Below are positions 1 to 64,000 of a stretch of 64,000 bases of DNA, piece by piece. The position numbers and the translations under genes are program-made. The DNA is from Candidatus Thiodiazotropha endoloripes (GTDB taxonomy: Bacteria; Pseudomonadota; Gammaproteobacteria; Chromatiales; Chromatiaceae). Below the pieces are notes generated by a model. It searched no databases, was not told the origin of the DNA, and was given only the letters and a program-made list of their open reading frames with translations. Every line of letters begins with the position of its first letter. Position 1 is the stretch's first letter. The stretch lies in assembly GCF_001708965.1 (NCBI RefSeq), contig NZ_LVJW01000006.1, forward strand, positions 1 to 64,000. Reading direction: 5' to 3'.

Positions 1-1848
1 TGAAGTGGCAAAACTGAGAGACGCACCTTCGGCAAGGTCAACATCACTGGCTTGTAACTGACCGTTAACCAAACCACCTTCGTCCGCCGAGATCTCTTGG
101 GCCTCTGCAACTGGATTATCATTCGTGCCAGTGACGGTAATCGTCAGTGTGGTTTCAGCTGTGGCGCCCTGGTCATCGGTGACTGTCACAGGGACTTCTA
201 TGATTTCAGTATCACCCTCTCCAAGTGATTGATAAGAGGAAGCATCGAAATTGTAAGAGCCATCCTCATTCAAAGTCAGGCCATCAACTTCTGATGATGT
301 GGTAAAACTCAGAGCCGCACCTTCCGCCAGATCAACATCATTGGCTTGCAACTGGCCGCTGACCAAACCGCCCTCTTCCGCCGAGACCTCTTGGGCTTCT
401 GCAACTGGCGTATCATTGGTACCGGTAATTGTTATTTGTAGTATTGTATGTGCAGTACCGCCATGATCATCGGTTACCGTTATCGGTATATCGAGTATTT
501 GATTCTGTCCGGCTTCAAGGCTATTGTAGTTTTCCGCTGTGAAACTGTAGTGACCATTCTGACTAAGAATAAACCCGGGCGGAAGATCATTTCCTTCAGA
601 TACAGCGTATGTCAGAACTGAGTTGTCATCCACATCCGTTGCAAGAATCTCTCCTTCAATAGCTGATGCTCCTTCCGTAATCTCAGCACTCTGCCCCATC
701 TCCACAATGGGCAGATCATTGCTTCCATGAACAACTACCTGAATCTCAGTAGTCGTCACCTCACCCTGATCCGTGGTGATTTTGACCGGTATAATTAATG
801 TCTGACTATCACCCACGCCAAGATGTTGATACGCCTCATGAGTAACATCCAGGTCGTAACTGCCATCTTCATGGAGCACAAAACCAACAGGTGCCTCTGT
901 TTCATCAAGTAGTGAATAGGTTAAACTCTCATCAGGTTCCGGCTCTTGATGGGGCAATGAATCACTTTCTTCAGTGATTGGACCTGCCTCTTCTTCCGGC
1001 ACACCCAAAATGATGACTGCTTCCTCGGTGGTGAAATCAACATTGACGACAACCGTTTCCTGACGCGTATTCCCTGATCTGTCGGTAATCTGAAAGGTCA
1101 AGCTATGATATGAGGATTGGGTTGTGTCAAAATTGACACCTGGTTTGATCAATATCTGATTATCCACCAGCTCGAAATAATCACTACCTGAACCAATTAA
1201 CTCGTAACTGTAATCCCTCTCATTTTGTGAGTTTGCCAACATCAAGTTGGCAACCACCAACTCTTGGTCACCTCCATCAGCTGATGACACTTCCGCTGCT
1301 TCGTCTGGAATTGTTTCCTGAGCGGTGGGATCCAGCTTTTTCACATCATAGTTTGGTTCCGGTTTTTCAATACCAAGGGAAACCGTGGCTGGGGCGTTTT
1401 CAGTGGATGGGTCCACTGAAGGATGAGATTCCTGTTGTGCCTGATTGTGCAGGCCATACGCGTGTTGTGTTCGGCCACCTGCTAAAACTGACGAAGTGGT
1501 CGGCTCATCATCACGGCTGACAGTGGGGGCCGATTTGGGAACTCTACTCTCATCCCCTCGTGATGGATTACTATTCTCATCAAATACAGGCTCACTATCT
1601 AAGGGAGGTACTAATTTTCCCGTCGTGGAATCTGCCGCTTCTTCGGCCTCTCTACTCAGCTTGTCATCGGCTTTTTCAGCCATTGCAACATCAGTCTGAG
1701 CCACCTCGTGATGATCACTGCCCAGGACATCATCCGCCTCCAGGTCTTTACGATTACCTTCTTTCGCAATATCCCGCTCAAACAGCTCCTTTGTCGCTTT
1801 CTCCCGCTCTTCCAGTGAACCCGTGTTTTCACTGTTTTTGTCAGCCAT
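1..1848 (-). CDS. Giant VCBS/cadherin-like repeat adhesin, N-terminal part (partial)
   Basis: One minus-strand frame is open from an ATG at 1848 to the left edge, so the 3' end is missing. About 616 residues are visible. There is no signal peptide, as expected for type I secretion substrates. Residues 1 to about 200 are acidic, polar and low in complexity. From about residue 215 the protein turns into Ig/cadherin-like units with VTDDQG, GTNDTPVAEAQE and LNEDGSYNFDA-type strings, which are classic VCBS repeats. The last two repeats are nearly identical with a 294-bp (98-residue) period, seen from GCAACTGG at 107 and 401. AGAGAGG lies just upstream of the start. The divergent neighbour is an ABC/ABC/HlyD type I exporter, so it is very probably the exported surface adhesin. 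The C-terminal secretion signal and any RTX repeats lie outside the window. Confidence 0.85.
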   Translation of the reverse strand, partial: MADKNSENTGSLEEREKATKELFERDIAKEGNRKDLEADDVLGSDHHEVAQTDVAMAEKADDKLSREAEEAADSTTGKLVPPLDSEPVFDENSNPSRGDESRVPKSAPTVSRDDEPTTSSVLAGGRTQHAYGLHNQAQQESHPSVDPSTENAPATVSLGIEKPEPNYDVKKLDPTAQETIPDEAAEVSSADGGDQELVVANLMLANSQNERDYSYELIGSGSDYFELVDNQILIKPGVNFDTTQSSYHSLTFQITDRSGNTRQETVVVNVDFTTEEAVIILGVPEEEAGPITEESDSLPHQEPEPDESLTYSLLDETEAPVGFVLHEDGSYDLDVTHEAYQHLGVGDSQTLIIPVKITTDQGEVTTTEIQVVVHGSNDLPIVEMGQSAEITEGASAIEGEILATDVDDNSVLTYAVSEGNDLPPGFILSQNGHYSFTAENYNSLEAGQNQILDIPITVTDDHGGTAHTILQITITGTNDTPVAEAQEVSAEEGGLVSGQLQANDVDLAEGAALSFTTSSEVDGLTLNEDGSYNFDASSYQSLGEGDTEIIEVPVTVTDDQGATAETTLTITVTGTNDNPVAEAQEISADEGGLVNGQLQASDVDLAEGASLSFATS

Positions 1849-2065
1849 GGTGCCTCTCTGGTAAGGAATTAATTTCCCGATGCTGAATATTTCTTGATTC
1901 TAAAGCCTGTCAACAGGTTATCGGCAAGCAATTGAAAAACCTTGCGCGAGGATCCGTGCTCTATTAAATAAATTCCTGAAGCAGTCGATATCTGTAGTGT
2001 CACTCCTGACTAAAACACAACCAATAGCCGGCTGTATGGCTGAACTGCCTTGATAATTGATAAAT

Positions 2066-3739
2066 ATGACTAGTTCATCCGGTTTCACAATTCCACGCGG
2101 TTGGCGAAGACCCGATGTGCTGCTGGCATCGCTGGGCATCAATACCCTTGCCCTCGCCATGCCCATGGTGGTTCTGCAGGTTTATGATCGCATCATCCCT
2201 CATCAGGCGATGGGAACTTTCATGGCATTGATGATCGGAATGCTGGGTGTGGTCGTTTTAGAGGCGTTGTTGAGAATTTTCAGGTCAGCAATTCTTGCCT
2301 GGAGCGGTGCACGTTTTGAGCACAGGGAGAGCATGGATGCGATGCACCGGGTGCTGCATACCGACACGCTCGTCTTCAACCGGGAGACCAGTGGGGATTA
2401 TCTCACTCGTCTGCAGTCAGTCGAAGAGATCAATCAATTCTATTCCGGGCAATCCATGCTGCTGCTGATGGATTTCCCCTTCGTAGTTCTCTTTTTGTCA
2501 TTAATCTGGTTTATCAGTGGTGAACTGGTACAGATCCCAATCCTGCTGCTGACCATTTTCGCATTGATTTCCATTATGCTGGGAAGACAGCTGCATAACG
2601 CTCTCAAGGCCAGAAACACCACCGACTCTCGGAGACAGAACTTTTTAATCGAAGTTCTGAGCGGTATCCATACTGTGAAATCCATGGCCATGGAGGCATT
2701 GATGCTGCGTCGATATGAGCGATTACAAGCACAATCAGCTGAGAGTATTCGTAAACTGGCGCATATCAACAGCGTGGTACAGGGGTTTGGCAGTACTTTT
2801 TCACAAGTCGCCATGGTCAGTTTCGTCAGTTTTGGCAGCCTTTCTGTGATTTCCGGTGATCTGACTGTCGGTGCACTCGCTGCCGGAACCATGCTCACCG
2901 GCCGGGTACTGCAGCCAGGCCTGAAAGCGATGGGACTGTGGACCCAGTTTCAGAGTGTTCGTCTGTCACTTGATCGACGTCAGGAAATCGATCGAATGCC
3001 TGCCGAAATCTCCGGTGAGTATGACGGGCCGGAGCCGCTGCACGGTGATATCAAAGTAGAGGGCATTCACTTCCGCTACCCTGGCCAGGAACAGTGGTTA
3101 CTGGAGGACCTGTCGCTCGAGGTTCCTGCGGGGGGATCAGTCGGAATTACCGGTAACAATGGGACTGGAAAAAGCACACTGATATCCATCATGACCGGAT
3201 TCATGCACCCACAACAGGGGGAAGTTCTACTCGACAGCCGCAACATCAAGACCTATCGACAGGAGTTTTTACGGCAACAGATAGGTTTCATGCCTCAACA
3301 CGGAATGCTCTATGAAGGCACGATTCTCGAGAACATGACCCTGTTCCGTGAAGGGGAAGCCATTGATCAGGCTATGGAACTATCCAGAGAGCTGGGTTTA
3401 GGCGAGATCATCGCACGCATGCCTGATGGACTGGATACCCAGATCGGCGGTTCAGCAGTGAACTCCCTGTCTGAGGGCGTCAGACAGAAAATCGTGATGG
3501 TACGCTCATTGATAGGCCATCCCAACATCATTCTGTTTGATGACGCAAATGCAAACTTCGATATCAAAAATGATGCGAAATTGATGGCTCTGATAAAAAA
3601 AATGAAGGGTAGCCGTACCCTGGTCATCGTGTCACACCGCCCCTCATTCCTGCGTATTTGCGACAAACAGTTTGAATTGCGAGACGGGCAGCTTCATGAG
3701 CAGCAGCAGCGCAAACTTAAAATGGTATTCAAAAAATGA
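2066..3739 (+). CDS. Type I secretion ABC transporter, first subunit (no C39 domain)
   Basis: A 557-residue inner-membrane exporter subunit of the type I secretion permease/ATPase family. It has an N-terminal membrane region (about residues 20-290) and a C-terminal nucleotide-binding domain with Walker A GNNGTGKST at about 363. It has no C39-like N-terminal domain. The ATPase core is unusual: the signature motif reads LSEGV instead of LSGGQ, and the Walker B end reads LFDDA, with Asp where the catalytic Glu normally stands. The H-loop (VSHRP) is present. The ATG at 2066 is chosen over a TTG three codons upstream; no strong ribosome-binding site is seen for either. Its stop overlaps the ATG of the second ABC gene (ATGA), so the two are translationally coupled. 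It probably forms a heterodimer with the next protein to export the divergent adhesin. Confidence 0.85.
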   Translation: MTSSSGFTIPRGWRRPDVLLASLGINTLALAMPMVVLQVYDRIIPHQAMGTFMALMIGMLGVVVLEALLRIFRSAILAWSGARFEHRESMDAMHRVLHTDTLVFNRETSGDYLTRLQSVEEINQFYSGQSMLLLMDFPFVVLFLSLIWFISGELVQIPILLLTIFALISIMLGRQLHNALKARNTTDSRRQNFLIEVLSGIHTVKSMAMEALMLRRYERLQAQSAESIRKLAHINSVVQGFGSTFSQVAMVSFVSFGSLSVISGDLTVGALAAGTMLTGRVLQPGLKAMGLWTQFQSVRLSLDRRQEIDRMPAEISGEYDGPEPLHGDIKVEGIHFRYPGQEQWLLEDLSLEVPAGGSVGITGNNGTGKSTLISIMTGFMHPQQGEVLLDSRNIKTYRQEFLRQQIGFMPQHGMLYEGTILENMTLFREGEAIDQAMELSRELGLGEIIARMPDGLDTQIGGSAVNSLSEGVRQKIVMVRSLIGHPNIILFDDANANFDIKNDAKLMALIKKMKGSRTLVIVSHRPSFLRICDKQFELRDGQLHEQQQRKLKMVFKK

Positions 3740-5895
3740 GCGGTGCAAAGCAAAAGCCGATTCTCAGTGAAGTACTTGCCGATGCGCTCAGACATAACCG
3801 GCTGGATGATATTCATCTGGATTCCCCCTTTGCCGCCAGTCTGATGCCACTGCTCAAAGCCTTGGGCTGGCACCACTATGCCCGTGAACTGATCGAGGCA
3901 CTCCCCCACTTCACAGACACCATCGACCTGGTCGACCTGCGTAACATTCTGGTCAATCTCGGTTATGAAAGCAGTGTTGAGAAAATCAATCTTCGAGATA
4001 TCCGCGAGGAGCTCTACCCATGCCTGTTTTTAGGCCGTAAAGGGGAAATCCTGGTACTTGAAGAGCATCACAAAGATACCATCAGCTTCTATGATGCCAA
4101 TAGCGGTGAACATAAGACACATCCGGTAAAATCCCTGAAGGGTACTGCCTACTACTTCACCGATACCCACAATCCACATGGATTTGTTGAGACCGAATCG
4201 AGACAGGCCTGGTTTGCAAGGTTGATGCGACGCTTTCAGGGTCTTACCTGGCATCTGCTTTCAATGAGTTTTTTGATCAACCTGGTTGCAATGGCTGTAC
4301 CGCTATTCATCATGCTGGTCTATGACAAGGTAATCGGTGCAAAATCGGTCGATGCCCTTCCCTGGATGGTAGCCGGAATCGGCTCAGCACTGCTCGCTGA
4401 TATGGCATTGCGTTATCTACGTGCTCGCGTCATTGGTAATATTGCCGGCCGTCTTGACTATTTGATCGGTGTCGAAACCTTTAAACAGATTCTGCACCTG
4501 CCACCGCTGTTCACTGAGCGTTCAACCATGGCGGCTCAACTCTCCAGACTGAAACAGTTTGACTCGGTACGTGACTTTTTCACCGGCCCGAATGCCACAC
4601 TGATCCTGGAATTGCCGTTTGTGCTGATGTTTGTCATTGTGATCGGCTTCATCGCCGGACCGGTAGCACTTGTACCGGTTGTGATGCTGATTATCTACGC
4701 CGCCTTTGGTGCACTCTGGTTACCCGCAAGCGCTCACCGGGTCACCCATGCATCGTCTTCCCGTACGGATAAACAGCGTATGCAGATACAGACATTGAAC
4801 GGACGCTACGAAATCAAGGGCGTTGGCGGGGAAACCACCTGGTGGGAACGCTATCGGGAATTTTCAGGCGAAGCGGTGACTGCCAACTATCGTACTACCG
4901 TATCGAATGCAGTCATCAATTCATTTGCGCAAGGCGCAATGAGTCTATCGGGTGTTGCCGTGCTCGCCATCGGTACCTACATGGTGATCGAGGGTTCCAT
5001 GAGTATCGGAGCGCTGATTGCCACCATGGCGTTGATCTGGAGGGTTCTGGCGCCGTTACAGAGCGCCTTTCTCAGTTTCAGCCGTTTCGAACAGGTCTCC
5101 AAAACCATACAGCAGATCAACCAGTTGATGAAACTCGATGTGGAACGACATAGCGGCCGATCAGCGTTGATGCTTACCGAGCTGAAGGGGCGTATCAATA
5201 TCGACCGAGTCAGCTTCCGCTATGGACCGAATTATGATCCGGCACTGCTTGGAATTTCGGTACATGTTGAGCCTGGTGAGATGCTTGCGATTATGGGTGA
5301 AACTGGATCAGGTAAATCCACATTGACTAAACTCATTGCCGGTATGTACAGACCACAAGCCGGCTCACTCTCGATCGATGAATTTGACATCAGGCAACTC
5401 AATGCCATGGACCTGCGTCGTGCCATTGCGTATGTACCGCAGAACCCACATTTTTTCCACGGCACGGTCGCACAGAATCTGCGGCTCAACAATGTACTGG
5501 CAACAGATGATGAACTGCGGCAAGCCTGCTCACAGGCAGGCATTCTCGAAGAGATCGAACAACTGCCAAAGGGATTCAACACCCGCATCGGTGACAACAC
5601 AACAGAGCATTTACCACCTGGCCTGACCCGAGGTCTGTCTATGGCAAGAGCTTTTTTACGTTCAGCCCCGATTATTCTGCTTGATGAACCAGGCGCCTCT
5701 CTGGATATCGAGAGTGATGAACGCTTTATGCAGCAGATTAAAAAACTGAAAGGGAAAAAGACCATTATCATGGTCACCCACAGACCCAGCCATGTAAGAC
5801 TGGCTGATAAAGTCATTGTACTGGATCAGGGTTCCGAGGTTTTTGCCGGTGATCCGGACAAAGCGATCCAACTGGTTTTGGAGAGTGTGGCATGA
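3736..5895 (+). CDS. Type I secretion ABC transporter, second subunit (C39-like domain)
   Basis: A 719-residue ABC exporter subunit. Residues 1-150 form a region resembling the peptidase C39-like domain of RTX exporters. The usual catalytic Cys/His pattern is not evident, so it is probably a substrate-docking domain. A membrane domain follows (about 165-450), then a nucleotide-binding domain with Walker A GETGSGKST at about 521 and Walker B ILLDEP with the catalytic Glu retained. The signature is LPPGL rather than LSGGQ. The H-loop (VTHRP) is present. ATGA overlaps couple it to the genes on both sides. With the preceding subunit this gives an asymmetric pair in which both signature motifs diverge. 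The likely substrate is the VCBS adhesin transcribed in the opposite direction. Confidence 0.85.
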   Translation: MSGAKQKPILSEVLADALRHNRLDDIHLDSPFAASLMPLLKALGWHHYARELIEALPHFTDTIDLVDLRNILVNLGYESSVEKINLRDIREELYPCLFLGRKGEILVLEEHHKDTISFYDANSGEHKTHPVKSLKGTAYYFTDTHNPHGFVETESRQAWFARLMRRFQGLTWHLLSMSFLINLVAMAVPLFIMLVYDKVIGAKSVDALPWMVAGIGSALLADMALRYLRARVIGNIAGRLDYLIGVETFKQILHLPPLFTERSTMAAQLSRLKQFDSVRDFFTGPNATLILELPFVLMFVIVIGFIAGPVALVPVVMLIIYAAFGALWLPASAHRVTHASSSRTDKQRMQIQTLNGRYEIKGVGGETTWWERYREFSGEAVTANYRTTVSNAVINSFAQGAMSLSGVAVLAIGTYMVIEGSMSIGALIATMALIWRVLAPLQSAFLSFSRFEQVSKTIQQINQLMKLDVERHSGRSALMLTELKGRINIDRVSFRYGPNYDPALLGISVHVEPGEMLAIMGETGSGKSTLTKLIAGMYRPQAGSLSIDEFDIRQLNAMDLRRAIAYVPQNPHFFHGTVAQNLRLNNVLATDDELRQACSQAGILEEIEQLPKGFNTRIGDNTTEHLPPGLTRGLSMARAFLRSAPIILLDEPGASLDIESDERFMQQIKKLKGKKTIIMVTHRPSHVRLADKVIVLDQGSEVFAGDPDKAIQLVLESVA

Positions 5896-7247
5896 AAGAA
5901 GACAGCATCGTTTTTGCTCAGGAAAGTACGGCAGGATTACCCAGAGCAAGAGCACACTACCTGGCACAAGCCATCAAGCTGGAAGAGGTGACCCCTTCCC
6001 GCACACTCAGTGCCGCTATCGTTGTCAGTATTTTTCTATTTGTCTCTCTACTCTTCTGGGGAGCACAGACCAGGATCAGTGAGGTCGCCATAGCCAAGGG
6101 TGAAGTCATACCTTCAGATCTGATTATAAATATTCAACATCTTGAAGGAGGTATCGTCAGACAGCTGAATGTTCGTAATGGGGATCAGGTGGAACAAGGT
6201 GATACTCTTGTCAACTTCTCTCCATCATCATCTCAGTCGGAACTGCAGCAGATGTTGACCCGCAAAGCCAGTTTGCAATTGCAGGGAGAGCGACTGCAGG
6301 CGTTGGTGGAAAATCGTGATCCGGACTTCAGCAATCTGCAAAGTGAACACCCTGATCTTGCAGCCAAGCAGAAAACCATATACCTGGCACAAGTGAATGG
6401 CCTGGAGAGTGAGCTTGCGGTGATTGAAAGCCAGATCAGCCAGCGAAAGAATCAACTGACCCGTCAACGGAATCAGGTCAAAGCTCTGCGTAAAGAGTTG
6501 ACTATCTACAAAGAGCAGGTCTCGATCAGACAATCTCTAGCGAAGAAAGGTACGGTTTCACGTACAGAGCTGCTCAGTGCACGCTCTCGCCTGGCAGAAG
6601 CTGAAAGTGAACTGAGAAAAACCGTAGATGGCATTGCTGTTGCCAAAACGGAACTGGAAGAGAGCAAACAACGCAAACTGGAGCTGTTCAGCAGACACAA
6701 CAAAGAGATCGAATTGGAAGCCGGAAGCGTTGCATCGGAGCTGGCGGAAGTGGAAGGTACTTTGATCCGTTTGCGCGATCGTTTTGATCGACTGCAGGTA
6801 AAGGCACCCATTGACGGTATCGTTAAAAGTTTGACGATAAACAGTAACAACACTGTAGTTGCACCCGGCGAAGTGATCATGCAGCTGGTACCGGTTAAAA
6901 ACGAATTGATCGTTGAGGCAAAAATCCTCCCCCAGGATATCGGGCATGTTCATATCGAACAGTCTGCGGAATTAAAATTTACCAGCTACGATTCATCCCG
7001 CTTCGGCAGCCTGCAGGGCAAGGTACACAAGATTTCCGCCTCCACCTACCTCGATCAGGAACAGAACCCCTACTATCGGGCTGAAGTCATTCTTGACCGT
7101 AACTATCTGGGCAGCAATCCCGAACAGCTGAAGATTCTGCCAGGCATGACCGTCACGGCGGAAATACGCACTGGAGAAAAAACCATTCTGGACTACCTCA
7201 TGCGACCAGTCAGCCGAGGCATGGACAGCGCTTTCAGAGAGCGCTGA
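5892..7247 (+). CDS. HlyD-family type I secretion periplasmic adaptor
   Basis: A 451-residue membrane-fusion protein linking the ABC exporter to an outer-membrane TolC-type channel. It has a cytoplasmic N-terminus, one membrane segment at about residues 38-56, a lipoyl-type half-motif (GGIVRQLNVRNGDQVEQGD), a long Glu/Lys/Gln-rich coiled coil at about 115-290, and the return half of the lipoyl domain followed by the HlyD beta-barrel (KAPIDGIVKSL to the C-terminus). The start codon overlaps the stop of the preceding ABC gene. No outer-membrane factor gene follows; it may lie elsewhere in the genome or left of this window. Confidence 0.9.
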   Translation: MKEDSIVFAQESTAGLPRARAHYLAQAIKLEEVTPSRTLSAAIVVSIFLFVSLLFWGAQTRISEVAIAKGEVIPSDLIINIQHLEGGIVRQLNVRNGDQVEQGDTLVNFSPSSSQSELQQMLTRKASLQLQGERLQALVENRDPDFSNLQSEHPDLAAKQKTIYLAQVNGLESELAVIESQISQRKNQLTRQRNQVKALRKELTIYKEQVSIRQSLAKKGTVSRTELLSARSRLAEAESELRKTVDGIAVAKTELEESKQRKLELFSRHNKEIELEAGSVASELAEVEGTLIRLRDRFDRLQVKAPIDGIVKSLTINSNNTVVAPGEVIMQLVPVKNELIVEAKILPQDIGHVHIEQSAELKFTSYDSSRFGSLQGKVHKISASTYLDQEQNPYYRAEVILDRNYLGSNPEQLKILPGMTVTAEIRTGEKTILDYLMRPVSRGMDSAFRER

Positions 7248-7727
7248 GCATTAGAATTTGTTACCTGCTGCTTGCCTGGCTTTCTCAATTGAAAATTGCC
7301 AACCTGGTGGATGCCAGGATGAAGAAAGACCAGTCATAGGGTCTTCTGCCGATACCGATTTGGTAGATTTGCCTGGAACCCTGATTATTCCACGACTTTC
7401 AATAAGAATCCCATTTGTTTATTACTCTGATCTGATAAGACGAGCGGATACCAGGAGTGCTCTGCAGACACCAATTGACTGCCTGCAGTTTCACGTTAAC
7501 GAAGCAGACTAACAAATTAAAAAGGATTTCATGGATTTTGCTGTTGGCCCCTCTCTGTGCCTCGTTTCGATCACCCGCTCACGCACAACAGATCAGGTAG
7601 AGCTACAGCCTGACGACATCTGAGACAAATGAGAGGTTAAACACGAAATAGATCCATTTTGAGGTTACCTACATTAGTTTTTCCTGATATACTTCTAAGC
7701 TTTTTGCCGACCCTCAAGAGAAAACAG
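7248..7727 (+). other. Intergenic region without a supported gene
   Basis: An open frame from a TTG at 7258 to 7512 has no ribosome-binding site and no recognisable product. A 30-codon ORF starts at the ATG at 7531 behind AAAAAGGA, but its sequence gives no other support. No clear terminator is seen after the HlyD gene. Confidence 0.5.
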
Positions 7728-9284
7728 ATGTTTCAGCTGACCTGCCCGGGAAAACAGTGTGTTAAGAACGATGTGCTGTCTGGCCTGACCGTAGCCCTAG
7801 CCCTTGTCCCGGAAGCGGTGGCATTTGCATTCGTTGCCGGCGTGACTCCCCTCACAGGCCTCTACGCCGCCTTCATGATGGGCATCATCACCGCCATCAT
7901 CGGAGGTCGCCCCGGCATGATCTCCGGTGCTACCGGAGCCATGGCCGTGGTAATGGTAGCCCTGGTGGCTGAACACGGGGTTGAATATCTGTTTGCTGCA
8001 GTCCTGCTTGCCGGCTTGATTCAGATTGGTGCGGGCATACTCCGGCTGGGCAAGTTCATCCGGTTGGTGCCCCACCCCGTCATGCTCGGCTTTGTCAACG
8101 GGCTGGCGATCGTGATCTTTCTTGCTCAGCTAAAACAGTTCCAAGTTCCTGATATGGAAGGGAATATGGAATGGCTATCAGGAGCATCCCTATGGACCAT
8201 GCTAGGCCTGATCGGGCTCACCATGGCGATTATTCACTATCTCCCCAAGCTGACTTCCGCGATTCCTGCTTCACTGGTTGCCATTGTCACGATCACTCTG
8301 CTGGTAACCCTGTTCGACCTGGATGCAAGGACGGTGCAGGATGTTCTGCAGGACCTGTCTGGAGATCCGAACGCCACCATCGCAGGGGGGCTCCCCTCTT
8401 TCCATATCCCGATGGTTCCTCTGACCCTTGAGACCCTGCATATCATTCTGCCCTATGCCGTAATTCTCGCCGGCGTCGGTCTGATCGAGTCCCTGTTGAC
8501 CATGACTCTGATTGACGAACTTACAGAAACCAGAGGGCGGGGAAACAGGGAGTGTATCGGTCAGGGCGTTGGTAACACGGTAAACGGTTTGTTCGGAGGC
8601 ATGGGCGGTTGTGCCATGATCGGTCAAAGTATGATCAACATCAATTCCGGAGGACGTGGACGACTTTCCGGAATTGCCGCCGCACTTTTCCTACTGCTGT
8701 TCATTCTGGTGGGATCGAGCCTGATCGAAGTAATCCCGATAGCAGCACTCGTTGGTGTCATGTTTATCGTAGTCTTGGGTACTTTTGAGTGGGCGAGCTT
8801 TCGACTGCTCGGTAGAATCCCAATCGCTGACACCTTTGTTGGTATTTTGGTTGCCGTTGTCACTGTACTGACCGATCTGGCCATTGCCGTAGTGGTCGGT
8901 GTGATTGTTTCAGCCCTGGTATTCGCCTGGCAGCACGCGAAACAGATGATTGCCGAGATCAGAACTGATCAGTATGGCATCAAATACTACCACCTGAATG
9001 GTCCGCTATTTTTCGGCTCTGTTCAGAATTTCGCAGACCTGTTCGATCCAAAGAGTGATCCCCAGGAGGTTATCGTTGACTTTGCAAACGCCCGGGTGTT
9101 CGACCACTCAGGCCTTGAAGCCATTGATAGCCTTGCAGAGCGTTACATGCGCGAACAGAAAACCCTGCACATCCGTCACCTCAGTCAGGAGTGTCAGAAT
9201 TTACTGGTTAAGGCCGGGGACCTGGTTGAGGTCAATATGATGGAGGATCCTGTCTATAAAGTGGCGGATGATCGCCTGGGATGA
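7728..9284 (+). CDS. SulP-family anion transporter with STAS domain
   Basis: A 518-residue inner-membrane permease of the SulP/SLC26 family, which moves sulfate, bicarbonate or other anions. It starts with the conserved [24 protein letters not shown]-type helix and has about ten more hydrophobic segments. A cytoplasmic STAS domain covers about residues 425-515 ([15 protein letters not shown], with the conserved phosphorylation-site-like loop). I start it at the ATG at 7728; a TTG at 7659 would add an N-terminus with no family counterpart. It stands alone, and the anion it carries cannot be read from the sequence. A second, only distantly similar SulP gene lies at 17989. Confidence 0.88.
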
Positions 9285-9559
9285 TATCGACAGCCACCAG
9301 CCCAACAACGCTCCCCCAAGACACCATGGATGGTTTTATCTTTATTATCTGATAGTTACACTCTTTTTGCGCTCACTGTATTATTTAATGATATCGACTA
9401 CTATTTGAAATATAGCCAGTTTTGGTCAGTCGGAGAAGCAGGAAATATTAAAAAATATCCTGTTTATACATTAAGTTACCTGCATTCCGGCCGCTAACCA
9501 CTGACTAGAGTGTCTATTCTAGTAAGAGCGAGCCACCATCGGACTTATTGATTGCTCCC

Positions 9560-10438
9560 ATGGAACATATAGCCGAAACAAAACACCTTGTTCGTTATGC
9601 CCGCCAAGCGATCGTTGTCCTATTGCTTGTTTGTTGTGAATTTCTAAATTCCGCCCTGGCCGACCCACTGGTGGTTGGGATTTTTCCCAGACGGGATGCA
9701 GCGGTCACTGCAAAGTTATTTCGCCCCCTTACCCAACATTTGGAAAAGCAGCTTGATCGACAGGTAAGGCTGGAACTCTCCCCTACATTTGATGTATTTC
9801 TGAAACGTCTGAAAGAGAGGCGTTACGACCTAGTCCATCTCAATCAGTTTGAGTACATCAATGCCAATAAGGAACTTGGCTACATTGTCATAGCACAGAA
9901 TGAAGAGTTTGGTGAGCGTACGATTCGAGGTGCGATATTTGTCAGGAAAGATTCCGGTATCAGTGATATCAACCAGTTGAAGGAGAAGAAAATCCTCTTT
10001 GGCGGTGGACCGAGGGCAATGATGAGTTATATCGTACCTACCTATCTGTTAAGACAGAGGGGACTGAAGGAAAGAGACTATAGCGAAATATATGCTTCCA
10101 ACCCACCGAATGCCGTATTGGCCACATTTCAGAAACAGGCTGATGCTGGCGGAGCAGGTGAAGTAGTAGCCCGCTTACCTTTGGTTAAAAACAAGATCGA
10201 TGTCAGTGAATTGACAACACTTGCCGTTAGCAAGCCACTACCACATCTTCCTTGGGCAGTGAAACAGGAGATGGATGAAGATCTGAAAAGCAAAATAACG
10301 GATCTACTTCTGGGGCTTAAAAATAGTGCTGAAGGTAAAAATATTCTTAAATCTGCACGACTCAGTGCAATAAATACTGCATCAGACGCAGAGTATGACT
10401 CACACCGTGTAATTATTGATTTTGTCTATGCCAATTGA
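9560..10438 (+). CDS. PhnD-like periplasmic substrate-binding protein
   Basis: A 292-residue protein of the phosphate/phosphite/phosphonate-binding (PhnD, PBP2) family. Residues 1-34 look like a signal peptide with a hydrophobic core (AIVVLLLVCCEFL) and cleavage near ALA-DP. The mature part starts LVVGIFPRRDAAVTAKLFRPL, followed by the lobe motifs DLVHLNQFEY and KILFGGGPRAMMSYIVP. No ABC permease or ATPase gene is adjacent. Instead its last 11 bases overlap the start of a PAS-GGDEF-EAL gene, so it is more likely a sensory ligand-binding partner than a transport component. The ATG at 9560 is preferred to a TTG at 9548. Confidence 0.82.
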   Translation: MEHIAETKHLVRYARQAIVVLLLVCCEFLNSALADPLVVGIFPRRDAAVTAKLFRPLTQHLEKQLDRQVRLELSPTFDVFLKRLKERRYDLVHLNQFEYINANKELGYIVIAQNEEFGERTIRGAIFVRKDSGISDINQLKEKKILFGGGPRAMMSYIVPTYLLRQRGLKERDYSEIYASNPPNAVLATFQKQADAGGAGEVVARLPLVKNKIDVSELTTLAVSKPLPHLPWAVKQEMDEDLKSKITDLLLGLKNSAEGKNILKSARLSAINTASDAEYDSHRVIIDFVYAN

Positions 10439-12932
10439 AGTTATTAGAGAGAATTCAGATTCTGGAAGCCCTACTTTCAACGGAAGATTACGTCTAAGGT
10501 TTTTGAGTTGGATTAGTATAATTTTGATAATCACGCTTGGTGGCGCGACATACTATATCTATAACACTCAGCAAACACACCTTGAATACAGCCTGAAAAA
10601 TAAAGCTTATGCTATCGGGCAATTTATTGCATTGATCAGCCCGGACGCCATTTACAGCTATGACGTGACAACGCTGGACAGCTTTGTAGAGCAAATTTCC
10701 AATGATGTTGATGTACGATACGCTCAGATTATAACCCTTGAAAATGTACCGGTAACCACTTATTTGCCCGAAGACATCGATCCGAAAACGATTGCAAGCT
10801 GGATTTCAGACAATCCAGGCCAGGTTCAATTTAAGAGCAGTCAGGATACAAACTCGATCACTTTAAAATTCCCAATAAATGATGGAGAGATAAACCTTGG
10901 CTGGCTGGTCATAGGCCTCAACACGAGCAGGATAGAGTACATAACACAAACCGCAACTGTTTTCCTGATTGAGATATATACAATCATCGTTCTCATCTTA
11001 GGTTCAGTAATATTTATAGTGTTCAAGATGCAGGTACTTAATCCTGTGAATGCATTAACCACCGGCGCCACACGCGTAGCTGTTGGAAAACTTGATCAGG
11101 ATGTTCCGATTATTTCAGATGACGAACTTGGTCGTTTAGCCCACAGTTTTAACACGATGCAGCGTGAGATCAAGACAGACAGAGAGATATTGATCGGCTT
11201 CAACAAACAACTCGAAGAAGAAATTGAGTACAGACAAAAAGCTTCAGAAGAGTTAAAGAAACTCTCCATGGCCGTTGAGCAAAGCCCTGCATCTGTTGTT
11301 ATAACCGACACCAAAGGATTGATCGAATATGTCAATCCCAAGTATACCGAGATCAGCGGTTACTCTGCGAAGGAGGTTATTGGCAATCCGACCAAACAAC
11401 TTGGTGCAGACGTGGAAGATGGCGCACTATTAAAAGATATCTGGAGCACTATTGAAAAAGGCAAAGTGTGGACTGGAGAATTCTGTACTAAAAGAAAGAA
11501 TGGTACCGTCTATTGGGAATCGGCTGTAATCGCACCTATACGTGATAACAACAATATCACTACCCACTATCTCACCGTTAAAGAGGATATAACCCAGAGA
11601 AAAGCAATTGAAGACAAGCTTTTGGAGCAGGCCACTCATGATCAGCTGACCAAGTTACCTAACAGGTTTCTTGCCTTTGACCGGCTTGAACAGTTGATCC
11701 AACATGCAGAACGTAATAAGACCCATGTTGCCGTCATCTATATTGATCTTGATAATTTCAAAAATGTAAATGATTCATTAGGGCACTCTGTTGGTGATGA
11801 ACTATTGATTCTGCTATCCAAGCGTATCAACGACCAGTTAAGAAAACAGGACACTTTGGCCAGACTTGGTGGTGATGAGTTTTTAGCACTTATCCCGGAT
11901 CTTAACGACCTGTCTACCGATCTGGAAAAGGTCGTTACCAGGCTTCTTTCAACGACAGAATCTCCTGTCGAACTTCATAACCACCAACTCAATATAACAT
12001 CCAGCCTGGGTATTGCCGTTTACCCGGATGATGGAACCACGGTTTCTGCCCTGATGAGTAATGCTGATATAGCCATGTATGACGCAAAACACGCGGGTAG
12101 GAACACATTCCGCTTTTTTACCAAAGACCTGAACAACAAGATCAGTGAAAAAATAGCCCTTGAGACTGAACTCAGCCAAGCGCTTGAGTTAAATGAGTTG
12201 TATCCAGTTTATCAACCAATACTCGATATCGCACAACAGGAACTGGTTGGCGCGGAAGTTCTTCTGCGCTGGAAAAACCCACAACTTGGAATAGTACCAC
12301 CATCTGAGTTTATTCCAGTAGCAGAACAATCCGGACTGATTCGGCCTATTACTGATTGGCTATTTCAGAGAATACTCGATGATGTCAATGTATGGAGCAA
12401 CAAGCCTGATAACTTTTGGCTATCTGTAAATGTACCACCGAACTACTTTTGTGATACCTCTTTCAGCAAAGCGATCTCCCGCATCAACCAACAAGCCGAA
12501 AACGCAGGAATCAGACTCTGCATCGAAATCACGGAAAATCTGCTCCTACAAGGTGATAGCAATGTACTTAATATATTTGAACACTTAAGTTCGTTAGGAA
12601 TAGAGTCAGCAATTGATGACTTTGGTACCGGTTACTCATCGCTTGCCTATATCAAGAAATTTCCTTTGAATCATTTAAAAATCGACAGGTCCTTCGTCAA
12701 AGGCCTGCCTCATGATGAGGATGATCGGGCATTGACTGAAATTATTGTTCTGATGAGTAAGAAATTTGGAATTTCCGTCATTGCCGAAGGTGTCGAAACT
12801 GAAGATCAAGCAGATTTCTTGAACTCCCTGGATATCAAATATGCGCAGGGTTTCTTATATGCAAAACCCATGGTATCTATGAGTTTCAACGAATATCTGA
12901 GTGATCATTACAGTCCAGTACCGACACCCTGA
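10428..12932 (+). CDS. Membrane HAMP-PAS-GGDEF-EAL c-di-GMP protein
   Basis: An 834-residue bifunctional candidate for c-di-GMP synthesis and breakdown. Order: a membrane segment near residue 25, a periplasmic sensor domain, a second membrane segment near 185, HAMP (about 205-255), PAS (about 280-395), GGDEF and EAL. The GGDEF motif is intact (481-485) and an RxxD inhibitory site (RKQD, 472-475) lies exactly five residues before it. The EAL domain keeps EVLLRW (about 610), DDFGTG (about 730) and AEGVET, so both activities may be live. The ATG at 10428 overlaps the preceding binding-protein gene by 11 bp, implying coupled translation and a shared signal path. Confidence 0.9.
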   Translation: MPIEVIRENSDSGSPTFNGRLRLRFLSWISIILIITLGGATYYIYNTQQTHLEYSLKNKAYAIGQFIALISPDAIYSYDVTTLDSFVEQISNDVDVRYAQIITLENVPVTTYLPEDIDPKTIASWISDNPGQVQFKSSQDTNSITLKFPINDGEINLGWLVIGLNTSRIEYITQTATVFLIEIYTIIVLILGSVIFIVFKMQVLNPVNALTTGATRVAVGKLDQDVPIISDDELGRLAHSFNTMQREIKTDREILIGFNKQLEEEIEYRQKASEELKKLSMAVEQSPASVVITDTKGLIEYVNPKYTEISGYSAKEVIGNPTKQLGADVEDGALLKDIWSTIEKGKVWTGEFCTKRKNGTVYWESAVIAPIRDNNNITTHYLTVKEDITQRKAIEDKLLEQATHDQLTKLPNRFLAFDRLEQLIQHAERNKTHVAVIYIDLDNFKNVNDSLGHSVGDELLILLSKRINDQLRKQDTLARLGGDEFLALIPDLNDLSTDLEKVVTRLLSTTESPVELHNHQLNITSSLGIAVYPDDGTTVSALMSNADIAMYDAKHAGRNTFRFFTKDLNNKISEKIALETELSQALELNELYPVYQPILDIAQQELVGAEVLLRWKNPQLGIVPPSEFIPVAEQSGLIRPITDWLFQRILDDVNVWSNKPDNFWLSVNVPPNYFCDTSFSKAISRINQQAENAGIRLCIEITENLLLQGDSNVLNIFEHLSSLGIESAIDDFGTGYSSLAYIKKFPLNHLKIDRSFVKGLPHDEDDRALTEIIVLMSKKFGISVIAEGVETEDQADFLNSLDIKYAQGFLYAKPMVSMSFNEYLSDHYSPVPTP

Positions 12933-13654
12933 TATCAAACAGCTTATTGCCTCAGTACGTTTACATTTACTGATAGACAGGTGTAAGCCATAAGTTTGAT
13001 AATACTCAGGTTGATAGTTCAGGGTATCCATTAGATCAATCATGAATTCCATCTCTTCAACATCATATTTTCCCAATCATCAAACCCCATGGACTCCAGT
13101 ACACAAGAGCCTTTATTATTGCTTGTATTGTTAACAGATGCTGGCTCAACCGAATTCTATGTTGTTTTAAATGCGGTCCGATCAGCAATGTGTGATGCAT
13201 GACATTTATCTGACTTCTCGCCGATACCCTGAGGTTATGTTTTGTTAAACTTGATAGAGAATGGTAAGCCTCGACCAGTCTGTTGCACTCAAGTCAAATA
13301 TTGAGAGGTCTATTCCTGATACTCTTTAGGAAATTATCTCGTTTGCTGCCATCGGTAAAATATCATTATGTTCAAATTTTCTCAGTTCATATAATCTTTT
13401 CCAATATTACAAGCACCTATACCAGCCTACTGATCAACACTCCTTCTTGTCTTGCGGTGGAGTCAGAATTGTATTGGGTTCGACTCACTATTGAATTGAA
13501 AATCAGTCAGATGACCCATAATCCTCTAGCTGAAAATAATAAATTTTGTTAATTTTACAACTATTTAGATTAACTTAATTGATTTTCAGTGTATAAACCC
13601 TATGTCGATTTATACTTGAGACTAACCATTCCATTTCATTTGGAGGATACAGAC
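12933..13654. other. AT-rich intergenic region, no convincing gene
   Basis: This 720-bp stretch has short open frames on both strands (for example 13283-13552 plus, 12855-13076 minus). None has a good ribosome-binding site or a recognisable protein. The 3' end carries the GGAGG that serves the lipoprotein gene at 13655. Confidence 0.5.
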
Positions 13655-14128
13655 ATGGGAAGATACAAAACTATTTTTCTATCAATTTGCTTTCTAGGTA
13701 TCGGTGCCTGCAGTCAGTCTTCAGACGCTGATAAGAGCACAGCGCCCGCTCAGGAGGGTTCGAACAAATCAGTTACGGATAAGATCGTAGAAACAAGCAA
13801 GGACACATGGGAAAAAACCAAACAGATGAGTAAAGATGCGACAAACACAGTCGTCGACAGCAGCAAGGAAGTCTATGAAGATGCAAAACAGATGGGTAGT
13901 GATGCAGCAGAGACAGTCAGCGATAAATCGAAGGAGCTCTACGAAAACACGAAGCAGACGGCTTCTGAGATTGGCACTACTGTCAAACAAGAGACGAGCG
14001 AAATGATGTCAACTGCCAGCAAGGAGAGTGGTGAAGCTTATGAAGCCGCAAAGGGTAAAACAGATGAACTCTATGAGGCTGGCAAGGAAAAAGGAAGTGA
14101 AGTAATCGACTCGATGAATAAAGAGTAG
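13655..14128 (+). CDS. Small lipoprotein with LEA-like helical repeats
   Basis: A 157-residue predicted lipoprotein. The N-terminus is a short signal peptide ending in the lipobox I-G-A-C at about 17-20. The rest is hydrophilic and repetitive, built of 11- to 22-residue helical units such as SKDTWEKTKQMSKDA, SKEVYEDAKQMGSDAAET and SKELYENTKQTASE. This is the pattern of LEA-type or apolipophorin-like amphipathic repeats. The ATG at 13655 follows GGAGG at 13642-13646 with good spacing; an in-frame upstream start lacks this. A strong terminator follows, so it is probably a single-gene transcript. A stress or envelope-protective role is only an inference from the repeat type. Confidence 0.75.
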   Translation: MGRYKTIFLSICFLGIGACSQSSDADKSTAPAQEGSNKSVTDKIVETSKDTWEKTKQMSKDATNTVVDSSKEVYEDAKQMGSDAAETVSDKSKELYENTKQTASEIGTTVKQETSEMMSTASKESGEAYEAAKGKTDELYEAGKEKGSEVIDSMNKE

Positions 14129-14191
14129 ACAGATTTTGATTCGAGCCATCAATTAATCAGCTACATTTCCACCTCCAATCAATCCTTCTAT

Positions 14192-14220
14192 GCCCTCTCT
14201 TAAAGAGAGGGCTCTATTTT
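14192..14220 (+). terminator. Rho-independent terminator after the lipoprotein gene
   Basis: GCCCTCTCTT pairs with AAGAGAGGGC, followed by TCTATTTT. It lies 63 bp past the lipoprotein stop codon. Confidence 0.8.
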
Positions 14221-14235
14221 AGCTAACATCAACCT

Positions 14236-14266
14236 AGGGCCTGTTAACACTAATCCAATAGGCCCT
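14236..14266. repeat. 31-bp dispersed palindromic repeat, copy 1
   Basis: AGGGCCT (14236-14242) and AGGCCCT (14260-14266) are exact inverted repeats flanking a 17-bp spacer with GTTAACACTAATCC. The same 31-bp unit recurs at 19666 and 60972 in intergenic DNA. Confidence 0.8.
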
Positions 14267-14365
14267 GTTGTGCCTGAAAAAGCGTCAATCAAGGCGTGAG
14301 GCGCGTAATTTGGTTGTTCCAAATGAGTGACGAGCAACGCCGAGTGGCGCTTTTTCAGGCACAAC
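14267..14365. repeat. 99-bp element with perfect 18-bp terminal inverted repeats
   Basis: Bases 14267-14284 (GTTGTGCCTGAAAAAGCG) are the exact reverse complement of 14348-14365. The interior can also fold: TTTGG/CCAAA around TTGTT and GGCGT/ACGCC. It directly abuts the 31-bp palindrome. It looks like a miniature non-coding repeat element. Confidence 0.75.
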
Positions 14366-14705
14366 CCGAAGGGCATGGACTGTTTTTGCACCCAACGGCG
14401 TTACCATTCGTTTAGCTAAAGGATCAGTATTTCATCTACTACTTAATCTTGAAGACGCTTCTGTAACTCGTTGATTTGGATTTACTATTAAGGATTTAGA
14501 ATTAGACTAAATAAATTTAGATACAACCTCCCCGCTCTTCACATGTAGATCACAGATTAAAATCAACTAACCTTCTCATTTCAAAGCACTAACTTGATAC
14601 GAGTACTGTTATTTATCAATTATATAGAGTATAAATAACCCACTTTTTTTGCAGAAATTCATTAGCTTCCAACAGAAGCGTGAACACTAGACTCTAGAAT
14701 GGTTC
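14366..14705. other. Intergenic region, nothing recognised
   Basis: AT-rich DNA upstream of the multidomain regulator gene. No RNA gene or clear promoter could be identified. Confidence 0.4.
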
Positions 14706-17045
14706 ATGGCGATGAACAGAGAGAACGAAAACAATCAGCTTCTGCAGCTATTATCTGAGAATCTACAGCAGCTGAAATCATCATGGCCAATCCTACCCTC
14801 AGGTATCTGGAATGCCTCTTCCGTGATGACAGTCCTGAGACATTTAAGTGAACTCACGAGAAAAAGTCGCCAGGCGGGATTGATCAGTATCACTGACATC
14901 ACCCAATCGATAGACAATATCATCACCAATGTTTACCAAAACGCTCAACAGCCTGTCCCTGCAGATATTGACAGACTAAATCTACTGCTCGATGATTTGC
15001 AGCAGAAAATTCATAACATTCACCAACAAAAAGCAACTACCGCTTCCAATCGTCAGATTAACGACCTGATCTATCTGCACAAATCGAATCCCAGTGATAA
15101 ACTGATTATTGAAGCCATTCAAAATAATGGATGGCAGGTTCTCAGCATTGAGACCATAGAAGAACTGTTTGAAATAAACAGTTTCGAAAAGACCAGGGTT
15201 ATACTCATTGATACTCAATACCTACAGAGTGTTGACCAGATCAATCAAGTACTCGATCAGCTGTCTGTACAGAAGAAAAACCGTCCCGAACTGATATTTT
15301 TGACGCCGGATTGTGATATTGAGATTCGTCTTCAGGTTCTGCGGACCGGCGTCACTCAGTGCTTCACAAAACCCATTAATATCAATGAGTTAATTTCAAG
15401 CATCAGCAAGACTGTCTCACCACCGCATGTACCTAGTAAGCGGGTTCTGGTGGTTGAGGACGATGAATCCCAAGCTAATTTTGCCACGGCTCTTCTTAGA
15501 AAGGGTGGTTTGAAAACCCTTTCGATCACCAACCCATTAAGTGTTCTCGAAGCTGTACAGGAGTTTCAACCCGATCTGATCCTGATGGATCTCTACATGC
15601 CTGGAGCCAATGGTATAGAGCTTACCCAGGTAATACGTGAAAAAGCCGAATTAATGCCTATTCCAATCGTCTTTCTCTCCGGAGAAGATGATATGGAGAA
15701 AAAGCTACTCGCACTGCATTCAGGTGCTGATGATTTCTTAACCAAACCTGTCAGGCCTCAGCACTTGCTAGCGACAGTGAAAACCCGGATCAACAGAGCT
15801 GAAGTGGTTTTTACCGCAGGCGGTAAAGGTTATATCGACCACTCAACAGGCTTAGAGACCAGAAAAATACTGTTACGCACTCTCGATTGCTGTATCCAGC
15901 AGTATCCGGCAAACGACATTGCCCACGGCATCATTTCGATCAGATTTTCTGACCCAGAGCAACATAGTCATAGTGAGATTTACACCACGGTACTGCTTGA
16001 AATCGTAAAAGTACTGAATACCACGCTCGATGCCAATGACAAAATTGCCCGCACATCGGTAACCAGCATAGGAATGTTGATTGTACGTGAAAGCACTACA
16101 GCCATCGAACAATTCAGTACAACAATTTATAACCTTATCAAGGAGATCCTGAAAAAATCTTCAACCGAGTCCGGTTTCGATAAATTTGGTATCGGCTTGG
16201 CATATGTCGATAACACTCAGGAAGATACCGATGCCTATCTGCTGCATGCTGAAACTGCCTCGCTTAACGCGTATCGTCAGCAAGCCAGTGGCTATCTTAC
16301 TCATCAGGATCAACCTGAAATATTGGAAACGGATGACAAATCCCCAGATCAGTTCCAACAGCAACAGTTCAGTAATGCTCTTCTAACCAATCTTATTGAG
16401 TTCAAGGAACAGATCTTCAGTGCTACTGACCAGAGCGGCAATCAGGTTATTGAGCTCATCCCCAGGCCTGCGCCTGCAACTGATATTCTATTGATTTCTG
16501 ACAATATATTTTTAACTGCAGAGCAATATCAATTAAGTGACAAGCTCGACCAGTATATCTGTCAATACGGATTGAATCTATTGGCTAAAACAGCACTGAG
16601 CGGATCAGCAAAGAAGATATTATTACCAATATCCGCTCATGCAATCCATAACGATACATTTATCGACTTTCTGAAGTCTGAATTGCGTCGACTGCAGATG
16701 GTTGGCACCGGCCTGATTATGGAATTCAACCTGCCAGCACTTGCAAAGGATCTAAAAAAGGCCCGTCATCTCTTCGGCGAACTGTCATCATTAGGTATCG
16801 ATACACTACTCGCCAACTTTGCCTGCAATGAAACAGCCTATAAGGTTCTTGCCTACCTGAATGCTGATGGTGTACGCCCCCATTTCACACTTCTAAAGGC
16901 CGATTTTGAAAAAATCAATGATATTGCCACTCAGATTCATTCACTAAACGCAAAGATCATTTTGCAACGCGTTGATAATTTCGATCAAGTCAGTCTGGAC
17001 TGGTCTGAAGCTGCCGACTATGTTCAATCAAGTTATGACTTTTAG
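14706..17045 (+). CDS. Multidomain receiver protein with degenerate GGDEF and EAL domains
   Basis: A 779-residue soluble protein. Residues 1-115 are helical and may be a relic Hpt-like domain. About 120-235 is a receiver-like fold lacking clear acidic-pocket residues. About 243-360 is an intact receiver domain with VVEDDE, the phosphorylatable Asp in LILMDLYMP and the Lys in FLTKP. About 375-545 follows the GGDEF fold (HSTGLETRKILL) but has TSVTS where GGDEF should be. The C-terminal 220 residues resemble an EAL domain without the EAL and DDFG catalytic motifs (ANFACNE where DDFGTG would be). The closest described design is FimX-like: a c-di-GMP binder or effector rather than an enzyme. No histidine kinase is adjacent. 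Confidence 0.75.
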   Translation: MAMNRENENNQLLQLLSENLQQLKSSWPILPSGIWNASSVMTVLRHLSELTRKSRQAGLISITDITQSIDNIITNVYQNAQQPVPADIDRLNLLLDDLQQKIHNIHQQKATTASNRQINDLIYLHKSNPSDKLIIEAIQNNGWQVLSIETIEELFEINSFEKTRVILIDTQYLQSVDQINQVLDQLSVQKKNRPELIFLTPDCDIEIRLQVLRTGVTQCFTKPININELISSISKTVSPPHVPSKRVLVVEDDESQANFATALLRKGGLKTLSITNPLSVLEAVQEFQPDLILMDLYMPGANGIELTQVIREKAELMPIPIVFLSGEDDMEKKLLALHSGADDFLTKPVRPQHLLATVKTRINRAEVVFTAGGKGYIDHSTGLETRKILLRTLDCCIQQYPANDIAHGIISIRFSDPEQHSHSEIYTTVLLEIVKVLNTTLDANDKIARTSVTSIGMLIVRESTTAIEQFSTTIYNLIKEILKKSSTESGFDKFGIGLAYVDNTQEDTDAYLLHAETASLNAYRQQASGYLTHQDQPEILETDDKSPDQFQQQQFSNALLTNLIEFKEQIFSATDQSGNQVIELIPRPAPATDILLISDNIFLTAEQYQLSDKLDQYICQYGLNLLAKTALSGSAKKILLPISAHAIHNDTFIDFLKSELRRLQMVGTGLIMEFNLPALAKDLKKARHLFGELSSLGIDTLLANFACNETAYKVLAYLNADGVRPHFTLLKADFEKINDIATQIHSLNAKIILQRVDNFDQVSLDWSEAADYVQSSYDF

Positions 17046-17111
17046 CATCTGTTAAAACTGATTTTATACAGATTTCACCGAATTCTGATTCAATGGAGAT
17101 TGATTTTTCAG

Positions 17112-17966
17112 ATGGTTGATTGGTTGATACGATTCAGTTTCGATAATTATCCCCGATTATTGAAAAATCCCGTCAGGCTTACATTCAGGTTACCACTCCT
17201 CCTGTTGTCTCTATATACTGCCGGCCCGGTTCAGTCTGAACAACTACCAATCGAAAGCCTGCTGCAACGCAGTTATCTTGATGACTATTACAGCAACGTA
17301 GTGTTTGGCTATCGGATCGTCACAGAGACTGAAAAGTATGGTGCTCGTTATACCGGCAATAACCTGCGCTGTACAAATTGTCATTTGAACGCTGGCCGCA
17401 AGGAACACGCAATTCCGTTGAATGTTGCCGGAATGTATCCAAAGTGGCGGAGTAAGAACGGTCGACGCAATGGTATCGGACTTCGCATACGCGAGTGTTT
17501 CGTCTACAGCCTGAATGGCATCATGCCCCCTGAAGACGCTCCTGAGGTGATGGCGGTAGCTGCCTATATCTCATATCTATCACATGGGGAGGTAATCGGC
17601 GAAGCTCCTGCAGGCCGGGGTGTCCCCACACTACCTGACACCGGTTATGATCCGAACCCGGCCTCAGGCAAAGCGATCTATGACCAGAAGTGTGCTGCCT
17701 GCCATGGTGCAGACGGCCAGGGAATCCCAAACATCCCACCATTATGGGGTATGGACGCTTATAACGATGGCGCTGGTATGGCGAGAGTTCACCGAGCTGC
17801 CGGCTTCATTTGGGCGAATATGCCCCTGGGTCAGGAACGCACACTCAGCCATCAGCAGGCATTGGATGTAGCAGCCTATATCAACATGCAGATTCGTCCA
17901 GGCGACCCGCGAGAATACAAACTCTTAAAACTGTTCGAGACAGTATCCTGGCTTTTTGATCGATGA
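17112..17966 (+). CDS. TsdA-like dihaem cytochrome c (thiosulfate dehydrogenase family)
   Basis: A 284-residue exported c-type cytochrome with a hydrophobic signal (LPLLLLSLYTAGPVQS). Two haem sites are present: CTNCH at about 87-91 and CAACH at about 194-198. The first sits in a GNNLRCTNCHLNAGRK context and is followed by RECFVYSLNG. Both match the TsdA family, where that Cys is the distal ligand of the first haem. ANMPLGQ supplies a possible Met ligand for the second haem. TsdA oxidises thiosulfate to tetrathionate or works in reverse in the periplasm. The SulP gene starts 22 bp downstream, so they are probably co-transcribed. The ATG at 17112 is preferred; a TTG at 17100 is possible. Confidence 0.78.
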   Translation: MVDWLIRFSFDNYPRLLKNPVRLTFRLPLLLLSLYTAGPVQSEQLPIESLLQRSYLDDYYSNVVFGYRIVTETEKYGARYTGNNLRCTNCHLNAGRKEHAIPLNVAGMYPKWRSKNGRRNGIGLRIRECFVYSLNGIMPPEDAPEVMAVAAYISYLSHGEVIGEAPAGRGVPTLPDTGYDPNPASGKAIYDQKCAACHGADGQGIPNIPPLWGMDAYNDGAGMARVHRAAGFIWANMPLGQERTLSHQQALDVAAYINMQIRPGDPREYKLLKLFETVSWLFDR

Positions 17967-17988
17967 ATATTTACCACGGACGGTATAG

Positions 17989-19611
17989 ATGTTTGAGGTT
18001 GGCCAGAAAGCCGACAGTCACATTGCCATGGCAGTAAACCTTCTGGCAGACATTTCACCATGGCGCCCCAGTCACTCTCCTGGCTTAAAATTAAGAAGCG
18101 AACTGTTTGCGGCCCTGATTGGCGCCATTCTGGTAATACCACAAGGGATCACCTTTGCCTATCTGGCCGGTCTTCCTCCTGAGTACGGCATATACACAGC
18201 TATTTTTGTCACACTGTTTGCCAGTCTGTTTGGCACCAGTTCCATGCTGGGTGGACCGAATACAGCCGTTGCGATTTTGATCGGTGTTGCAGTCGCCCCA
18301 TTTGCAGGACGTGGAAGTCCACTCTACATTGAATATGTTCTCCTGCTCAGCTTCATGGTCGGCATGATACAGCTTCTGATCTGGTTGTTACGGGGAGGTC
18401 GTTTTTTCATGTACCTGAGTCCGGCAGCAATCACCGGAATCACCACCGGGGTGGGCTTCATTCTGATACTCTCGTCACTCGATGGCATCTTTGGTCTCTC
18501 ATCTTCGGATACCCATTTTTTTTATCATAAGCTCTATTTTTTAATTGATGATGCTGAAAACTTAATCAATCCTTTCAGCTTTACCATCGGTGCAACCACG
18601 GTGGTTGTCGGCATGATTGCCCGCCACTACAACACCCGTTACGCAATACTCATTGCCATCACGGCTGGTTATTTCTGTGGTTTGGTTTTAATGTCGTACT
18701 ATTCCCAGGTGGAGATGGAACTTGAGTTACTGGGTCATTTACCAATCAATCCACTACCGTTAACATATCCCCCAATGGGATCCGACTATTTGATCACCGG
18801 CCTGGCTATGTTACCTGATGCAATGATCATTGCGTTGATCGGATTAGCCCAATCGATGGTAATCGTCAAACAGCTTCGCAACGATACCGATCAACCGATC
18901 CAACCGGATAAAGAGGTATTTGCTCAAAGCATAGCGAATCTTCTGGCCCCGTTTTTTTCCAGTTTTGCCGGATCCGGAAGTTTCAATCGTACCCAGGTCA
19001 ATCAATCATTGCACGCTGAAACACCTCTAACCGGCATAGTCTCTGCTTGTATCGTGCTGGTTTTAATCTTGCTGCTTGGACCCGTACTTACCTACCTGCC
19101 AATGCCAGCAATCTCAGGGACTTTGATGTTGGTCGGCATTGGCATGATCAAGACCGATGAGATCAAGCGCCTGTTCAATTGGCGAGGAGAATTGGCTGTA
19201 TTCACAACAACGCTGTTCTGTATTCTTTTCCTTGGCTTACAGACCGGATTGGTCGTCGCCTTGGTGTTATCCGTTTTGCTGTTTGTTATCTCCGCCTCGA
19301 GCCTTGAACTTATAGCCGAACGGGAGAGTGTCTCGGTCAGAATTCGCGTAGAGGGCCACTTGTTCTATGCATCGATCGACCAACTCAGTCAGATACTCAA
19401 AGAGCACCGACACGAGAGTGTCGTTCTAGACCTCAGTGTTGTCACTTACCTTGATCTGTCAGCTACAGAAGCAATCACCAAGGAACTGGCCAATCGGGAT
19501 CAGGAGAGTACCTTCTTTGCAGTCAAACTGAGCTCGAAAAAATTGCAAAACCAGTTTGAAATCAAAATGGCTGGGCAGCCGGTTCAGTTCATCCAACATA
19601 ATCAAATCTAA
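17989..19611 (+). CDS. SulP-family anion transporter with STAS domain
   Basis: A 540-residue inner-membrane transporter of the SulP family. LRSELFAALIGAILVIPQGITF corresponds to the family's first helix, and LGGPNTAVAILIG follows in the next helices. There are about 11-12 membrane segments and a C-terminal STAS domain (about 450-535, VVLDLSVVTYLDLSATEA). It starts 22 bp after the TsdA-like cytochrome gene. The pairing suggests movement of a sulfur oxyanion, but this cannot be shown from the sequence. It is clearly distinct from the SulP protein at 7728. Confidence 0.87.
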   Translation: MFEVGQKADSHIAMAVNLLADISPWRPSHSPGLKLRSELFAALIGAILVIPQGITFAYLAGLPPEYGIYTAIFVTLFASLFGTSSMLGGPNTAVAILIGVAVAPFAGRGSPLYIEYVLLLSFMVGMIQLLIWLLRGGRFFMYLSPAAITGITTGVGFILILSSLDGIFGLSSSDTHFFYHKLYFLIDDAENLINPFSFTIGATTVVVGMIARHYNTRYAILIAITAGYFCGLVLMSYYSQVEMELELLGHLPINPLPLTYPPMGSDYLITGLAMLPDAMIIALIGLAQSMVIVKQLRNDTDQPIQPDKEVFAQSIANLLAPFFSSFAGSGSFNRTQVNQSLHAETPLTGIVSACIVLVLILLLGPVLTYLPMPAISGTLMLVGIGMIKTDEIKRLFNWRGELAVFTTTLFCILFLGLQTGLVVALVLSVLLFVISASSLELIAERESVSVRIRVEGHLFYASIDQLSQILKEHRHESVVLDLSVVTYLDLSATEAITKELANRDQESTFFAVKLSSKKLQNQFEIKMAGQPVQFIQHNQI

Positions 19612-20168
19612 AATCTTTTCTTACTACCGGTAAAAATGAAGCTGAGGACTCTGATCATTTCAACTAGGGCCTGCTAATACTAATCCAACAGGCCCCAAGC
19701 TATTTGCATATCCCGATAGTTGATCTGATTGCTCACACAAACCTGGAAAGGCATAAAGTGACCTAGCCTTTGAGATGTCTTCCGGGTTGTATTTGACGTC
19801 ACTGATTAATCAAGGGCAATGAAGAACAACTGAAGTAACACCATTGTTTCCTATCTGGTCTATTGGATAACCGTTACCGGTATCAGGTGAATTCTGTGCT
19901 TCACTCAATATCAGGGATCAAAGAACCTCATTCCGAATAATCAAATATAATGGTAGATGTCCGGGTTAATTAGTATCCCAGGAGTCTCTTTTATCAATCG
20001 AGTTATAGTCAATAACATCATTTTAACTACGTAATTATTTAACTTCCGTTACCTGCCATCCTAATCTAAAGTATAAATTATGGTTTTGAAAACAACCGCA
20101 TTGAGGGGGGTTATGGCTGTTTTGGATCCGCCTTTGAGCTCTACTTTATAAATCCAACACATCATACA
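19612..20168. other. Intergenic region with one palindromic repeat
   Basis: No gene is supported in these 557 bp. It contains copy 2 of the 31-bp palindrome at 19666-19696. GAGGGGGGTT at 20103 is too far from the next ATG to be its ribosome-binding site. Confidence 0.5.
19666..19696. repeat. 31-bp dispersed palindromic repeat, copy 2
   Basis: AGGGCCT ... AGGCCCC with the same 17-bp spacer pattern (GCTAATACTAATCCAAC) as at 14236; one arm base differs. Confidence 0.75.
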
Positions 20169-22442
20169 ATGTCTAATATAAAACTACTCTACTTCCCAAT
20201 ACTTCTAATTACCTTTGCAATCCTGGCTGGGTGCAATCATTCCGATTCGGATGAAAGTGAACCCAGCACAACAATATCAGGCCAATTGATCACCAACGCT
20301 GGGTCAGATGAATCATCCACTACCTGTCCCAGTACGGCTGTTAAGATTTTGGTTTTGCAGGATGGTGATACGGTTTCGCAAGCCGAGATCGCACAGGGAT
20401 GCGATTTTACCGTTGACATTCCAGCAGAGACACCAGTCTCTCTTAAATTTGTCGATGCTTCAGAAAGCGATGTTGGCGTAGTGATCTACGAGAATCCTCG
20501 TATCAGTCAGGGTGGAACTCTGGAGGAGTTCATCGACCGATTCCAACTTCCACTGGGTGCAAATGAAGATATCGGCAACGTCCTTCTGTTGCCTGACCAG
20601 GATATAGCGCTTCTGCAACGAAACCCGTTGCTCTATCAAGACCGGGATGGGGATGGTGTCGCAGATGGAATGGATGCAGATTTCAATCTATCTTTATTAC
20701 TCTCCAACCGAGACATTGATAACGACAGCATCGATAATGAAAGCGATAACTGCCCCTATGAATCAAATCCAGACCAGGAGGATACAGATCAGGATGGCCT
20801 GGGTGACGCTTGTTCCATTCCGCTGGATATACCGTTATATGGCCAATTGACTCTGAGCCTGGTCAAAAAACTGGCCACAGAGGAAGAAGTTCAGGCGATC
20901 ATGGATGACCCTGCTCTTCTGGATTCAACGCTTTTGGAAGTATCTGAGGATGATCCCAATACGATTGTATTTGGCCCCATACCTCAAAAGGGCAATTGGA
21001 TTGTGACGCAGAACCAGAAGGTTATGATCGATCCTGACGGCTTCTTTACCTTAGATCCAGTAACAGACCCAGGCTCCGGCCTGGCGGTTGTCGTTAGAGA
21101 AGTAACAGATGAAAAGCCGTTATTTACCTTTCCACTGCACAAGTTGAGCACCGATGCCTCAAACCCGGCAGTAATCGACATCAAGGGTACTTTCCCGAGA
21201 CCATGCGGTATGGATGGTGACGTTTGTCATAACCCAGCCATCGCTGAGAAAGGCGGTGCAGTACATCATATCAATCATGGTCATATCCATTTACCTCCGA
21301 TACGGCCGTTCGAAGAACAAGGCGATGAGGGTGTCTCAGGAAATTGCAAGGAGGATTACAATACGTATCCCTGTTGCTTGGACTATGATGGCCCCCTGGC
21401 GGGTCCTGACGCTGAACCACAAACCGATTCCGTGACCGAAGTCCAAGTCTACCTTGGCTCTACCTGCCATGAATCGGTACTGCACAACTGCTGTACTAAT
21501 GAGCGGGGAGATTTCGCCTATCGAGCTGTCGAAATCTTACGCATATTCTCAGATAGTATCGATGAGTTGTATGAGCCAATCGGATGTCATGACAATCATA
21601 AGAAAAGGAACTGTCAATGGATTGATTATGACACCGAACAACGAGGCCTTTATCTGTCTGAAACTGCACCAAGCATCATTCAACGTTCTGCACGATACCA
21701 AGAGAATACCCGTCCACAAACAGGTTCGTTATATGTTGAGAATATCGTTGTAGCCTGCGGGGTAGAGAAAACACTCTATATGTACAACAACACCTGCAGG
21801 AACGAATCGGTCATCCACTTTGAACGGAATATCGGTGGCTCAGCAAAACTCAATGGGGACGGTGTTGAGAATGATCGGGAAATTCCCGCAAACGAACGTG
21901 CCAATCCATTGGTTGTAAAACATTACAAAGATGGCGTAGACAATTTTATCTTTCAACGCTCAATCACCTACACAGCGCCATCGGAGGCAGGCTCGGCCGA
22001 TGCCATTTCAGTACAGGCTGGCGGTATTCATCGGCGTGTCAATATCGAAGTGGTTTGTGATAACACGGTAATTGAAGAGCCCCCACCGGAAGAGGAAGAG
22101 GAAGTCACAGAACCACCACCACCGACAACGAACCCTGAAATTGACGTAGTGGAGCAGACTGCTTACCTGTTCGATCACTTCATTGGCAGATCACCCTGTC
22201 CTCAGGAGATTGGTCAACTGAATATAGGCAACAGTGGCGATGGCACTTTGCGCTGGAGGATTGAGCACAATATCCCATGGCTGGATGTCGTGCCTGCAAG
22301 CGGCATAGCTCCATCAACCGTATCACTTCGATTCAATTGTAATGTGAGTGGCCCTGGCAATCTCAGTGGAAACTTTTCGATCGTATCGGATAATGCAATA
22401 AACAGCCCGTTATCAATTCCTGTTGGCGGGACGGTTCACTGA
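20169..22442 (+). CDS. Large secreted lipoprotein with calcium-binding-type repeats
   Basis: A 757-residue predicted lipoprotein with signal peptide and lipobox L-A-G-C at about 19-22. Residues 155-215 carry Asp-rich thrombospondin type 3-like motifs (DRDGDGVADGMDAD, DIDNDSIDNESDNCP, DTDQDGLGDAC), which bind calcium in known proteins. The centre (about 340-530) is rich in Cys and His (GNCKEDYNTYPCC, STCHESVLHNCC, CHDNHKKRNCQW) and matches no family I recognise. A Pro/Glu linker (EEPPPEEEEEVTEPPPP) leads to a C-terminal Ig-like domain resembling BACON/ASH folds (LNIGNSGDGTLRW, WLDVVPASG). It appears monocistronic with its own terminator. Function is unknown; a surface or extracellular role is likely. 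Confidence 0.72.
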   Translation: MSNIKLLYFPILLITFAILAGCNHSDSDESEPSTTISGQLITNAGSDESSTTCPSTAVKILVLQDGDTVSQAEIAQGCDFTVDIPAETPVSLKFVDASESDVGVVIYENPRISQGGTLEEFIDRFQLPLGANEDIGNVLLLPDQDIALLQRNPLLYQDRDGDGVADGMDADFNLSLLLSNRDIDNDSIDNESDNCPYESNPDQEDTDQDGLGDACSIPLDIPLYGQLTLSLVKKLATEEEVQAIMDDPALLDSTLLEVSEDDPNTIVFGPIPQKGNWIVTQNQKVMIDPDGFFTLDPVTDPGSGLAVVVREVTDEKPLFTFPLHKLSTDASNPAVIDIKGTFPRPCGMDGDVCHNPAIAEKGGAVHHINHGHIHLPPIRPFEEQGDEGVSGNCKEDYNTYPCCLDYDGPLAGPDAEPQTDSVTEVQVYLGSTCHESVLHNCCTNERGDFAYRAVEILRIFSDSIDELYEPIGCHDNHKKRNCQWIDYDTEQRGLYLSETAPSIIQRSARYQENTRPQTGSLYVENIVVACGVEKTLYMYNNTCRNESVIHFERNIGGSAKLNGDGVENDREIPANERANPLVVKHYKDGVDNFIFQRSITYTAPSEAGSADAISVQAGGIHRRVNIEVVCDNTVIEEPPPEEEEEVTEPPPPTTNPEIDVVEQTAYLFDHFIGRSPCPQEIGQLNIGNSGDGTLRWRIEHNIPWLDVVPASGIAPSTVSLRFNCNVSGPGNLSGNFSIVSDNAINSPLSIPVGGTVH

Positions 22443-22483
22443 TATAAAGCAGCAGATGAGCAAGCTGGACGTTGTCATTGGCT

Positions 22484-22514
22484 ACCGGCCTGAATAACAA
22501 ACAGGCTGGTTTTC
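22484..22514 (+). terminator. Terminator after the large lipoprotein gene
   Basis: ACCGGCCTG pairs with CAGGCTGGT (one G-T) around a 9-nt loop, followed by TTTCCT. Confidence 0.65.
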
Positions 22515-22631
22515 CTAATCTTTTGTTAACAACCGAGGGAAAAGTTATTCAAGCGACCTTTATGTGGATTACTGATGAATCTGCCGCCCGAAAAAGCCAA
22601 CAAAAAACAGCTGATTCTTATCTATTCAGCT

Positions 22632-22683
22632 AAAAAGAAAAAGGCCCAAAACACCACTATAGATAGCGTATTTTAGGCCTTTT
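22632..22683 (-). terminator. Terminator of the initiator tRNA gene
   Basis: On the minus strand AAAGGCC and GGCCTTT flank a loop with a further AAAA/TTTT pairing, followed by TTTTTCTTTTT. It begins 8 bp after the tRNA 3' end. Confidence 0.8.
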
Positions 22684-22690
22684 CGATTGT

Positions 22691-22767
<77 letters not shown>

Positions 22768-22779
22768 TCAAGGTGGGGA

Positions 22780-22808
22780 ATACTACCTGTGATGGACCTG
22801 GATGACAA
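22780..22808 (-). promoter_or_regulatory. Sigma70 promoter for the initiator tRNA
   Basis: On the minus strand TTGTCA (22808-22803) and TAGTAT (22785-22780) are separated by exactly 17 bp, ending 12 bp before the tRNA 5' end. Confidence 0.65.
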
Positions 22809-22985
22809 GCCCTTTATAAAAAAATTTTAAAAGATTTGAAACATTAGGTTAGACAGCCCGGACAGGCAGAAAATTCAACGCTTTATCAGGCTGAAAAAAT
22901 GGAAAAAAAAGCCTAAAACAGATCTATCTGTACGAGTTTTTGTGAGCTGGTCCGGGGTGAATCAGCTTGATCCACCCTCGAATCA

Positions 22986-23002
22986 CCCGGCCTGACGCCG
23001 GG
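22986..23002 (-). terminator. Hairpin immediately after nuoN
   Basis: CCCGGC/GCCGGG stem with a 5-nt loop directly after the nuoN stop codon. No T-run follows, so it may be an mRNA 3'-end stabiliser or a Rho-dependent end rather than an intrinsic terminator. Confidence 0.4.
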
Positions 23003-23003
23003 G

Positions 23004-24452
23004 TCAGCTGCCTATCGCGGCGGCACAGAGTGACAGCAGTCCTGCGGGGAAAAGCCCCAGCACCAGCATGGAGAGACCATTGATGGAGAGCATCACCTGA
23101 GTGTCCACCCCGATTGAGAGCGGTGTTTCATCTTCTGGCTGATCGAAATAGATCAGCTTGACCACACGGATGTAGTAGAAGGCACCGATGATCGAAAAGG
23201 CCACACCGACCAGTGCCAGCCAGGTCAGGTCTACCGAAACAACCGCATCGAGAACGAACAGTTTGGCGAAAAAACCCACGGTAGGGGGTACGCCAGCCAT
23301 GGAGAACATCAGCAGCAGCATCATTCCGGCAAACCAGGGATTGCGCTGATTCAGGCCCTTCATATCATCCAGATTCTCTGCCTCGAAGCCTTTGCGGCTG
23401 AGGGCAATGATGATACCGAAGGCACCGGCCGACATCAGTGCGTAGACCAGGGTGTAGAACATGGCTGCGGTATAGCCCTCTTTGGTCCCCGCGAGGATGC
23501 CAAGCATGATGAAACCCACGTGGGATATGGTTGAGTAGGCCAGCATACGTTTGATGTTGGTCTGCGCGATGGCAATCAGATTACCCACACCCATGGAGAG
23601 CACCGCCAGGATGATCAGCATTCCCTGCCATCCCTGCCAGCCACCATTCAGCTCAGCCAGGCCATCCACCAGTAAGCGCATGGCCAGAGCGAAGGCGGCG
23701 ATTTTCGGGGCACTGGCAAGAAACGCGACCACGGCGGTCGGTGCACCATGATAGACATCGGGCACCCACATATGAAAAGGTACTGCACCCAGCTTGAAGG
23801 CCAAGCCGATCACCAGAAAGACGATACCGAAGATCATCACGATCTCGTTCATGTCCCCCTTGCTCACAACTTTTGCCAGCTCATCGAACTGCAGCGTGCC
23901 GGTGGTGCCGTAGATCATTGATATGCCGTAGAGCAGCATTCCTGAGGCCAAGGCACCCAGCACAAAGTACTTCATGGCCGCCTCAGCACCCTCGGGGGAG
24001 TCACGATTGAAAGCGACCAGAGCATACAGACAGAGGGCCAACAGTTCCAAGCCAAGATAGATGGTGAGAAAACTGTTGGCGGAGATCATCACAGTCATAC
24101 CCAGAACCGCAAACAGGCCGAGAGTGTAGAACTCTCCCTTGAACAGATCCCGTTGGATCAGATAGTCTTTGGCATAGAGAAATGAGATAAAAGTAACCAG
24201 CAGCACACCGACCTTCAGCAGATCGCTCATGGGATCCCGGATGTAGCTACCATCGAAGAGAATCTGAGTCTCGGAACTGGCCACGGCCAGGGTGACCGCC
24301 ACAGTGACCAGTAGACCCACCTGGGTGATGACATAGCTGGCTATCCGTTGCTCTTCTCGGATGAAAAGATCAACCAGCAGGACCAGACAGGCCAGGGTCA
24401 GCAAGGAAATTTCCGGTAAGACCGGGATCAGTTGTGTTGCATCGAATTGCAT
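23004..24452 (-). CDS. nuoN: NADH-quinone oxidoreductase subunit N
   Basis: A 482-residue antiporter-like membrane subunit of complex I, taking part in proton translocation. It has about 14 hydrophobic helices. The conserved Glu of helix 5 is in LGLELLALCLYALVAFNRDS, and the Lys/His-rich half-channel region includes KRMLAYSTISHVGF. It is the last gene of the nuo operon, 30 bp after nuoM. Length is normal for NuoN. Confidence 0.97.
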   Translation of the reverse strand: MQFDATQLIPVLPEISLLTLACLVLLVDLFIREEQRIASYVITQVGLLVTVAVTLAVASSETQILFDGSYIRDPMSDLLKVGVLLVTFISFLYAKDYLIQRDLFKGEFYTLGLFAVLGMTVMISANSFLTIYLGLELLALCLYALVAFNRDSPEGAEAAMKYFVLGALASGMLLYGISMIYGTTGTLQFDELAKVVSKGDMNEIVMIFGIVFLVIGLAFKLGAVPFHMWVPDVYHGAPTAVVAFLASAPKIAAFALAMRLLVDGLAELNGGWQGWQGMLIILAVLSMGVGNLIAIAQTNIKRMLAYSTISHVGFIMLGILAGTKEGYTAAMFYTLVYALMSAGAFGIIIALSRKGFEAENLDDMKGLNQRNPWFAGMMLLLMFSMAGVPPTVGFFAKLFVLDAVVSVDLTWLALVGVAFSIIGAFYYIRVVKLIYFDQPEDETPLSIGVDTQVMLSINGLSMLVLGLFPAGLLSLCAAAIGS

Positions 24453-24482
24453 GATTTCGCTACCGAGTCAGGCTCCGTCAGA

Positions 24483-25997
24483 TTATAACTTGGACACAGC
24501 TATATGCTGCAGCAGGTTGTTGACAGAGGCGTCCATCACTTCAACCAGGGGTGCGGGCCACAAACCCAGCAACAGTACCGCTGCTGCCAGGGTGCCCAGG
24601 ACAATGAATTCACGTCGGTTCATATCCTCAAGCGAAGCCACACCATCGGAAGTGACATCACCGAAGACCACCCGCTTGACCATCCATAGGGTATAGGCGG
24701 CGCCGATAATCAAGGTGGTTGCCGCCAGGAATGCGTACCAGAAGTCGGCCTGGAAACTGGCCAGGATGACCATGAACTCACCAACAAAACCGGAAGTGCC
24801 GGGCAGCCCCGCATTGGCCATGGCAAAGAAGACCATGAAGGCGGCGAATACCGGCATGGTGTTCACCACCCCACCGTAATCCTTGATCTCCCGACTGTGC
24901 AGGCGATCATAGAGCACACCGACACAGAGGAACATGGCGGCTGAGATGAAGCCATGGGATACCATCTGAACCATGCCTCCCTCGATGCCGAGTACCGCAC
25001 CACCGATGTTATCGCTGTTCTGACTGATGATAAAGACGATGAAGAAGCCGAGGGTGACAAAACCCATATGGGCGATCGACGAGTAGGCGATGAGCTTTTT
25101 CATATCCTGTTGGATCAACGCCACAAAACCGATGTAGACCACAGCAATCAGTGACATGCCAATAATCAGCCAGTCCAGGGTATGGCTGGCATCCGGGGTG
25201 ATCGGCAGGCTGAAACGGAGAAAACCGTAGCCACCGATCTTCAGCATGATCGCTGCCAGGATTACCGATCCACCGGTGGGTGCCTCCACATGAGCGTCAG
25301 GCAACCAGGTATGAACCGGCCACATCGGCACTTTCACCGCAAACGCCAGCAGGAAGGCAATGAAGATCAGGATCTGTTCGGTAAGCCCAAGCTTGAGGGT
25401 ATGGAAACCGAGGATATCGAAGCTGCCGGACTGGAAATACATGTAGATCAGAGCGACCAGCATGAACACCGAACCGAAAAAAGTATAGAGGAAGAACTTG
25501 ATGGTGGCGTAGACCCGGTTCGGTCCACCCCAGACCCCGATGATCAGGAACATGGGAATCAGCATCGCTTCCCAGAAGACGTAGAACAGCATCGCGTCCA
25601 GTGCGGAGAAGACACCGACCATCACACCTTCCATGATCAGGAAGGCAGCCATGTATTGGGAGGGACGATACTGGATTACTTCCCAACCGGCGATCACCAC
25701 CAGTGGGGTGATGAAGGTGGTGAGAATGATCAGCGGCATGGAGATGCCGTCCACACCCATGTAGTACTCGATATCGAAACCGGGGACCCAGGGCACCCGT
25801 TCGACAAACTGCATATCTGCCGTGGCGCTGTCGAAAGCAAACCAGAGAGGCAGGCTGACAATGAAGGTCAGAATGGCGATGGTCAGGGCGGTCCACTTGG
25901 TGGCGTTCGCTTCCCGGTCGCCACTGGCAAGTACCATGAAGCCACCCACTATGGGCAGCCAGACCGTAAGACTTAGGATGGGCCAATCGGCAATCAT
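24483..25997 (-). CDS. nuoM: NADH-quinone oxidoreductase subunit M
   Basis: A 504-residue antiporter-like proton-pumping subunit of complex I. The conserved helix-5 Glu is in YVFWEAMLIPMFLIIG. KKLIAYSSIAHMGFVTLG and HTWLPDAHVEAPTGGSVILA are typical NuoM strings. The ATG at 25997 is preferred to an in-frame TTG two codons upstream. It lies 12 bp after nuoL. Confidence 0.97.
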   Translation of the reverse strand: MIADWPILSLTVWLPIVGGFMVLASGDREANATKWTALTIAILTFIVSLPLWFAFDSATADMQFVERVPWVPGFDIEYYMGVDGISMPLIILTTFITPLVVIAGWEVIQYRPSQYMAAFLIMEGVMVGVFSALDAMLFYVFWEAMLIPMFLIIGVWGGPNRVYATIKFFLYTFFGSVFMLVALIYMYFQSGSFDILGFHTLKLGLTEQILIFIAFLLAFAVKVPMWPVHTWLPDAHVEAPTGGSVILAAIMLKIGGYGFLRFSLPITPDASHTLDWLIIGMSLIAVVYIGFVALIQQDMKKLIAYSSIAHMGFVTLGFFIVFIISQNSDNIGGAVLGIEGGMVQMVSHGFISAAMFLCVGVLYDRLHSREIKDYGGVVNTMPVFAAFMVFFAMANAGLPGTSGFVGEFMVILASFQADFWYAFLAATTLIIGAAYTLWMVKRVVFGDVTSDGVASLEDMNRREFIVLGTLAAAVLLLGLWPAPLVEVMDASVNNLLQHIAVSKL

Positions 25998-26009
25998 GCT
26001 CAACGTCCT

Positions 26010-27998
26010 TTATAGATATACAAACCAGGTCAGCAACAGCAGCAGACCCAGAATCATAGCAATGGCATAGTGATAGAGGTAACCGGTCTGGACGTGGCGT
26101 ACGATTGAAGCCAGCCAACCCACGGTATGGGCGGAGCCGTTCACCGCCAACCCGTCGATCAGGCCCCGGTCACCGACCAGCCAGAGGAACTTGCCAATTC
26201 CCCGGCTGCCTGCAGCAAACACGGCTTGGTAAACCTCATCAAACCAATACTTCTTATCCAGCACCTTGTGTAGCGGCGCCAGGGTGTTTTTGATCTTCTC
26301 CGCCAGGGCGGGATTTATCATATAGAGATAGAAGGCCAGACCCAGTCCAGCCATCGCCAGATAGAAGGCGACGCTTGCAAAGGTGTGGCCGAGCATGCCG
26401 TTACCACTGTGAACCATCGTCTGGACCGCCGCCAGGGTATCGTGCTCGGGCAGTACATAGAGAGCGTCTTTGAACCAGTCGCCGAACAGCATTGCGTCAA
26501 TGGTCAGGTAACCGAGGATCACCGAGGGGATAGCCAGCAGGATCAGCGGCACGGTCACCACCTTGGGTGATTCGTGGAGATGCTCCTTGGCATGTTCATC
26601 ACGTGGGCCTTCACCGTGGAACACCAGGAAGAACATACGGAAACTGTAGAGGGCGGTGACAAACACACCGGCCAACACCAGCCAATAGGCATAACCGGAA
26701 CCGGCAATGGTTGAGTGGTGCACGGCCTCGATAATCGCATCCTTGGAGAAGAAACCGGAGAAGCCGGGAAAACCGATCAGCGCCAGGGAGCCGAGCAATG
26801 AGGTCCAGTAGGTGATCGGCATGTATTTGCGCACCCCACCCATGTTGCGGATATCCTGATCGTGGTGCATGCCGATGATGACTGAACCGGCAGCAAGGAA
26901 CAGCAGCGCCTTGAAGAAGGCGTGGGTCATCAGGTGGAAAATGCCGGCGGCGTAGGCGGAAGCGCCCAAAGCCACCATCATGTAACCCAGCTGTGACAGG
27001 GTCGAGTAGGCCACCACTCGTTTGATATCGTTCTGCACGATACCGATCAGACCGGTAAAGAAGGCGGTGGTGGCACCGATCACCAGAATGAAGCTGAGGG
27101 CTGTCTCTGAGAGCTCATACAGTGGTGACATACGGGCCACCATAAAGATACCGGCGGTAACCATGGTGGCCGCATGGATCAGCGCTGAGATCGGGGTCGG
27201 GCCTTCCATGGAGTCGGGCAGCCAGACATGCAGCGGTACCTGAGCCGATTTACCCATTGCACCGATAAACAGCAGAATGCCGATCACGGTCATCAGCGAC
27301 CAACTGCTGTCTCCCCAGATCTGGACCTGGGTATCGACCAGTCCCGGCGCCAAGGCAAACACCTCGGCATAGTCGAGGCTGTTGGTGTACATGACAATCG
27401 CGGCAATGCCGAGAATGAAACCGAAGTCACCCACCCGGTTGACCAAAAAGGCCTTCAGATTGGCGAAGATCGCGGTGGGTCTGACCGACCAGAAACCGAT
27501 CAGCAGATAGGAGACCAGACCAACCGCCTCCCAGCCGAAAAACAGCTGCATGAAGTTGTTGGCCATAACCAACATCAACATCGAGAAGGTAAACAGAGAG
27601 ATGTAACTGAAGAAACGTTGATAGCTGTTTTTACCGGCCAGACTGGTCTTCGGCCAATTGTGCTCATCATCCGCCATATAGCCGATGGTGTAGATGTGTA
27701 CGCAGAAAGAGACGAAGGTGACCACGGTGATCATCACCGCCGTCAGATGGTCAACCAGAAAGCCCACCTCCATGCTCAGACCGCCACTCACCATCCAGGT
27801 GTAGACCGTGCCGTTGAAGGTCTCCAGACCATCATACATAAAGCCTTTCAGCACATAGAGCGAGAGCAAGGCGGAGATACCGACCCCGGTACTGGTGACC
27901 CAGTGTGCCCCTTTGCGCCCCAACGTACTGCCAAAGAAACCGGCCAATATCGCGCCGACCAGAGGCGCCAATACGATTGTCAGATAGATATTTTCCAT
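26010..27998 (-). CDS. nuoL: NADH-quinone oxidoreductase subunit L
   Basis: A 662-residue distal membrane subunit of complex I. It has the antiporter core, with the conserved Glu in FFGWEAVGLVSYLLIGFW, HVWLPDSMEGPTPISALIHAATMV and KRVVAYSTLSQLGYM. The C-terminal extension gives the lateral helix and last membrane helix. It is separated from nuoK by 190 bp, the widest gap in the operon, which is filled by a 158-bp inverted-repeat element. Confidence 0.97.
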   Translation of the reverse strand: MENIYLTIVLAPLVGAILAGFFGSTLGRKGAHWVTSTGVGISALLSLYVLKGFMYDGLETFNGTVYTWMVSGGLSMEVGFLVDHLTAVMITVVTFVSFCVHIYTIGYMADDEHNWPKTSLAGKNSYQRFFSYISLFTFSMLMLVMANNFMQLFFGWEAVGLVSYLLIGFWSVRPTAIFANLKAFLVNRVGDFGFILGIAAIVMYTNSLDYAEVFALAPGLVDTQVQIWGDSSWSLMTVIGILLFIGAMGKSAQVPLHVWLPDSMEGPTPISALIHAATMVTAGIFMVARMSPLYELSETALSFILVIGATTAFFTGLIGIVQNDIKRVVAYSTLSQLGYMMVALGASAYAAGIFHLMTHAFFKALLFLAAGSVIIGMHHDQDIRNMGGVRKYMPITYWTSLLGSLALIGFPGFSGFFSKDAIIEAVHHSTIAGSGYAYWLVLAGVFVTALYSFRMFFLVFHGEGPRDEHAKEHLHESPKVVTVPLILLAIPSVILGYLTIDAMLFGDWFKDALYVLPEHDTLAAVQTMVHSGNGMLGHTFASVAFYLAMAGLGLAFYLYMINPALAEKIKNTLAPLHKVLDKKYWFDEVYQAVFAAGSRGIGKFLWLVGDRGLIDGLAVNGSAHTVGWLASIVRHVQTGYLYHYAIAMILGLLLLLTWFVYL

Positions 27999-28020
27999 AA
28001 ACCGTTTCTTCTTAAATTAG

Positions 28021-28178
28021 GTCCGTGAATGAACGCTGATAAACGCAAATGTTTTTATGCGTAGGCATTTTCATTTACCGACTTACTTTACCTATGTTTC
28101 AATTCAGTACATTCAGTCCGTAAAGCTTCACCAATAACCACAAATCATCTTTGCGTTCATCAGCATTCAATTGCGGAC
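28021..28178. repeat. 158-bp terminal-inverted-repeat element inside the nuo operon
   Basis: Left end GTCCGTGAATGAACGCTGAT (28021-28040) continues into AAACGCAAA. The right end (28150-28178), read in reverse complement, begins GTCCGCAATTGAATGCTGAT and continues GAACGCAAA. The two ends are about 29-bp imperfect inverted repeats starting with GTCCG. The interior has no gene. The ends match those of the larger element between carA and carB (55292-55758), so this looks like a gene-less, MITE-like derivative. No target-site duplication is obvious. Confidence 0.75.
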
Positions 28179-28188
28179 TTCTTATCAA

Positions 28189-28494
28189 TCAACCCTTCAG
28201 GGCATCCATATCCTCAACGTTGATACTGCGCTTGCTGCGGAACAGCACCACCAGTATGGCCAGGCCGATCGCTGCTTCAGCGGCCGCCACCGTGAGGATG
28301 AAAAATACGAACACCTGCCCCGCCGTATCCTGGAGAAAATGGGAAAATGCGACAAAGTTGATATTCACTGCCAACAACATCAACTCCACACACATCAACA
28401 GCACGATGACGTTTTTACGGTTGATGAAGATCCCCGCCACACTGATAGCGAAGAGGATAGCGCCAAGGATCAGATAGTCTGAAAGTGCAATCAT
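28189..28494 (-). CDS. nuoK: NADH-quinone oxidoreductase subunit K
   Basis: A 101-residue, three-helix membrane subunit of complex I. It carries the conserved Glu in [19 protein letters not shown], which belongs to the proton path of the E-channel region. Length is typical. It lies 4 bp after nuoJ. Confidence 0.97.
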
Positions 28495-28498
28495 GTCG

Positions 28499-29104
28499 TT
28501 AGCCTTTTTCCGCGTCCATGGAGACCATCCGGATTCGATCGTCCCCCTTCTTGATTACAACCTGGGTAGAAGGATCGATAAACTTGGTATCGGTACGCCG
28601 CCGCATGGTCAACCCAATCGCTGCGATGATCGCCACCAGCAAAATCACGGCAGCCACCTCGAAGGGGTACATGTAGACGGTGTAGAGTACACTGCCAAGC
28701 TCTTCGGTATTGCTGTAATCGGCGGCATGTCTGGCCGGAGCAGCATATTTTTCCAGACCGAAGTTGTCTGGCCCGACGATCAGAATCAGTTCCGCGGCCA
28801 TGGCAATCGCCATCACCAGCCCGAGCGGTAGCAGCTTGATGAATCCGGACCTCAGTACGGCGATATCGATATCCAACATCATCAGCACGAACAGGAACAG
28901 CACCATGACCGCACCCACATAGACCAACACCAGCACAATGGCGAGAAACTCCGCTTCCGCCAATAACCAGATGCCGCTGCTGGCAAAAAAGGCGAGGATC
29001 AGAAACAGCGCCGAATGCACCGGATTGCGTCGCGTCACCACCATCACTGCCGCCGCCAGAACAACAGCTGCCAGTACATAAAAAATCAGCTTTTCAAGTG
29101 TCAT
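28499..29104 (-). CDS. nuoJ: NADH-quinone oxidoreductase subunit J
   Basis: A 201-residue membrane subunit of complex I with five hydrophobic helices. [16 protein letters not shown] and [21 protein letters not shown] are diagnostic. Tightly packed between nuoI (36 bp) and nuoK (4 bp). Confidence 0.96.
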
Positions 29105-29140
29105 ATACGGATTCCCGTTATATCCAAGGTTGCCTGAGGG

Positions 29141-29629
29141 TCAGCGAACTTTTGCCTGGGCTTCGATATCTGCAGCCAGCTGTGCTTCGCACTTGTCACC
29201 CACTGCCAACAACTTCTCCTTGGTCATGATGTTCTCACCGCGATTCTCGAAGTGGTACTCATAGATTCGCGTCTCAACGATGGCATCCACCGGACAGGCC
29301 TCCTGGCAATAGCCGCAGTAGATGCACTTGAACAAATCGATATCGTAGCGGGTAGTACGCCTGGAGCCATCCTCCCTGGGTTCTGCTTCGATGGTGATCG
29401 CCAGAGCCGGGCAGGTCGCTTCGCAGAGCTTACAGGCGATACAGCGCTCCTCACCGTTGGGATAGCGGCGCAAGGCGTGCAATCCACGGAAGCGGGGGGA
29501 GACCGGCGCTTTCTCTTCCGGATACATGATGGTGAACTTCTTACGGAACAGGTAACGCCCTGTCACACTCAGTCCACGGAACAGCTCCAGCAGAAAAAGG
29601 CTCTTGAAATAGTTTTTAAACACGTTCAT
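29141..29629 (-). CDS. nuoI: NADH-quinone oxidoreductase subunit I
   Basis: A 162-residue peripheral-arm subunit carrying two [4Fe-4S] clusters (N6a, N6b). Both cluster motifs are complete: [12 protein letters not shown] and [12 protein letters not shown]. The N-terminal amphipathic segment ([15 protein letters not shown]) docks to the membrane. The ATG at 29629 gives the normal family start, 8 bp after nuoH; a further-upstream start would overlap nuoH. Confidence 0.97.
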
Positions 29630-29637
29630 AGAAGACC

Positions 29638-30693
29638 TCAGTCGAACCACCAGGGTACTTGATAGACCACTGCCAGGCCGACCACTGCAATCCAGACAAT
29701 GGTAATCGGAATGAACACCTTCCAGCCGAGTCGCATGATCTGGTCATAGCGGTAGCGGGGAAAGGTGGCACGCAGCCAGAGAAAAAGAAACATGAAGAAC
29801 CCGGTCTTGATCACCAGCCAGAAGAATCCGGGCACCCAATCGAAAAGAGGTCCAAGTACCGGCCACCCCTGAAACGGGGAGAGCCAGCCACCGAAAAACA
29901 TCACCGCCGTCAGAGCGGAGATCAGAATCATGTTGGCGTATTCCGCCAGAAAGTAGACCGCAAAGGCCATACCGGAGTATTCCACATGGAAACCGGCGAC
30001 GATCTCCGATTCACCTTCCGCCACGTCAAACGGGGCGCGGTTGGTCTCAGCCACACCGGAGATCACATACACGGCAAACAGTGGCAGCAGCGGTAGCCAG
30101 AACCAGGAGAACAGACCACCCTCCTGGGCGCGGATGATCTCACCCAGATTGAGGCTTCCGGCGGCCACCAGAACACCGACCAGGGCAAAGCCCATGGCGA
30201 TCTCGTAGGCCACGATCTGTGCGGCGGAACGCATGGTGCCGAGGAAAGCGTATTTTGAGTTCGATGCCCAACCACCAATGATCACCCCGTAAACCCCGAC
30301 CGAGGTCAGCGCCAGGATGTAAAGCAGACCCGCATTGATGTCTGCAAACACCAGCTTTTCATCGAAGGGGAAGACGGCCCAGGCAGCCAACGCCGGCGCC
30401 AGCGTGATGGCCGGTGCCATCAGAAACAGCAGTTTATTGGCATTCGCGGGAATGATGATCTCTTTGAACATCAACTTCAAGGCATCCGCGATGGGCTGCA
30501 GCCAACCCTTCGGCCCTACCCGGTTGGGACCGACACGTACCTGCATGTAACCGATGATCTTGCGTTCCGCGTAGGTGTAGTAGGCCACCAGCAGCATCAT
30601 CGGCAGGACAATCGCCACGATCTTGATCATGGTCCAGATCAGATATTGAAGTTCGTAGGGAAGTGCTTCCCAGAGACTGATAAGGAATTCCAT
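29638..30693 (-). CDS. nuoH: NADH-quinone oxidoreductase subunit H
   Basis: A 351-residue, eight-helix membrane subunit forming part of the quinone chamber. [19 protein letters not shown] and [20 protein letters not shown] are the family signatures. It starts 3 bp after nuoG. Confidence 0.97.
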
Positions 30694-30696
30694 CGG

Positions 30697-33054
30697 TTAT
30701 GCCTTCTCCACGGTCACTTCGCCAAACGGCTGACCCAGTGTCGATGTACGCTCCAGGCCGGTGGATATCCAGACACATCCCTGAGGAATGCGCTCATCCA
30801 GCTGCAGGGGCAGATCGATCTGATTGCCGTTCTGTTTTACCAATGCCGTATCGCTGCCTTCGAGTCCCAGACGGGCCGCCTCTTCCGGGTGCAGACGGAT
30901 GGTATCCGAACCCGCATCCTGGGTCTGCTGCAAGGCCGTGGCACGACGTACCAGCGGATCGCAGGCGTACAGCGGTGTATCCCCGCCTCTCAACAGCGCA
31001 TCGGCACTCAGCTGGGGCTCGAGATTTTGAGGTTCTGCCTGCTTGTTATCGAGTGCTGAGGATTCACACAGTTGGTGAAGCTCATCATGAATCTGTTGTG
31101 AATCGATGTAATCGAAACCTGGCTGATCCGTCAGGTTGCCGAGCACCCGCAGAATCTTCCAACCCGGACGACTCTCTCCCTGAGGCCTGACCACCCCGCG
31201 ACTCTGCTGCCAGCGCCCTTCCGCGTTGACATAGGTCCCAGAAGTTTCGGTAAAGATCGCCATCGGCAGCATGATATCCGCACAGGCTTCCAGTTCAGGA
31301 CTGCGGAAGGCGCTGATCGCAACCACAATATCGGCGCTCTGCAGTGCACTCATCGACAGAGAACCATTCCAGAAGTCACGACCGGGTTCTACGCCCAGCA
31401 GCAGATAGCCTTTGCGGGGCAACTTCAACATCTGCAGGGCATCCAGTCCGGCACGATCTGCGGCTCTGCCTCCAGGTTGAAGATGAGGTACCGCACCGGC
31501 AAGCTGGGCGCCAACCGAGTTGGCCGATGCTGGCAGAATTGAGAGCTGCGCGCCGGTCGCTTCAGCCAATGCAACAGCGATGGTATACAGCAGTGCGTAG
31601 TCCGGGTGGGCCTGAGCCATAGCCCCGAGCATAACCATGGCACCATCGGCCGCCTTCAGGTTGGCGGCTGTCTGTTTCGCGGACGCATCCACTTTAGCGG
31701 CACCCAGCAGAGATGCGGCCCCGTCAGAGGCTTTGACACCGGCCGCTTTGGCGACTGCCGCCAGACGGCCAGCCATCTCGCCCGGTGTACAGATATCCTG
31801 CTCACCACTGTGATTCAGATCGATCTGGATGGGATTCAGGTAGTGAAGCTTGGCCCCGTTCAGAGCGGCCTTACGCAGGCGATGTGCCAGAATCGGCTGT
31901 TCCTTACGGATGTTCCCGCCAACCACGAAAAGGGTCTGCATCTGATCCATATCGCTGAGGCTGCTGCCCAGCCAATGGACGCTGTTTTGAGTTGCATCCA
32001 TTCGGAAGTCGCCTTGACGCAGACGGCTGTCGATATTGTTACAACCCAGTCCGCGCATCAGTTTCTGAGCGAGAAACAGCTCTTCGACGGTTGAGGACGG
32101 GGATACCAGGGTTCCGATCTGATCTCCATCGCCGACCTCTTTGAGACTGGCCGCAGCCATCTCCAGAGCCATCTCCCAGCTGACCTCTTTCCATTCACCA
32201 CCTTTTTTCACCATCGGTGAGGTGAGCCGGTCACTGCTGTAGAGCCCTTCGTAACTGAAACGGTCCCGATCGGAGATCCAGGTCTCGTTGATCGATTCAT
32301 TGTCTTTGGGATGTACCCGCATCACTTTGTTACCACGCAGATGCAGGTTCAGATTGGAGCCCAGACTGTCATGCGGTGCGATCGCCTCCACCTGAGTCAG
32401 CTCCCAGGCGCGGGCATTGAAACGGAAAGGTTTCGAGGTCAAGGCACCCACCGGACAGAGGTCGATGATGTTGCCGGACAATTCGGAATCCACACTCTTT
32501 TCGATATAGGTGCCGATTACCATATGTTCACCACGACCGGTCGCGCCCATCTCGCGGATACCGGCGATCTCTTCGCCGAACCTGACACATCTTGTACAGT
32601 GGATACAGCGGGTCATATCGGTAGCAATCAATGGCCCGATATTCTTGTCGGCAACAACCCGTTTTCCCTCACTGTAGCGGGAGACATCCCGCCCATAACC
32701 AATCGCCACATCCTGCAGTTCACACTCGCCGCCCTGATCACAGATCGGACAGTCGAGCGGGTGATTGATCAGCAGGAACTCCATGGTGCCTTTCTGTGCA
32801 GCCAGGGCTTTTGGTGAGCGGGTGTAGACTTTCATCCCCTCGCTTACCGGTGTAGCGCAGGCCGGGAGAGGTTTTGGCACCTTCTCCACTTCAACCAGGC
32901 ACATACGGCAGTTGGCTGCGACGGATAGTTTCTTGTGATAACAGAAGCGCGGTATGTTGATACCGGCTGCATCCGTGGCTTCAATGAGCATGATGCCGGC
33001 TTCCGCCTGCAGTTCCTGCCCGTTTACTTCAATGGTGACTAACTTATCTGTCAT
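30697..33054 (-). CDS. nuoG: NADH-quinone oxidoreductase subunit G
   Basis: A 785-residue peripheral subunit with several Fe-S clusters. The N-terminal [2Fe-2S] ligands are in CYHKKLSVAANCRMC, the His/Cys N5 site is in HPLDCPICDQGGEC, and CIHCTRCV follows. The C-terminal two-thirds is the inactive molybdopterin oxidoreductase-like part. The ATG at 33054 (MTDKLVTIEVNG) is chosen over an upstream start that overlaps nuoF. Confidence 0.96.
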   Translation of the reverse strand: MTDKLVTIEVNGQELQAEAGIMLIEATDAAGINIPRFCYHKKLSVAANCRMCLVEVEKVPKPLPACATPVSEGMKVYTRSPKALAAQKGTMEFLLINHPLDCPICDQGGECELQDVAIGYGRDVSRYSEGKRVVADKNIGPLIATDMTRCIHCTRCVRFGEEIAGIREMGATGRGEHMVIGTYIEKSVDSELSGNIIDLCPVGALTSKPFRFNARAWELTQVEAIAPHDSLGSNLNLHLRGNKVMRVHPKDNESINETWISDRDRFSYEGLYSSDRLTSPMVKKGGEWKEVSWEMALEMAAASLKEVGDGDQIGTLVSPSSTVEELFLAQKLMRGLGCNNIDSRLRQGDFRMDATQNSVHWLGSSLSDMDQMQTLFVVGGNIRKEQPILAHRLRKAALNGAKLHYLNPIQIDLNHSGEQDICTPGEMAGRLAAVAKAAGVKASDGAASLLGAAKVDASAKQTAANLKAADGAMVMLGAMAQAHPDYALLYTIAVALAEATGAQLSILPASANSVGAQLAGAVPHLQPGGRAADRAGLDALQMLKLPRKGYLLLGVEPGRDFWNGSLSMSALQSADIVVAISAFRSPELEACADIMLPMAIFTETSGTYVNAEGRWQQSRGVVRPQGESRPGWKILRVLGNLTDQPGFDYIDSQQIHDELHQLCESSALDNKQAEPQNLEPQLSADALLRGGDTPLYACDPLVRRATALQQTQDAGSDTIRLHPEEAARLGLEGSDTALVKQNGNQIDLPLQLDERIPQGCVWISTGLERTSTLGQPFGEVTVEKA

Positions 33055-33071
33055 CGTGTTACTGTAAGACC

Positions 33072-34346
33072 TCAGCCAGCCCCGACCATGCAACGCTTAT
33101 GGTCGATGTGATATTGAAACTCATCCCGATAGTGACGCAGCATGCCCTGTACCGGCAAGGCAGCAGCATCTCCCAGGGCGCAGATGGTTTTGCCGCTGAT
33201 CTTATCTGCCACATCATCCAGCAGGTCCAGATCCTCCTGGCGTCCCTGTCCGGTTTCGATGCGATGTACGACCCGATAGAGCCAACCGGTACCCTCACGG
33301 CAGGGAGTACACTGACCACAGGACTCTTCGTGGTAGAAATAGGACATACGCTCAAGGGTCTTGACCATACAGTTGGTGTCGTCCAGCACGATCACCGCAC
33401 CTGAACCCAGCATGGAGCCGGCACCGGCGATGGAGTCGTAGTCCATATTCAGGTCCATCATCTGTTCACCGGGAATCACCGGTGCCGATGAACCACCGGG
33501 AATCACCGCTTTGATCTTGCAACCATCTTTCATTCCCCCGGCCATCTCAAGCAGCTCGGAAAACGGCGTTCCCATCGGAATTTCGAAAACCCCCGGATTG
33601 TTGATATTTCCGGAGATTGAAAACAGTTTTGAGCCACCGCTGTTCTTCACACCGATATCGGCAAACCATTCACCGCCCTTCTCCAGGATCATGGGAATCG
33701 AGGCCAGACTCTCTGTGTTGTTGATTATGGTTGGCCGGCCATAAAGGCCGAAGTGGGCCGGAAATGGAGGCTTGTAGCGGGGCTGCCCCTTCTTACCTTC
33801 GATCGACTCCAGCAAGGCGGTCTCTTCACCGCAGATGTAGGCACCGCCCCCCAAGTGGGTATGCAGTTCGAAATCAAACCCTGATCCGAGCAGATTCTCA
33901 CCAAGAAAACCGGCTTCGCGGGCCTCCTGCAGTGCCTGTTCGAAGCGCTCGTAGGGTTCCCAGAACTCACCCCGAATATAGTTGTATCCGCGGGTTGCGC
34001 CGATCGCATAACCGGCCAGAATCATCCCTTCGATCAGTTGATGGGGGTTGTATCGCAGGATATCCCGGTCCTTGAAAGTCCCCGGCTCGCCTTCATCCGA
34101 GTTACACACCACATATTTCTGTCCTGGCGCATTGCGAGAGATGAAACTCCACTTCAGGCCGGTTGGGAAACCTGCCCCGCCACGTCCGCGCAGTCCGGAT
34201 TTTTTCACCTCTTCAATGATATCTTCAGGGGCCCGTTTCTCTGTGAGTACCTGCTTCAATACTTCATAGCCACCACGGCTCTGATACTGCTCCATCAACC
34301 AGGGGCGCTCAAGATCCAGGGTTCGCAAACAGACTTCATTGACCAT
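33072..34346 (-). CDS. nuoF: NADH-quinone oxidoreductase subunit F
   Basis: A 424-residue subunit that binds NADH and FMN and holds cluster N3. The glycine-rich loops [13 protein letters not shown] and [19 protein letters not shown]-type region are present, as is the cluster motif [12 protein letters not shown]. The ATG at 34346, 5 bp after nuoE, gives the family length. Earlier in-frame starts lie inside nuoE. Confidence 0.97.
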
Positions 34347-34351
34347 GGCTG

Positions 34352-34855
34352 TTACTCCAGACCTTCCAGAATCGCATCGACGATTTCCGGTGTGAGATTT
34401 TCGTAATACTGTTTGCCGATCTGCATCATGGGTGCGCCGCCACAGGCGCCCAGACACTCCACCTCTTTCATGGAGAAGCGGCCATCCTCGGTAACCTCGC
34501 CAAAGCCGATACCGAGCTTTTTCTCAAGATGCTCGACAATCAGATCGGACTTATTGGTCATGCAGGAGACGTTGGTGCAGACACAGATCTTGTGCTTACC
34601 CACCGGTTTCAGCTCATACATGGAGTAGAAGGTCGCCACCTCATAGACAGCGATCGGCGGCATATCCAGATAGTCGGCAACCCGGTCCATCAGTTCCGTG
34701 GTCAACCAGCCACCATTGTCATCCTGCACGATCATCAAGGCGCCCATCACGGCGGACTGTTTCCACTCAGCGGGATACTTGGCAATCCAGCGATCAATCT
34801 CCGCACAGATTTGCGGGGAGAAAAGTTCCGTTTTGTCGTTAACTGTTACTGTCAT
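34352..34855 (-). CDS. nuoE: NADH-quinone oxidoreductase subunit E
   Basis: A 167-residue thioredoxin-fold subunit with the N1a [2Fe-2S] cluster. The four Cys ligands are in CTNVSC and [12 protein letters not shown]. It pairs with NuoF in the NADH-oxidising module. Confidence 0.97.
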
Positions 34856-34867
34856 TTTTAAATTGCT

Positions 34868-36121
34868 CTAACGGTCGATCTCACCAAATACCACATCCAT
34901 GGTGCCAATCACCGCCACAACGTCGGCAAGCATATGGCCGTTCACCATTTCGTCCATGGCAGCCAGGTGAGAGAAACCCGGCGCTCTGATTTTCAATCGG
35001 TAAGGCTTGTTGGCGCCATCGGAGACGATGTAACAGCCAAACTCCCCTTTCGGTGCCTCAACCGCTGCGTAGACCTCTCCCTCGGGTGGGCAATAACCTT
35101 CTGTGAAGAGCTTGAAGTGGTGAATCAACCCCTCCATATCGTCCTTCATCTCGTCCCGGTTGGGTACGGCAATCTTATGATCGTCGACCATCACCGGACC
35201 CGGGTTGGCTCTCAGCCATTCAATGCACTGCTTGATGATGCGGTTTGATTCCCGCAGCTCACCAATACGCACCAGGTAGCGATCGTAACAGTCACCGTTC
35301 TGGCCCACCGGGATGTCGAAATCCACCTGGTCATAGGCCGCGTAGGACTGTTTCTTACGCAGATCCCAGGCAACTCCCGAGCCTCTCAGCATGGGGCCGG
35401 TAAAACCGAGCTGCAGCGCCCTTTCGGGAGAGACCACACCGATTCCGACGGTACGCTGTTTCCAGATCCTGTTGTCGGTAAGCAGCGTTTCGTACTCATC
35501 AACCAGACCGGGAAAGCGGTCTACAAAATCCTCGATGAAATCGAGCAGGGATCCCTGACGGGTCTCATTGCGGGCAGCCACATCCCGGCCGGTTACCCAC
35601 TGACTTGCCTGGTATTGAGGCATCTTTTCCGGTAGATCCCGATAGACACCGCCAGGGCGGTAGTAGGCAGCGTGCATTCGGGCACCGGAGACGGCCTCAT
35701 AGCAGTCCATCAGATCCTCCCGTTCCCGGAAGGCGTAGAGAAACACGGTCATCGCGCCCACATCCAGGGCATGGGTGCCCAGCCACATCAGGTGGTTGAG
35801 GATACGGGTGATCTCGTCGAACATGGTGCGGATGTATTGAGCCCGAATTGGCGCTTCGACACCAAGCAGCTTCTCGATCGCACGAACATAACCGTGCTCG
35901 TTGCACATCATCGACACATAGTCGAGGCGATCCATGTAGGGGATGCTTTGGTTGTAGGGTTTGCTCTCAGCCAGCTTCTCGGTGGCTCGATGCAGCAACC
36001 CAATGTGTGGGTCGGCACGCTCGATGACCTCACCATCCATCTCCAGAACCAGTCGCAGTACACCATGAGCTGCCGGATGCTGGGGGCCGAAATTGAGGGT
36101 GTAGTTACGAATTTCAGGCAT
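34868..36121 (-). CDS. nuoD: NADH-quinone oxidoreductase subunit D
   Basis: A 417-residue subunit forming the quinone-binding interface of complex [21 protein letters not shown] and the [12 protein letters not shown] string are conserved. NuoC and NuoD are separate here. The ATG at 36121 overlaps the 3' end of nuoC by 8 bp; the upstream in-frame start is not needed for the family length. Confidence 0.97.
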
Positions 36122-36833
36122 CGGCGGCATCCTGCGTTGCGTCATCTTCATTCAGATAACGGTTGTCTTCACGGGTAACCCTGGGTACCAGGGTGCGCGG
36201 ATCGATACTCACTGGTTCGTAGATCACCCGCGCCTGCTGTTCGTCGTAGCGCATCTCCACCTGACCGATCAGCGGAAAGTCTTTTCGGAAAGGGTGACCG
36301 ATGAATCCATAGTCGGTGAGGATTCGGCGCAGATCCGGGTGTCCGTCAAACAGAATGCCGTAGAGATCGAAGGCCTCACGCTCAAACCAGTTGGCACTGG
36401 CCCAGACCGGAACCACTGAGGCGACAATCGGTTGATCGGTGTCGACAAATACACGTAACCGAAGGCGAATGTTGTTGCTGATGGAGAGCAGATGGTAGAC
36501 CGCAGCAAAGCGCCGGTTCTGTTCGGGCTCATCCCCCGCCTGCTCGACCACACCCCGGCCGAAACCGGTATTCGGTGCACCGTCAGTCTGCCACTCAGAG
36601 CTGCCGTAATCCGAATAGTCGACGCCGCAGACGTCGATCAACTCATTGAAACCAAACTCGTCATCGTCATGCAAGGTGTTGGCGACTTCGATCAGCTTGT
36701 CGGTGGGCACGACCAGGGTGACCTCACCACAGCTTCTCTCAACCTGACAACTCAAATCGGAAAAGCGCTCTTCAAGTGTCGAGGCCAACTGATCCAGTCG
36801 ACCTTGCATACCGTTTTGGGAACCGCTACTCAT
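36114..36833 (-). CDS. nuoC: NADH-quinone oxidoreductase subunit C
   Basis: A 239-residue peripheral subunit of complex I. The conserved 30-kDa-subunit signature [22 protein letters not shown] and [15 protein letters not shown] are present. An extra loop near residues 80-100 ([21 protein letters not shown] region) makes it somewhat longer than usual. Confidence 0.95.
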
Positions 36834-36848
36834 GATCTATCCACCACC

Positions 36849-37325
36849 TTAACGCGCTATGGTACTGGTCCGGCGTATCTTGTCCTGCAACTGAATCACA
36901 CCGTACAGCAACGCCTCTGCTGTCGGAGGGCAACCGGGAACATAGATATCCACCGGCACGACCCGGTCACAACCTCTGACCACGGCGTATGAGTAGTGAT
37001 AGTAGCCACCACCATTGGCGCAGGAGCCCATGGAGATCACCCAGCGGGGTTCGGCCATCTGGTCATACACTTTACGCAGTGCCGGGGCCATCTTGTTGAC
37101 CAGGGTACCGGCCACGATCATCACATCCGATTGGCGTGGGCTGGGCCGGAACACGATGCCGAAGCGATCCATGTCATAACGAGCTGCAGCAGCCTGCATC
37201 ATCTCCACCGCACAACAGGCCAGACCGAAGGTCATCGGCCACATCGAGCCGGTGCGCGCCCAGTTGATCAACTTGTCTGCGGAGGTGGTGATTACACCTT
37301 TCTCAAGAATGCCCTCAATTCCCAC
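36849..37325 (-). CDS. nuoB: NADH-quinone oxidoreductase subunit B
   Basis: A 158-residue subunit that binds cluster N2, the electron donor to quinone. The ligand Cys residues are in [19 protein letters not shown] and [10 protein letters not shown]. It lies between nuoA (39 bp) and nuoC (15 bp). Confidence 0.97.
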
Positions 37326-37364
37326 TCTTAGCCTCCCGAAGGATTACAGCGCTTAAAATCTTCA

Positions 37365-37721
37365 TTACTCCCACTCCAGAGCCCCTTTCTTCCATTCGTA
37401 GATAAAGCCAATAACCAGAATACCCAGGAACACCATCATGGCGATAAAACCCACCATGCCGATCTGGTCGAGTACGACAGCCCAGGGGAAGAGAAAAGCG
37501 ATCTCTAGATCGAAGATAATGAACAGGATGGCTACCAGATAGTAGCGAACGTCGAATTTCATGCGGGAGTCCTCGAAGGCCTCGAAACCGCATTCGTAAG
37601 GAGAGTTTTTTTCGTCGTCCGGCTTACTCGTACCAAGCAGAAAACCCAATCCGATGACAATGCCACCCAACACGAAAGCGACCGTTAGGAAAATCATGAT
37701 GGGCAAATAATTTTCAAGCAT
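37365..37721 (-). CDS. nuoA: NADH-quinone oxidoreductase subunit A
   Basis: A 118-residue, three-helix membrane subunit and the first gene of the nuo operon. [13 protein letters not shown] carries the conserved Cys of the mobile loop. A sigma70-type promoter ends 67 bp upstream. Confidence 0.97.
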
Positions 37722-37787
37722 CAGAAAGCTGACCCCCTAGTTGATTCAATCGTTATGTTCTTAGGTGAAACTTCAGGGAAGGCAGGC

Positions 37788-37817
37788 AGTCTATCCTCTG
37801 GCCCGCAACAATGTCAA
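37788..37817 (-). promoter_or_regulatory. Probable nuo operon promoter
   Basis: On the minus strand TTGACA (37817-37812) and TAGACT (37793-37788) are 18 bp apart. The position, 67 bp before nuoA, fits the operon promoter. Confidence 0.6.
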
Positions 37818-37876
37818 GTGGGACAAAAAGTAATAATTATATAAATTTCAATTAGTTATAATACTTCTACAGGCAT

Positions 37877-37913
37877 AAAAAAACGGTATCACACCAAAAT
37901 GGTGTGTACCGTT
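37877..37913 (-). terminator. Terminator after tRNA-Leu
   Basis: AACGGTA-ACACACC pairs with GGTGTG-TACCGTT in a long stem (37882-37913), followed on the minus strand by TTTTTTT. Confidence 0.85.
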
Positions 37914-37922
37914 CTTATTGGA

Positions 37923-38007
37923 TGGTGCCGATGGCCGGATTTGAACCGGCACGGCTTACGCCACTACCCCCTCAAGATAGCGTGTCTACCAATTCCACCA
38001 CATCGGC
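37923..38007 (-). tRNA. tRNA-Leu (anticodon GAG)
   Basis: An 85-nt class II tRNA with encoded CCA. Acceptor stem GCCGATG/CATCGGC is perfect. The anticodon loop TTGAGGG gives GAG. It has a variable arm and a T-loop GGTTCAAATCC. It lies between secG and nuoA, the usual gammaproteobacterial position. Confidence 0.95.
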
Positions 38008-38030
38008 TAAAACTCTTTTCCTGCTCCTCA

Positions 38031-38549
38031 CTATTTTCCGTCAACAGCAGTTGGTACTGCCGGTTGCTGTTCGTCGCCAGCAGCCTCCCGGGTTGAATCG
38101 ACCATCGCCTCCGAGGCAGCAGCATTCGCTTCAGCAGCGGATTCACTCGCCTCAACCGGCGGCATCTCCTCCGATGGAACCTGTAGCATGCTGTCAGTCG
38201 CAGGCACCGCTGGCAGATCACTGTTACCACCAGGTACTGCAGGCAGATCAGTCTCCGCTGCCGGCACTTCGATCACCGGTGCTGTGCCCATGTTTTCCAT
38301 CAGCCCTTCGGGTTCGTTGGTCTGGGCAGCGAAATAGGCCATGACCATGCTGGTAACGAAAAACAGGGTTGCCAGAATCGCTGTAGCACGGGTCAGAAAA
38401 GAGGCGGATCCCTTGGAGCCGAATACGGTGCCTGAAGCGCCGCTGCCGAAGGCAGCTCCCATATCCGCACCTTTACCGTGTTGAATCAGAATCAACCCAA
38501 CCAACCCAACGGCCAGAAAGATGTGAAACACGGTCAATATCGTTTGCAT
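38031..38549 (-). CDS. secG: Preprotein translocase subunit SecG
   Basis: A 172-residue subunit of the SecYEG channel. It has two hydrophobic helices (TVFHIFLAVGLVGLILIQ and ATAILATLFFVTSMVMAYF) flanking the conserved HGKGADMGAAFGSGASGTVFGS. The tail after residue 85 is long, with Pro/Ala/Glu and repeated DLPAVP strings, well beyond the usual size of about 75-130 residues. It follows tpiA and precedes tRNA-Leu. Confidence 0.93.
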   Translation of the reverse strand: MQTILTVFHIFLAVGLVGLILIQHGKGADMGAAFGSGASGTVFGSKGSASFLTRATAILATLFFVTSMVMAYFAAQTNEPEGLMENMGTAPVIEVPAAETDLPAVPGGNSDLPAVPATDSMLQVPSEEMPPVEASESAAEANAAASEAMVDSTREAAGDEQQPAVPTAVDGK

Positions 38550-38611
38550 GTCTGCGTTACCTAATAGAGGGTGTCCAGTCAGTCAGCTACTGACTCACAA
38601 CCTTGAAAAAA

Positions 38612-39364
38612 TTAATTTGCCGCCGTACAGATTCCCAGAAAATCTTCCGCAGCCAGTGATGCGCCGCCTATCAGGCCGCCATCGATATCCGCTTTGCCAA
38701 TCAGCTCTTTGGCGTTTCCAGGCTTCATCGAGCCACCATAGAGGATCCGTACACCCTCGGCCACCTCGGCGCTCTTCTCCGCCACAAGGGAACGAATGAA
38801 GGCGTGTACCTCCTGGGCCTGCTCAGGGGTTGCGGTTTTACCGGTACCGATCGCCCAGACCGGCTCATAGGCGATGACGCCATCTGCCAGTGCAGCCACA
38901 CCCTCAAGCTCGATCACCGCATTCAGCTGACGCGCCACGACCTCGTTGGTGACTCCGGACTCACGCTCTTCCAGGGTCTCACCGACACACAGGATCGGAG
39001 CCAGACCGGCTGCCCGTGCGGTGGCAAACTTTTTAGCAACCAGATCATCACTTTCATTGTGATAGGTGCGGCGCTCGGAGTGTCCTACGATGACATACTT
39101 ACAGGCGAAGTCATTCAGCATCGAGGCGGCCACTTCGCCGGTATAGGCTCCGGATGTCTCGGTGGAGAGATCCTGACCACCCCAGGCGATCTCGGTGCCG
39201 CTCAGTCGCTGTTGAGCCTCAGGAATGAAAATGGCCGTGGGGCAGACAGCAACTTCAGCGTTGGTGACCGCACCGACACCCGCCTTGATGCCATCCAATA
39301 AGCTACGAACACTCTCAAGTGAACCGTTCATCTTCCAATTTCCGGCAACCAGTGGTCTACGCAT
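38612..39364 (-). CDS. tpiA: Triosephosphate isomerase
   Basis: A 250-residue TIM-barrel enzyme interconverting dihydroxyacetone phosphate and glyceraldehyde 3-phosphate. NWKMNG carries the catalytic Lys, VIVGHSERR the catalytic His, [11 protein letters not shown] the catalytic Glu and phosphate loop, and [10 protein letters not shown] the second phosphate loop. Complete. Confidence 0.98.
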
Positions 39365-39532
39365 GCTTACACTCCTGCTATAAAAAGAAAGCGCGGTAGC
39401 TTAACGGCCAACGCGTACGAAATCAATCTTATGTAGGCCTTTCCTGGCGATTTTCTGCAGATTGGATCCAATTCCCCACTGTAATGGCGAGAAATGGGGC
39501 CCGCCGCCAGCCAAACCGTGGCAGCCCCGGCA

Positions 39533-40876
39533 TCAGCCGGTTACCAGAGCCTCGACGGTACTGGCGATCTGTGACGACAGCACTTCGACCTGCTCACCAT
39601 CACTGCCCTCCACCATCACACGCATCAGCGGCTCAGTACCTGAGGGTCTGAGCAGTACCCGGCCTGAGCTGCCCATCTCCACTTCAGCTTCACGCACCGA
39701 TCTTTTGACCAAATCCGACTCCATAATCTCCTGGGCGCTGGTTCCACCCAGATGAATATTGGTCAGTTTTTGTGGGTATTTGCTCATCCCGGCGCTGAGC
39801 TCCCGTAGAGAGCGCCCCGTGGCATGGACTTCCGCCAGAACCTGTAACGCGGAGACGATACCATCTCCGGTGGTGGTACGATCCAGGCAGATGATATGGC
39901 CAGACTGCTCACCGCCGAGCACCCAGCCCTTTTTAAAGAGGCGCTCCATGATGTAGCGATCACCCACATTGGTCCGCTCAAACACCACCCCATGCTCCCG
40001 CAATGCATGCTCCAGACCGAGATTGCTCATCAGGGTACCCACGACCGCCCCCTTGAGCTCCCCTTCCCGCATCCGGGAACAGGCGATGATATAGAGAATC
40101 TCATCCCCATCCACCTCGTTGCCCTGGTCATCGACCATGATCAGACGATCCCCATCCCCGTCCAGGGCGATACCCAGGTCGGCGCCATGTTCCAGAACCG
40201 CGGCTTTCAGATGCTCGGGATGGGTGGAACCCACCCCGTCATTGATATTGAAACCATTCGGCTGATTGCCGATTGCAATCACATCAGCTCCCATTTCATC
40301 GAAGACATAAGGTGCGATGTTGTAGGCGGCCCCATTCGAGCAATCCACGACAATTTTCATACCGTTGAAGCGGGTCTTGAGTGGAATGGTGCTTTTACAG
40401 AATTCGATATAGCGCCCTTCCGCATCCATTTTTTCCGCCCGTCCCAGATTGGCGGAATCCACAGTGGTGAGCGGCTTCTCCATCTCAGCCTCGATGGCAC
40501 TCTCCACCTGATCCGGCAGCTTGAGCCCATCGGCGGAAAAGAACTTGATGCCATTGTCGGTGTAGGGATTGTGGGAGGCGCTGATGACGATCCCCGCCTG
40601 GGCATGAAGGGTTCGGGTCAGGTATGCGACACTGGGGGTTGGCATGGGGCCGAGCAGCGTGATATTGACACCTGCCGCTGTGAGTCCGGCCTCCAGGGCC
40701 GATTCGAGCAGATAGCCGGAGATACGGGTATCCTTGCCGATCAACACCCGGCTCTTCGATTCCGTGCCCAGAATCCGCCCGACCGCCCAGCCCAGCTTCA
40801 ATACAAACTCAGGTGTAATCGCACCTTCACCAAAACGACCGCGCACACCATCAGTTCCAAAATACTTTCGACTCAC
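39533..40876 (-). CDS. glmM: Phosphoglucosamine mutase
   Basis: A 447-residue enzyme converting glucosamine-6-phosphate to glucosamine-1-phosphate for UDP-GlcNAc synthesis. The active serine loop is in [17 protein letters not shown], the metal site in [13 protein letters not shown], and the sugar loop in [12 protein letters not shown]. It starts with GTG at 40876, supported by TGAGGAA upstream and the normal start [10 protein letters not shown]. Confidence 0.97.
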
Positions 40877-40995
40877 AGATAATTCCTCAGTTTTTATCGA
40901 TTGTTAACCCGGCACCCGAACAGTTCTCTTTCAGTCGCAGCGAGCCTGTGTTTATCATTATGTTGATGATCGGGACCTAAGACCCTGAAAATGAA

Positions 40996-41853
40996 CTATT
41001 TGATCACTGGGTTAACAGCCTGAACAGCCGACACAATCTTCAACGCGTCGACTGTGGCTTGTACATCATGTACCCGTAAAATGGCACTCCCTTTCATGGC
41101 CGCCATCACCGCCGCAGCCAGGCTGCCATACAGACGCTCTTCAACAGCACGTTCTCCAAGCAGTGCCCCTATCATAGACTTTCTGGATATTCCCACCAAT
41201 AGCGGCACACCAAGCTGTTCGAGATTTTGCAGACCGTCGAGTAGCGCAAGATTATGTGGCAGGGTTTTGCCGAAGCCAAACCCGGGATCAACAATCAGCC
41301 GATCCTGCGGGATACCCGACGCCACACAAGCATCCAGTCGCTGCTGGAGAAAGGTTTTAACATCATCAACCACATCATCATAGTGAGGATTGCACTGCAT
41401 GGTACGGGGCTCACCCTGCATGTGCATCAGGCAGACCGGCACAGCGGCTTCAGCAGCGGCCTCCAGGGCGCCGGAATCGCGCAATGCCATCACATCATTG
41501 ATCATCCCCGCACCGGCCGATACAGCCTCACGCATCACCTCAGCCTTACTGGTATCGACCGAAATGGGTAACGGGATTTCACCGGCCAGCGTCTCGATCA
41601 GTGGAATCACCCGGTCCATCTCCTGTTGCGCGGTGACCGGTTGGGCGCCTGGTCGGGTTGACTCACCACCAACATCGATAATCGCCGCCCCTTCATCGAT
41701 CATCTGCATGGCATGTTTGATGGCAGCATCCCGGGCGGTGAAGCGCCCTCCATCGGAAAATGAATCCGGAGTCAGATTGAGGATACCCATCACCTGAGGC
41801 TGACTCAGGTCGAGTGTTTTACCGGCGCAGTCAAGAATCTTAGGCGCAGACAT
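40996..41853 (-). CDS. folP: Dihydropteroate synthase
   Basis: A 285-residue folate-pathway enzyme joining p-aminobenzoate to hydroxymethyl-dihydropterin pyrophosphate. Signatures are GILNLTPDSFSDGGRF, DVGGESTRPGA and DPGFGFGKTLPHN. The ATG at 41853 (MSAPKIL) gives a typical start. In many gammaproteobacteria ftsH lies directly upstream; here the two are 6 kb apart. Confidence 0.96.
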   Translation of the reverse strand: MSAPKILDCAGKTLDLSQPQVMGILNLTPDSFSDGGRFTARDAAIKHAMQMIDEGAAIIDVGGESTRPGAQPVTAQQEMDRVIPLIETLAGEIPLPISVDTSKAEVMREAVSAGAGMINDVMALRDSGALEAAAEAAVPVCLMHMQGEPRTMQCNPHYDDVVDDVKTFLQQRLDACVASGIPQDRLIVDPGFGFGKTLPHNLALLDGLQNLEQLGVPLLVGISRKSMIGALLGERAVEERLYGSLAAAVMAAMKGSAILRVHDVQATVDALKIVSAVQAVNPVIK

Positions 41854-41983
41854 ATGTTTCCTTATTTTGAGCAAAACCGACAAGCTAAGCTGGAAAACGA
41901 TAGATTACCATCGTCAGGCTGGCGGTTTTTCTTTAATTGCCGTACCACTCAGGGCCTCTTTTTGGAATCGCCCATAGCAGACT

Positions 41984-42610
41984 TCAAACATGTTCAGACA
42001 TGGTTCGCGCCAGGGCAATCAGCAGCTGCCTCGATTTGCTGTTCATCTCTGAGTAGATGGTCATCAGTTCACGCAGATCGTCAGGAAATGATCCGCATAG
42101 GCCATCCGACTCAATATGCTGCTCATCCAACCATTTGACCGGCCTGTCACTGGCCTTTTCGATGTTGCGCGCTAGACGCTCACCGATATGTTTGAAGGGA
42201 TTATCGATATGATCGGCCAGCTGAGCGGCCTTGAGCCGGCTGGCCAAGAGTAATTCAGCGATCGCCTCCGATCCTTCGGCCTCAGTCTGGCGATAGAGAA
42301 ATACCAGGTTCTGATGCCTTACCGCTTGCAGATCCCGCTCGCCGGAACGGATCGGGCCAAGTCCGAACATGATCCAGCAGGTCGATGTGCCCGTGGTCCT
42401 GGCAATGATCTCAACATGGCCGGGATGGGGCATGGAGTAACCGGCCTCATACCAGGAGAGCCTGTTTTCCGGCCACTTCGGTAACTTCTCCCTGAACGCC
42501 TTGGCTGTCTTGAAACCAGCCATCTTGCGGGCCTGAGCAATACGTTTACCAATCTTCACCGCAACCGGGTCTTTACTGCGCGACTGGCCGATTGAATTAT
42601 TTTTTGTCAT
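41984..42610 (-). CDS. HTH (Cro/C1-type) regulator, unassigned
   Basis: A 208-residue protein. Residues about 18-75 look like a helix-turn-helix of the Cro/C1 type: KIGKRIAQARKMAGFKTAKAF, then RLSWYEAGYSMPHPGHVEIIARTTG. The C-terminal 130 residues are helical and unrecognised. It faces folP's 5' end and is divergent from the island genes. A plus-strand sigma70-like promoter begins 16 bp from its start codon, so binding near its own promoter would control both directions. It may be the island's regulator; the target is unknown. Confidence 0.7.
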   Translation of the reverse strand: MTKNNSIGQSRSKDPVAVKIGKRIAQARKMAGFKTAKAFREKLPKWPENRLSWYEAGYSMPHPGHVEIIARTTGTSTCWIMFGLGPIRSGERDLQAVRHQNLVFLYRQTEAEGSEAIAELLLASRLKAAQLADHIDNPFKHIGERLARNIEKASDRPVKWLDEQHIESDGLCGSFPDDLRELMTIYSEMNSKSRQLLIALARTMSEHV

Positions 42611-42625
42611 ATGCAAAAAATTCTC

Positions 42626-42653
42626 TTGCAAAATAAAAGATCAGCATTATACT
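42626..42653 (+). promoter_or_regulatory. Sigma70-like promoter divergent from the HTH gene
   Basis: TTGCAA (42626-42631) and TATACT (42648-42653), 16 bp apart, close to consensus. It would start a transcript near 42660 that covers the small ORF at 42725 and ends at the tandem hairpins at 42884-42953. Confidence 0.6.
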
Positions 42654-42724
42654 TGCGCTCCAAGTTATGGGAAGTGTCAAATTGACTGTCGCTTCTGCCA
42701 CATTTATTGAAACGGAAACTGACT

Positions 42725-42862
42725 ATGTATTTATCGGGCTTACGCAACATCCACACACCAGCACCCCTGGAAACAGGGTCTGCTTGCGTGGCTGCGTATC
42801 CAGCAAAACTACAAACCGTCAGCTTCCTGCTTAACAGCAGGGACATAACCGGTATGACCTGA
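42725..42862 (+). CDS. Possible 45-residue small protein
   Basis: ATG at 42725 to TGA at 42860-42862 encodes 45 residues (MYLSGLRNIHTPAPLET ... NSRDITGMT). It is preceded by a weak GGA and a good promoter, and followed by two hairpins and a T-run, so a discrete transcript is likely. No homology is recognised. The transcript could equally be a non-coding RNA. Confidence 0.35.
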   Translation: MYLSGLRNIHTPAPLETGSACVAAYPAKLQTVSFLLNSRDITGMT

Positions 42863-42883
42863 CGCCTACAGCCCAAACAGACG

Positions 42884-42953
42884 GGAAGGTGTCATGAACT
42901 ACTGACACCTTCCGGAACAACCCCCGGTTGGTGAAAACCCCGGGGGTTTTTTA
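42884..42953 (+). terminator. Tandem hairpins ending in a strong terminator
   Basis: First hairpin: GGAAGGTGTCA/TGACACCTTCC, 11 perfect pairs (42884-42913). Second hairpin: CCCCCGG/CCGGGGG (42921-42946), followed by TTTTTT. The second is a classic intrinsic terminator. The first could be an attenuator arm or an RNA domain. Confidence 0.75.
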
Positions 42954-43020
42954 TTGCCCGGGGATAACCCGGGGCTACACCCTGGACACTCTTTGACAAT
43001 TAGGAAAACCGATTAATCCC

Positions 43021-43430
43021 TGTCCAGAGAGAGGAAAGGGATTGTGGCCGCTTGGGGCCAATACCAAGCAAGCCTCGTCCCCCCTCGTTCTCGGTTACGG
43101 GCCGGGAATGGTCACCTGTCCGGCCAGGGACAAGAGGTAGTGCTGCTGTTCGAATCGAATCAGGAACGACAAGCACAGCCGTGCAGTGCCAGGGGAGAAG
43201 TCTCGACCGATACCCGAAGCACCGGTCCGCTGACCAGGAGTAAGCGGACCAATTTGTGTGAGGCAACAGTCTCTCACATCGAATAACCGGGGATATGGCG
43301 CAAACGGATGGATCGCCTTACGGTGTCATCTGCTCTTGAAGATATCCTCCAGGATACGGAGAAGATCAATGTTTAACCAAATCACCGGACCGTTAGGCCG
43401 GCCAGATAAATCAATTTAACGGGAGTCGAG
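43021..43430 (+). ncRNA. Hairpin-rich leader or structured RNA upstream of the rtcB operon
   Basis: These 410 bp contain no good gene but a run of stable hairpins: GCTTGG/CCAAGC (43050-43069), GGCCGG/CCGGCC (43100-43125), GGTCCGCT/AGCGGACC with an 11-nt loop (43224-43250), TGTGAG/CTCACA (43257-43278) and TATCC/GGATA (43343-43356). GTTCGAATC at 43148 matches a tRNA T-loop. TTGACA at 42993 is a possible -35 box. It could be a 5' leader or a separate RNA, perhaps a substrate of the downstream RNA ligase. It matches no RNA family I can name. Confidence 0.35.
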
Positions 43431-43431
43431 T

Positions 43432-43539
43432 ATGCATCAATTTTCAACCTTAACCCGCCAACCTATCTGCACCTCTGCAACCAAGGAGAGTGAACATGGA
43501 GCAGAACGACTTAAAGGAGCTGTTGGCCTGTCTGCCTAA
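43432..43539 (+). CDS. Possible 35-residue leader peptide overlapping the next gene
   Basis: ATG at 43432 follows GGGAG with 6-bp spacing. The ORF (MHQFSTLTRQPICTSATK ...) runs to TAA at 43537 and overlaps the start of the EIQSDW gene in another frame. It may couple translation. Support is only the ribosome-binding site and the overlap. Confidence 0.25.
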   Translation: MHQFSTLTRQPICTSATKESEHGAERLKGAVGLSA

Positions 43540-44443
43540 AGAGAGAACCCTCTATCCATACTGCCAGGATTACTATGCCGTGCAACTGCTGCAGATTGCA
43601 GCGAAAAAGCACCAGTCGATTCAAGCAATAAAGGGGTCGAAGTTTGGCCGCCTGCTGAACAAACCATCGATAACATCACTACTCAGCAGCTGTGGCAATG
43701 GCTGTATCAGCGGTGAACTGTTGAACAGCTATTGGCAGGAGCCCGGCACCACCTACCTGATTACCACCGGTGTCTGGGGCAGTAGATCCGACCGATATGC
43801 ACAGACATCGAGACCCGGTATCAATCTGGTGCTGCGTCTCAATTTCAACCATCAACATGACCAGATGTTTCATCAATCGATCCACCCTGTTGAGGATGGC
43901 GTGTTCAACAACTGGGGCCATCCGGTACTGCAACGCGGCGATCGCAGCTACTACCGTGAGACCCTGGCCTGGTCGCGGCTGGATATCGACCTTCAGTTGG
44001 GCGAAGTGCTGATTGAAGAGATCCAGAGTGACTGGGTCAGAGATGTCAGCTGGCTGAACAAGTGGCGTCAATGCTGCGCAACAGATGAGGATCCCCTACA
44101 TTGCTACAGCTTCAATACCACCGCCGCACTGGCCGGTCGTTATCTGAATTTTGTGCAACCGCTGCTGAAACAGTGGAGTCAGGCAATGCTCGCGGCAACC
44201 ATCGACTTTATCAACCGTGAGCTGGGATTGAAACGTATCTGGTTCCACAGTTGGGAAGTCGGTAACTGTCTGAAGCGTATCAAGGGCAGCTATGTACCGC
44301 CCAGATCACTCTACACCAGCCTGCCGAGACAGTTCTGTTTCGAACTGACCGATCAACTGCCAGGCCTGTTGAGTGACAGACGCACAATCAAACGCCTGCG
44401 CCGGGGAAAAATCTCGCCCCGATTTTATAAACTAGAACTATGA
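43496..44443 (+). CDS. Conserved-looking protein with EIQSDW motif, adjacent to rtcB
   Basis: A 315-residue soluble protein. ATG at 43496 follows AAGGAGA with good spacing. I do not recognise the whole family. The centre has EVLIEEIQSDWVRD (about 170-183), a motif I associate with domains in large phage or plasmid polyvalent proteins. Further conserved-looking strings are IRPGINLVLRLNFNHQ-like, ELGLKRIWFHSWEVGN and PPRSLYTSLPRQFCFE. No signal peptide or membrane segment. It ends 12 bp before rtcB, so the two are surely one operon. A role in RNA repair or damage response is inferred only from this pairing. Confidence 0.75.
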   Translation: MEQNDLKELLACLPKERTLYPYCQDYYAVQLLQIAAKKHQSIQAIKGSKFGRLLNKPSITSLLSSCGNGCISGELLNSYWQEPGTTYLITTGVWGSRSDRYAQTSRPGINLVLRLNFNHQHDQMFHQSIHPVEDGVFNNWGHPVLQRGDRSYYRETLAWSRLDIDLQLGEVLIEEIQSDWVRDVSWLNKWRQCCATDEDPLHCYSFNTTAALAGRYLNFVQPLLKQWSQAMLAATIDFINRELGLKRIWFHSWEVGNCLKRIKGSYVPPRSLYTSLPRQFCFELTDQLPGLLSDRRTIKRLRRGKISPRFYKLEL

Positions 44444-44455
44444 GGGATTATAGCT

Positions 44456-45655
44456 ATGCCTATTTTACAAACACTCAATAAAGGAAAGGTGCCGGTCCAC
44501 ATCTGGACCGGCGATACGGAAACCACAGCACTCAACCAGCTTGAGAATGTATCCCGTATGCCTTTCATCCACCACCACGTGGCAGCCATGCCCGATGTCC
44601 ATATGGGTATAGGTGCGACTGTCGGGTCAGTGATCCCAACCAAGGGGGCGATTGTACCGGCGGCGGTTGGCGTGGACATCGGTTGTGGTATGAATGCCAT
44701 CCGGCTCTCCCTGTCAGCAGCTGAACTGCCGGATAGCCTGCGTATGCTGCGTAATCGTATCGAGCAGGCGATTCCGGTGGGATTCGACATGCATGATCGG
44801 GATCCGGTCAAACGCTCAACCATTGTGCCTATGGCAAAACGACTGGATCAGATTCTTGATCGTCATCCGGCTATCGCCAAGATGCAGCGCAAGCGGCCCT
44901 ACGACATCTGGGTTCGTCAACTGGCGACCCTGGGTGGCGGCAACCATTTTATCGAGCTCTGCCTGGATGAAAACGAGGCGGTCTGGGTCATGCTGCACTC
45001 CGGTTCCCGGGGTATCGGGAATGTGATTGGTCGCTACTTCATCGAACTGGCGCGCAAGGATATGGGGGATCAACTGGGAAGATTACCCGACCGGGACCTG
45101 GCCTACTTCAGCGAAGGCGCTCAGCATTTCGATGACTACATCGAGGCGGTTGATTGGGCCCAGGACTATGCCATGATCAATCGCCGGGAGATGATGCAGC
45201 ATATGCTGGACGTGCTGGGGAGGCATCTGCCTCACTTCACGATCACCAAAGAGGCGATCAACTGTCACCACAACTATGTGGTACGGGAATACCACTTCGG
45301 TGCCGAAGTCTATGTCACCCGCAAAGGTGCCATACGTGCCGGTGAAGGTGAACTGGGAATCATCCCCGGTTCGATGGGTGCTAAGTCCTACATTGTTCGA
45401 GGCAAGGGTAGTGAGGCATCGTTCTGCTCCTGCTCCCACGGCGCGGGACGCCGTATGTCCCGTTCAAAGGCCAAACGGCAATTCAACCGGGCCGATCTGG
45501 AATCCCAGACCCAGGGTGTGGAGTGTCGCAAGGACAAAGGGGTGATCGATGAGATCCCCGCTGCCTATAAGGACATCGATCAGGTGATGGCCAACCAGAG
45601 CGACCTGGTTGAAGTGGTACACACCCTGAAGCAGGTGATGTGTGTAAAAGGTTAA
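44456..45655 (+). CDS. rtcB: RNA-splicing ligase RtcB
   Basis: A 399-residue GTP-dependent, Mn-dependent ligase that joins 2',3'-cyclic phosphate or 3'-phosphate ends to 5'-OH RNA ends. All key motifs are visible: MPDVHMGIGATVGSVIP, the metal Cys in VGVDIGCGM (about residue 77), GGGNHFIE, HSGSRGIGN, HHNY, GIIPGSMGAKSYIV and the guanylylated His in CSHGAGRRMSRSKA (about 328). No rtcA or rtcR-type regulator is nearby. It is co-transcribed with the EIQSDW gene upstream and probably with the small basic gene downstream. Confidence 0.96.
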   Translation: MPILQTLNKGKVPVHIWTGDTETTALNQLENVSRMPFIHHHVAAMPDVHMGIGATVGSVIPTKGAIVPAAVGVDIGCGMNAIRLSLSAAELPDSLRMLRNRIEQAIPVGFDMHDRDPVKRSTIVPMAKRLDQILDRHPAIAKMQRKRPYDIWVRQLATLGGGNHFIELCLDENEAVWVMLHSGSRGIGNVIGRYFIELARKDMGDQLGRLPDRDLAYFSEGAQHFDDYIEAVDWAQDYAMINRREMMQHMLDVLGRHLPHFTITKEAINCHHNYVVREYHFGAEVYVTRKGAIRAGEGELGIIPGSMGAKSYIVRGKGSEASFCSCSHGAGRRMSRSKAKRQFNRADLESQTQGVECRKDKGVIDEIPAAYKDIDQVMANQSDLVEVVHTLKQVMCVKG

Positions 45656-45676
45656 GTGGGCCGGGCTAAGGCCCAC
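45656..45676 (+). promoter_or_regulatory. Intercistronic hairpin after rtcB
   Basis: GTGGGCC/GGCCCAC, 7 pairs with a 7-nt loop, starts at the base after the rtcB stop codon. No T-run follows, so it may be a processing or stability element. Confidence 0.5.
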
Positions 45677-45707
45677 ATATATTAATGTTGAAATTGAGGA
45701 ACTACTG

Positions 45708-45989
45708 ATGAAGAAAAAAGCTGACAGGGCACGCAATCTGTTGCACAACCACCCGATGCTGCGCAAAGGGGGTGTGCATGATAAATCCAACAAGGCCAAA
45801 CGCCGGAAGGAGAGACAAAACCTACGCAAGGCGTGGTTTTCTCTGAGCACACACTGTGTGTTGAGAGAAGACCACGTCGCTGCGGTATCATCCTTGCTTA
45901 CACAGACTCTGAATTATCTAACGGGCAAACCGTTGACTGACTGCAGTTTCGAAATTAAAACTTTTGTGTCTTTCCCATCCACCATCTAG
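45708..45989 (+). CDS. Small basic protein, ArfA-like candidate with hairpin inside the ORF
   Basis: A 93-codon ORF with GAGGA well placed before the ATG at 45708. Residues 1-46 are strongly basic: MKKKADRARNLLHNHPMLRK, then KSNKAKRRKERQNLRKAWFSL. The arrangement LLHxxPxxR followed by a Lys/Arg-rich stretch resembles ArfA, the alternative ribosome-rescue factor. A 20-bp hairpin (45832-45876) covers codons 42-57, just after the basic part, and residues beyond it look non-coding in character. In E. coli, arfA mRNA is cut by RNase III at such an in-frame hairpin, giving a stop-less mRNA and a truncated active protein. The ArfA assignment is an inference from pattern, not from a clear match. Confidence 0.5.
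   Translation: MKKKADRARNLLHNHPMLRKGGVHDKSNKAKRRKERQNLRKAWFSLSTHCVLREDHVAAVSSLLTQTLNYLTGKPLTDCSFEIKTFVSFPSTI
45832..45876 (+). promoter_or_regulatory. Long RNA hairpin inside the small basic ORF
   Basis: CGTGGTTTTCTCT pairs with AGAGAAGACCACG and the stem continues with AGCACAC/GTGTGTT to a 3-nt loop. About 20 pairs with one mismatch (G45-G63) and two or three G-U pairs. No T-run follows, so it is a poor intrinsic terminator and a good RNase III-type substrate. Confidence 0.75.
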
Positions 45990-46112
45990 GCGTAATTTTC
46001 CCAGTCACCTATGCTACAGACTGTGTCTGAGGTTGCTTGTTAACCCGGCGACCAAATCGATTTTGTGATTGATGTTGAATCACGGATCACCTACCCCACG
46101 AGGAGAGTCCAC

Positions 46113-46316
46113 ATGTCAGTTGCAAAAGTTACAGAAATCATCACTTCGTCCAGTAAGAGTTTTGATGACGCTGTCACAAAAGGGATCAAACGCGCCAACA
46201 AGACACTGAAAAACATCAAAGGGGCCTGGGTTAAAGATCAACAACTGTCGGTGAGTAATGGCAAGGTCACCGATTACCGGGTAACGCTGAAAGTCACTTT
46301 TGTATTGAAGGATTGA
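46113..46316 (+). CDS. Dodecin
   Basis: A 67-residue flavin-binding storage protein. The family pattern is complete: MSVAKVTEIITSSSKSFDDA, the Trp in IKGAWVKDQ that stacks on flavin, and YRVTLKVTFVL at the end. The ATG at 46113 follows AGGAGAG; an upstream in-frame start lacks this support. Confidence 0.93.
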   Translation: MSVAKVTEIITSSSKSFDDAVTKGIKRANKTLKNIKGAWVKDQQLSVSNGKVTDYRVTLKVTFVLKD

Positions 46317-46388
46317 ATAACCGATTGAGCGGGATATTCAGCCGCAGAGAATACCTAACAACACAACTTAAGATAGGAGCACGCAGCA

Positions 46389-46820
46389 ATGGGACTGTTC
46401 GATTTCGCAACCGATTTAGGCAAAAAACTGTTTGGTAAGGATGACGATCCGGCAGAGAAAATTAAGCAGCAGATTGAATCGGACAATCCGGGTATTCAGG
46501 ATCTGGATGTCAGCTATGAAAACGGCAAGGTAATCCTGTCAGGCAATGCAGAAACGGCTGAAGCTTTGGAAAAGGGCGTATTGATCGCCGGGAATGTTGT
46601 CGGTGTCAGCGAAGTGAGTGCCGATGGTGTTACGGCTCCGGAGCAACAGTCCAAGGTGGAATACTATACGATCGTCAGTGGTGACACGCTATCGGCAATC
46701 GCCAAACGTTTCCTCGGCAATGCCTCGGCATACCCGAAGATTTTTGAAGCAAACCGCGAAGTGATCAAGGATCCCAACCTGATCTATCCAGGACAGAAGA
46801 TCCGCATACCCATGGACTAA
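46389..46820 (+). CDS. kbp: Kbp-like BON-LysM protein
   Basis: A 143-residue cytoplasmic protein like E. coli Kbp (YgaU), a potassium-binding protein. It starts MGLFDFATDLGKKLFG, has a BON domain at about 20-85 (VSYENGKVILSGNAETAEAL) and a C-terminal LysM domain (YYTIVSGDTLSAIAKRFLG ... NLIYPGQKIRIP). Length and domain order match E. coli Kbp. AGGAGC lies before the ATG. A strong terminator follows. Confidence 0.92.
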   Translation: MGLFDFATDLGKKLFGKDDDPAEKIKQQIESDNPGIQDLDVSYENGKVILSGNAETAEALEKGVLIAGNVVGVSEVSADGVTAPEQQSKVEYYTIVSGDTLSAIAKRFLGNASAYPKIFEANREVIKDPNLIYPGQKIRIPMD

Positions 46821-46858
46821 ACTGTCGTATCGATAACAAGGCATGGTTGGCTCAATCG

Positions 46859-46884
46859 ATCCCCGGGACACCGGGGATTTTTTT
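46859..46884 (+). terminator. Terminator after kbp
   Basis: ATCCCCGG/CCGGGGAT with a GACA loop, then TTTTTT. Confidence 0.9.
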
Positions 46885-47174
46885 ACCGGTCATCTAAGGC
46901 CTGATAACACGATCGTTTATAGAGAGCGGGATCCCTCTTGGCCGCGAACGGACGCCATTCACCGCAATTAGAAACCATTAGTTAAGCAGATTGTGTGAGT
47001 GGCTTCCTACTCCTCCATCCGAATGCCTTCCTTGATTGACGCATCCAATCCAATGGATCTCTTAGATGCAGGTCTGAGCACTGTAACCACATAAAAAAGG
47101 ATAGCTATCCATAACAAAACTTGCGTTAATAGTGATCCCTCAGAGCCAGCAATGTTAAGCCGGAAATAGATCCT
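46885..47174. other. Intergenic region with a partial palindromic repeat
   Basis: No gene seen. CTAAGGCCTGATAACAC at 46894-46910 resembles the left half of the 31-bp dispersed palindrome; the right arm is missing. Confidence 0.4.
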
Positions 47175-47972
47175 ATGGAAGCTACGCAGCGACTACTCGA
47201 AATCATGGCCAAGTTACGAGATCCGGATAAGGGTTGTCCCTGGGATCTGCGTCAGACCTACGACACCATCGTGCCCTATACCCTCGAAGAGGCCTATGAA
47301 GTCGCCGATACAATTCAGCGGGGTGAAATGGATGAGCTGCGGGATGAGCTGGGTGACCTGCTGTTCCAAATCGCCTTTTACAGCCAGATCGCCCGGGAAG
47401 AGGGTCATTTCGATTTCAATGATGTCGCAAGCGGGATTTGTGAAAAGATGATCCGCCGCCACCCCCACGTGTTCGCCGATGCGGAGTATCAGAGTGACGA
47501 ACAGTTGCGCCAGGCCTGGGAACAGCAGAAGGCGGAAGAGCGTGCTGGACAGAAACAATCATCACCAGCGAGTCATATGGATGGCGTGGCCCACGCCCTG
47601 CCGGCGCTGATCCGAGCGGAAAAACTGCAGAAGAGGGCTGCGCGGGTGGGATTCGACTGGCCCGATCCACAAGGAGCATTCGATAAAGTCAGCGAAGAGT
47701 TCGATGAAGTTCGTCATGAGCTGGAAAACTTCAATCGGCAACAGCTGCAGGATGAACTGGGGGACCTGATATTTGCCATGGTCAACGTGGTACGCCTGTT
47801 GGGTATGGATGCGGAACAGACTTTGACACAAGCCAATATGAAGTTTGAGAGACGTTTTCGCGCCTTGGAACAGACGCTGCTGCAACAGGGGATTACTGAC
47901 TTACAGACTCAAAGCCTGGAGCAACTTGATGCAGTTTGGGAGCAAGTCAAAAAAGCAGAGCAGCAGAATTGA
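47175..47972 (+). CDS. mazG: Nucleoside triphosphate pyrophosphohydrolase MazG
   Basis: A 265-residue enzyme that hydrolyses NTPs to NMP and pyrophosphate. It has two MazG repeats. The first is the active one, with CPWDLRQTYDTIVPYTLEEAYEV and the metal-binding ELGDLLFQIAFYSQIA. The second begins near residue 160 (FDWPDPQGAFDKVSEEFDEVRHEL, ELGDLIFAMVNVVR). Length matches E. coli MazG. It is the last plus-strand gene of the island and converges on ftsH. Confidence 0.96.
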   Translation: MEATQRLLEIMAKLRDPDKGCPWDLRQTYDTIVPYTLEEAYEVADTIQRGEMDELRDELGDLLFQIAFYSQIAREEGHFDFNDVASGICEKMIRRHPHVFADAEYQSDEQLRQAWEQQKAEERAGQKQSSPASHMDGVAHALPALIRAEKLQKRAARVGFDWPDPQGAFDKVSEEFDEVRHELENFNRQQLQDELGDLIFAMVNVVRLLGMDAEQTLTQANMKFERRFRALEQTLLQQGITDLQTQSLEQLDAVWEQVKKAEQQN

Positions 47973-48059
47973 TCAAGGGCGATGAATTTCCGGATTAGGA
48001 TCGGTAACGGGAAAACGAAAACAGGCTGTGATGATAGAGAGGTTTTTTTGGAGAGGATC

Positions 48060-48085
48060 AGCGGCCAGCATCAAAGCTGGCCGCT
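48060..48085. terminator. Hairpin between convergent mazG and ftsH
   Basis: AGCGGCCAGC/GCTGGCCGCT, 10 perfect pairs with a 6-nt loop. T-runs are weak on both sides, so it could be a weak bidirectional terminator. Confidence 0.5.
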
Positions 48086-48094
48086 GGTGAGGTT

Positions 48095-50026
48095 TTAATG
48101 TTGGCCTGCAGGACCACCAATGGGGCCCGGCACATCATCGGACGATGGGGACTCACCGGAAGGTCTTGCTCCATCATCTGAATCCATATCGTTATCCACC
48201 CAATCCTTCGGCGGACGAGGGGTCTTGCCTTCCATGATGTCGTTGATCTGTTGCGTATCGATGGTCTCGTACTTCATCAGCGCGTCGGCCATCACATGCA
48301 ACTTCTCCAGGTTCTCATTGAGAATACTCTCGGCCCGGTCATAGTTGCGGTCGATGAAATTTCTGATCTCTTCATCAATGGTATGGGCGGTGTCGTCAGA
48401 GACGTTCTTGTGCTGGGTCACCGAGCGTCCCAGGAATACCTCTTCCTCTTCCTCGCTGTACATCAACGGTCCAAGGCGTTCCGACAACCCCCATTTGGTC
48501 ACCATGTTGCGCGCCAGTTCAGTGGCCCGCTTGATGTCGTTGGAGGCGCCGGTGGTCACTTTATCGATACCAAAGATCAGCTCTTCAGCAATACGGCCAC
48601 CGAAGAGGCTGGAGATCTGACTCTCAAGATGCTCTTTGCTGTAGCTGTAGCGATCCGCTTCCGGCAGAAACATGGTCACACCCAGCGCCCGTCCCCGGGG
48701 AATGATGCTCACCTTGTAGACCGGATCGTGGGAAGGCACCAGTCGACCGACAATGGCATGCCCCGACTCATGGTAAGCGGTGAGTTTCTTCTCATCCTCA
48801 CTCATTACCATGGTACGGCGCTCAGTACCCATCATGATCTTGTCTTTGGCCTTTTCCAGCTCTTCCATGCCTACCAGGGTTTTATTGGCGCGGGCAGCAA
48901 ACAGTGCGGCTTCATTCACCAGGTTGGCCAGATCGGCTCCGGAGAATCCCGGTGTACCCCGGGCGATGATCGCCGGTTTCACATCTTCACCGGCAGCCAC
49001 CTTGCGCAGGTGTACCTTGAGAATCTGCTCACGACCGCGCACATCAGGCAGTGGGACCACCACCTGACGGTCGAAACGTCCTGGACGCAGCAGTGCTGGA
49101 TCGAGTACATCAGGCCGGTTGGTGGCCGCGATCACGATCACACCTTCATTGCCTTCGAAACCATCCATCTCCACCAACAGCTGGTTGAGGGTCTGTTCAC
49201 GCTCATCGTGTCCACCGCCAAGACCGGCGCCGCGATGACGACCTACCGCATCGATCTCATCGATGAAGATGATGCAAGGGGCATGTTTCTTGGCCTGTTC
49301 GAACATGTCACGTACCCGCGAGGCACCCACACCGACGAACATCTCCACAAAGTCAGAACCTGAGATGGTGAAGAAAGGTACCTTGGCTTCACCCGCAATG
49401 GCCTTCGCCAGCAGGGTCTTACCGGTACCCGGTGAACCGACCATCAGCACACCCTTGGGAATCTTGCCGCCAAGCTTCTGGAATTTGGAAGGATCGCGCA
49501 GAAAGTCCACCATCTCGGTGACCTCCTCCTTGGCCTCTTCCACACCGGCCACATCGTTGAAGGTGACCTTCACCTGATCTTCACTCAACATGCGTGCTTT
49601 GCTCTTGCCGAATGACATGGCACCTCTTCCGGCACCACCACCCTGCATCTGCCGCATGAAAAAGATCCACAGGCCGATCAGTACAAACAGAGGAAACCAG
49701 TTGATGAGGATATTCATCAACAGGGAGGGTTTCTCAGGTCGCTTGGCCACGATCTCCACATTACTGTTCAGCAGATCGCTGACCAGCATGTTGTCGCCCG
49801 TGCTGTAGGTAGAGAATCTCTGACCTGAAGTCAGGGCACCGCTGATTTCATGGCCATTATTCCCGACCTCGACTAATTCCACCTCCTTCACCTGTCCGGT
49901 CTTGACGTTGGAGATGAATTCCGAATAGCTCATCGGCTGAGCCTTGGGCTGGGTAGTTGAAAAATTGTTGAACACCGTCATCAATACGATGGCGATCACT
50001 ACCCAGAGAATTAAATTTTTTGCCAT
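48095..50026 (-). CDS. ftsH: ATP-dependent zinc metalloprotease FtsH
   Basis: A 643-residue membrane-anchored AAA protease that degrades membrane and regulatory proteins. Two N-terminal helices ([16 protein letters not shown] and near 100-120), an AAA domain with GSPGTGKT and [11 protein letters not shown], and the zinc site HESGHAIVG. The ATG at 50026 (MAKNLILW) gives the normal start. It follows rlmE, as is usual, but folP does not follow it here. Confidence 0.98.
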
Positions 50027-50221
50027 GTCATTCAAAACGTAAGAACCTCTTGATCTCACTCCGGCGGCTGCCGGTATATCTGTCCACACTGGCATCCGTG
50101 TGGTGGTTATTCTGTGACATCTCTACTCGCTGGCTGTTAGGGATAGCCGATTTGGCGGCTAAAAACCTGAATAAAAATGTGCAAACATCTGATTTTTTAG
50201 GGCTTACTGGTTGGTACGGTA

Positions 50222-50842
50222 CTACATCTTAAAGTTCCCTGCTACTAAATAGATCTCCCTGCTCTTGGCCCTCGATGAATCCGGCTTACGGCTGGCTACT
50301 CGGGTAAATGAGCTGCGTACCTCTCGCAAATAGTCATCAAAGCCCTCGCCCTGGAACACTTTAACGACAAATCCGCCACCTGGCTTTAGGGTTTCACGGG
50401 CAAAATCCAGTGCCAGTTCGCAAAGATAGATCGATCTTGGCTGATCCACACTGGCCATACCAGTAACATTGGGCGCCATGTCAGAAATTACAAGGTCTAT
50501 TGCGGCACCATCCAGTAGATTTCGCAATGAATCGAGGGGCTCTGTCTCACGAAAGTCACCCTGTATGAACTCAACCCCGGCAATCGGGTCCATCGGCAGA
50601 ATGTCGAGGGCGAACACCTGACCTTTGTCACCAACCAGATCCCGCGCAATCTGACTCCAGCCTCCAGGCGACGCACCCAGGTCCACCACTTTCATTCCAG
50701 GTTTGATCAACCTGTCTTTTTCCTGGATTTCCAGGAGTTTGAATGCTGCTCTGGAACGATACCCTGCCTTCTGTGCCTGCTTCACATAGGTATCGTTAAA
50801 ATGTCTGTCCAGCCACTTGCGACTGCTTTTGCTGCGCTTCAT
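50222..50842 (-). CDS. rlmE: 23S rRNA 2'-O-methyltransferase RlmE (FtsJ)
   Basis: A 206-residue SAM-dependent enzyme that methylates U2552 of 23S r[23 protein letters not shown], the SAM loop [13 protein letters not shown], and [13 protein letters not shown] are all typical. The catalytic K-D-K-E positions appear intact. Complete, and transcribed toward ftsH. Confidence 0.96.
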
Positions 50843-51185
50843 GAAATCTGCTTACCCGCTCTGTAATCGCAAATACAATCTTAACCCAAGACCGGAAAAA
50901 CTTTTCTGGGATTGGGGCTTAACCCTGTCTGACAATAAACCATATACAACCTATGGTTATTTTTTAGTCTGTAAATGAATACGAATATTCTCAAATTATG
51001 GCTGGTGTAGTAAGAGATTGAGTGCCTTCTCCACACCTCACGAACCGACCTAAAAACCACAGAGCAAGGATTCAATCTGTCTACTTCAGTAATATTTTCG
51101 TTTATTCCGTTCATTTGCAGATTTAAATTCTCAACCCCTTCCTCATCACAGGTAATCAGGATAGAATCCGCCTCCCCTAATCGAC
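50843..51185. other. Intergenic region between divergent rlmE and yhbY
   Basis: A 115-codon minus-strand frame exists here (50881-51228) but overlaps yhbY, lacks a ribosome-binding site and has a poor composition. The region probably holds the two divergent promoters; none is clear. Confidence 0.5.
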
Positions 51186-51494
51186 ATGGCCAATACAATG
51201 CCCCTGACCTCCGAGCAGACCAGATCACTGAAAAAACTCGCCCACCATCTGAAACCGGTGGTGATGATCGGCCAGCACGGTTTGAGTGAAGGCGTTATCG
51301 GCGAAATCGACACCAGTCTCGATGTGCATGAGCTGATCAAAGTCAAACTGGCAGGCGCGGATAAAAGCGACCGGGAGGCACTGAGTGCCGCCATTGTCGA
51401 GCGTCTCTCAGCAGACCTGGTGCAAATTATCGGACGGGTAGCGATATTCTACCGGGCGAACCCCAAGAAGAAGAAAAACAGAATCGTCATTTGA
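51186..51494 (+). CDS. yhbY: Ribosome assembly RNA-binding protein YhbY
   Basis: A 102-residue CRM-domain protein that binds pre-50S particles. LKKLAHHLKPVVMIGQHGLSEGVIGEID carries the GxxG loop typical of the CRM fold, and HELIKVKLAG follows. It could start at ATG 51186 or at the Met four codons later. It is divergent from rlmE and convergent on greA. Confidence 0.94.
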   Translation: MANTMPLTSEQTRSLKKLAHHLKPVVMIGQHGLSEGVIGEIDTSLDVHELIKVKLAGADKSDREALSAAIVERLSADLVQIIGRVAIFYRANPKKKKNRIVI

Positions 51495-51567
51495 TGATAG
51501 AGGCCGGGGAACGCCTGCATAGCTGACCAGAGACTGGCCATGCTGGCCGAAACAGCCTCAGGCGAGC

Positions 51568-52044
51568 CTATTCGTAACGCACTTCCAGAATCTCAAACTC
51601 CCGGTCACCGCCAGGTGTGTTGAGGAACACATCATCCCCTTCCTGTTTACCGATCAATGCTCTGGCAATCGGTGAACTGACTGAAATCAGGCCATGCTTG
51701 ATATCGGCCTCGTCATCACCCACGATCTGGTAGGTGAACTCTTCATCGTTATCCAGTTCCAGCACCACCACGGTGGCGCCAAAGACCACTTTGCCACCGG
51801 CATCCAGTTTGGTGACATCGATGATCTGGGCATGGGAGAGCTTACCCTCGATATCTTTGATACGCCCCTCAATGAAGCTCTGCTGCTCACGGGCCGCGTG
51901 ATATTCCGCATTCTCTTTCAGATCACCATGCTCACGGGCTTCAGCGATCGCTTTGATCACTTTGGGTCGCTCGACAGTTTTCAATTGCTTCAGCTCATCT
52001 TGCAGATTAGCAGCTCCACGAGCAGTCAACGGTACCTTGTTCAT
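51568..52044 (-). CDS. greA: Transcription elongation factor GreA
   Basis: A 158-residue factor that rescues backtracked RNA polymerase. The N-terminal coiled coil (about 1-75) has the tip residues in [19 protein letters not shown]. The C-terminal domain has [16 protein letters not shown]. It lies 24 bp after carB. Confidence 0.97.
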
Positions 52045-52068
52045 TGCACTCTTCCTCTGTTAAGCCGG

Positions 52069-55000
52069 TTACTGCTGATGCAGGTCTTGCAGTCGGTTGA
52101 CGTTGAGTTCATCCAACTGTTTGAGGGCCAGACAGGTCGCCTCGGCACCTGAAATGGTGGTGGTGTAGCTGACCTTGTGCTGCAGAGCGGTACGTCTGAT
52201 CTCCGCTGAATCGGCAATCGCCTGGACACCTTCAGTGGTATTGATGATGAAACTGACTTCCTGATTCTTGATCGAGTCGACGATGTGGGGGCGCCCCTCC
52301 ATCACCTTATTCACCCGGGTACATTCAAGCCCCGCATCGAGCAGTGCCTGACAGGTACCACCTGTGGCGCTCAGGGTAAAGCCGAGCTCAACCAGATCCT
52401 GTGCCACCTGTACGGCACGCACCTTGTCCGCATTGCGCACGCTGAGCAGGGCCTTGCCACCCTGGGGCAACTGATAGCCCGCACCCATGATCGACTTGTT
52501 GTAGGCTTCACCAAATGTGACGCCGACACCCATCACTTCACCGGTGGATTTCATCTCCGGCCCCAGTACGGTATCCACACCGGGAAATTTAACGAACGGG
52601 AATACCGCCTCTTTCACGAAATAGTTCTCAGGCACCACCTCTTTGACGATGCCCTGCTCTTTCAGACTGGTACCCGCCATACAGCGGGCAGCAATTTTTG
52701 CCAGCTGCATACCGGTGGCCTTGGAGACAAATGGCACAGTCCGGGAAGCCCGTGGGTTCACTTCCAGCAGATAGATCTGATCATCCTTGATGGCAAACTG
52801 AGCGTTCATCAGACCCACCACTTTCAACTCCAGCGCCAGCTTGCGCATCTGCTCACGCATCCGGTCCTGAATGGCGGCAGACAGGGTATAGGGAGGCAGT
52901 GAGCAGGCGGAATCACCGGAGTGAACACCCGCCTGTTCGATATGCTCCATGATACCGCCGATGAGCACCTCCTCACCGTCGCAGATCGCGTCGATATCCA
53001 CCTCGATGGCGTCATCCAGAAAGCGATCGAGCAACACCGGAGAGTCGTTGGAGACACTCACCGCTTCCCGCATATAGCGGCGCAATTCATTCTCGCGATA
53101 GACAATCTCCATCGCCCGGCCACCCAGTACGTATGAGGGGCGAACAACCAGGGGATAGCCGATCTCTTCGGCCAGTTTGACCGCACTCTCCGAATCACGG
53201 GCGGTACGGTTTGGCGGCTGTTTGAGATTGAGTTTCTCGACCAATTGCTGGAAACGCTCCCGATCTTCCGCCAGATCGATGGAATCGGGACTGGTGCCAA
53301 TGATCGGCGCACCGGCCGCCTCCAGGTCGTTGGCCAGTTTCAGTGGGGTTTGACCACCGTACTGGACGATCACGCCGGCAGGCTGCTCTTTATGAATGAC
53401 CTCGAGCACATCCTCCAGTGTCAGCGGCTCAAAGTAGAGTCTGTCTGAGGTATCGTAGTCGGTGGAGACGGTTTCCGGATTACAGTTGATCATGATGGTC
53501 TCATAACCATCTTCACGCATCGCGAATGCAGCGTGGACACAACAGTAATCGAACTCAATTCCCTGGCCGATGCGGTTCGGGCCACCACCCAGCACCATGA
53601 TCTTTTTACGCTCACTGGGCAGAGCCTCACACTCTTCCTCATAGGTGGAATACATGTAGGCGGTGCTGGTGGCAAACTCCGCAGCACAGGTATCGACCCG
53701 TTTGAATACCGGACGGATACCCGCCTGGTGGCGACGCTGACGGATCTCGGCTTCACTGGCATCGACCAGTTCGGCGATACGCCGGTCGGCAAAGCCTTTG
53801 CGTTTCAGAAAACGCAGCCGTTGCTCATCCAGACCTTCAAGACCCTGTCCGGAAATCTCACGCTCGATGTTGATCAGCTCTTCAATCTGTATCAGGAACC
53901 AGGGGTCGATGGCACAGATATCGAAGACCTCTTCCAGGCTCATGCCGTAGCGGAAACACTCGGCCACATACCAGAGCCTGGCCGGCCCGGGCAGCCTGAT
54001 CTCCCGCACCAGGGTGTCTTTGACATGCTCTTCATTGAGATCGAGGATCTCATTGAGACCATACTTGCCGATCTCAAGCCCACGCAGCGCCTTCTGCATC
54101 GACTCCTGGAAGGTACGGCCAATCGCCATCACCTCACCCACGGATTTCATCTGGGTGGTCAGGCGGTCATCGGCCTGAGGGAATTTTTCAAAAGCAAACC
54201 GGGGCACCTTGGTGACCACATAGTCGATGCTCGGTTCGAAGGAGGCCGGTGTGGCGCCACCGGTGATCTCGTTCTGCAACTCATCCAGGGTATACCCCAC
54301 CGCGAGCTTGGCCGCCACTTTGGCGATTGGGAAGCCGGTGGCCTTGGAGGCCAGCGCCGAGGAGCGGGAGACCCGGGGATTCATCTCGATGATGATCATC
54401 CGCCCGTTCTCCGGATTGATGGCGAACTGCACGTTCGAACCACCCGTCTCCACACCGATCTCGCGCAATACCGCCAGGGAGGCGTCGCGCATGATCTGGT
54501 ACTCCTTGTCGGTCAGTGTCTGGGCCGGTGCCACCGTGATCGAGTCTCCGGTATGCACCCCCATGGGATCGAGGTTTTCGATCGAACAGATGATGATGCA
54601 GTTGTCATTTCTGTCCCTGACCACCTCCATCTCATACTCTTTCCAACCGAGGATCGATTCCTCGATGAGCAGTTCACTGGTGGGAGACAGATCGAGTCCG
54701 CGGGTACAGATCTCAACAAACTCTTCCGGATTGTAGGCGATACCGCCACCGCTGCCGCCCATGGTGAAGGAGGGGCGGATGATCGCCGGATAACCGATTT
54801 GAACCTGTACCTGCTGTGCCTCTTCCAGACTATGGGCAATCACCGAGCGGGGCATGTCCAGACCGATCTTGCGCATCGCCTGGCGGAACAGATCCCGGTC
54901 TTCCGCTTTGTCGATCGCCTCTCTGGAAGCGCCGACCATCTCCACGCCATATTTTTCCAGTACGCCTTCGCGTACCAGATCCAGCGCCGAGTTGAGTGCG

Positions 55001-55281
55001 GTCTGTCCACCCATGGTGGGCAGCAGGGCATCCGGTCGCTCTTTCTCGATAATCCGTTCAAGGGTACGCCAGGTGATCGGCTCGATGTAGATGGCATCGG
55101 CCATATCGGGATCGGTCATGATCGTGGCCGGATTGGAATTCACCAGGATGACCCGGTACCCCTCCTCTTTCAGAGCCTTACAGGCCTGAGCGCCGGAGTA
55201 ATCGAATTCACAGGCCTGGCCGATAACAATCGGTCCGGCGCCAATGATCATGATGCTTTGTATATCTGTACGTTTTGGCAT
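52069..55281 (-). CDS. carB: Carbamoyl-phosphate synthase large subunit
   Basis: A 1070-residue enzyme making carbamoyl phosphate for pyrimidine and arginine synthesis. The two homologous ATP-grasp halves are visible ([20 protein letters not shown] near the start and [18 protein letters not shown] near 560), as are the allosteric MGS-like C-terminus ([18 protein letters not shown]) and tail. The ATG at 55281 (MPKRTDIQ) is the family start; frame upstream of it runs into the inverted-repeat element. It is separated from carA by 465 bp. Confidence 0.98.
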
Positions 55282-55291
55282 TAACTCTTGA

Positions 55292-55758
55292 GTCCGCAAA
55301 AAAACGCGAATGAACGCAAATATAAACTAAATAATCGATCTATCGTCATGTTGCCAAACGACGCTTCCTACACCAGGACGAGGCGCCCTAAAATTCAGCA
55401 ACAATCCAACACTTAACCCAGTCGCACGGAGGTAGTTCATCACCTGGGCATGATGCTCCCCAGTCAGTTGTGACAAAGCCTTGAGTTCCACGAGCAGTCT
55501 GTTCTAAACAACAAGGTCTGCCACATAGTGCCCAACAATCTGTCCTTTGTATCTGACATGTAAATTCTTCTGCCTCTCAAAAACCAACCCAGCGCGATTG
55601 AGTTCCTGACAGAGCGCATTCTCGTGAACCAGCGCAATAAACCCAGCTCCCAACAGATGGCTGATTTCTAAGCCACATCCGATCATGGGTTTGGATATGG
55701 CCTCTCCCTGCCTATCATCAGCAAATCCATTGGCCTTCATTCGCGTCTATTTGCGGAC
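55292..55758. mobile_element. 467-bp terminal-inverted-repeat element between carA and carB
   Basis: The left end starts GTCCGCAAAAAAACGCGAAT (55292-55311). The right end, read in reverse complement from 55758, starts GTCCGCAAATAGACGCGAAT. Identity continues with GAA and then weakens. The element contains one gene remnant, the broken GxxExxY gene at 55327-55740. Its right terminal repeat overlaps the end of carA and supplies the last codons (V-R-K-stop). The 158-bp element at 28021 has the same ends. No transposase is present, and no target duplication is obvious. Confidence 0.7.
55327..55740 (-). pseudogene. GxxExxY-family gene interrupted by an in-frame stop
   Basis: The frame from the ATG at 55740 gives 78 residues, with LGAGFIALVHENALCQEL and RKNLHVRYKGQIV-like strings typical of the GxxExxY family. 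It stops at a TAG at 55506-55504. Translation continues in the same frame for 58 more codons as [20 protein letters not shown], then [18 protein letters not shown], the conserved family C-terminus, to a TAG at 55329-55327. The family usually has Glu at the TAG site (GAG to TAG), so one substitution broke the gene. The GxxExxY motif itself is also altered. Function of the family is unknown; it is commonly found in repeat-flanked cassettes. Confidence 0.8.
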
Positions 55759-56883
55759 TTCTATCAATTCGATAAAGTGATCGAAGACAGGGGCCACATC
55801 ATGTGGACCGGGGCTGGCTTCCGGATGTCCCTGGAAACTGAATGCCGGTTTGTCGGTGCGGTGGATTCCTTGCAACGTACCATCAAACAACGAGCGATGT
55901 ATGGGGGTCAGGCAGTCGGGCAGTGAGGCCTCGTCCACGGCAAAGCCATGGTTCTGGCTACTGATCATCACATTGCCTTTTTCCAGGTCCTGTACCGGAT
56001 GGTTGGCGCCATGATGACCGAATTTCATCTTCATCGTCTTGGCGCCCGATGCCAGGGCCAACAGTTGATGTCCGAGACAGATGCCGAATACCGGCAGGTC
56101 GCTGTCGATGATCTTTCCGATGGCTTCAATGGCGTAGTCGCAGGGTTCCGGGTCGCCAGGACCATTGGAGAGAAACACCCCATCAGGCTGCATCGCCAGT
56201 ACCTCTTCGGCGGGTGTCTGGGCGGGCACCACGGTGAGGCGACAACCCCGGTCCGCCAACATCCGCAGAATGTTGCGTTTGACGCCGAAATCGTAGGCTA
56301 CCACATGGTATGGCAGCGACTCGTAGGCCGCGCTGTCCGGCAGGCCCTCTTCCAGTGACCAGGTGCCCTGCGACCACTGATAGCTGGCTGAGGTGGTGAC
56401 CTCTTTTGCGAGATCCATCCCTTTAAGACCAGGGAACTCCTGAGCCAGATTGGCGGCCACTGAGAGATCCGGGGCATCACCGGCGACAATACAGCCGTTC
56501 TGGGCACCCTTTTCACGCAGAATCCTGGTCAGTCGCCTGGTATCGATACCGGCAATGGCGACCACACCATTGCGCTCCAGATAGTGATCCAGCGACTCTT
56601 CCGAGCGCCAGTTACTGGTAATCAGAGGCAGATCCCTTATCACCAGACCTGCGGCATGAATCTGGCCGGACTCCTCATCCTCCTGATTGATACCGGTATT
56701 ACCGATGTGGGGATAGGTCAGGGTGACAATCTGCTGGCGATAGGACGGATCCGTCAATATCTCCTGATAGCCGGTCATGGCGGTGTTGAAGACCACCTCA
56801 CCGACGGTTTGTCCCTCGGCACCGATGGACTCACCCTGGAATTGGCTGCCATCTTCCAGGACCAGAACTGCTGGTTTTCTCAA
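55747..56883 (-). CDS. carA: Carbamoyl-phosphate synthase small subunit
   Basis: A 378-residue glutaminase subunit supplying ammonia to CarB. The N-terminal domain begins [21 protein letters not shown]. The class I amidotransferase triad is visible: Cys in [16 protein letters not shown] and His/Glu in [13 protein letters not shown]. It starts with TTG at 56883, supported by GGAGAG upstream. The C-terminal EVRK and stop lie within the terminal repeat of the inserted element. Confidence 0.97.
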
Positions 56884-57056
56884 GGATCTCTCCGTTACAG
56901 GCGTGCAAAAAAGGGCAGACCGCTGAGTGCCTGCCCCCTGAAAAGTTCAAATGCTGCTCCGGGAATGAAAAGTGTTAAGGATCACCCCGAATCTGATGGC
57001 CGTATATTGTACTTTATGTCAGGTAAATCTGTCCATCCACTTGGAGCAGAATCAGC

Positions 57057-57500
57057 CTAGGCTCCCTGCAGCTGATTTCGGGTCCAGCGGATAATGCCGG
57101 ATTGATCCATGGCGCCGGCCTGCCTGGCCAGCTCCCTGCCCTGATGTATCAGCATCAAAGTGGGAATACTGCGAATGCCATACTGCGCGCCAAGCTGTTG
57201 AGCCTCCTCGGTATTCACCTTGATCAACCGAATTTGGGGCTCAAGCTCCTTTGCCGCCGCCTCGAAAGCCGGCGCCATCATTCTGCATGGCCCGCACCAG
57301 GGCGCCCAGAAATCGACCAGCAGAGGCAGCTCACTCTTTTGCAGATGACGTTTAAAACGCCCCTCATCGAGCGCCAGAGGCTGGCCACTAAACAGCGGCT
57401 GGTGGCACTTGCCGCAATTAGCCTGTTCCGCTGAACGACCAGCCGGAAGACGATTGATGCCATCACAATGGGGGCATACCAGATGCACAAAATCACTCAT
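57057..57500 (-). CDS. trxC: Thioredoxin 2 (TrxC-like)
   Basis: A 147-residue cytoplasmic thioredoxin with an N-terminal zinc-binding extension. The zinc Cys pairs are CPHC (9-12) and CGKC (29-32), and the active site is WCGPC (69-72). This matches TrxC. The ATG at 57500 (MSDFVHLVC) is preferred to a GTG two codons upstream. It reduces disulfides under oxidative stress. Confidence 0.93.
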   Translation of the reverse strand: MSDFVHLVCPHCDGINRLPAGRSAEQANCGKCHQPLFSGQPLALDEGRFKRHLQKSELPLLVDFWAPWCGPCRMMAPAFEAAAKELEPQIRLIKVNTEEAQQLGAQYGIRSIPTLMLIHQGRELARQAGAMDQSGIIRWTRNQLQGA

Positions 57501-57672
57501 GAACACTTACCTATCAGCCACACCTGGGCTATCGGCTGAAAATCACAATCCCACCACCCAGGCAGAGCCAATCCCGGCCTGGGCAACAATCTTTCATAAC
57601 CTCTTGCAGGTTGGTTAATCAGTTGGGGCGTGAGGGAGTGATTTCAAGACTCTGTAGATTGCGATTTTTCAG

Positions 57673-57678
57673 TATAAT
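57673..57678 (+). promoter_or_regulatory. -10 box upstream of cnoX
   Basis: Perfect TATAAT, 39 bp before the cnoX ATG. No good -35 hexamer at the right spacing. Confidence 0.45.
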
Positions 57679-57716
57679 GTCGCTCCGTTTGCAAAAAACC
57701 GACAGAGGAACTGAAC

Positions 57717-58580
57717 ATGGCGGACTCACCATACATCTTCGATGCAACCGCTGAGAATTTTCAGCAAATGGTCCTGGCTGCATCCATGGAGAGACCCGTA
57801 GTGGTGGACTTCTGGGCGGAATGGTGCAATCCGTGCAAAGCCCTGATGCCGATCCTCGCCAAACTGGCCGATGAGTACCAGGGCAAATTCCTCCTGGCAA
57901 AGGTCAATACCGAAGAGCAGCAACCGTTGGCCGGACATTTTCAGATCCGCAGTATCCCCACGGTAAAGCTCTTTTTTCAGGGCCAGGAGGTCGATGAGTT
58001 CATGGGTGCCCTGCCGGAAGCGGAGATTCGCAAGCTCCTCGACAAAGTCATCCCCAGGGAGTCGGACGGACTCGTGGAACAGGCGGAAGCACATCTGCTG
58101 CAGGGGAATGCGCAAGAGGCCGGCGTTCTGCTCAAACAGGCCAGTGACCTGGATCCGGAGAACCCAAGAATCCGGCTGGCCTATGCCCGCTATCTGGCAA
58201 CACTCGGAAAACTCGAGGAAGCTGAGAACATACTCAATGCTTTACCGGATGAAGAGAAACAGAATCCGGACGTGGCAGCCATGCTGACCCGCATCCAGTT
58301 TGACCGCGCCACGGCGGACAGCCCACCGGTTGAAGAGCTGGAAAAACGACTTCAGGAAAACCCGGCCGATAGCGAAGCCCTACATCTGCTGGCCTCTCAC
58401 AAAATCATGGCAAACGACCATGAGGCCGCACTGGAACTGTTGATGAAGCTGCTGCAGCAGGATCGTTCTTACGGGGACAACCTGGCACAGAAAGAGATGC
58501 TGAAGGTATTCGAAATGCTTGGCGGCCAGGGTGAACTGGTGAAGCGTTATCGCAACAGGATGTTTAACTTCCTGCATTGA
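57717..58580 (+). CDS. cnoX: Chaperedoxin CnoX (YbbN)
   Basis: A 287-residue co-chaperone with an N-terminal thioredoxin domain (1-110) and C-terminal TPR-like repeats (about 115-285). The CxxC site is intact (C37-N-P-C40), unlike E. coli CnoX, which has SxxC, so this protein may also have reductase activity. The TPR part has SDLDPENPRIRLAYARYL and PADSEALHLLASHK. AGAGGA precedes the ATG. Confidence 0.94.
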   Translation: MADSPYIFDATAENFQQMVLAASMERPVVVDFWAEWCNPCKALMPILAKLADEYQGKFLLAKVNTEEQQPLAGHFQIRSIPTVKLFFQGQEVDEFMGALPEAEIRKLLDKVIPRESDGLVEQAEAHLLQGNAQEAGVLLKQASDLDPENPRIRLAYARYLATLGKLEEAENILNALPDEEKQNPDVAAMLTRIQFDRATADSPPVEELEKRLQENPADSEALHLLASHKIMANDHEAALELLMKLLQQDRSYGDNLAQKEMLKVFEMLGGQGELVKRYRNRMFNFLH

Positions 58581-58613
58581 ATCCATACATCAGGAGCTGA
58601 TTGAAGTTGCTGA

Positions 58614-58633
58614 ATCCCGGCCTGCGCCGGGAT
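58614..58633. repeat. Small palindrome ATCCCGGC/GCCGGGAT
   Basis: 8-bp perfect arms around CTGC, 34 bp after cnoX. No T-run. Resembles the short GC-rich palindromic units common between gammaproteobacterial genes. Confidence 0.5.
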
Positions 58634-58679
58634 GACCATGACCGGTGCCGCAAGCGTTAAAAAATTATTGCCTAATCGC

Positions 58680-58874
58680 TCATAACTCACCCGACATCCC
58701 CTGAGCTTCAGGCAAATCGGATGTCAGCTTAACCCGCTCAAGCACCACCCCGCTGATTTCAGTCGCCGCCAGACTCTCAGCAGATCCAGCCAGTTCTGAG
58801 ATATGTGCCAAAGCGGTCACGTAACCTGACTGATTAGGATTTAAAGAAGTGGAAATGCCCGCCGCTATTCCTTT
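58680..58874 (-). other. Possible small coding region without a clear start codon
   Basis: The minus-strand frame reads ISTSLNPNQSGYVTALAHIS, then ELAGSAESLAATEISGVVLE, and ends RVKLTSDLPEAQGMSGEL. The composition looks protein-like. It is bounded by a TAG at 58877-58875. AAAGGA precedes only ATA, ATT or GTG codons. It may be a short gene with a rare start, or a remnant. Confidence 0.25.
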
Positions 58875-58931
58875 CTAGGTTAATGAATAACCTGAGAATT
58901 CCGTCCTAGCATGACCAGGAGGGGTTCCTAT

Positions 58932-60794
58932 ATGGGCCTCAAACGAAAGACAACCACATTTTTTTTCATCCTCACTGTGATCATGGTGGCTGCCCTGGTG
59001 GGGGCCAGCCTTTTCTCTTTCAGGTATTTTGCTCTCAGCACCGCCGAAGATCAGGCCCGAACAGCCGCAGAAATCGTCCGGGTGCATCTTACCGAGTCGA
59101 TGGTCAATGGGACGATCGATAAGCGCAAGACTTTTCTCGATCGGTTGGCTGCGGTCAAGGGACTGTTCAATGTCAGAGTGGTGCGGGGACCCGGGGTGGT
59201 AAAACAATTCGGAGCCGGCCTGAAATCTGAACAGCAACTCGATTCCATCGACAAACAGGTAATTCAAACGGCAAAACCCTTCTTCGGCCTGGTCGATTCC
59301 AGTGGTAACCAACTGTTTCGCGCCACCATTCCATACGTGGCACAGAGTGAAAATGAGCCACACTGCCTGCAGTGCCATCAGGTGGCAAAAGGCGATGTGC
59401 TGGGCGCTATATCACTCTACCTCTCCATTGAGGAACAACGTGACCAGGCATTTCTGATCGTGCTGTTCATGGCTTTAGTGATTGGATTGTTTGCCGTTGT
59501 CTCCATGGGATTCTCAAGACGCCTGATCAAACCGCTGATCGACACAGCTGAAGCGGTTCAACTTGCGGTTCACGGGGCACGCAAAGGGGATTTTTCAGCC
59601 AGAATCCAGCATCAGAGCGACGATGAGGTGGGACAGATCGCAAAAGACCTCAACATCCTGCTGGTTCTGTTGAGCAAAGGCCTTGAAGGAATCGCCCACA
59701 AAGTAGCCGGATTGATTCGCTACAACCAACCGATCGGTGAGAATCAGCTGGCGACAACCATCGAAATGGTGGAGAGCCTTGAGGACGTCTCCCGGTTCAA
59801 ACAGGCGATTGAAGAAGATGAGACCAAGGAGGAGGTCTACTGGCGTCTATCAAAAGTGATCAATGACGATTTCATGATCGATCACTTCTCAATTTATGAA
59901 GTGGCATCAAGCAAAAACAAACTCAAACCCATGGTGGTTGACGGGGTTCCGGGACACGACTGTTGTTGGTGCGACCCGCAGATCCTGGTTCGCGCCGATG
60001 CCTGCCGCGCCAAACGTACCGGACATGTGGTGGATGGTATGAGCACAACCGGTATCTGTACAGCCTTCTCCCCCAGGGAAGATCTGGAGGATGCCTATCA
60101 TGTCTGCATACCAATGATACAGTCGGGTTCCGTAGGCGGTGTCGTACAGGTCGTGACCGATCGAGACCGCAAGGCCCTGGCCTGCAACATGATGCCCTTT
60201 ATCGAGGTCTACCTGAGAGAGGCCGCACCGGTACTGGAGGCGAAAAGGCTGATGAGCACCCTGAGGGAATCAGCACTACGTGACCCGATGACCGGCCTTC
60301 ACAACAGGCGGTTTCTGCAAGAGTACGTGGACATTCTTGTCTCCTACACCGATCGCAACAAAAGCAGCTTTTCCGTGCTGATGGCCGATCTGGACTATTT
60401 CAAACAGATCAATGACACCTATGGGCATGAAGCTGGGGATGCCACACTGAAGGCGCTGGCGAAAACACTGACCAGCTGCGTAAGGGCCTCCGATCTTGTG
60501 ATCCGTTACGGTGGTGAGGAGTTCCTGATTATTTTACGTGATACGGATCCGGAGATGAGCCTGCAGGTTGCCGAAAAAATACGCGAAGCCATCGAAAACA
60601 TGAAAGTGGAGCTGACAGGCACCGTCGTTCAGAGAACCATTTCCGTCGGCGTCTCCGGTTACCCCGATGACAGCAGTAGCTTCTGGCAAGTGGTCAAGTA
60701 TGCGGACGTTGCTCTCTACCAGGCAAAAGATACCGGGCGTAATAAGGTTCTCCGTTTTATCCCGGAGATGTGGAAAGAGGATGATGCGTATTGA
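58932..60794 (+). CDS. Membrane haem-binding diguanylate cyclase
   Basis: A 620-residue sensor. Membrane segment at about 10-30, a periplasmic domain with a c-type haem motif HCLQCH (Cys145, Cys148, His149), a second membrane segment at about 175-195, HAMP (about 200-255), a GAF-like region with a Cys-rich patch (HDCCWCDPQ ... ADACRAK ... GICTAF), and a C-terminal GGDEF domain. The active motif is GGEEF (527-531) and the inhibitory RxxD site (RASD, 518-521) is five residues upstream. It should make c-di-GMP in response to redox or a haem ligand such as NO, CO or O2. ATG 58932 fits AGGAGGGG; an ATG at 58911 would put that site inside the gene. Confidence 0.87.
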   Translation: MGLKRKTTTFFFILTVIMVAALVGASLFSFRYFALSTAEDQARTAAEIVRVHLTESMVNGTIDKRKTFLDRLAAVKGLFNVRVVRGPGVVKQFGAGLKSEQQLDSIDKQVIQTAKPFFGLVDSSGNQLFRATIPYVAQSENEPHCLQCHQVAKGDVLGAISLYLSIEEQRDQAFLIVLFMALVIGLFAVVSMGFSRRLIKPLIDTAEAVQLAVHGARKGDFSARIQHQSDDEVGQIAKDLNILLVLLSKGLEGIAHKVAGLIRYNQPIGENQLATTIEMVESLEDVSRFKQAIEEDETKEEVYWRLSKVINDDFMIDHFSIYEVASSKNKLKPMVVDGVPGHDCCWCDPQILVRADACRAKRTGHVVDGMSTTGICTAFSPREDLEDAYHVCIPMIQSGSVGGVVQVVTDRDRKALACNMMPFIEVYLREAAPVLEAKRLMSTLRESALRDPMTGLHNRRFLQEYVDILVSYTDRNKSSFSVLMADLDYFKQINDTYGHEAGDATLKALAKTLTSCVRASDLVIRYGGEEFLIILRDTDPEMSLQVAEKIREAIENMKVELTGTVVQRTISVGVSGYPDDSSSFWQVVKYADVALYQAKDTGRNKVLRFIPEMWKEDDAY

Positions 60795-60971
60795 GATGAT
60801 AGATCGTCTACCCGATACATCGGATGAGATCTCACCATCTCTTACCATTTACTCACGATCCACAAGCTGTTGGCAATTCTTACCAAAGCAGTATAATTCT
60901 CAATCTGACAGTGACGGTCTGTGTTAGGTGCAACATACCCACTCTTAACCTGGCCAGATGCAAGGTTCACT

Positions 60972-61002
60972 AGGGCCTGTTAACACGAATCCAATTGGCC
61001 CT
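60972..61002. repeat. 31-bp dispersed palindromic repeat, copy 3
   Basis: AGGGCC ... GGCCCT with the GTTAACACGAATCC spacer, matching copies at 14236 and 19666. Confidence 0.75.
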
Positions 61003-61057
61003 AGAAACCGACCACTTCAATTATCTAAAAGATTGACTCGATACGAGACGTGCTACC

Positions 61058-61591
61058 GTGGGAAATACACTACAAGATCAACTCCTGAAAACCGGATTGG
61101 TTGATAAAAACAAGGCCAACAAAGCCAGCAAAGAGCTTCGCAAACAATCACGTCAGCAGCGCAACAAGAAAGAGACAGCCCAACCTACGGCACAACAGCT
61201 GAAACAGCAGGAGAAAGCGGCAAAAGACCGGGAACTCAACCTGCGTCGAGAAGAAGCCCGAAAACAGCGGGAAATCGCCGGTCAGATCAAACAGCTGGTC
61301 GAAGCCCATCGCCACCCACGCAGCAATGACGAAGATGACAAACCCTTCTATTTCGACAACAAGGGCAAAGTCAAACAGATGTATGTATCAGCGGAGACCC
61401 ATAAACTGATCATCTCTAAAAAACTCGTCATTGTGAATTGCAATGGGGTATTCGAGTTGGTTCCGAATGAAATCGCGGAAAAAATACGTCAGCGTAATCC
61501 CAGCCTGGTCATCGACCTGACCGAGGAAAAGCCAAGCTCGGAGGACGATCCCTATGCTGATTATCAGGTACCTGATGATTTGATCTGGTAA
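61058..61591 (+). CDS. DUF2058 family protein
   Basis: A 177-residue protein of the family of E. coli YaiL (DUF2058). It begins with GTG and reads MGNTLQDQLLKTGLVDKNKA. Residues 15-90 are a highly charged coiled coil; the C-terminal part has the conserved PFYFDNKGKVKQMYVS. Function is unknown in the family. Monocistronic. Confidence 0.85.
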   Translation: MGNTLQDQLLKTGLVDKNKANKASKELRKQSRQQRNKKETAQPTAQQLKQQEKAAKDRELNLRREEARKQREIAGQIKQLVEAHRHPRSNDEDDKPFYFDNKGKVKQMYVSAETHKLIISKKLVIVNCNGVFELVPNEIAEKIRQRNPSLVIDLTEEKPSSEDDPYADYQVPDDLIW

Positions 61592-62051
61592 AAACTCTCC
61601 TAGGGTTTGAAGGGTATAAGCCATGGCAGTGACACACATTCAAAGATTGAGAATCTTCACAGGGTAAGATTAAACAGACCTGAATGGTGCTTACTCAAAC
61701 CCTATTTGGTGGGGCATGGCCCCACCAGTTTCGCTTTGATTTAACACAATGAAACACCTTGGCGCTTACTGAGCGACCATCAGTCTTAAGGTTAGCAAGA
61801 AGGTAAAGCACCGCCATGATCATCTAAGAAACACACACGCACTGATTTTTTCCGGTCATCAGCACCCGGCAAAGGGGAGGTGCTTATAGTCTTGCTGCTG
61901 GTTGGATTGAATGTTAAAGAGACAACAGTGAATTTGAATACAAACTTGGTTCGAATTCCCAGTTTAAATCTCGACGATTGGATACTCAGATAGGCCATGC
62001 GAGTATCAATGATTGCGAGTTAATGTAGAGAGTATGCCAATAGCAGAATCT
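61592..62051. other. Intergenic region between DUF2058 gene and tilS
   Basis: No gene is supported. It contains a strong hairpin at 61707-61727 (next entry). A 68-codon minus-strand frame at 61792-61998 is not convincing. Confidence 0.5.
61707..61727. terminator. Strong short hairpin
   Basis: TGGTGGGGC/GCCCCACCA, 9 pairs around ATG. GTTTCG follows, so T-run support is weak. It may end the DUF2058 transcript. Confidence 0.45.
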
Positions 62052-63386
62052 CTATTCGGGTATGCTTCGGGAGATTTGAAGCAGAATACCCTGCTCACTT
62101 TCAGCCACTGAAAATCCTTCACAGGTGACCAATCCGGGAACTGCAGCCAACTCTCCGTCGATATAGATCAAGGGTGTTTGAGCCCTTTTCCAGGGGGGCA
62201 CTCCACGCTCCTGGAAAAGCTTTTTCAGGGATTTGTGATGACCACGACCAGCCGGAACACAACGCTCACCACCCTGACGGAATCGGACTTCAACCTTTCC
62301 CTGTTGCCAGCGCTCTCTATCCAGGCCTGCTGAACCAACTGTTGCAATCAGGATTCCCAACTCACATGGCAGTACCAGCTTCTCTTTATTCTGCCAGTCA
62401 ATGGACTCCGGCAGGGGTTCCGCAGGTCTGCTTTGTCTGAGGATCAGATCATCCCGATAGCGGCGAATCTCCCAGCCACTCCAGACTACCAACGGTTCTG
62501 CATCCTCGCGCCCGTGAATCGACTCTTTTTCAATCCGCATCAACTTTTTTGAGTTGGGCATTGGCGCCCCGTTGAGTTCGATCCAGAAGCGCAACAGATG
62601 TCTGATCCGCATTGAAGACATCTCCCGCAACAACGCCACTGAAAGGCTGCCGGACTGGGCCTTTTGCACCCGCTCCAGCTCCACGGCCATCTCCTCCCTT
62701 GCCAGTGTCAGCATCTCACCACTGAAGCGGGCGGAGCGGGCGAGGGTAACTGGGGCCGCAGGCCAACGGGACTGCAGCAGAGGCATCACACGGTGGCGGA
62801 TAAAGTTACGGTCAAATCGCTGATCCTGATTGGATGGATCCTCCTGCCAGCGTAACCCCTTCTCTTCTGCATAGGCCTCGATCGACTGCCTGGATTGATG
62901 CAACAGGGGTCTTGCCAACCAGCCTGGAGAGAATTCGCTGAGCAGAGGCATTGCCGCCAGACCAGCCGGACCGCCACCTCTCAGCAGCTGCAGCAACAGG
63001 GTTTCAGCCTGGTCGTCCTGGTGCTGAGCCGTGAGCAACAGGTCACCGGGTGAGAGCTGTCTGGCCAAAGCCTGATAACGGGCTGCGCGGGCCAGAGCCT
63101 CAAGGCTGTGACCCTTTTTCGGTTGCAGATCAAGCGCCAGGGTAATCAGGGGAATACGATAGCCGGCACAAACCGCTTCGCAGTGCTGCTGCCAGGCATC
63201 CGCTCCGGCCTGTAAACCATGATGAACATGGATCGCCTGCAGGGGATAAGGGAGCTGCGGAACAAGCTCATGCAGTAGATGGAGCAGCACGCATGAGTCC
63301 AGACCGCCGCTGAATGCCAGATAACAACAGCCTGCCTGTGGCAGGCTGTCGAGAGTCTGTTTCAATTGGTCTGGTGAGAGGGACAC
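62052..63386 (-). CDS. tilS: tRNA(Ile)-lysidine synthetase
   Basis: A 444-residue enzyme that converts C34 of tRNA-Ile(CAU) to lysidine. The PP-loop is FSGGLDSCVLLHLL, followed by LLTAQHQDDQAETLLLQLLRGG. The C-terminal TilS domains have VRFRQGGERCVPAGRGHHKSLK. It lies 16 bp after accA, a common gammaproteobacterial arrangement. Confidence 0.96.
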   Translation of the reverse strand: MSLSPDQLKQTLDSLPQAGCCYLAFSGGLDSCVLLHLLHELVPQLPYPLQAIHVHHGLQAGADAWQQHCEAVCAGYRIPLITLALDLQPKKGHSLEALARAARYQALARQLSPGDLLLTAQHQDDQAETLLLQLLRGGGPAGLAAMPLLSEFSPGWLARPLLHQSRQSIEAYAEEKGLRWQEDPSNQDQRFDRNFIRHRVMPLLQSRWPAAPVTLARSARFSGEMLTLAREEMAVELERVQKAQSGSLSVALLREMSSMRIRHLLRFWIELNGAPMPNSKKLMRIEKESIHGREDAEPLVVWSGWEIRRYRDDLILRQSRPAEPLPESIDWQNKEKLVLPCELGILIATVGSAGLDRERWQQGKVEVRFRQGGERCVPAGRGHHKSLKKLFQERGVPPWKRAQTPLIYIDGELAAVPGLVTCEGFSVAESEQGILLQISRSIPE

Positions 63387-63402
63387 GGGAGATCCCTGAG
63401 GA

Positions 63403-64000
63403 TTACTCCCCGGAGAACTGGCCGTACTGCATCAACCGCTGATAGCGGGTATCGAGCAGTTTGTCGATGGCCATACTGGTGATGTTGTCGATGCCTTCCA
63501 GCAGCGCGTGCTTGAGGTTCTTCGCCATGGTTTCGATATCCCGATGGGCTCCACCAAGGGGCTCGGCAACGATTTCATCAATCAAACCGAGCTCTTTCAG
63601 CCGATCGGAGGTAATCCCCATGGCTTCCGCCGCCAATGGCGCCTTTTCAGCACTCTTCCACAGGATCGAGGCACACCCCTCCGGTGAAATCACCGAATAG
63701 GTGCTGTACTCCAGCATCAAAATCCGGTCCCCGACACCGATCGCCAGGGCGCCACCGGAACCGCCTTCTCCAATCACCGTACAGATAATCGGCGTTCTCA
63801 GACCGGACATCACCTTGAGATTACGTGCAATCGCCTCACTCTGCCCCCGCTCCTCAGCACCGACCCCAGGATAGGCTCCCGGGGTATCGATGAAGGTCAT
63901 GATCGGCAGTTTGAAACGCTCTGCCAGCTCCATCAGTCGCAACGCCTTGCGGTAACCCTCAGGGCGAGGCATGCCGAAATTCCGATAGAGCTTGTCCTTG
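63403..64000 (-). CDS. accA: Acetyl-CoA carboxylase carboxyltransferase alpha subunit (partial)
   Basis: The C-terminal 198 residues of AccA; the 5' end lies beyond the right edge. The frame continues upstream of the Met at 63972 as KDKLYRNFG, which shows that Met is internal. Signatures: [35 protein letters not shown] and [10 protein letters not shown]. It forms malonyl-CoA with AccD and AccBC for fatty acid synthesis. Confidence 0.97.

Follow-up and report, generated by a model that had tools for sequence, protein, structure and literature searches.

A short gene downstream of rtcB in Candidatus Thiodiazotropha endoloripes and its probable place in a nonstop-regulated ribosome-rescue family unrelated to ArfA by sequence

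Candidatus Thiodiazotropha bacteria are symbionts of lucinid clams. In the 64,000-nucleotide stretch of the Ca. T. endoloripes genome analyzed here (the window), a short basic reading frame follows the RNA ligase gene rtcB, and a first-pass annotation made from the letters alone proposed it as a candidate ArfA, the protein known as YhdL in E. coli. The E. coli arfA message is cleaved by RNase III and its transcripts end at a stem (PMC3989581). We asked whether the frame in the window encodes ArfA, another protein that works in a similar way, or something else. The features needed to follow the argument are listed here.

43490..44443, + strand: gene X, 317 aa, from a family without a name; recurs as a neighbour of rtcB and of the small ORF
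44456..45655, + strand: rtcB, RNA ligase, short (~430-bit) subtype (PF01139, E=2.7e-129)
45656..45676, + strand: small hairpin GTGGGCC..GGCCCAC between rtcB and the small ORF, read from the sequence
45708..45989, + strand: small basic ORF of 93 codons (frame in the sequence, homologues L002-L013, dN/dS)
45732..45806, + strand: conserved core RNLLHNHPMLRKGGVHDKSNKAKRR (alignment of 34 diverse members)
45830..45878, + strand: in-frame hairpin, candidate RNase III site that would yield nonstop mRNA (fold, alignment, stem scan)
45879..45989, + strand: frame beyond the hairpin, of variable length, sequence and even frame (homologue comparison)

The small reading frame and its hairpin

The 93-residue product reads MKKKADRARNLLHNHPMLRKGGVHDKSNKAKRRKERQNLRKAWFSLSTH... 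and carries the features for which it was first singled out, an LLHxxPxxR motif followed by a stretch rich in lysine and arginine. A search of 142 related genomes returned 12 strong homologues beyond the query (L002-L013), which share the frame with few substitutions: RNLLHNHPMLRKGGVH.K..KA.RR......LRKaWFSLS. Of 11 pairs tried, 9 allowed dN/dS to be computed over codons 1-38, with values of 0.08-0.23, and in the other 2 dS was saturated. This purifying selection supports the conclusion that the small ORF behaves as a coding gene. K20, H24 and R32 do not vary among 34 diverse members, and R9, N10, P16, G21 and G22 hardly do. The family was found in 30 of 369 genomes of an evenly drawn class sample at E<=0.01 and in 27 at E<=1e-6, a cut that was picked after the match list was known. 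It also occurs in Reinekea marinisedimentorum and several gammaproteobacterial MAGs.

The ORF matched no Pfam or NCBIfam family. None of the 34 members matched an NCBIfam model; single members weakly matched three unrelated Pfam models (the best ribosomal protein S21, 0.021), and no RF-1 (GGQ) domain, ArfB or PrfH model was among the Pfam or NCBIfam matches of the ORF or its family. Sequence search returned no solved structure for the family, and Rfam found nothing above threshold over 44300-46500, where a snoRNA match at E 0.57 was sub-threshold. Phage and plasmid records gave no tblastn match to the family at E<=1 (E<=5 in one search). The phage family phrog_5655 weakly matched 8 of the 34 members (best E 2.9e-4) and was set aside, as it was not found in the viral record that encodes a relative of the small ORF and has matches in 8 of 14 control genomes. 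That record is a 90-kb IMG/VR contig (L188), and the relative at 3917-4012 has, by eye, an in-frame inverted repeat before its stop codon. Among the listed matches in open-licence PMC texts, we recognised no paper on this family, on an ArfB-rtcB unit or on a unit of the small ORF with rtcB.

The frame runs through a hairpin of 22 bp with one mismatch and a 3-nt loop, which lies wholly within the frame and 5' of the stop codon (45830-45878). The first-pass annotation had described an in-frame stem of about 20 bp without a T-run, and the closer measurement agrees: the next bases are GCTGCGGTATC, with no T-run. Folding of 45818-45900 gave -42.6 kcal/mol (z = -7.4), a value that none of 200 shuffles equalled. 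In a scan that allowed up to 2 mismatches, no bulge and loops of 3-9, the hairpin was the sole stem of at least 18 bp in the window, the runner-up having 17.

We found the hairpin at the same place in each of the 12 homologues, and the protein is kept only up to it; beyond it length, sequence and frame all vary. Residues conserved past the hairpin, which the first-pass annotation had named as evidence against its proposal, were not found: only the 3'-arm codons CVLRE.H persist in most near relatives, as pairing demands. An extra loop base shifts the frame in L007 and L008 with the hairpin retained, and in L009, L037 and L184 a stop codon lies in or beside the loop. Because of these cases, selection from about codon 42 looks to act on RNA pairing rather than on protein, and the active product is predicted to comprise about the first 41-50 residues, ending at the hairpin stem.

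Comparison of 13 distinct hairpins from near relatives (L008 duplicates L007, and L011 was excluded for its other loop length) showed that at 5 of the 22 pairs both partners have been replaced without loss of pairing. Overall 96.9% of cells pair, compared with at most 63.6% in slid versions, and RNAalifold recovers the same hairpin fold. The covariation score was matched by 1 of 500 shuffles and the number of further pair types was no better than shuffles (176 of 500 reach it), bearing in mind that related sequences may outperform shuffles even where there is no structure. The slid control points the same way as the covariation, and so do the unrelated hairpins of distant members.

Stems and terminators across the family

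Profile searches yielded 51 family loci, of which 48 were counted once two duplicate contigs (L116, L117) and a near-identical copy elsewhere (L148) had been removed. Between core and stop codon, 15 of the 48 hold an in-frame stem of at least 18 bp, compared with 0 of 381 control ORF ends; without Thiodiazotropha the count is 10 of 43 (Fisher 4e-11 against the controls). An in-frame intrinsic terminator, with its T-run complete ahead of the stop codon, was called in 8 of 48 loci and 7 of 381 controls (Fisher 5e-5); the call in L115 is a T-run inside a long stem, so that 7 of the 8 stand as predicted terminators (L052, L120, L121, L132, L133, L136 and L137). These tests treat loci as independent and compare the last 80 nt of mechanical ORFs of at least 150 aa with family regions from core end to stop, which are longer in some loci.

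By the two criteria, one device or the other is present in 21 of 48 loci, L115 and L133 falling in both counts, and neither in 27. The latter include loci with weaker stems (L042, L044, L127, L138, L141) and some with no clear device (for example L051, L124, L134, L142 and L146); in L124 and L130 a terminator lies 3' of the stop, the normal arrangement. Folds of -25 kcal/mol or lower were found in frame at 22 of 51 family loci, duplicates included, and at 26 of 353 controls (p=1.4e-9), and strong folds near ORF ends are thus not rare.

The hairpins keep their place relative to the protein. Among 19 loci with stems of at least 16 bp, 16 were taken as long stems and L131 was left out, while L052 and L133 were measured as terminators, which lie 54 and 101 nt downstream of the invariant His codon. 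For the 16 long-stem loci, the distance from this codon is 46-60 nt to the start of the hairpin and 84-285 nt to the stop. The steady position across homologues, an alignment that the first-pass annotation had proposed as a check, is accompanied by hairpin sequences that are unlike between lineages. From coordinates, L047, L048, L050 and L125 have their stop codon where the 3' arm leaves the loop, and cleavage within the 5' arm would therefore separate it from the message.

rtcB, gene X and ArfB around the small frame

The small ORF starts 52 nt after the end of rtcB on the same strand; the first-pass annotation had placed it directly after rtcB, and the linkage that it suggested recurs at other loci. 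Within 3.5 kb of the 48 family loci we found RtcB on the same strand in 23, gene X in 13 and a slipin-like gene in 10. Of the 27 family genomes 22 have RtcB, compared with 103 among 342 other genomes of the class (p=1.8e-7); at the looser cut of E<=0.01 the family figure is 23 of 30. No RtcB match was found in 5 of the 27. The small hairpin between the two genes has a T-run at its site in one genome of the genus (G005) and is terminator-like there by eye, so that the small ORF may need read-through or its own promoter.

Gene X has no meaningful Pfam or NCBIfam match and no solved structure by sequence search. Its predicted model (pLDDT 83, pTM 0.86) matched nothing in the PDB at E<=0.001. The best 50 of 252 PDB matches were almost all GNAT acetyltransferases at E>=0.13, which gives only a hint of such a likeness for the model, and the best viral match was part of a 1008-aa protein without a name (E=2.5e-4).

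The ~430-bit RtcB occurs in 14 of 22 genomes of the genus, and the 14 genes adjoin the small ORF in 11 cases, an internally deleted copy in 1 (G005) and an ArfB paralogue in 2 (G001, G002). In the deleted copy (L184), which follows rtcB, the KGGxH and basic middle part is gone and the hairpin is kept. ArfB belongs to the peptidyl-tRNA hydrolase family. The ArfB paralogue sits between gene X and rtcB (L175, L176); the G001 protein scores 145 bits against NF006718, for which the cut-off is 100. Neither G001 nor G002 has a small-ORF match, the G001 contig ending about 650 nt past rtcB, and each has an additional ArfB-size match elsewhere. The neighbourhood is a setting of ribosome rescue, because in these two sister species the rtcB operon holds an ArfB paralogue and no small ORF; this is in line with the connection between RNA repair and rescue of stalled ribosomes that had been suggested from the first sequence reading.

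The association of small ORF and rtcB is loose in both directions. G282 has, one after another, an ArfB gene (192 bits), a remnant of the C-terminal part of rtcB, and the small ORF, and in G138 a remnant of rtcB with stops precedes the small ORF, which thus outlives its neighbour. Forty rtcB loci were fetched and 36 evaluated, a genus pair and two known family loci being taken off. Two of the 36 have gene X (G118, G389), with the small ORF on other contigs. The other 34 show no gene X, small-ORF, ArfB-like or ArfA-like gene in the flanks available, several of which are clipped by contig ends, and several of the RtcBs of these outside loci are close to the type in the window. An RtcB of this kind therefore also occurs without a nearby small ORF, and the family is also found away from RtcB.

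Frames with an RF-1 domain occur in the own genome of the window in two sizes, that of RF1/RF2 and that of ArfB. We also found tmRNA above the cut-off in all 12 family genomes searched, this genome included, and a partner for feedback control therefore exists.

Several other features of these neighbourhoods were recorded. In L123 (G042) the small frame runs straight into the last part of RtcB, which is a fusion, a deletion or an assembly error. A divergent gene upstream in the window (41984-42631, - strand) resembles a regulator of HTH/XRE type by eye and has no Pfam or NCBIfam match at E<=0.01; relatives of it are found upstream of the small ORF at 17 of the 51 loci, or 14 of the 48 that are left once duplicates are removed, including places that lack rtcB. 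Downstream, two genes follow on the + strand (46113-46820), one for a dodecin (PF07311) and one of BON-LysM type (PF04972, PF01476); by eye the BON-LysM gene also follows the small ORF in L149 and L151. In L048 (about 4312-6129) the small ORF, whose stop is at the hairpin loop, immediately precedes typA/bipA; L125 has the same arrangement by eye, and in L135 the small ORF lies upstream of an EF-G-like gene.

Proposed role and relation to known systems

We used the true arfA loci of the same class sample as positive controls. At E<=0.01, ArfA (PF03889) was found in 7 of 369 genomes, 6 of them over the Pfam cut-off, and in 1 of the 142 relatives. The control set is these 6 loci, a seventh (L113) being below the cut-off. 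L107 has a 24-bp in-frame stem and L108 a 21-bp stem with the stop codon mid-hairpin; in L109-L112 the in-frame hairpins measure 12-17 bp, and T-runs accompany some of them. None of the 7 ArfA genomes has the small-ORF family, a lack of overlap that is not significant (p=1). In a published survey, whose genomes were sampled differently, arfA is reported in 699 of 2,704 Gammaproteobacteria (PMC11633108). Our lower rate is expected because lineages were sampled evenly, and the statement that the small-ORF family is commoner than ArfA (27 and 7 of 369) is therefore limited to this sample.

The hairpin anatomy of real arfA loci is thus reproduced in the window, and this part of the ArfA proposal holds. 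Its other part, identity with ArfA, found no footing in the profile searches that the first-pass annotation had suggested, and a lack of profile similarity to ArfA is the second outcome that it had named as refuting its proposal. PF03889 had no match in the own genome at E<=10 and none among the 34 members at E<=1, the NCBIfam ArfA model likewise matched 0 of 34, and hhalign against six ArfA sequences only gave a probability of 1.15% over 12 columns. We rejected membership in ArfA on the grounds of Pfam, NCBIfam and this profile-profile comparison. Where ArfA sequences have an invariant KGK.SY, the small-ORF alignment has KGGxH. The ArfA motif KGKGS is described as serving the mRNA channel (PMC6299226), and it too is missing from the family, with KGGxH in its stead. 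The best inference is that the protein works like ArfA and is not ArfA.

We consider it probable that the small ORF belongs to an unnamed, nonstop-regulated ribosome-rescue family that works in the manner of ArfA and BrfA and is unrelated to ArfA by sequence. This reading builds on the hairpin and its covariation, the loss of protein conservation beyond it, the terminators elsewhere in the family, the linkage to rtcB and gene X, the exchange for ArfB in two sister species, and tmRNA. Counting against it are the 27 of 48 loci with neither device, the strong in-frame folds at some control ORF ends, the pair-type count that shuffles equal, RtcB being within 3.5 kb at only 23 of 48 loci, the 34 of 36 rtcB loci elsewhere that show no such partner, and the ArfB-size RF-1-domain gene of the own genome. 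The message of the gene in the window would be cut within the in-frame hairpin, presumably by RNase III, and an intrinsic terminator would take the place of this cut in other members. A ribosome would run off the shortened message without meeting a stop codon, and while tmRNA-SmpB is active the truncated peptide would receive an SsrA tag and be destroyed. By analogy with ArfA, BrfA and RtcB2-PrfH, the peptide may bind the ribosome, recruit a release factor and rescue it, and RNA damage may be the trigger. The neighbouring rtcB and gene X suggest that the peptide would be of use when RNA is being cleaved and RtcB rejoins the ends. We are evenly divided on a more specific version, in which a release-factor-recruiting family of this kind is built into an RtcB-gene X repair module, is interchangeable with ArfB, and frees ribosomes on cut RNA that RtcB re-ligates.

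Three other explanations were weighed against the nonstop-regulated rescue family. The small ORF could be an accessory of RtcB or gene X, such as an activator, adaptor or signal, whose nonstop expression reads out failure of trans-translation. Its adjacency to the two genes (23 and 13 of 48 loci) and its co-occurrence with RtcB would fit such a role, but the small ORF persists beside mere remnants of rtcB in G138 and G282, 5 of 27 family genomes have no RtcB match, and the operon of two sister species has a protein of the peptidyl-tRNA hydrolase family in its place; we regard this explanation as unlikely. A very diverged true ArfA that Pfam misses is rather improbable. The size is similar, the nonstop devices are of the same kinds, and by eye ArfA also has a short LLHxxP.xR followed by basic residues, yet the absence of ArfA matches in the own genome and among the 34 members, the hhalign result with its six ArfA sequences, and the replacement of the ArfA-invariant KGK.SY all speak against it.

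Could the hairpin instead be an ordinary 3'-end or processing signal that overlaps the frame by chance? The 27 of 48 loci that lack either device, and the 26 of 353 control ORF ends with folds of -25 kcal/mol or lower, speak for such a signal. We nevertheless hold it to be highly improbable, since none of 381 control ORF ends has an in-frame stem of at least 18 bp, the position of the hairpin is fixed relative to the protein and not to the stop, and stop codons stand at the loop in several loci.

According to a review, further small rescue proteins that recruit release factors may exist and be hard to find by similarity (PMC8012679). The nonstop device and the rtcB context of the small ORF point to one such family with concrete members. 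If the nonstop-regulated rescue reading is right, the family would be a candidate backup for Gammaproteobacteria without ArfA, another origin of 'stop-less gene' feedback beside ArfA and BrfA, and a tie between ribosome rescue and RNA repair that parallels RtcB2-PrfH.

The family resembles ArfA in being a short basic protein with an in-frame hairpin 5' of the stop, and differs from it in often adjoining rtcB, in the KGGxH core in place of KGKGS, and in that no sequence relation was found. Another point of comparison is BrfA, the YqkK protein of B. subtilis. An intrinsic terminator within its coding region gives a nonstop mRNA (PMC6881298), and the predicted in-frame terminators of the seven loci named above are similar. 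BrfA differs in being, according to the review (PMC8012679), likely limited to Bacillus. ArfT of Francisella is about 40 aa long with KKGGSTNKK near the C-terminus (PMC6299226), and the KKGGVH.KS.K of the small-ORF family resembles it by eye in combining KGG with basic residues. Its authors report no ArfA-type control of ArfT and, by tblastn, homologues only in Francisella (PMC6299226), whereas another paper calls ArfT broadly distributed (PMC6514570). The RtcB2-PrfH module joins an RNA ligase and a peptide-release factor in one operon (PMC9223846). Pfam and NCBIfam searches found neither PrfH nor RF-1 among the genes that neighbour rtcB in the window; in contrast to RtcB2-PrfH, the ligase gene is accompanied here by gene X and a small nonstop ORF, or by an ArfB paralogue in the two sister species.
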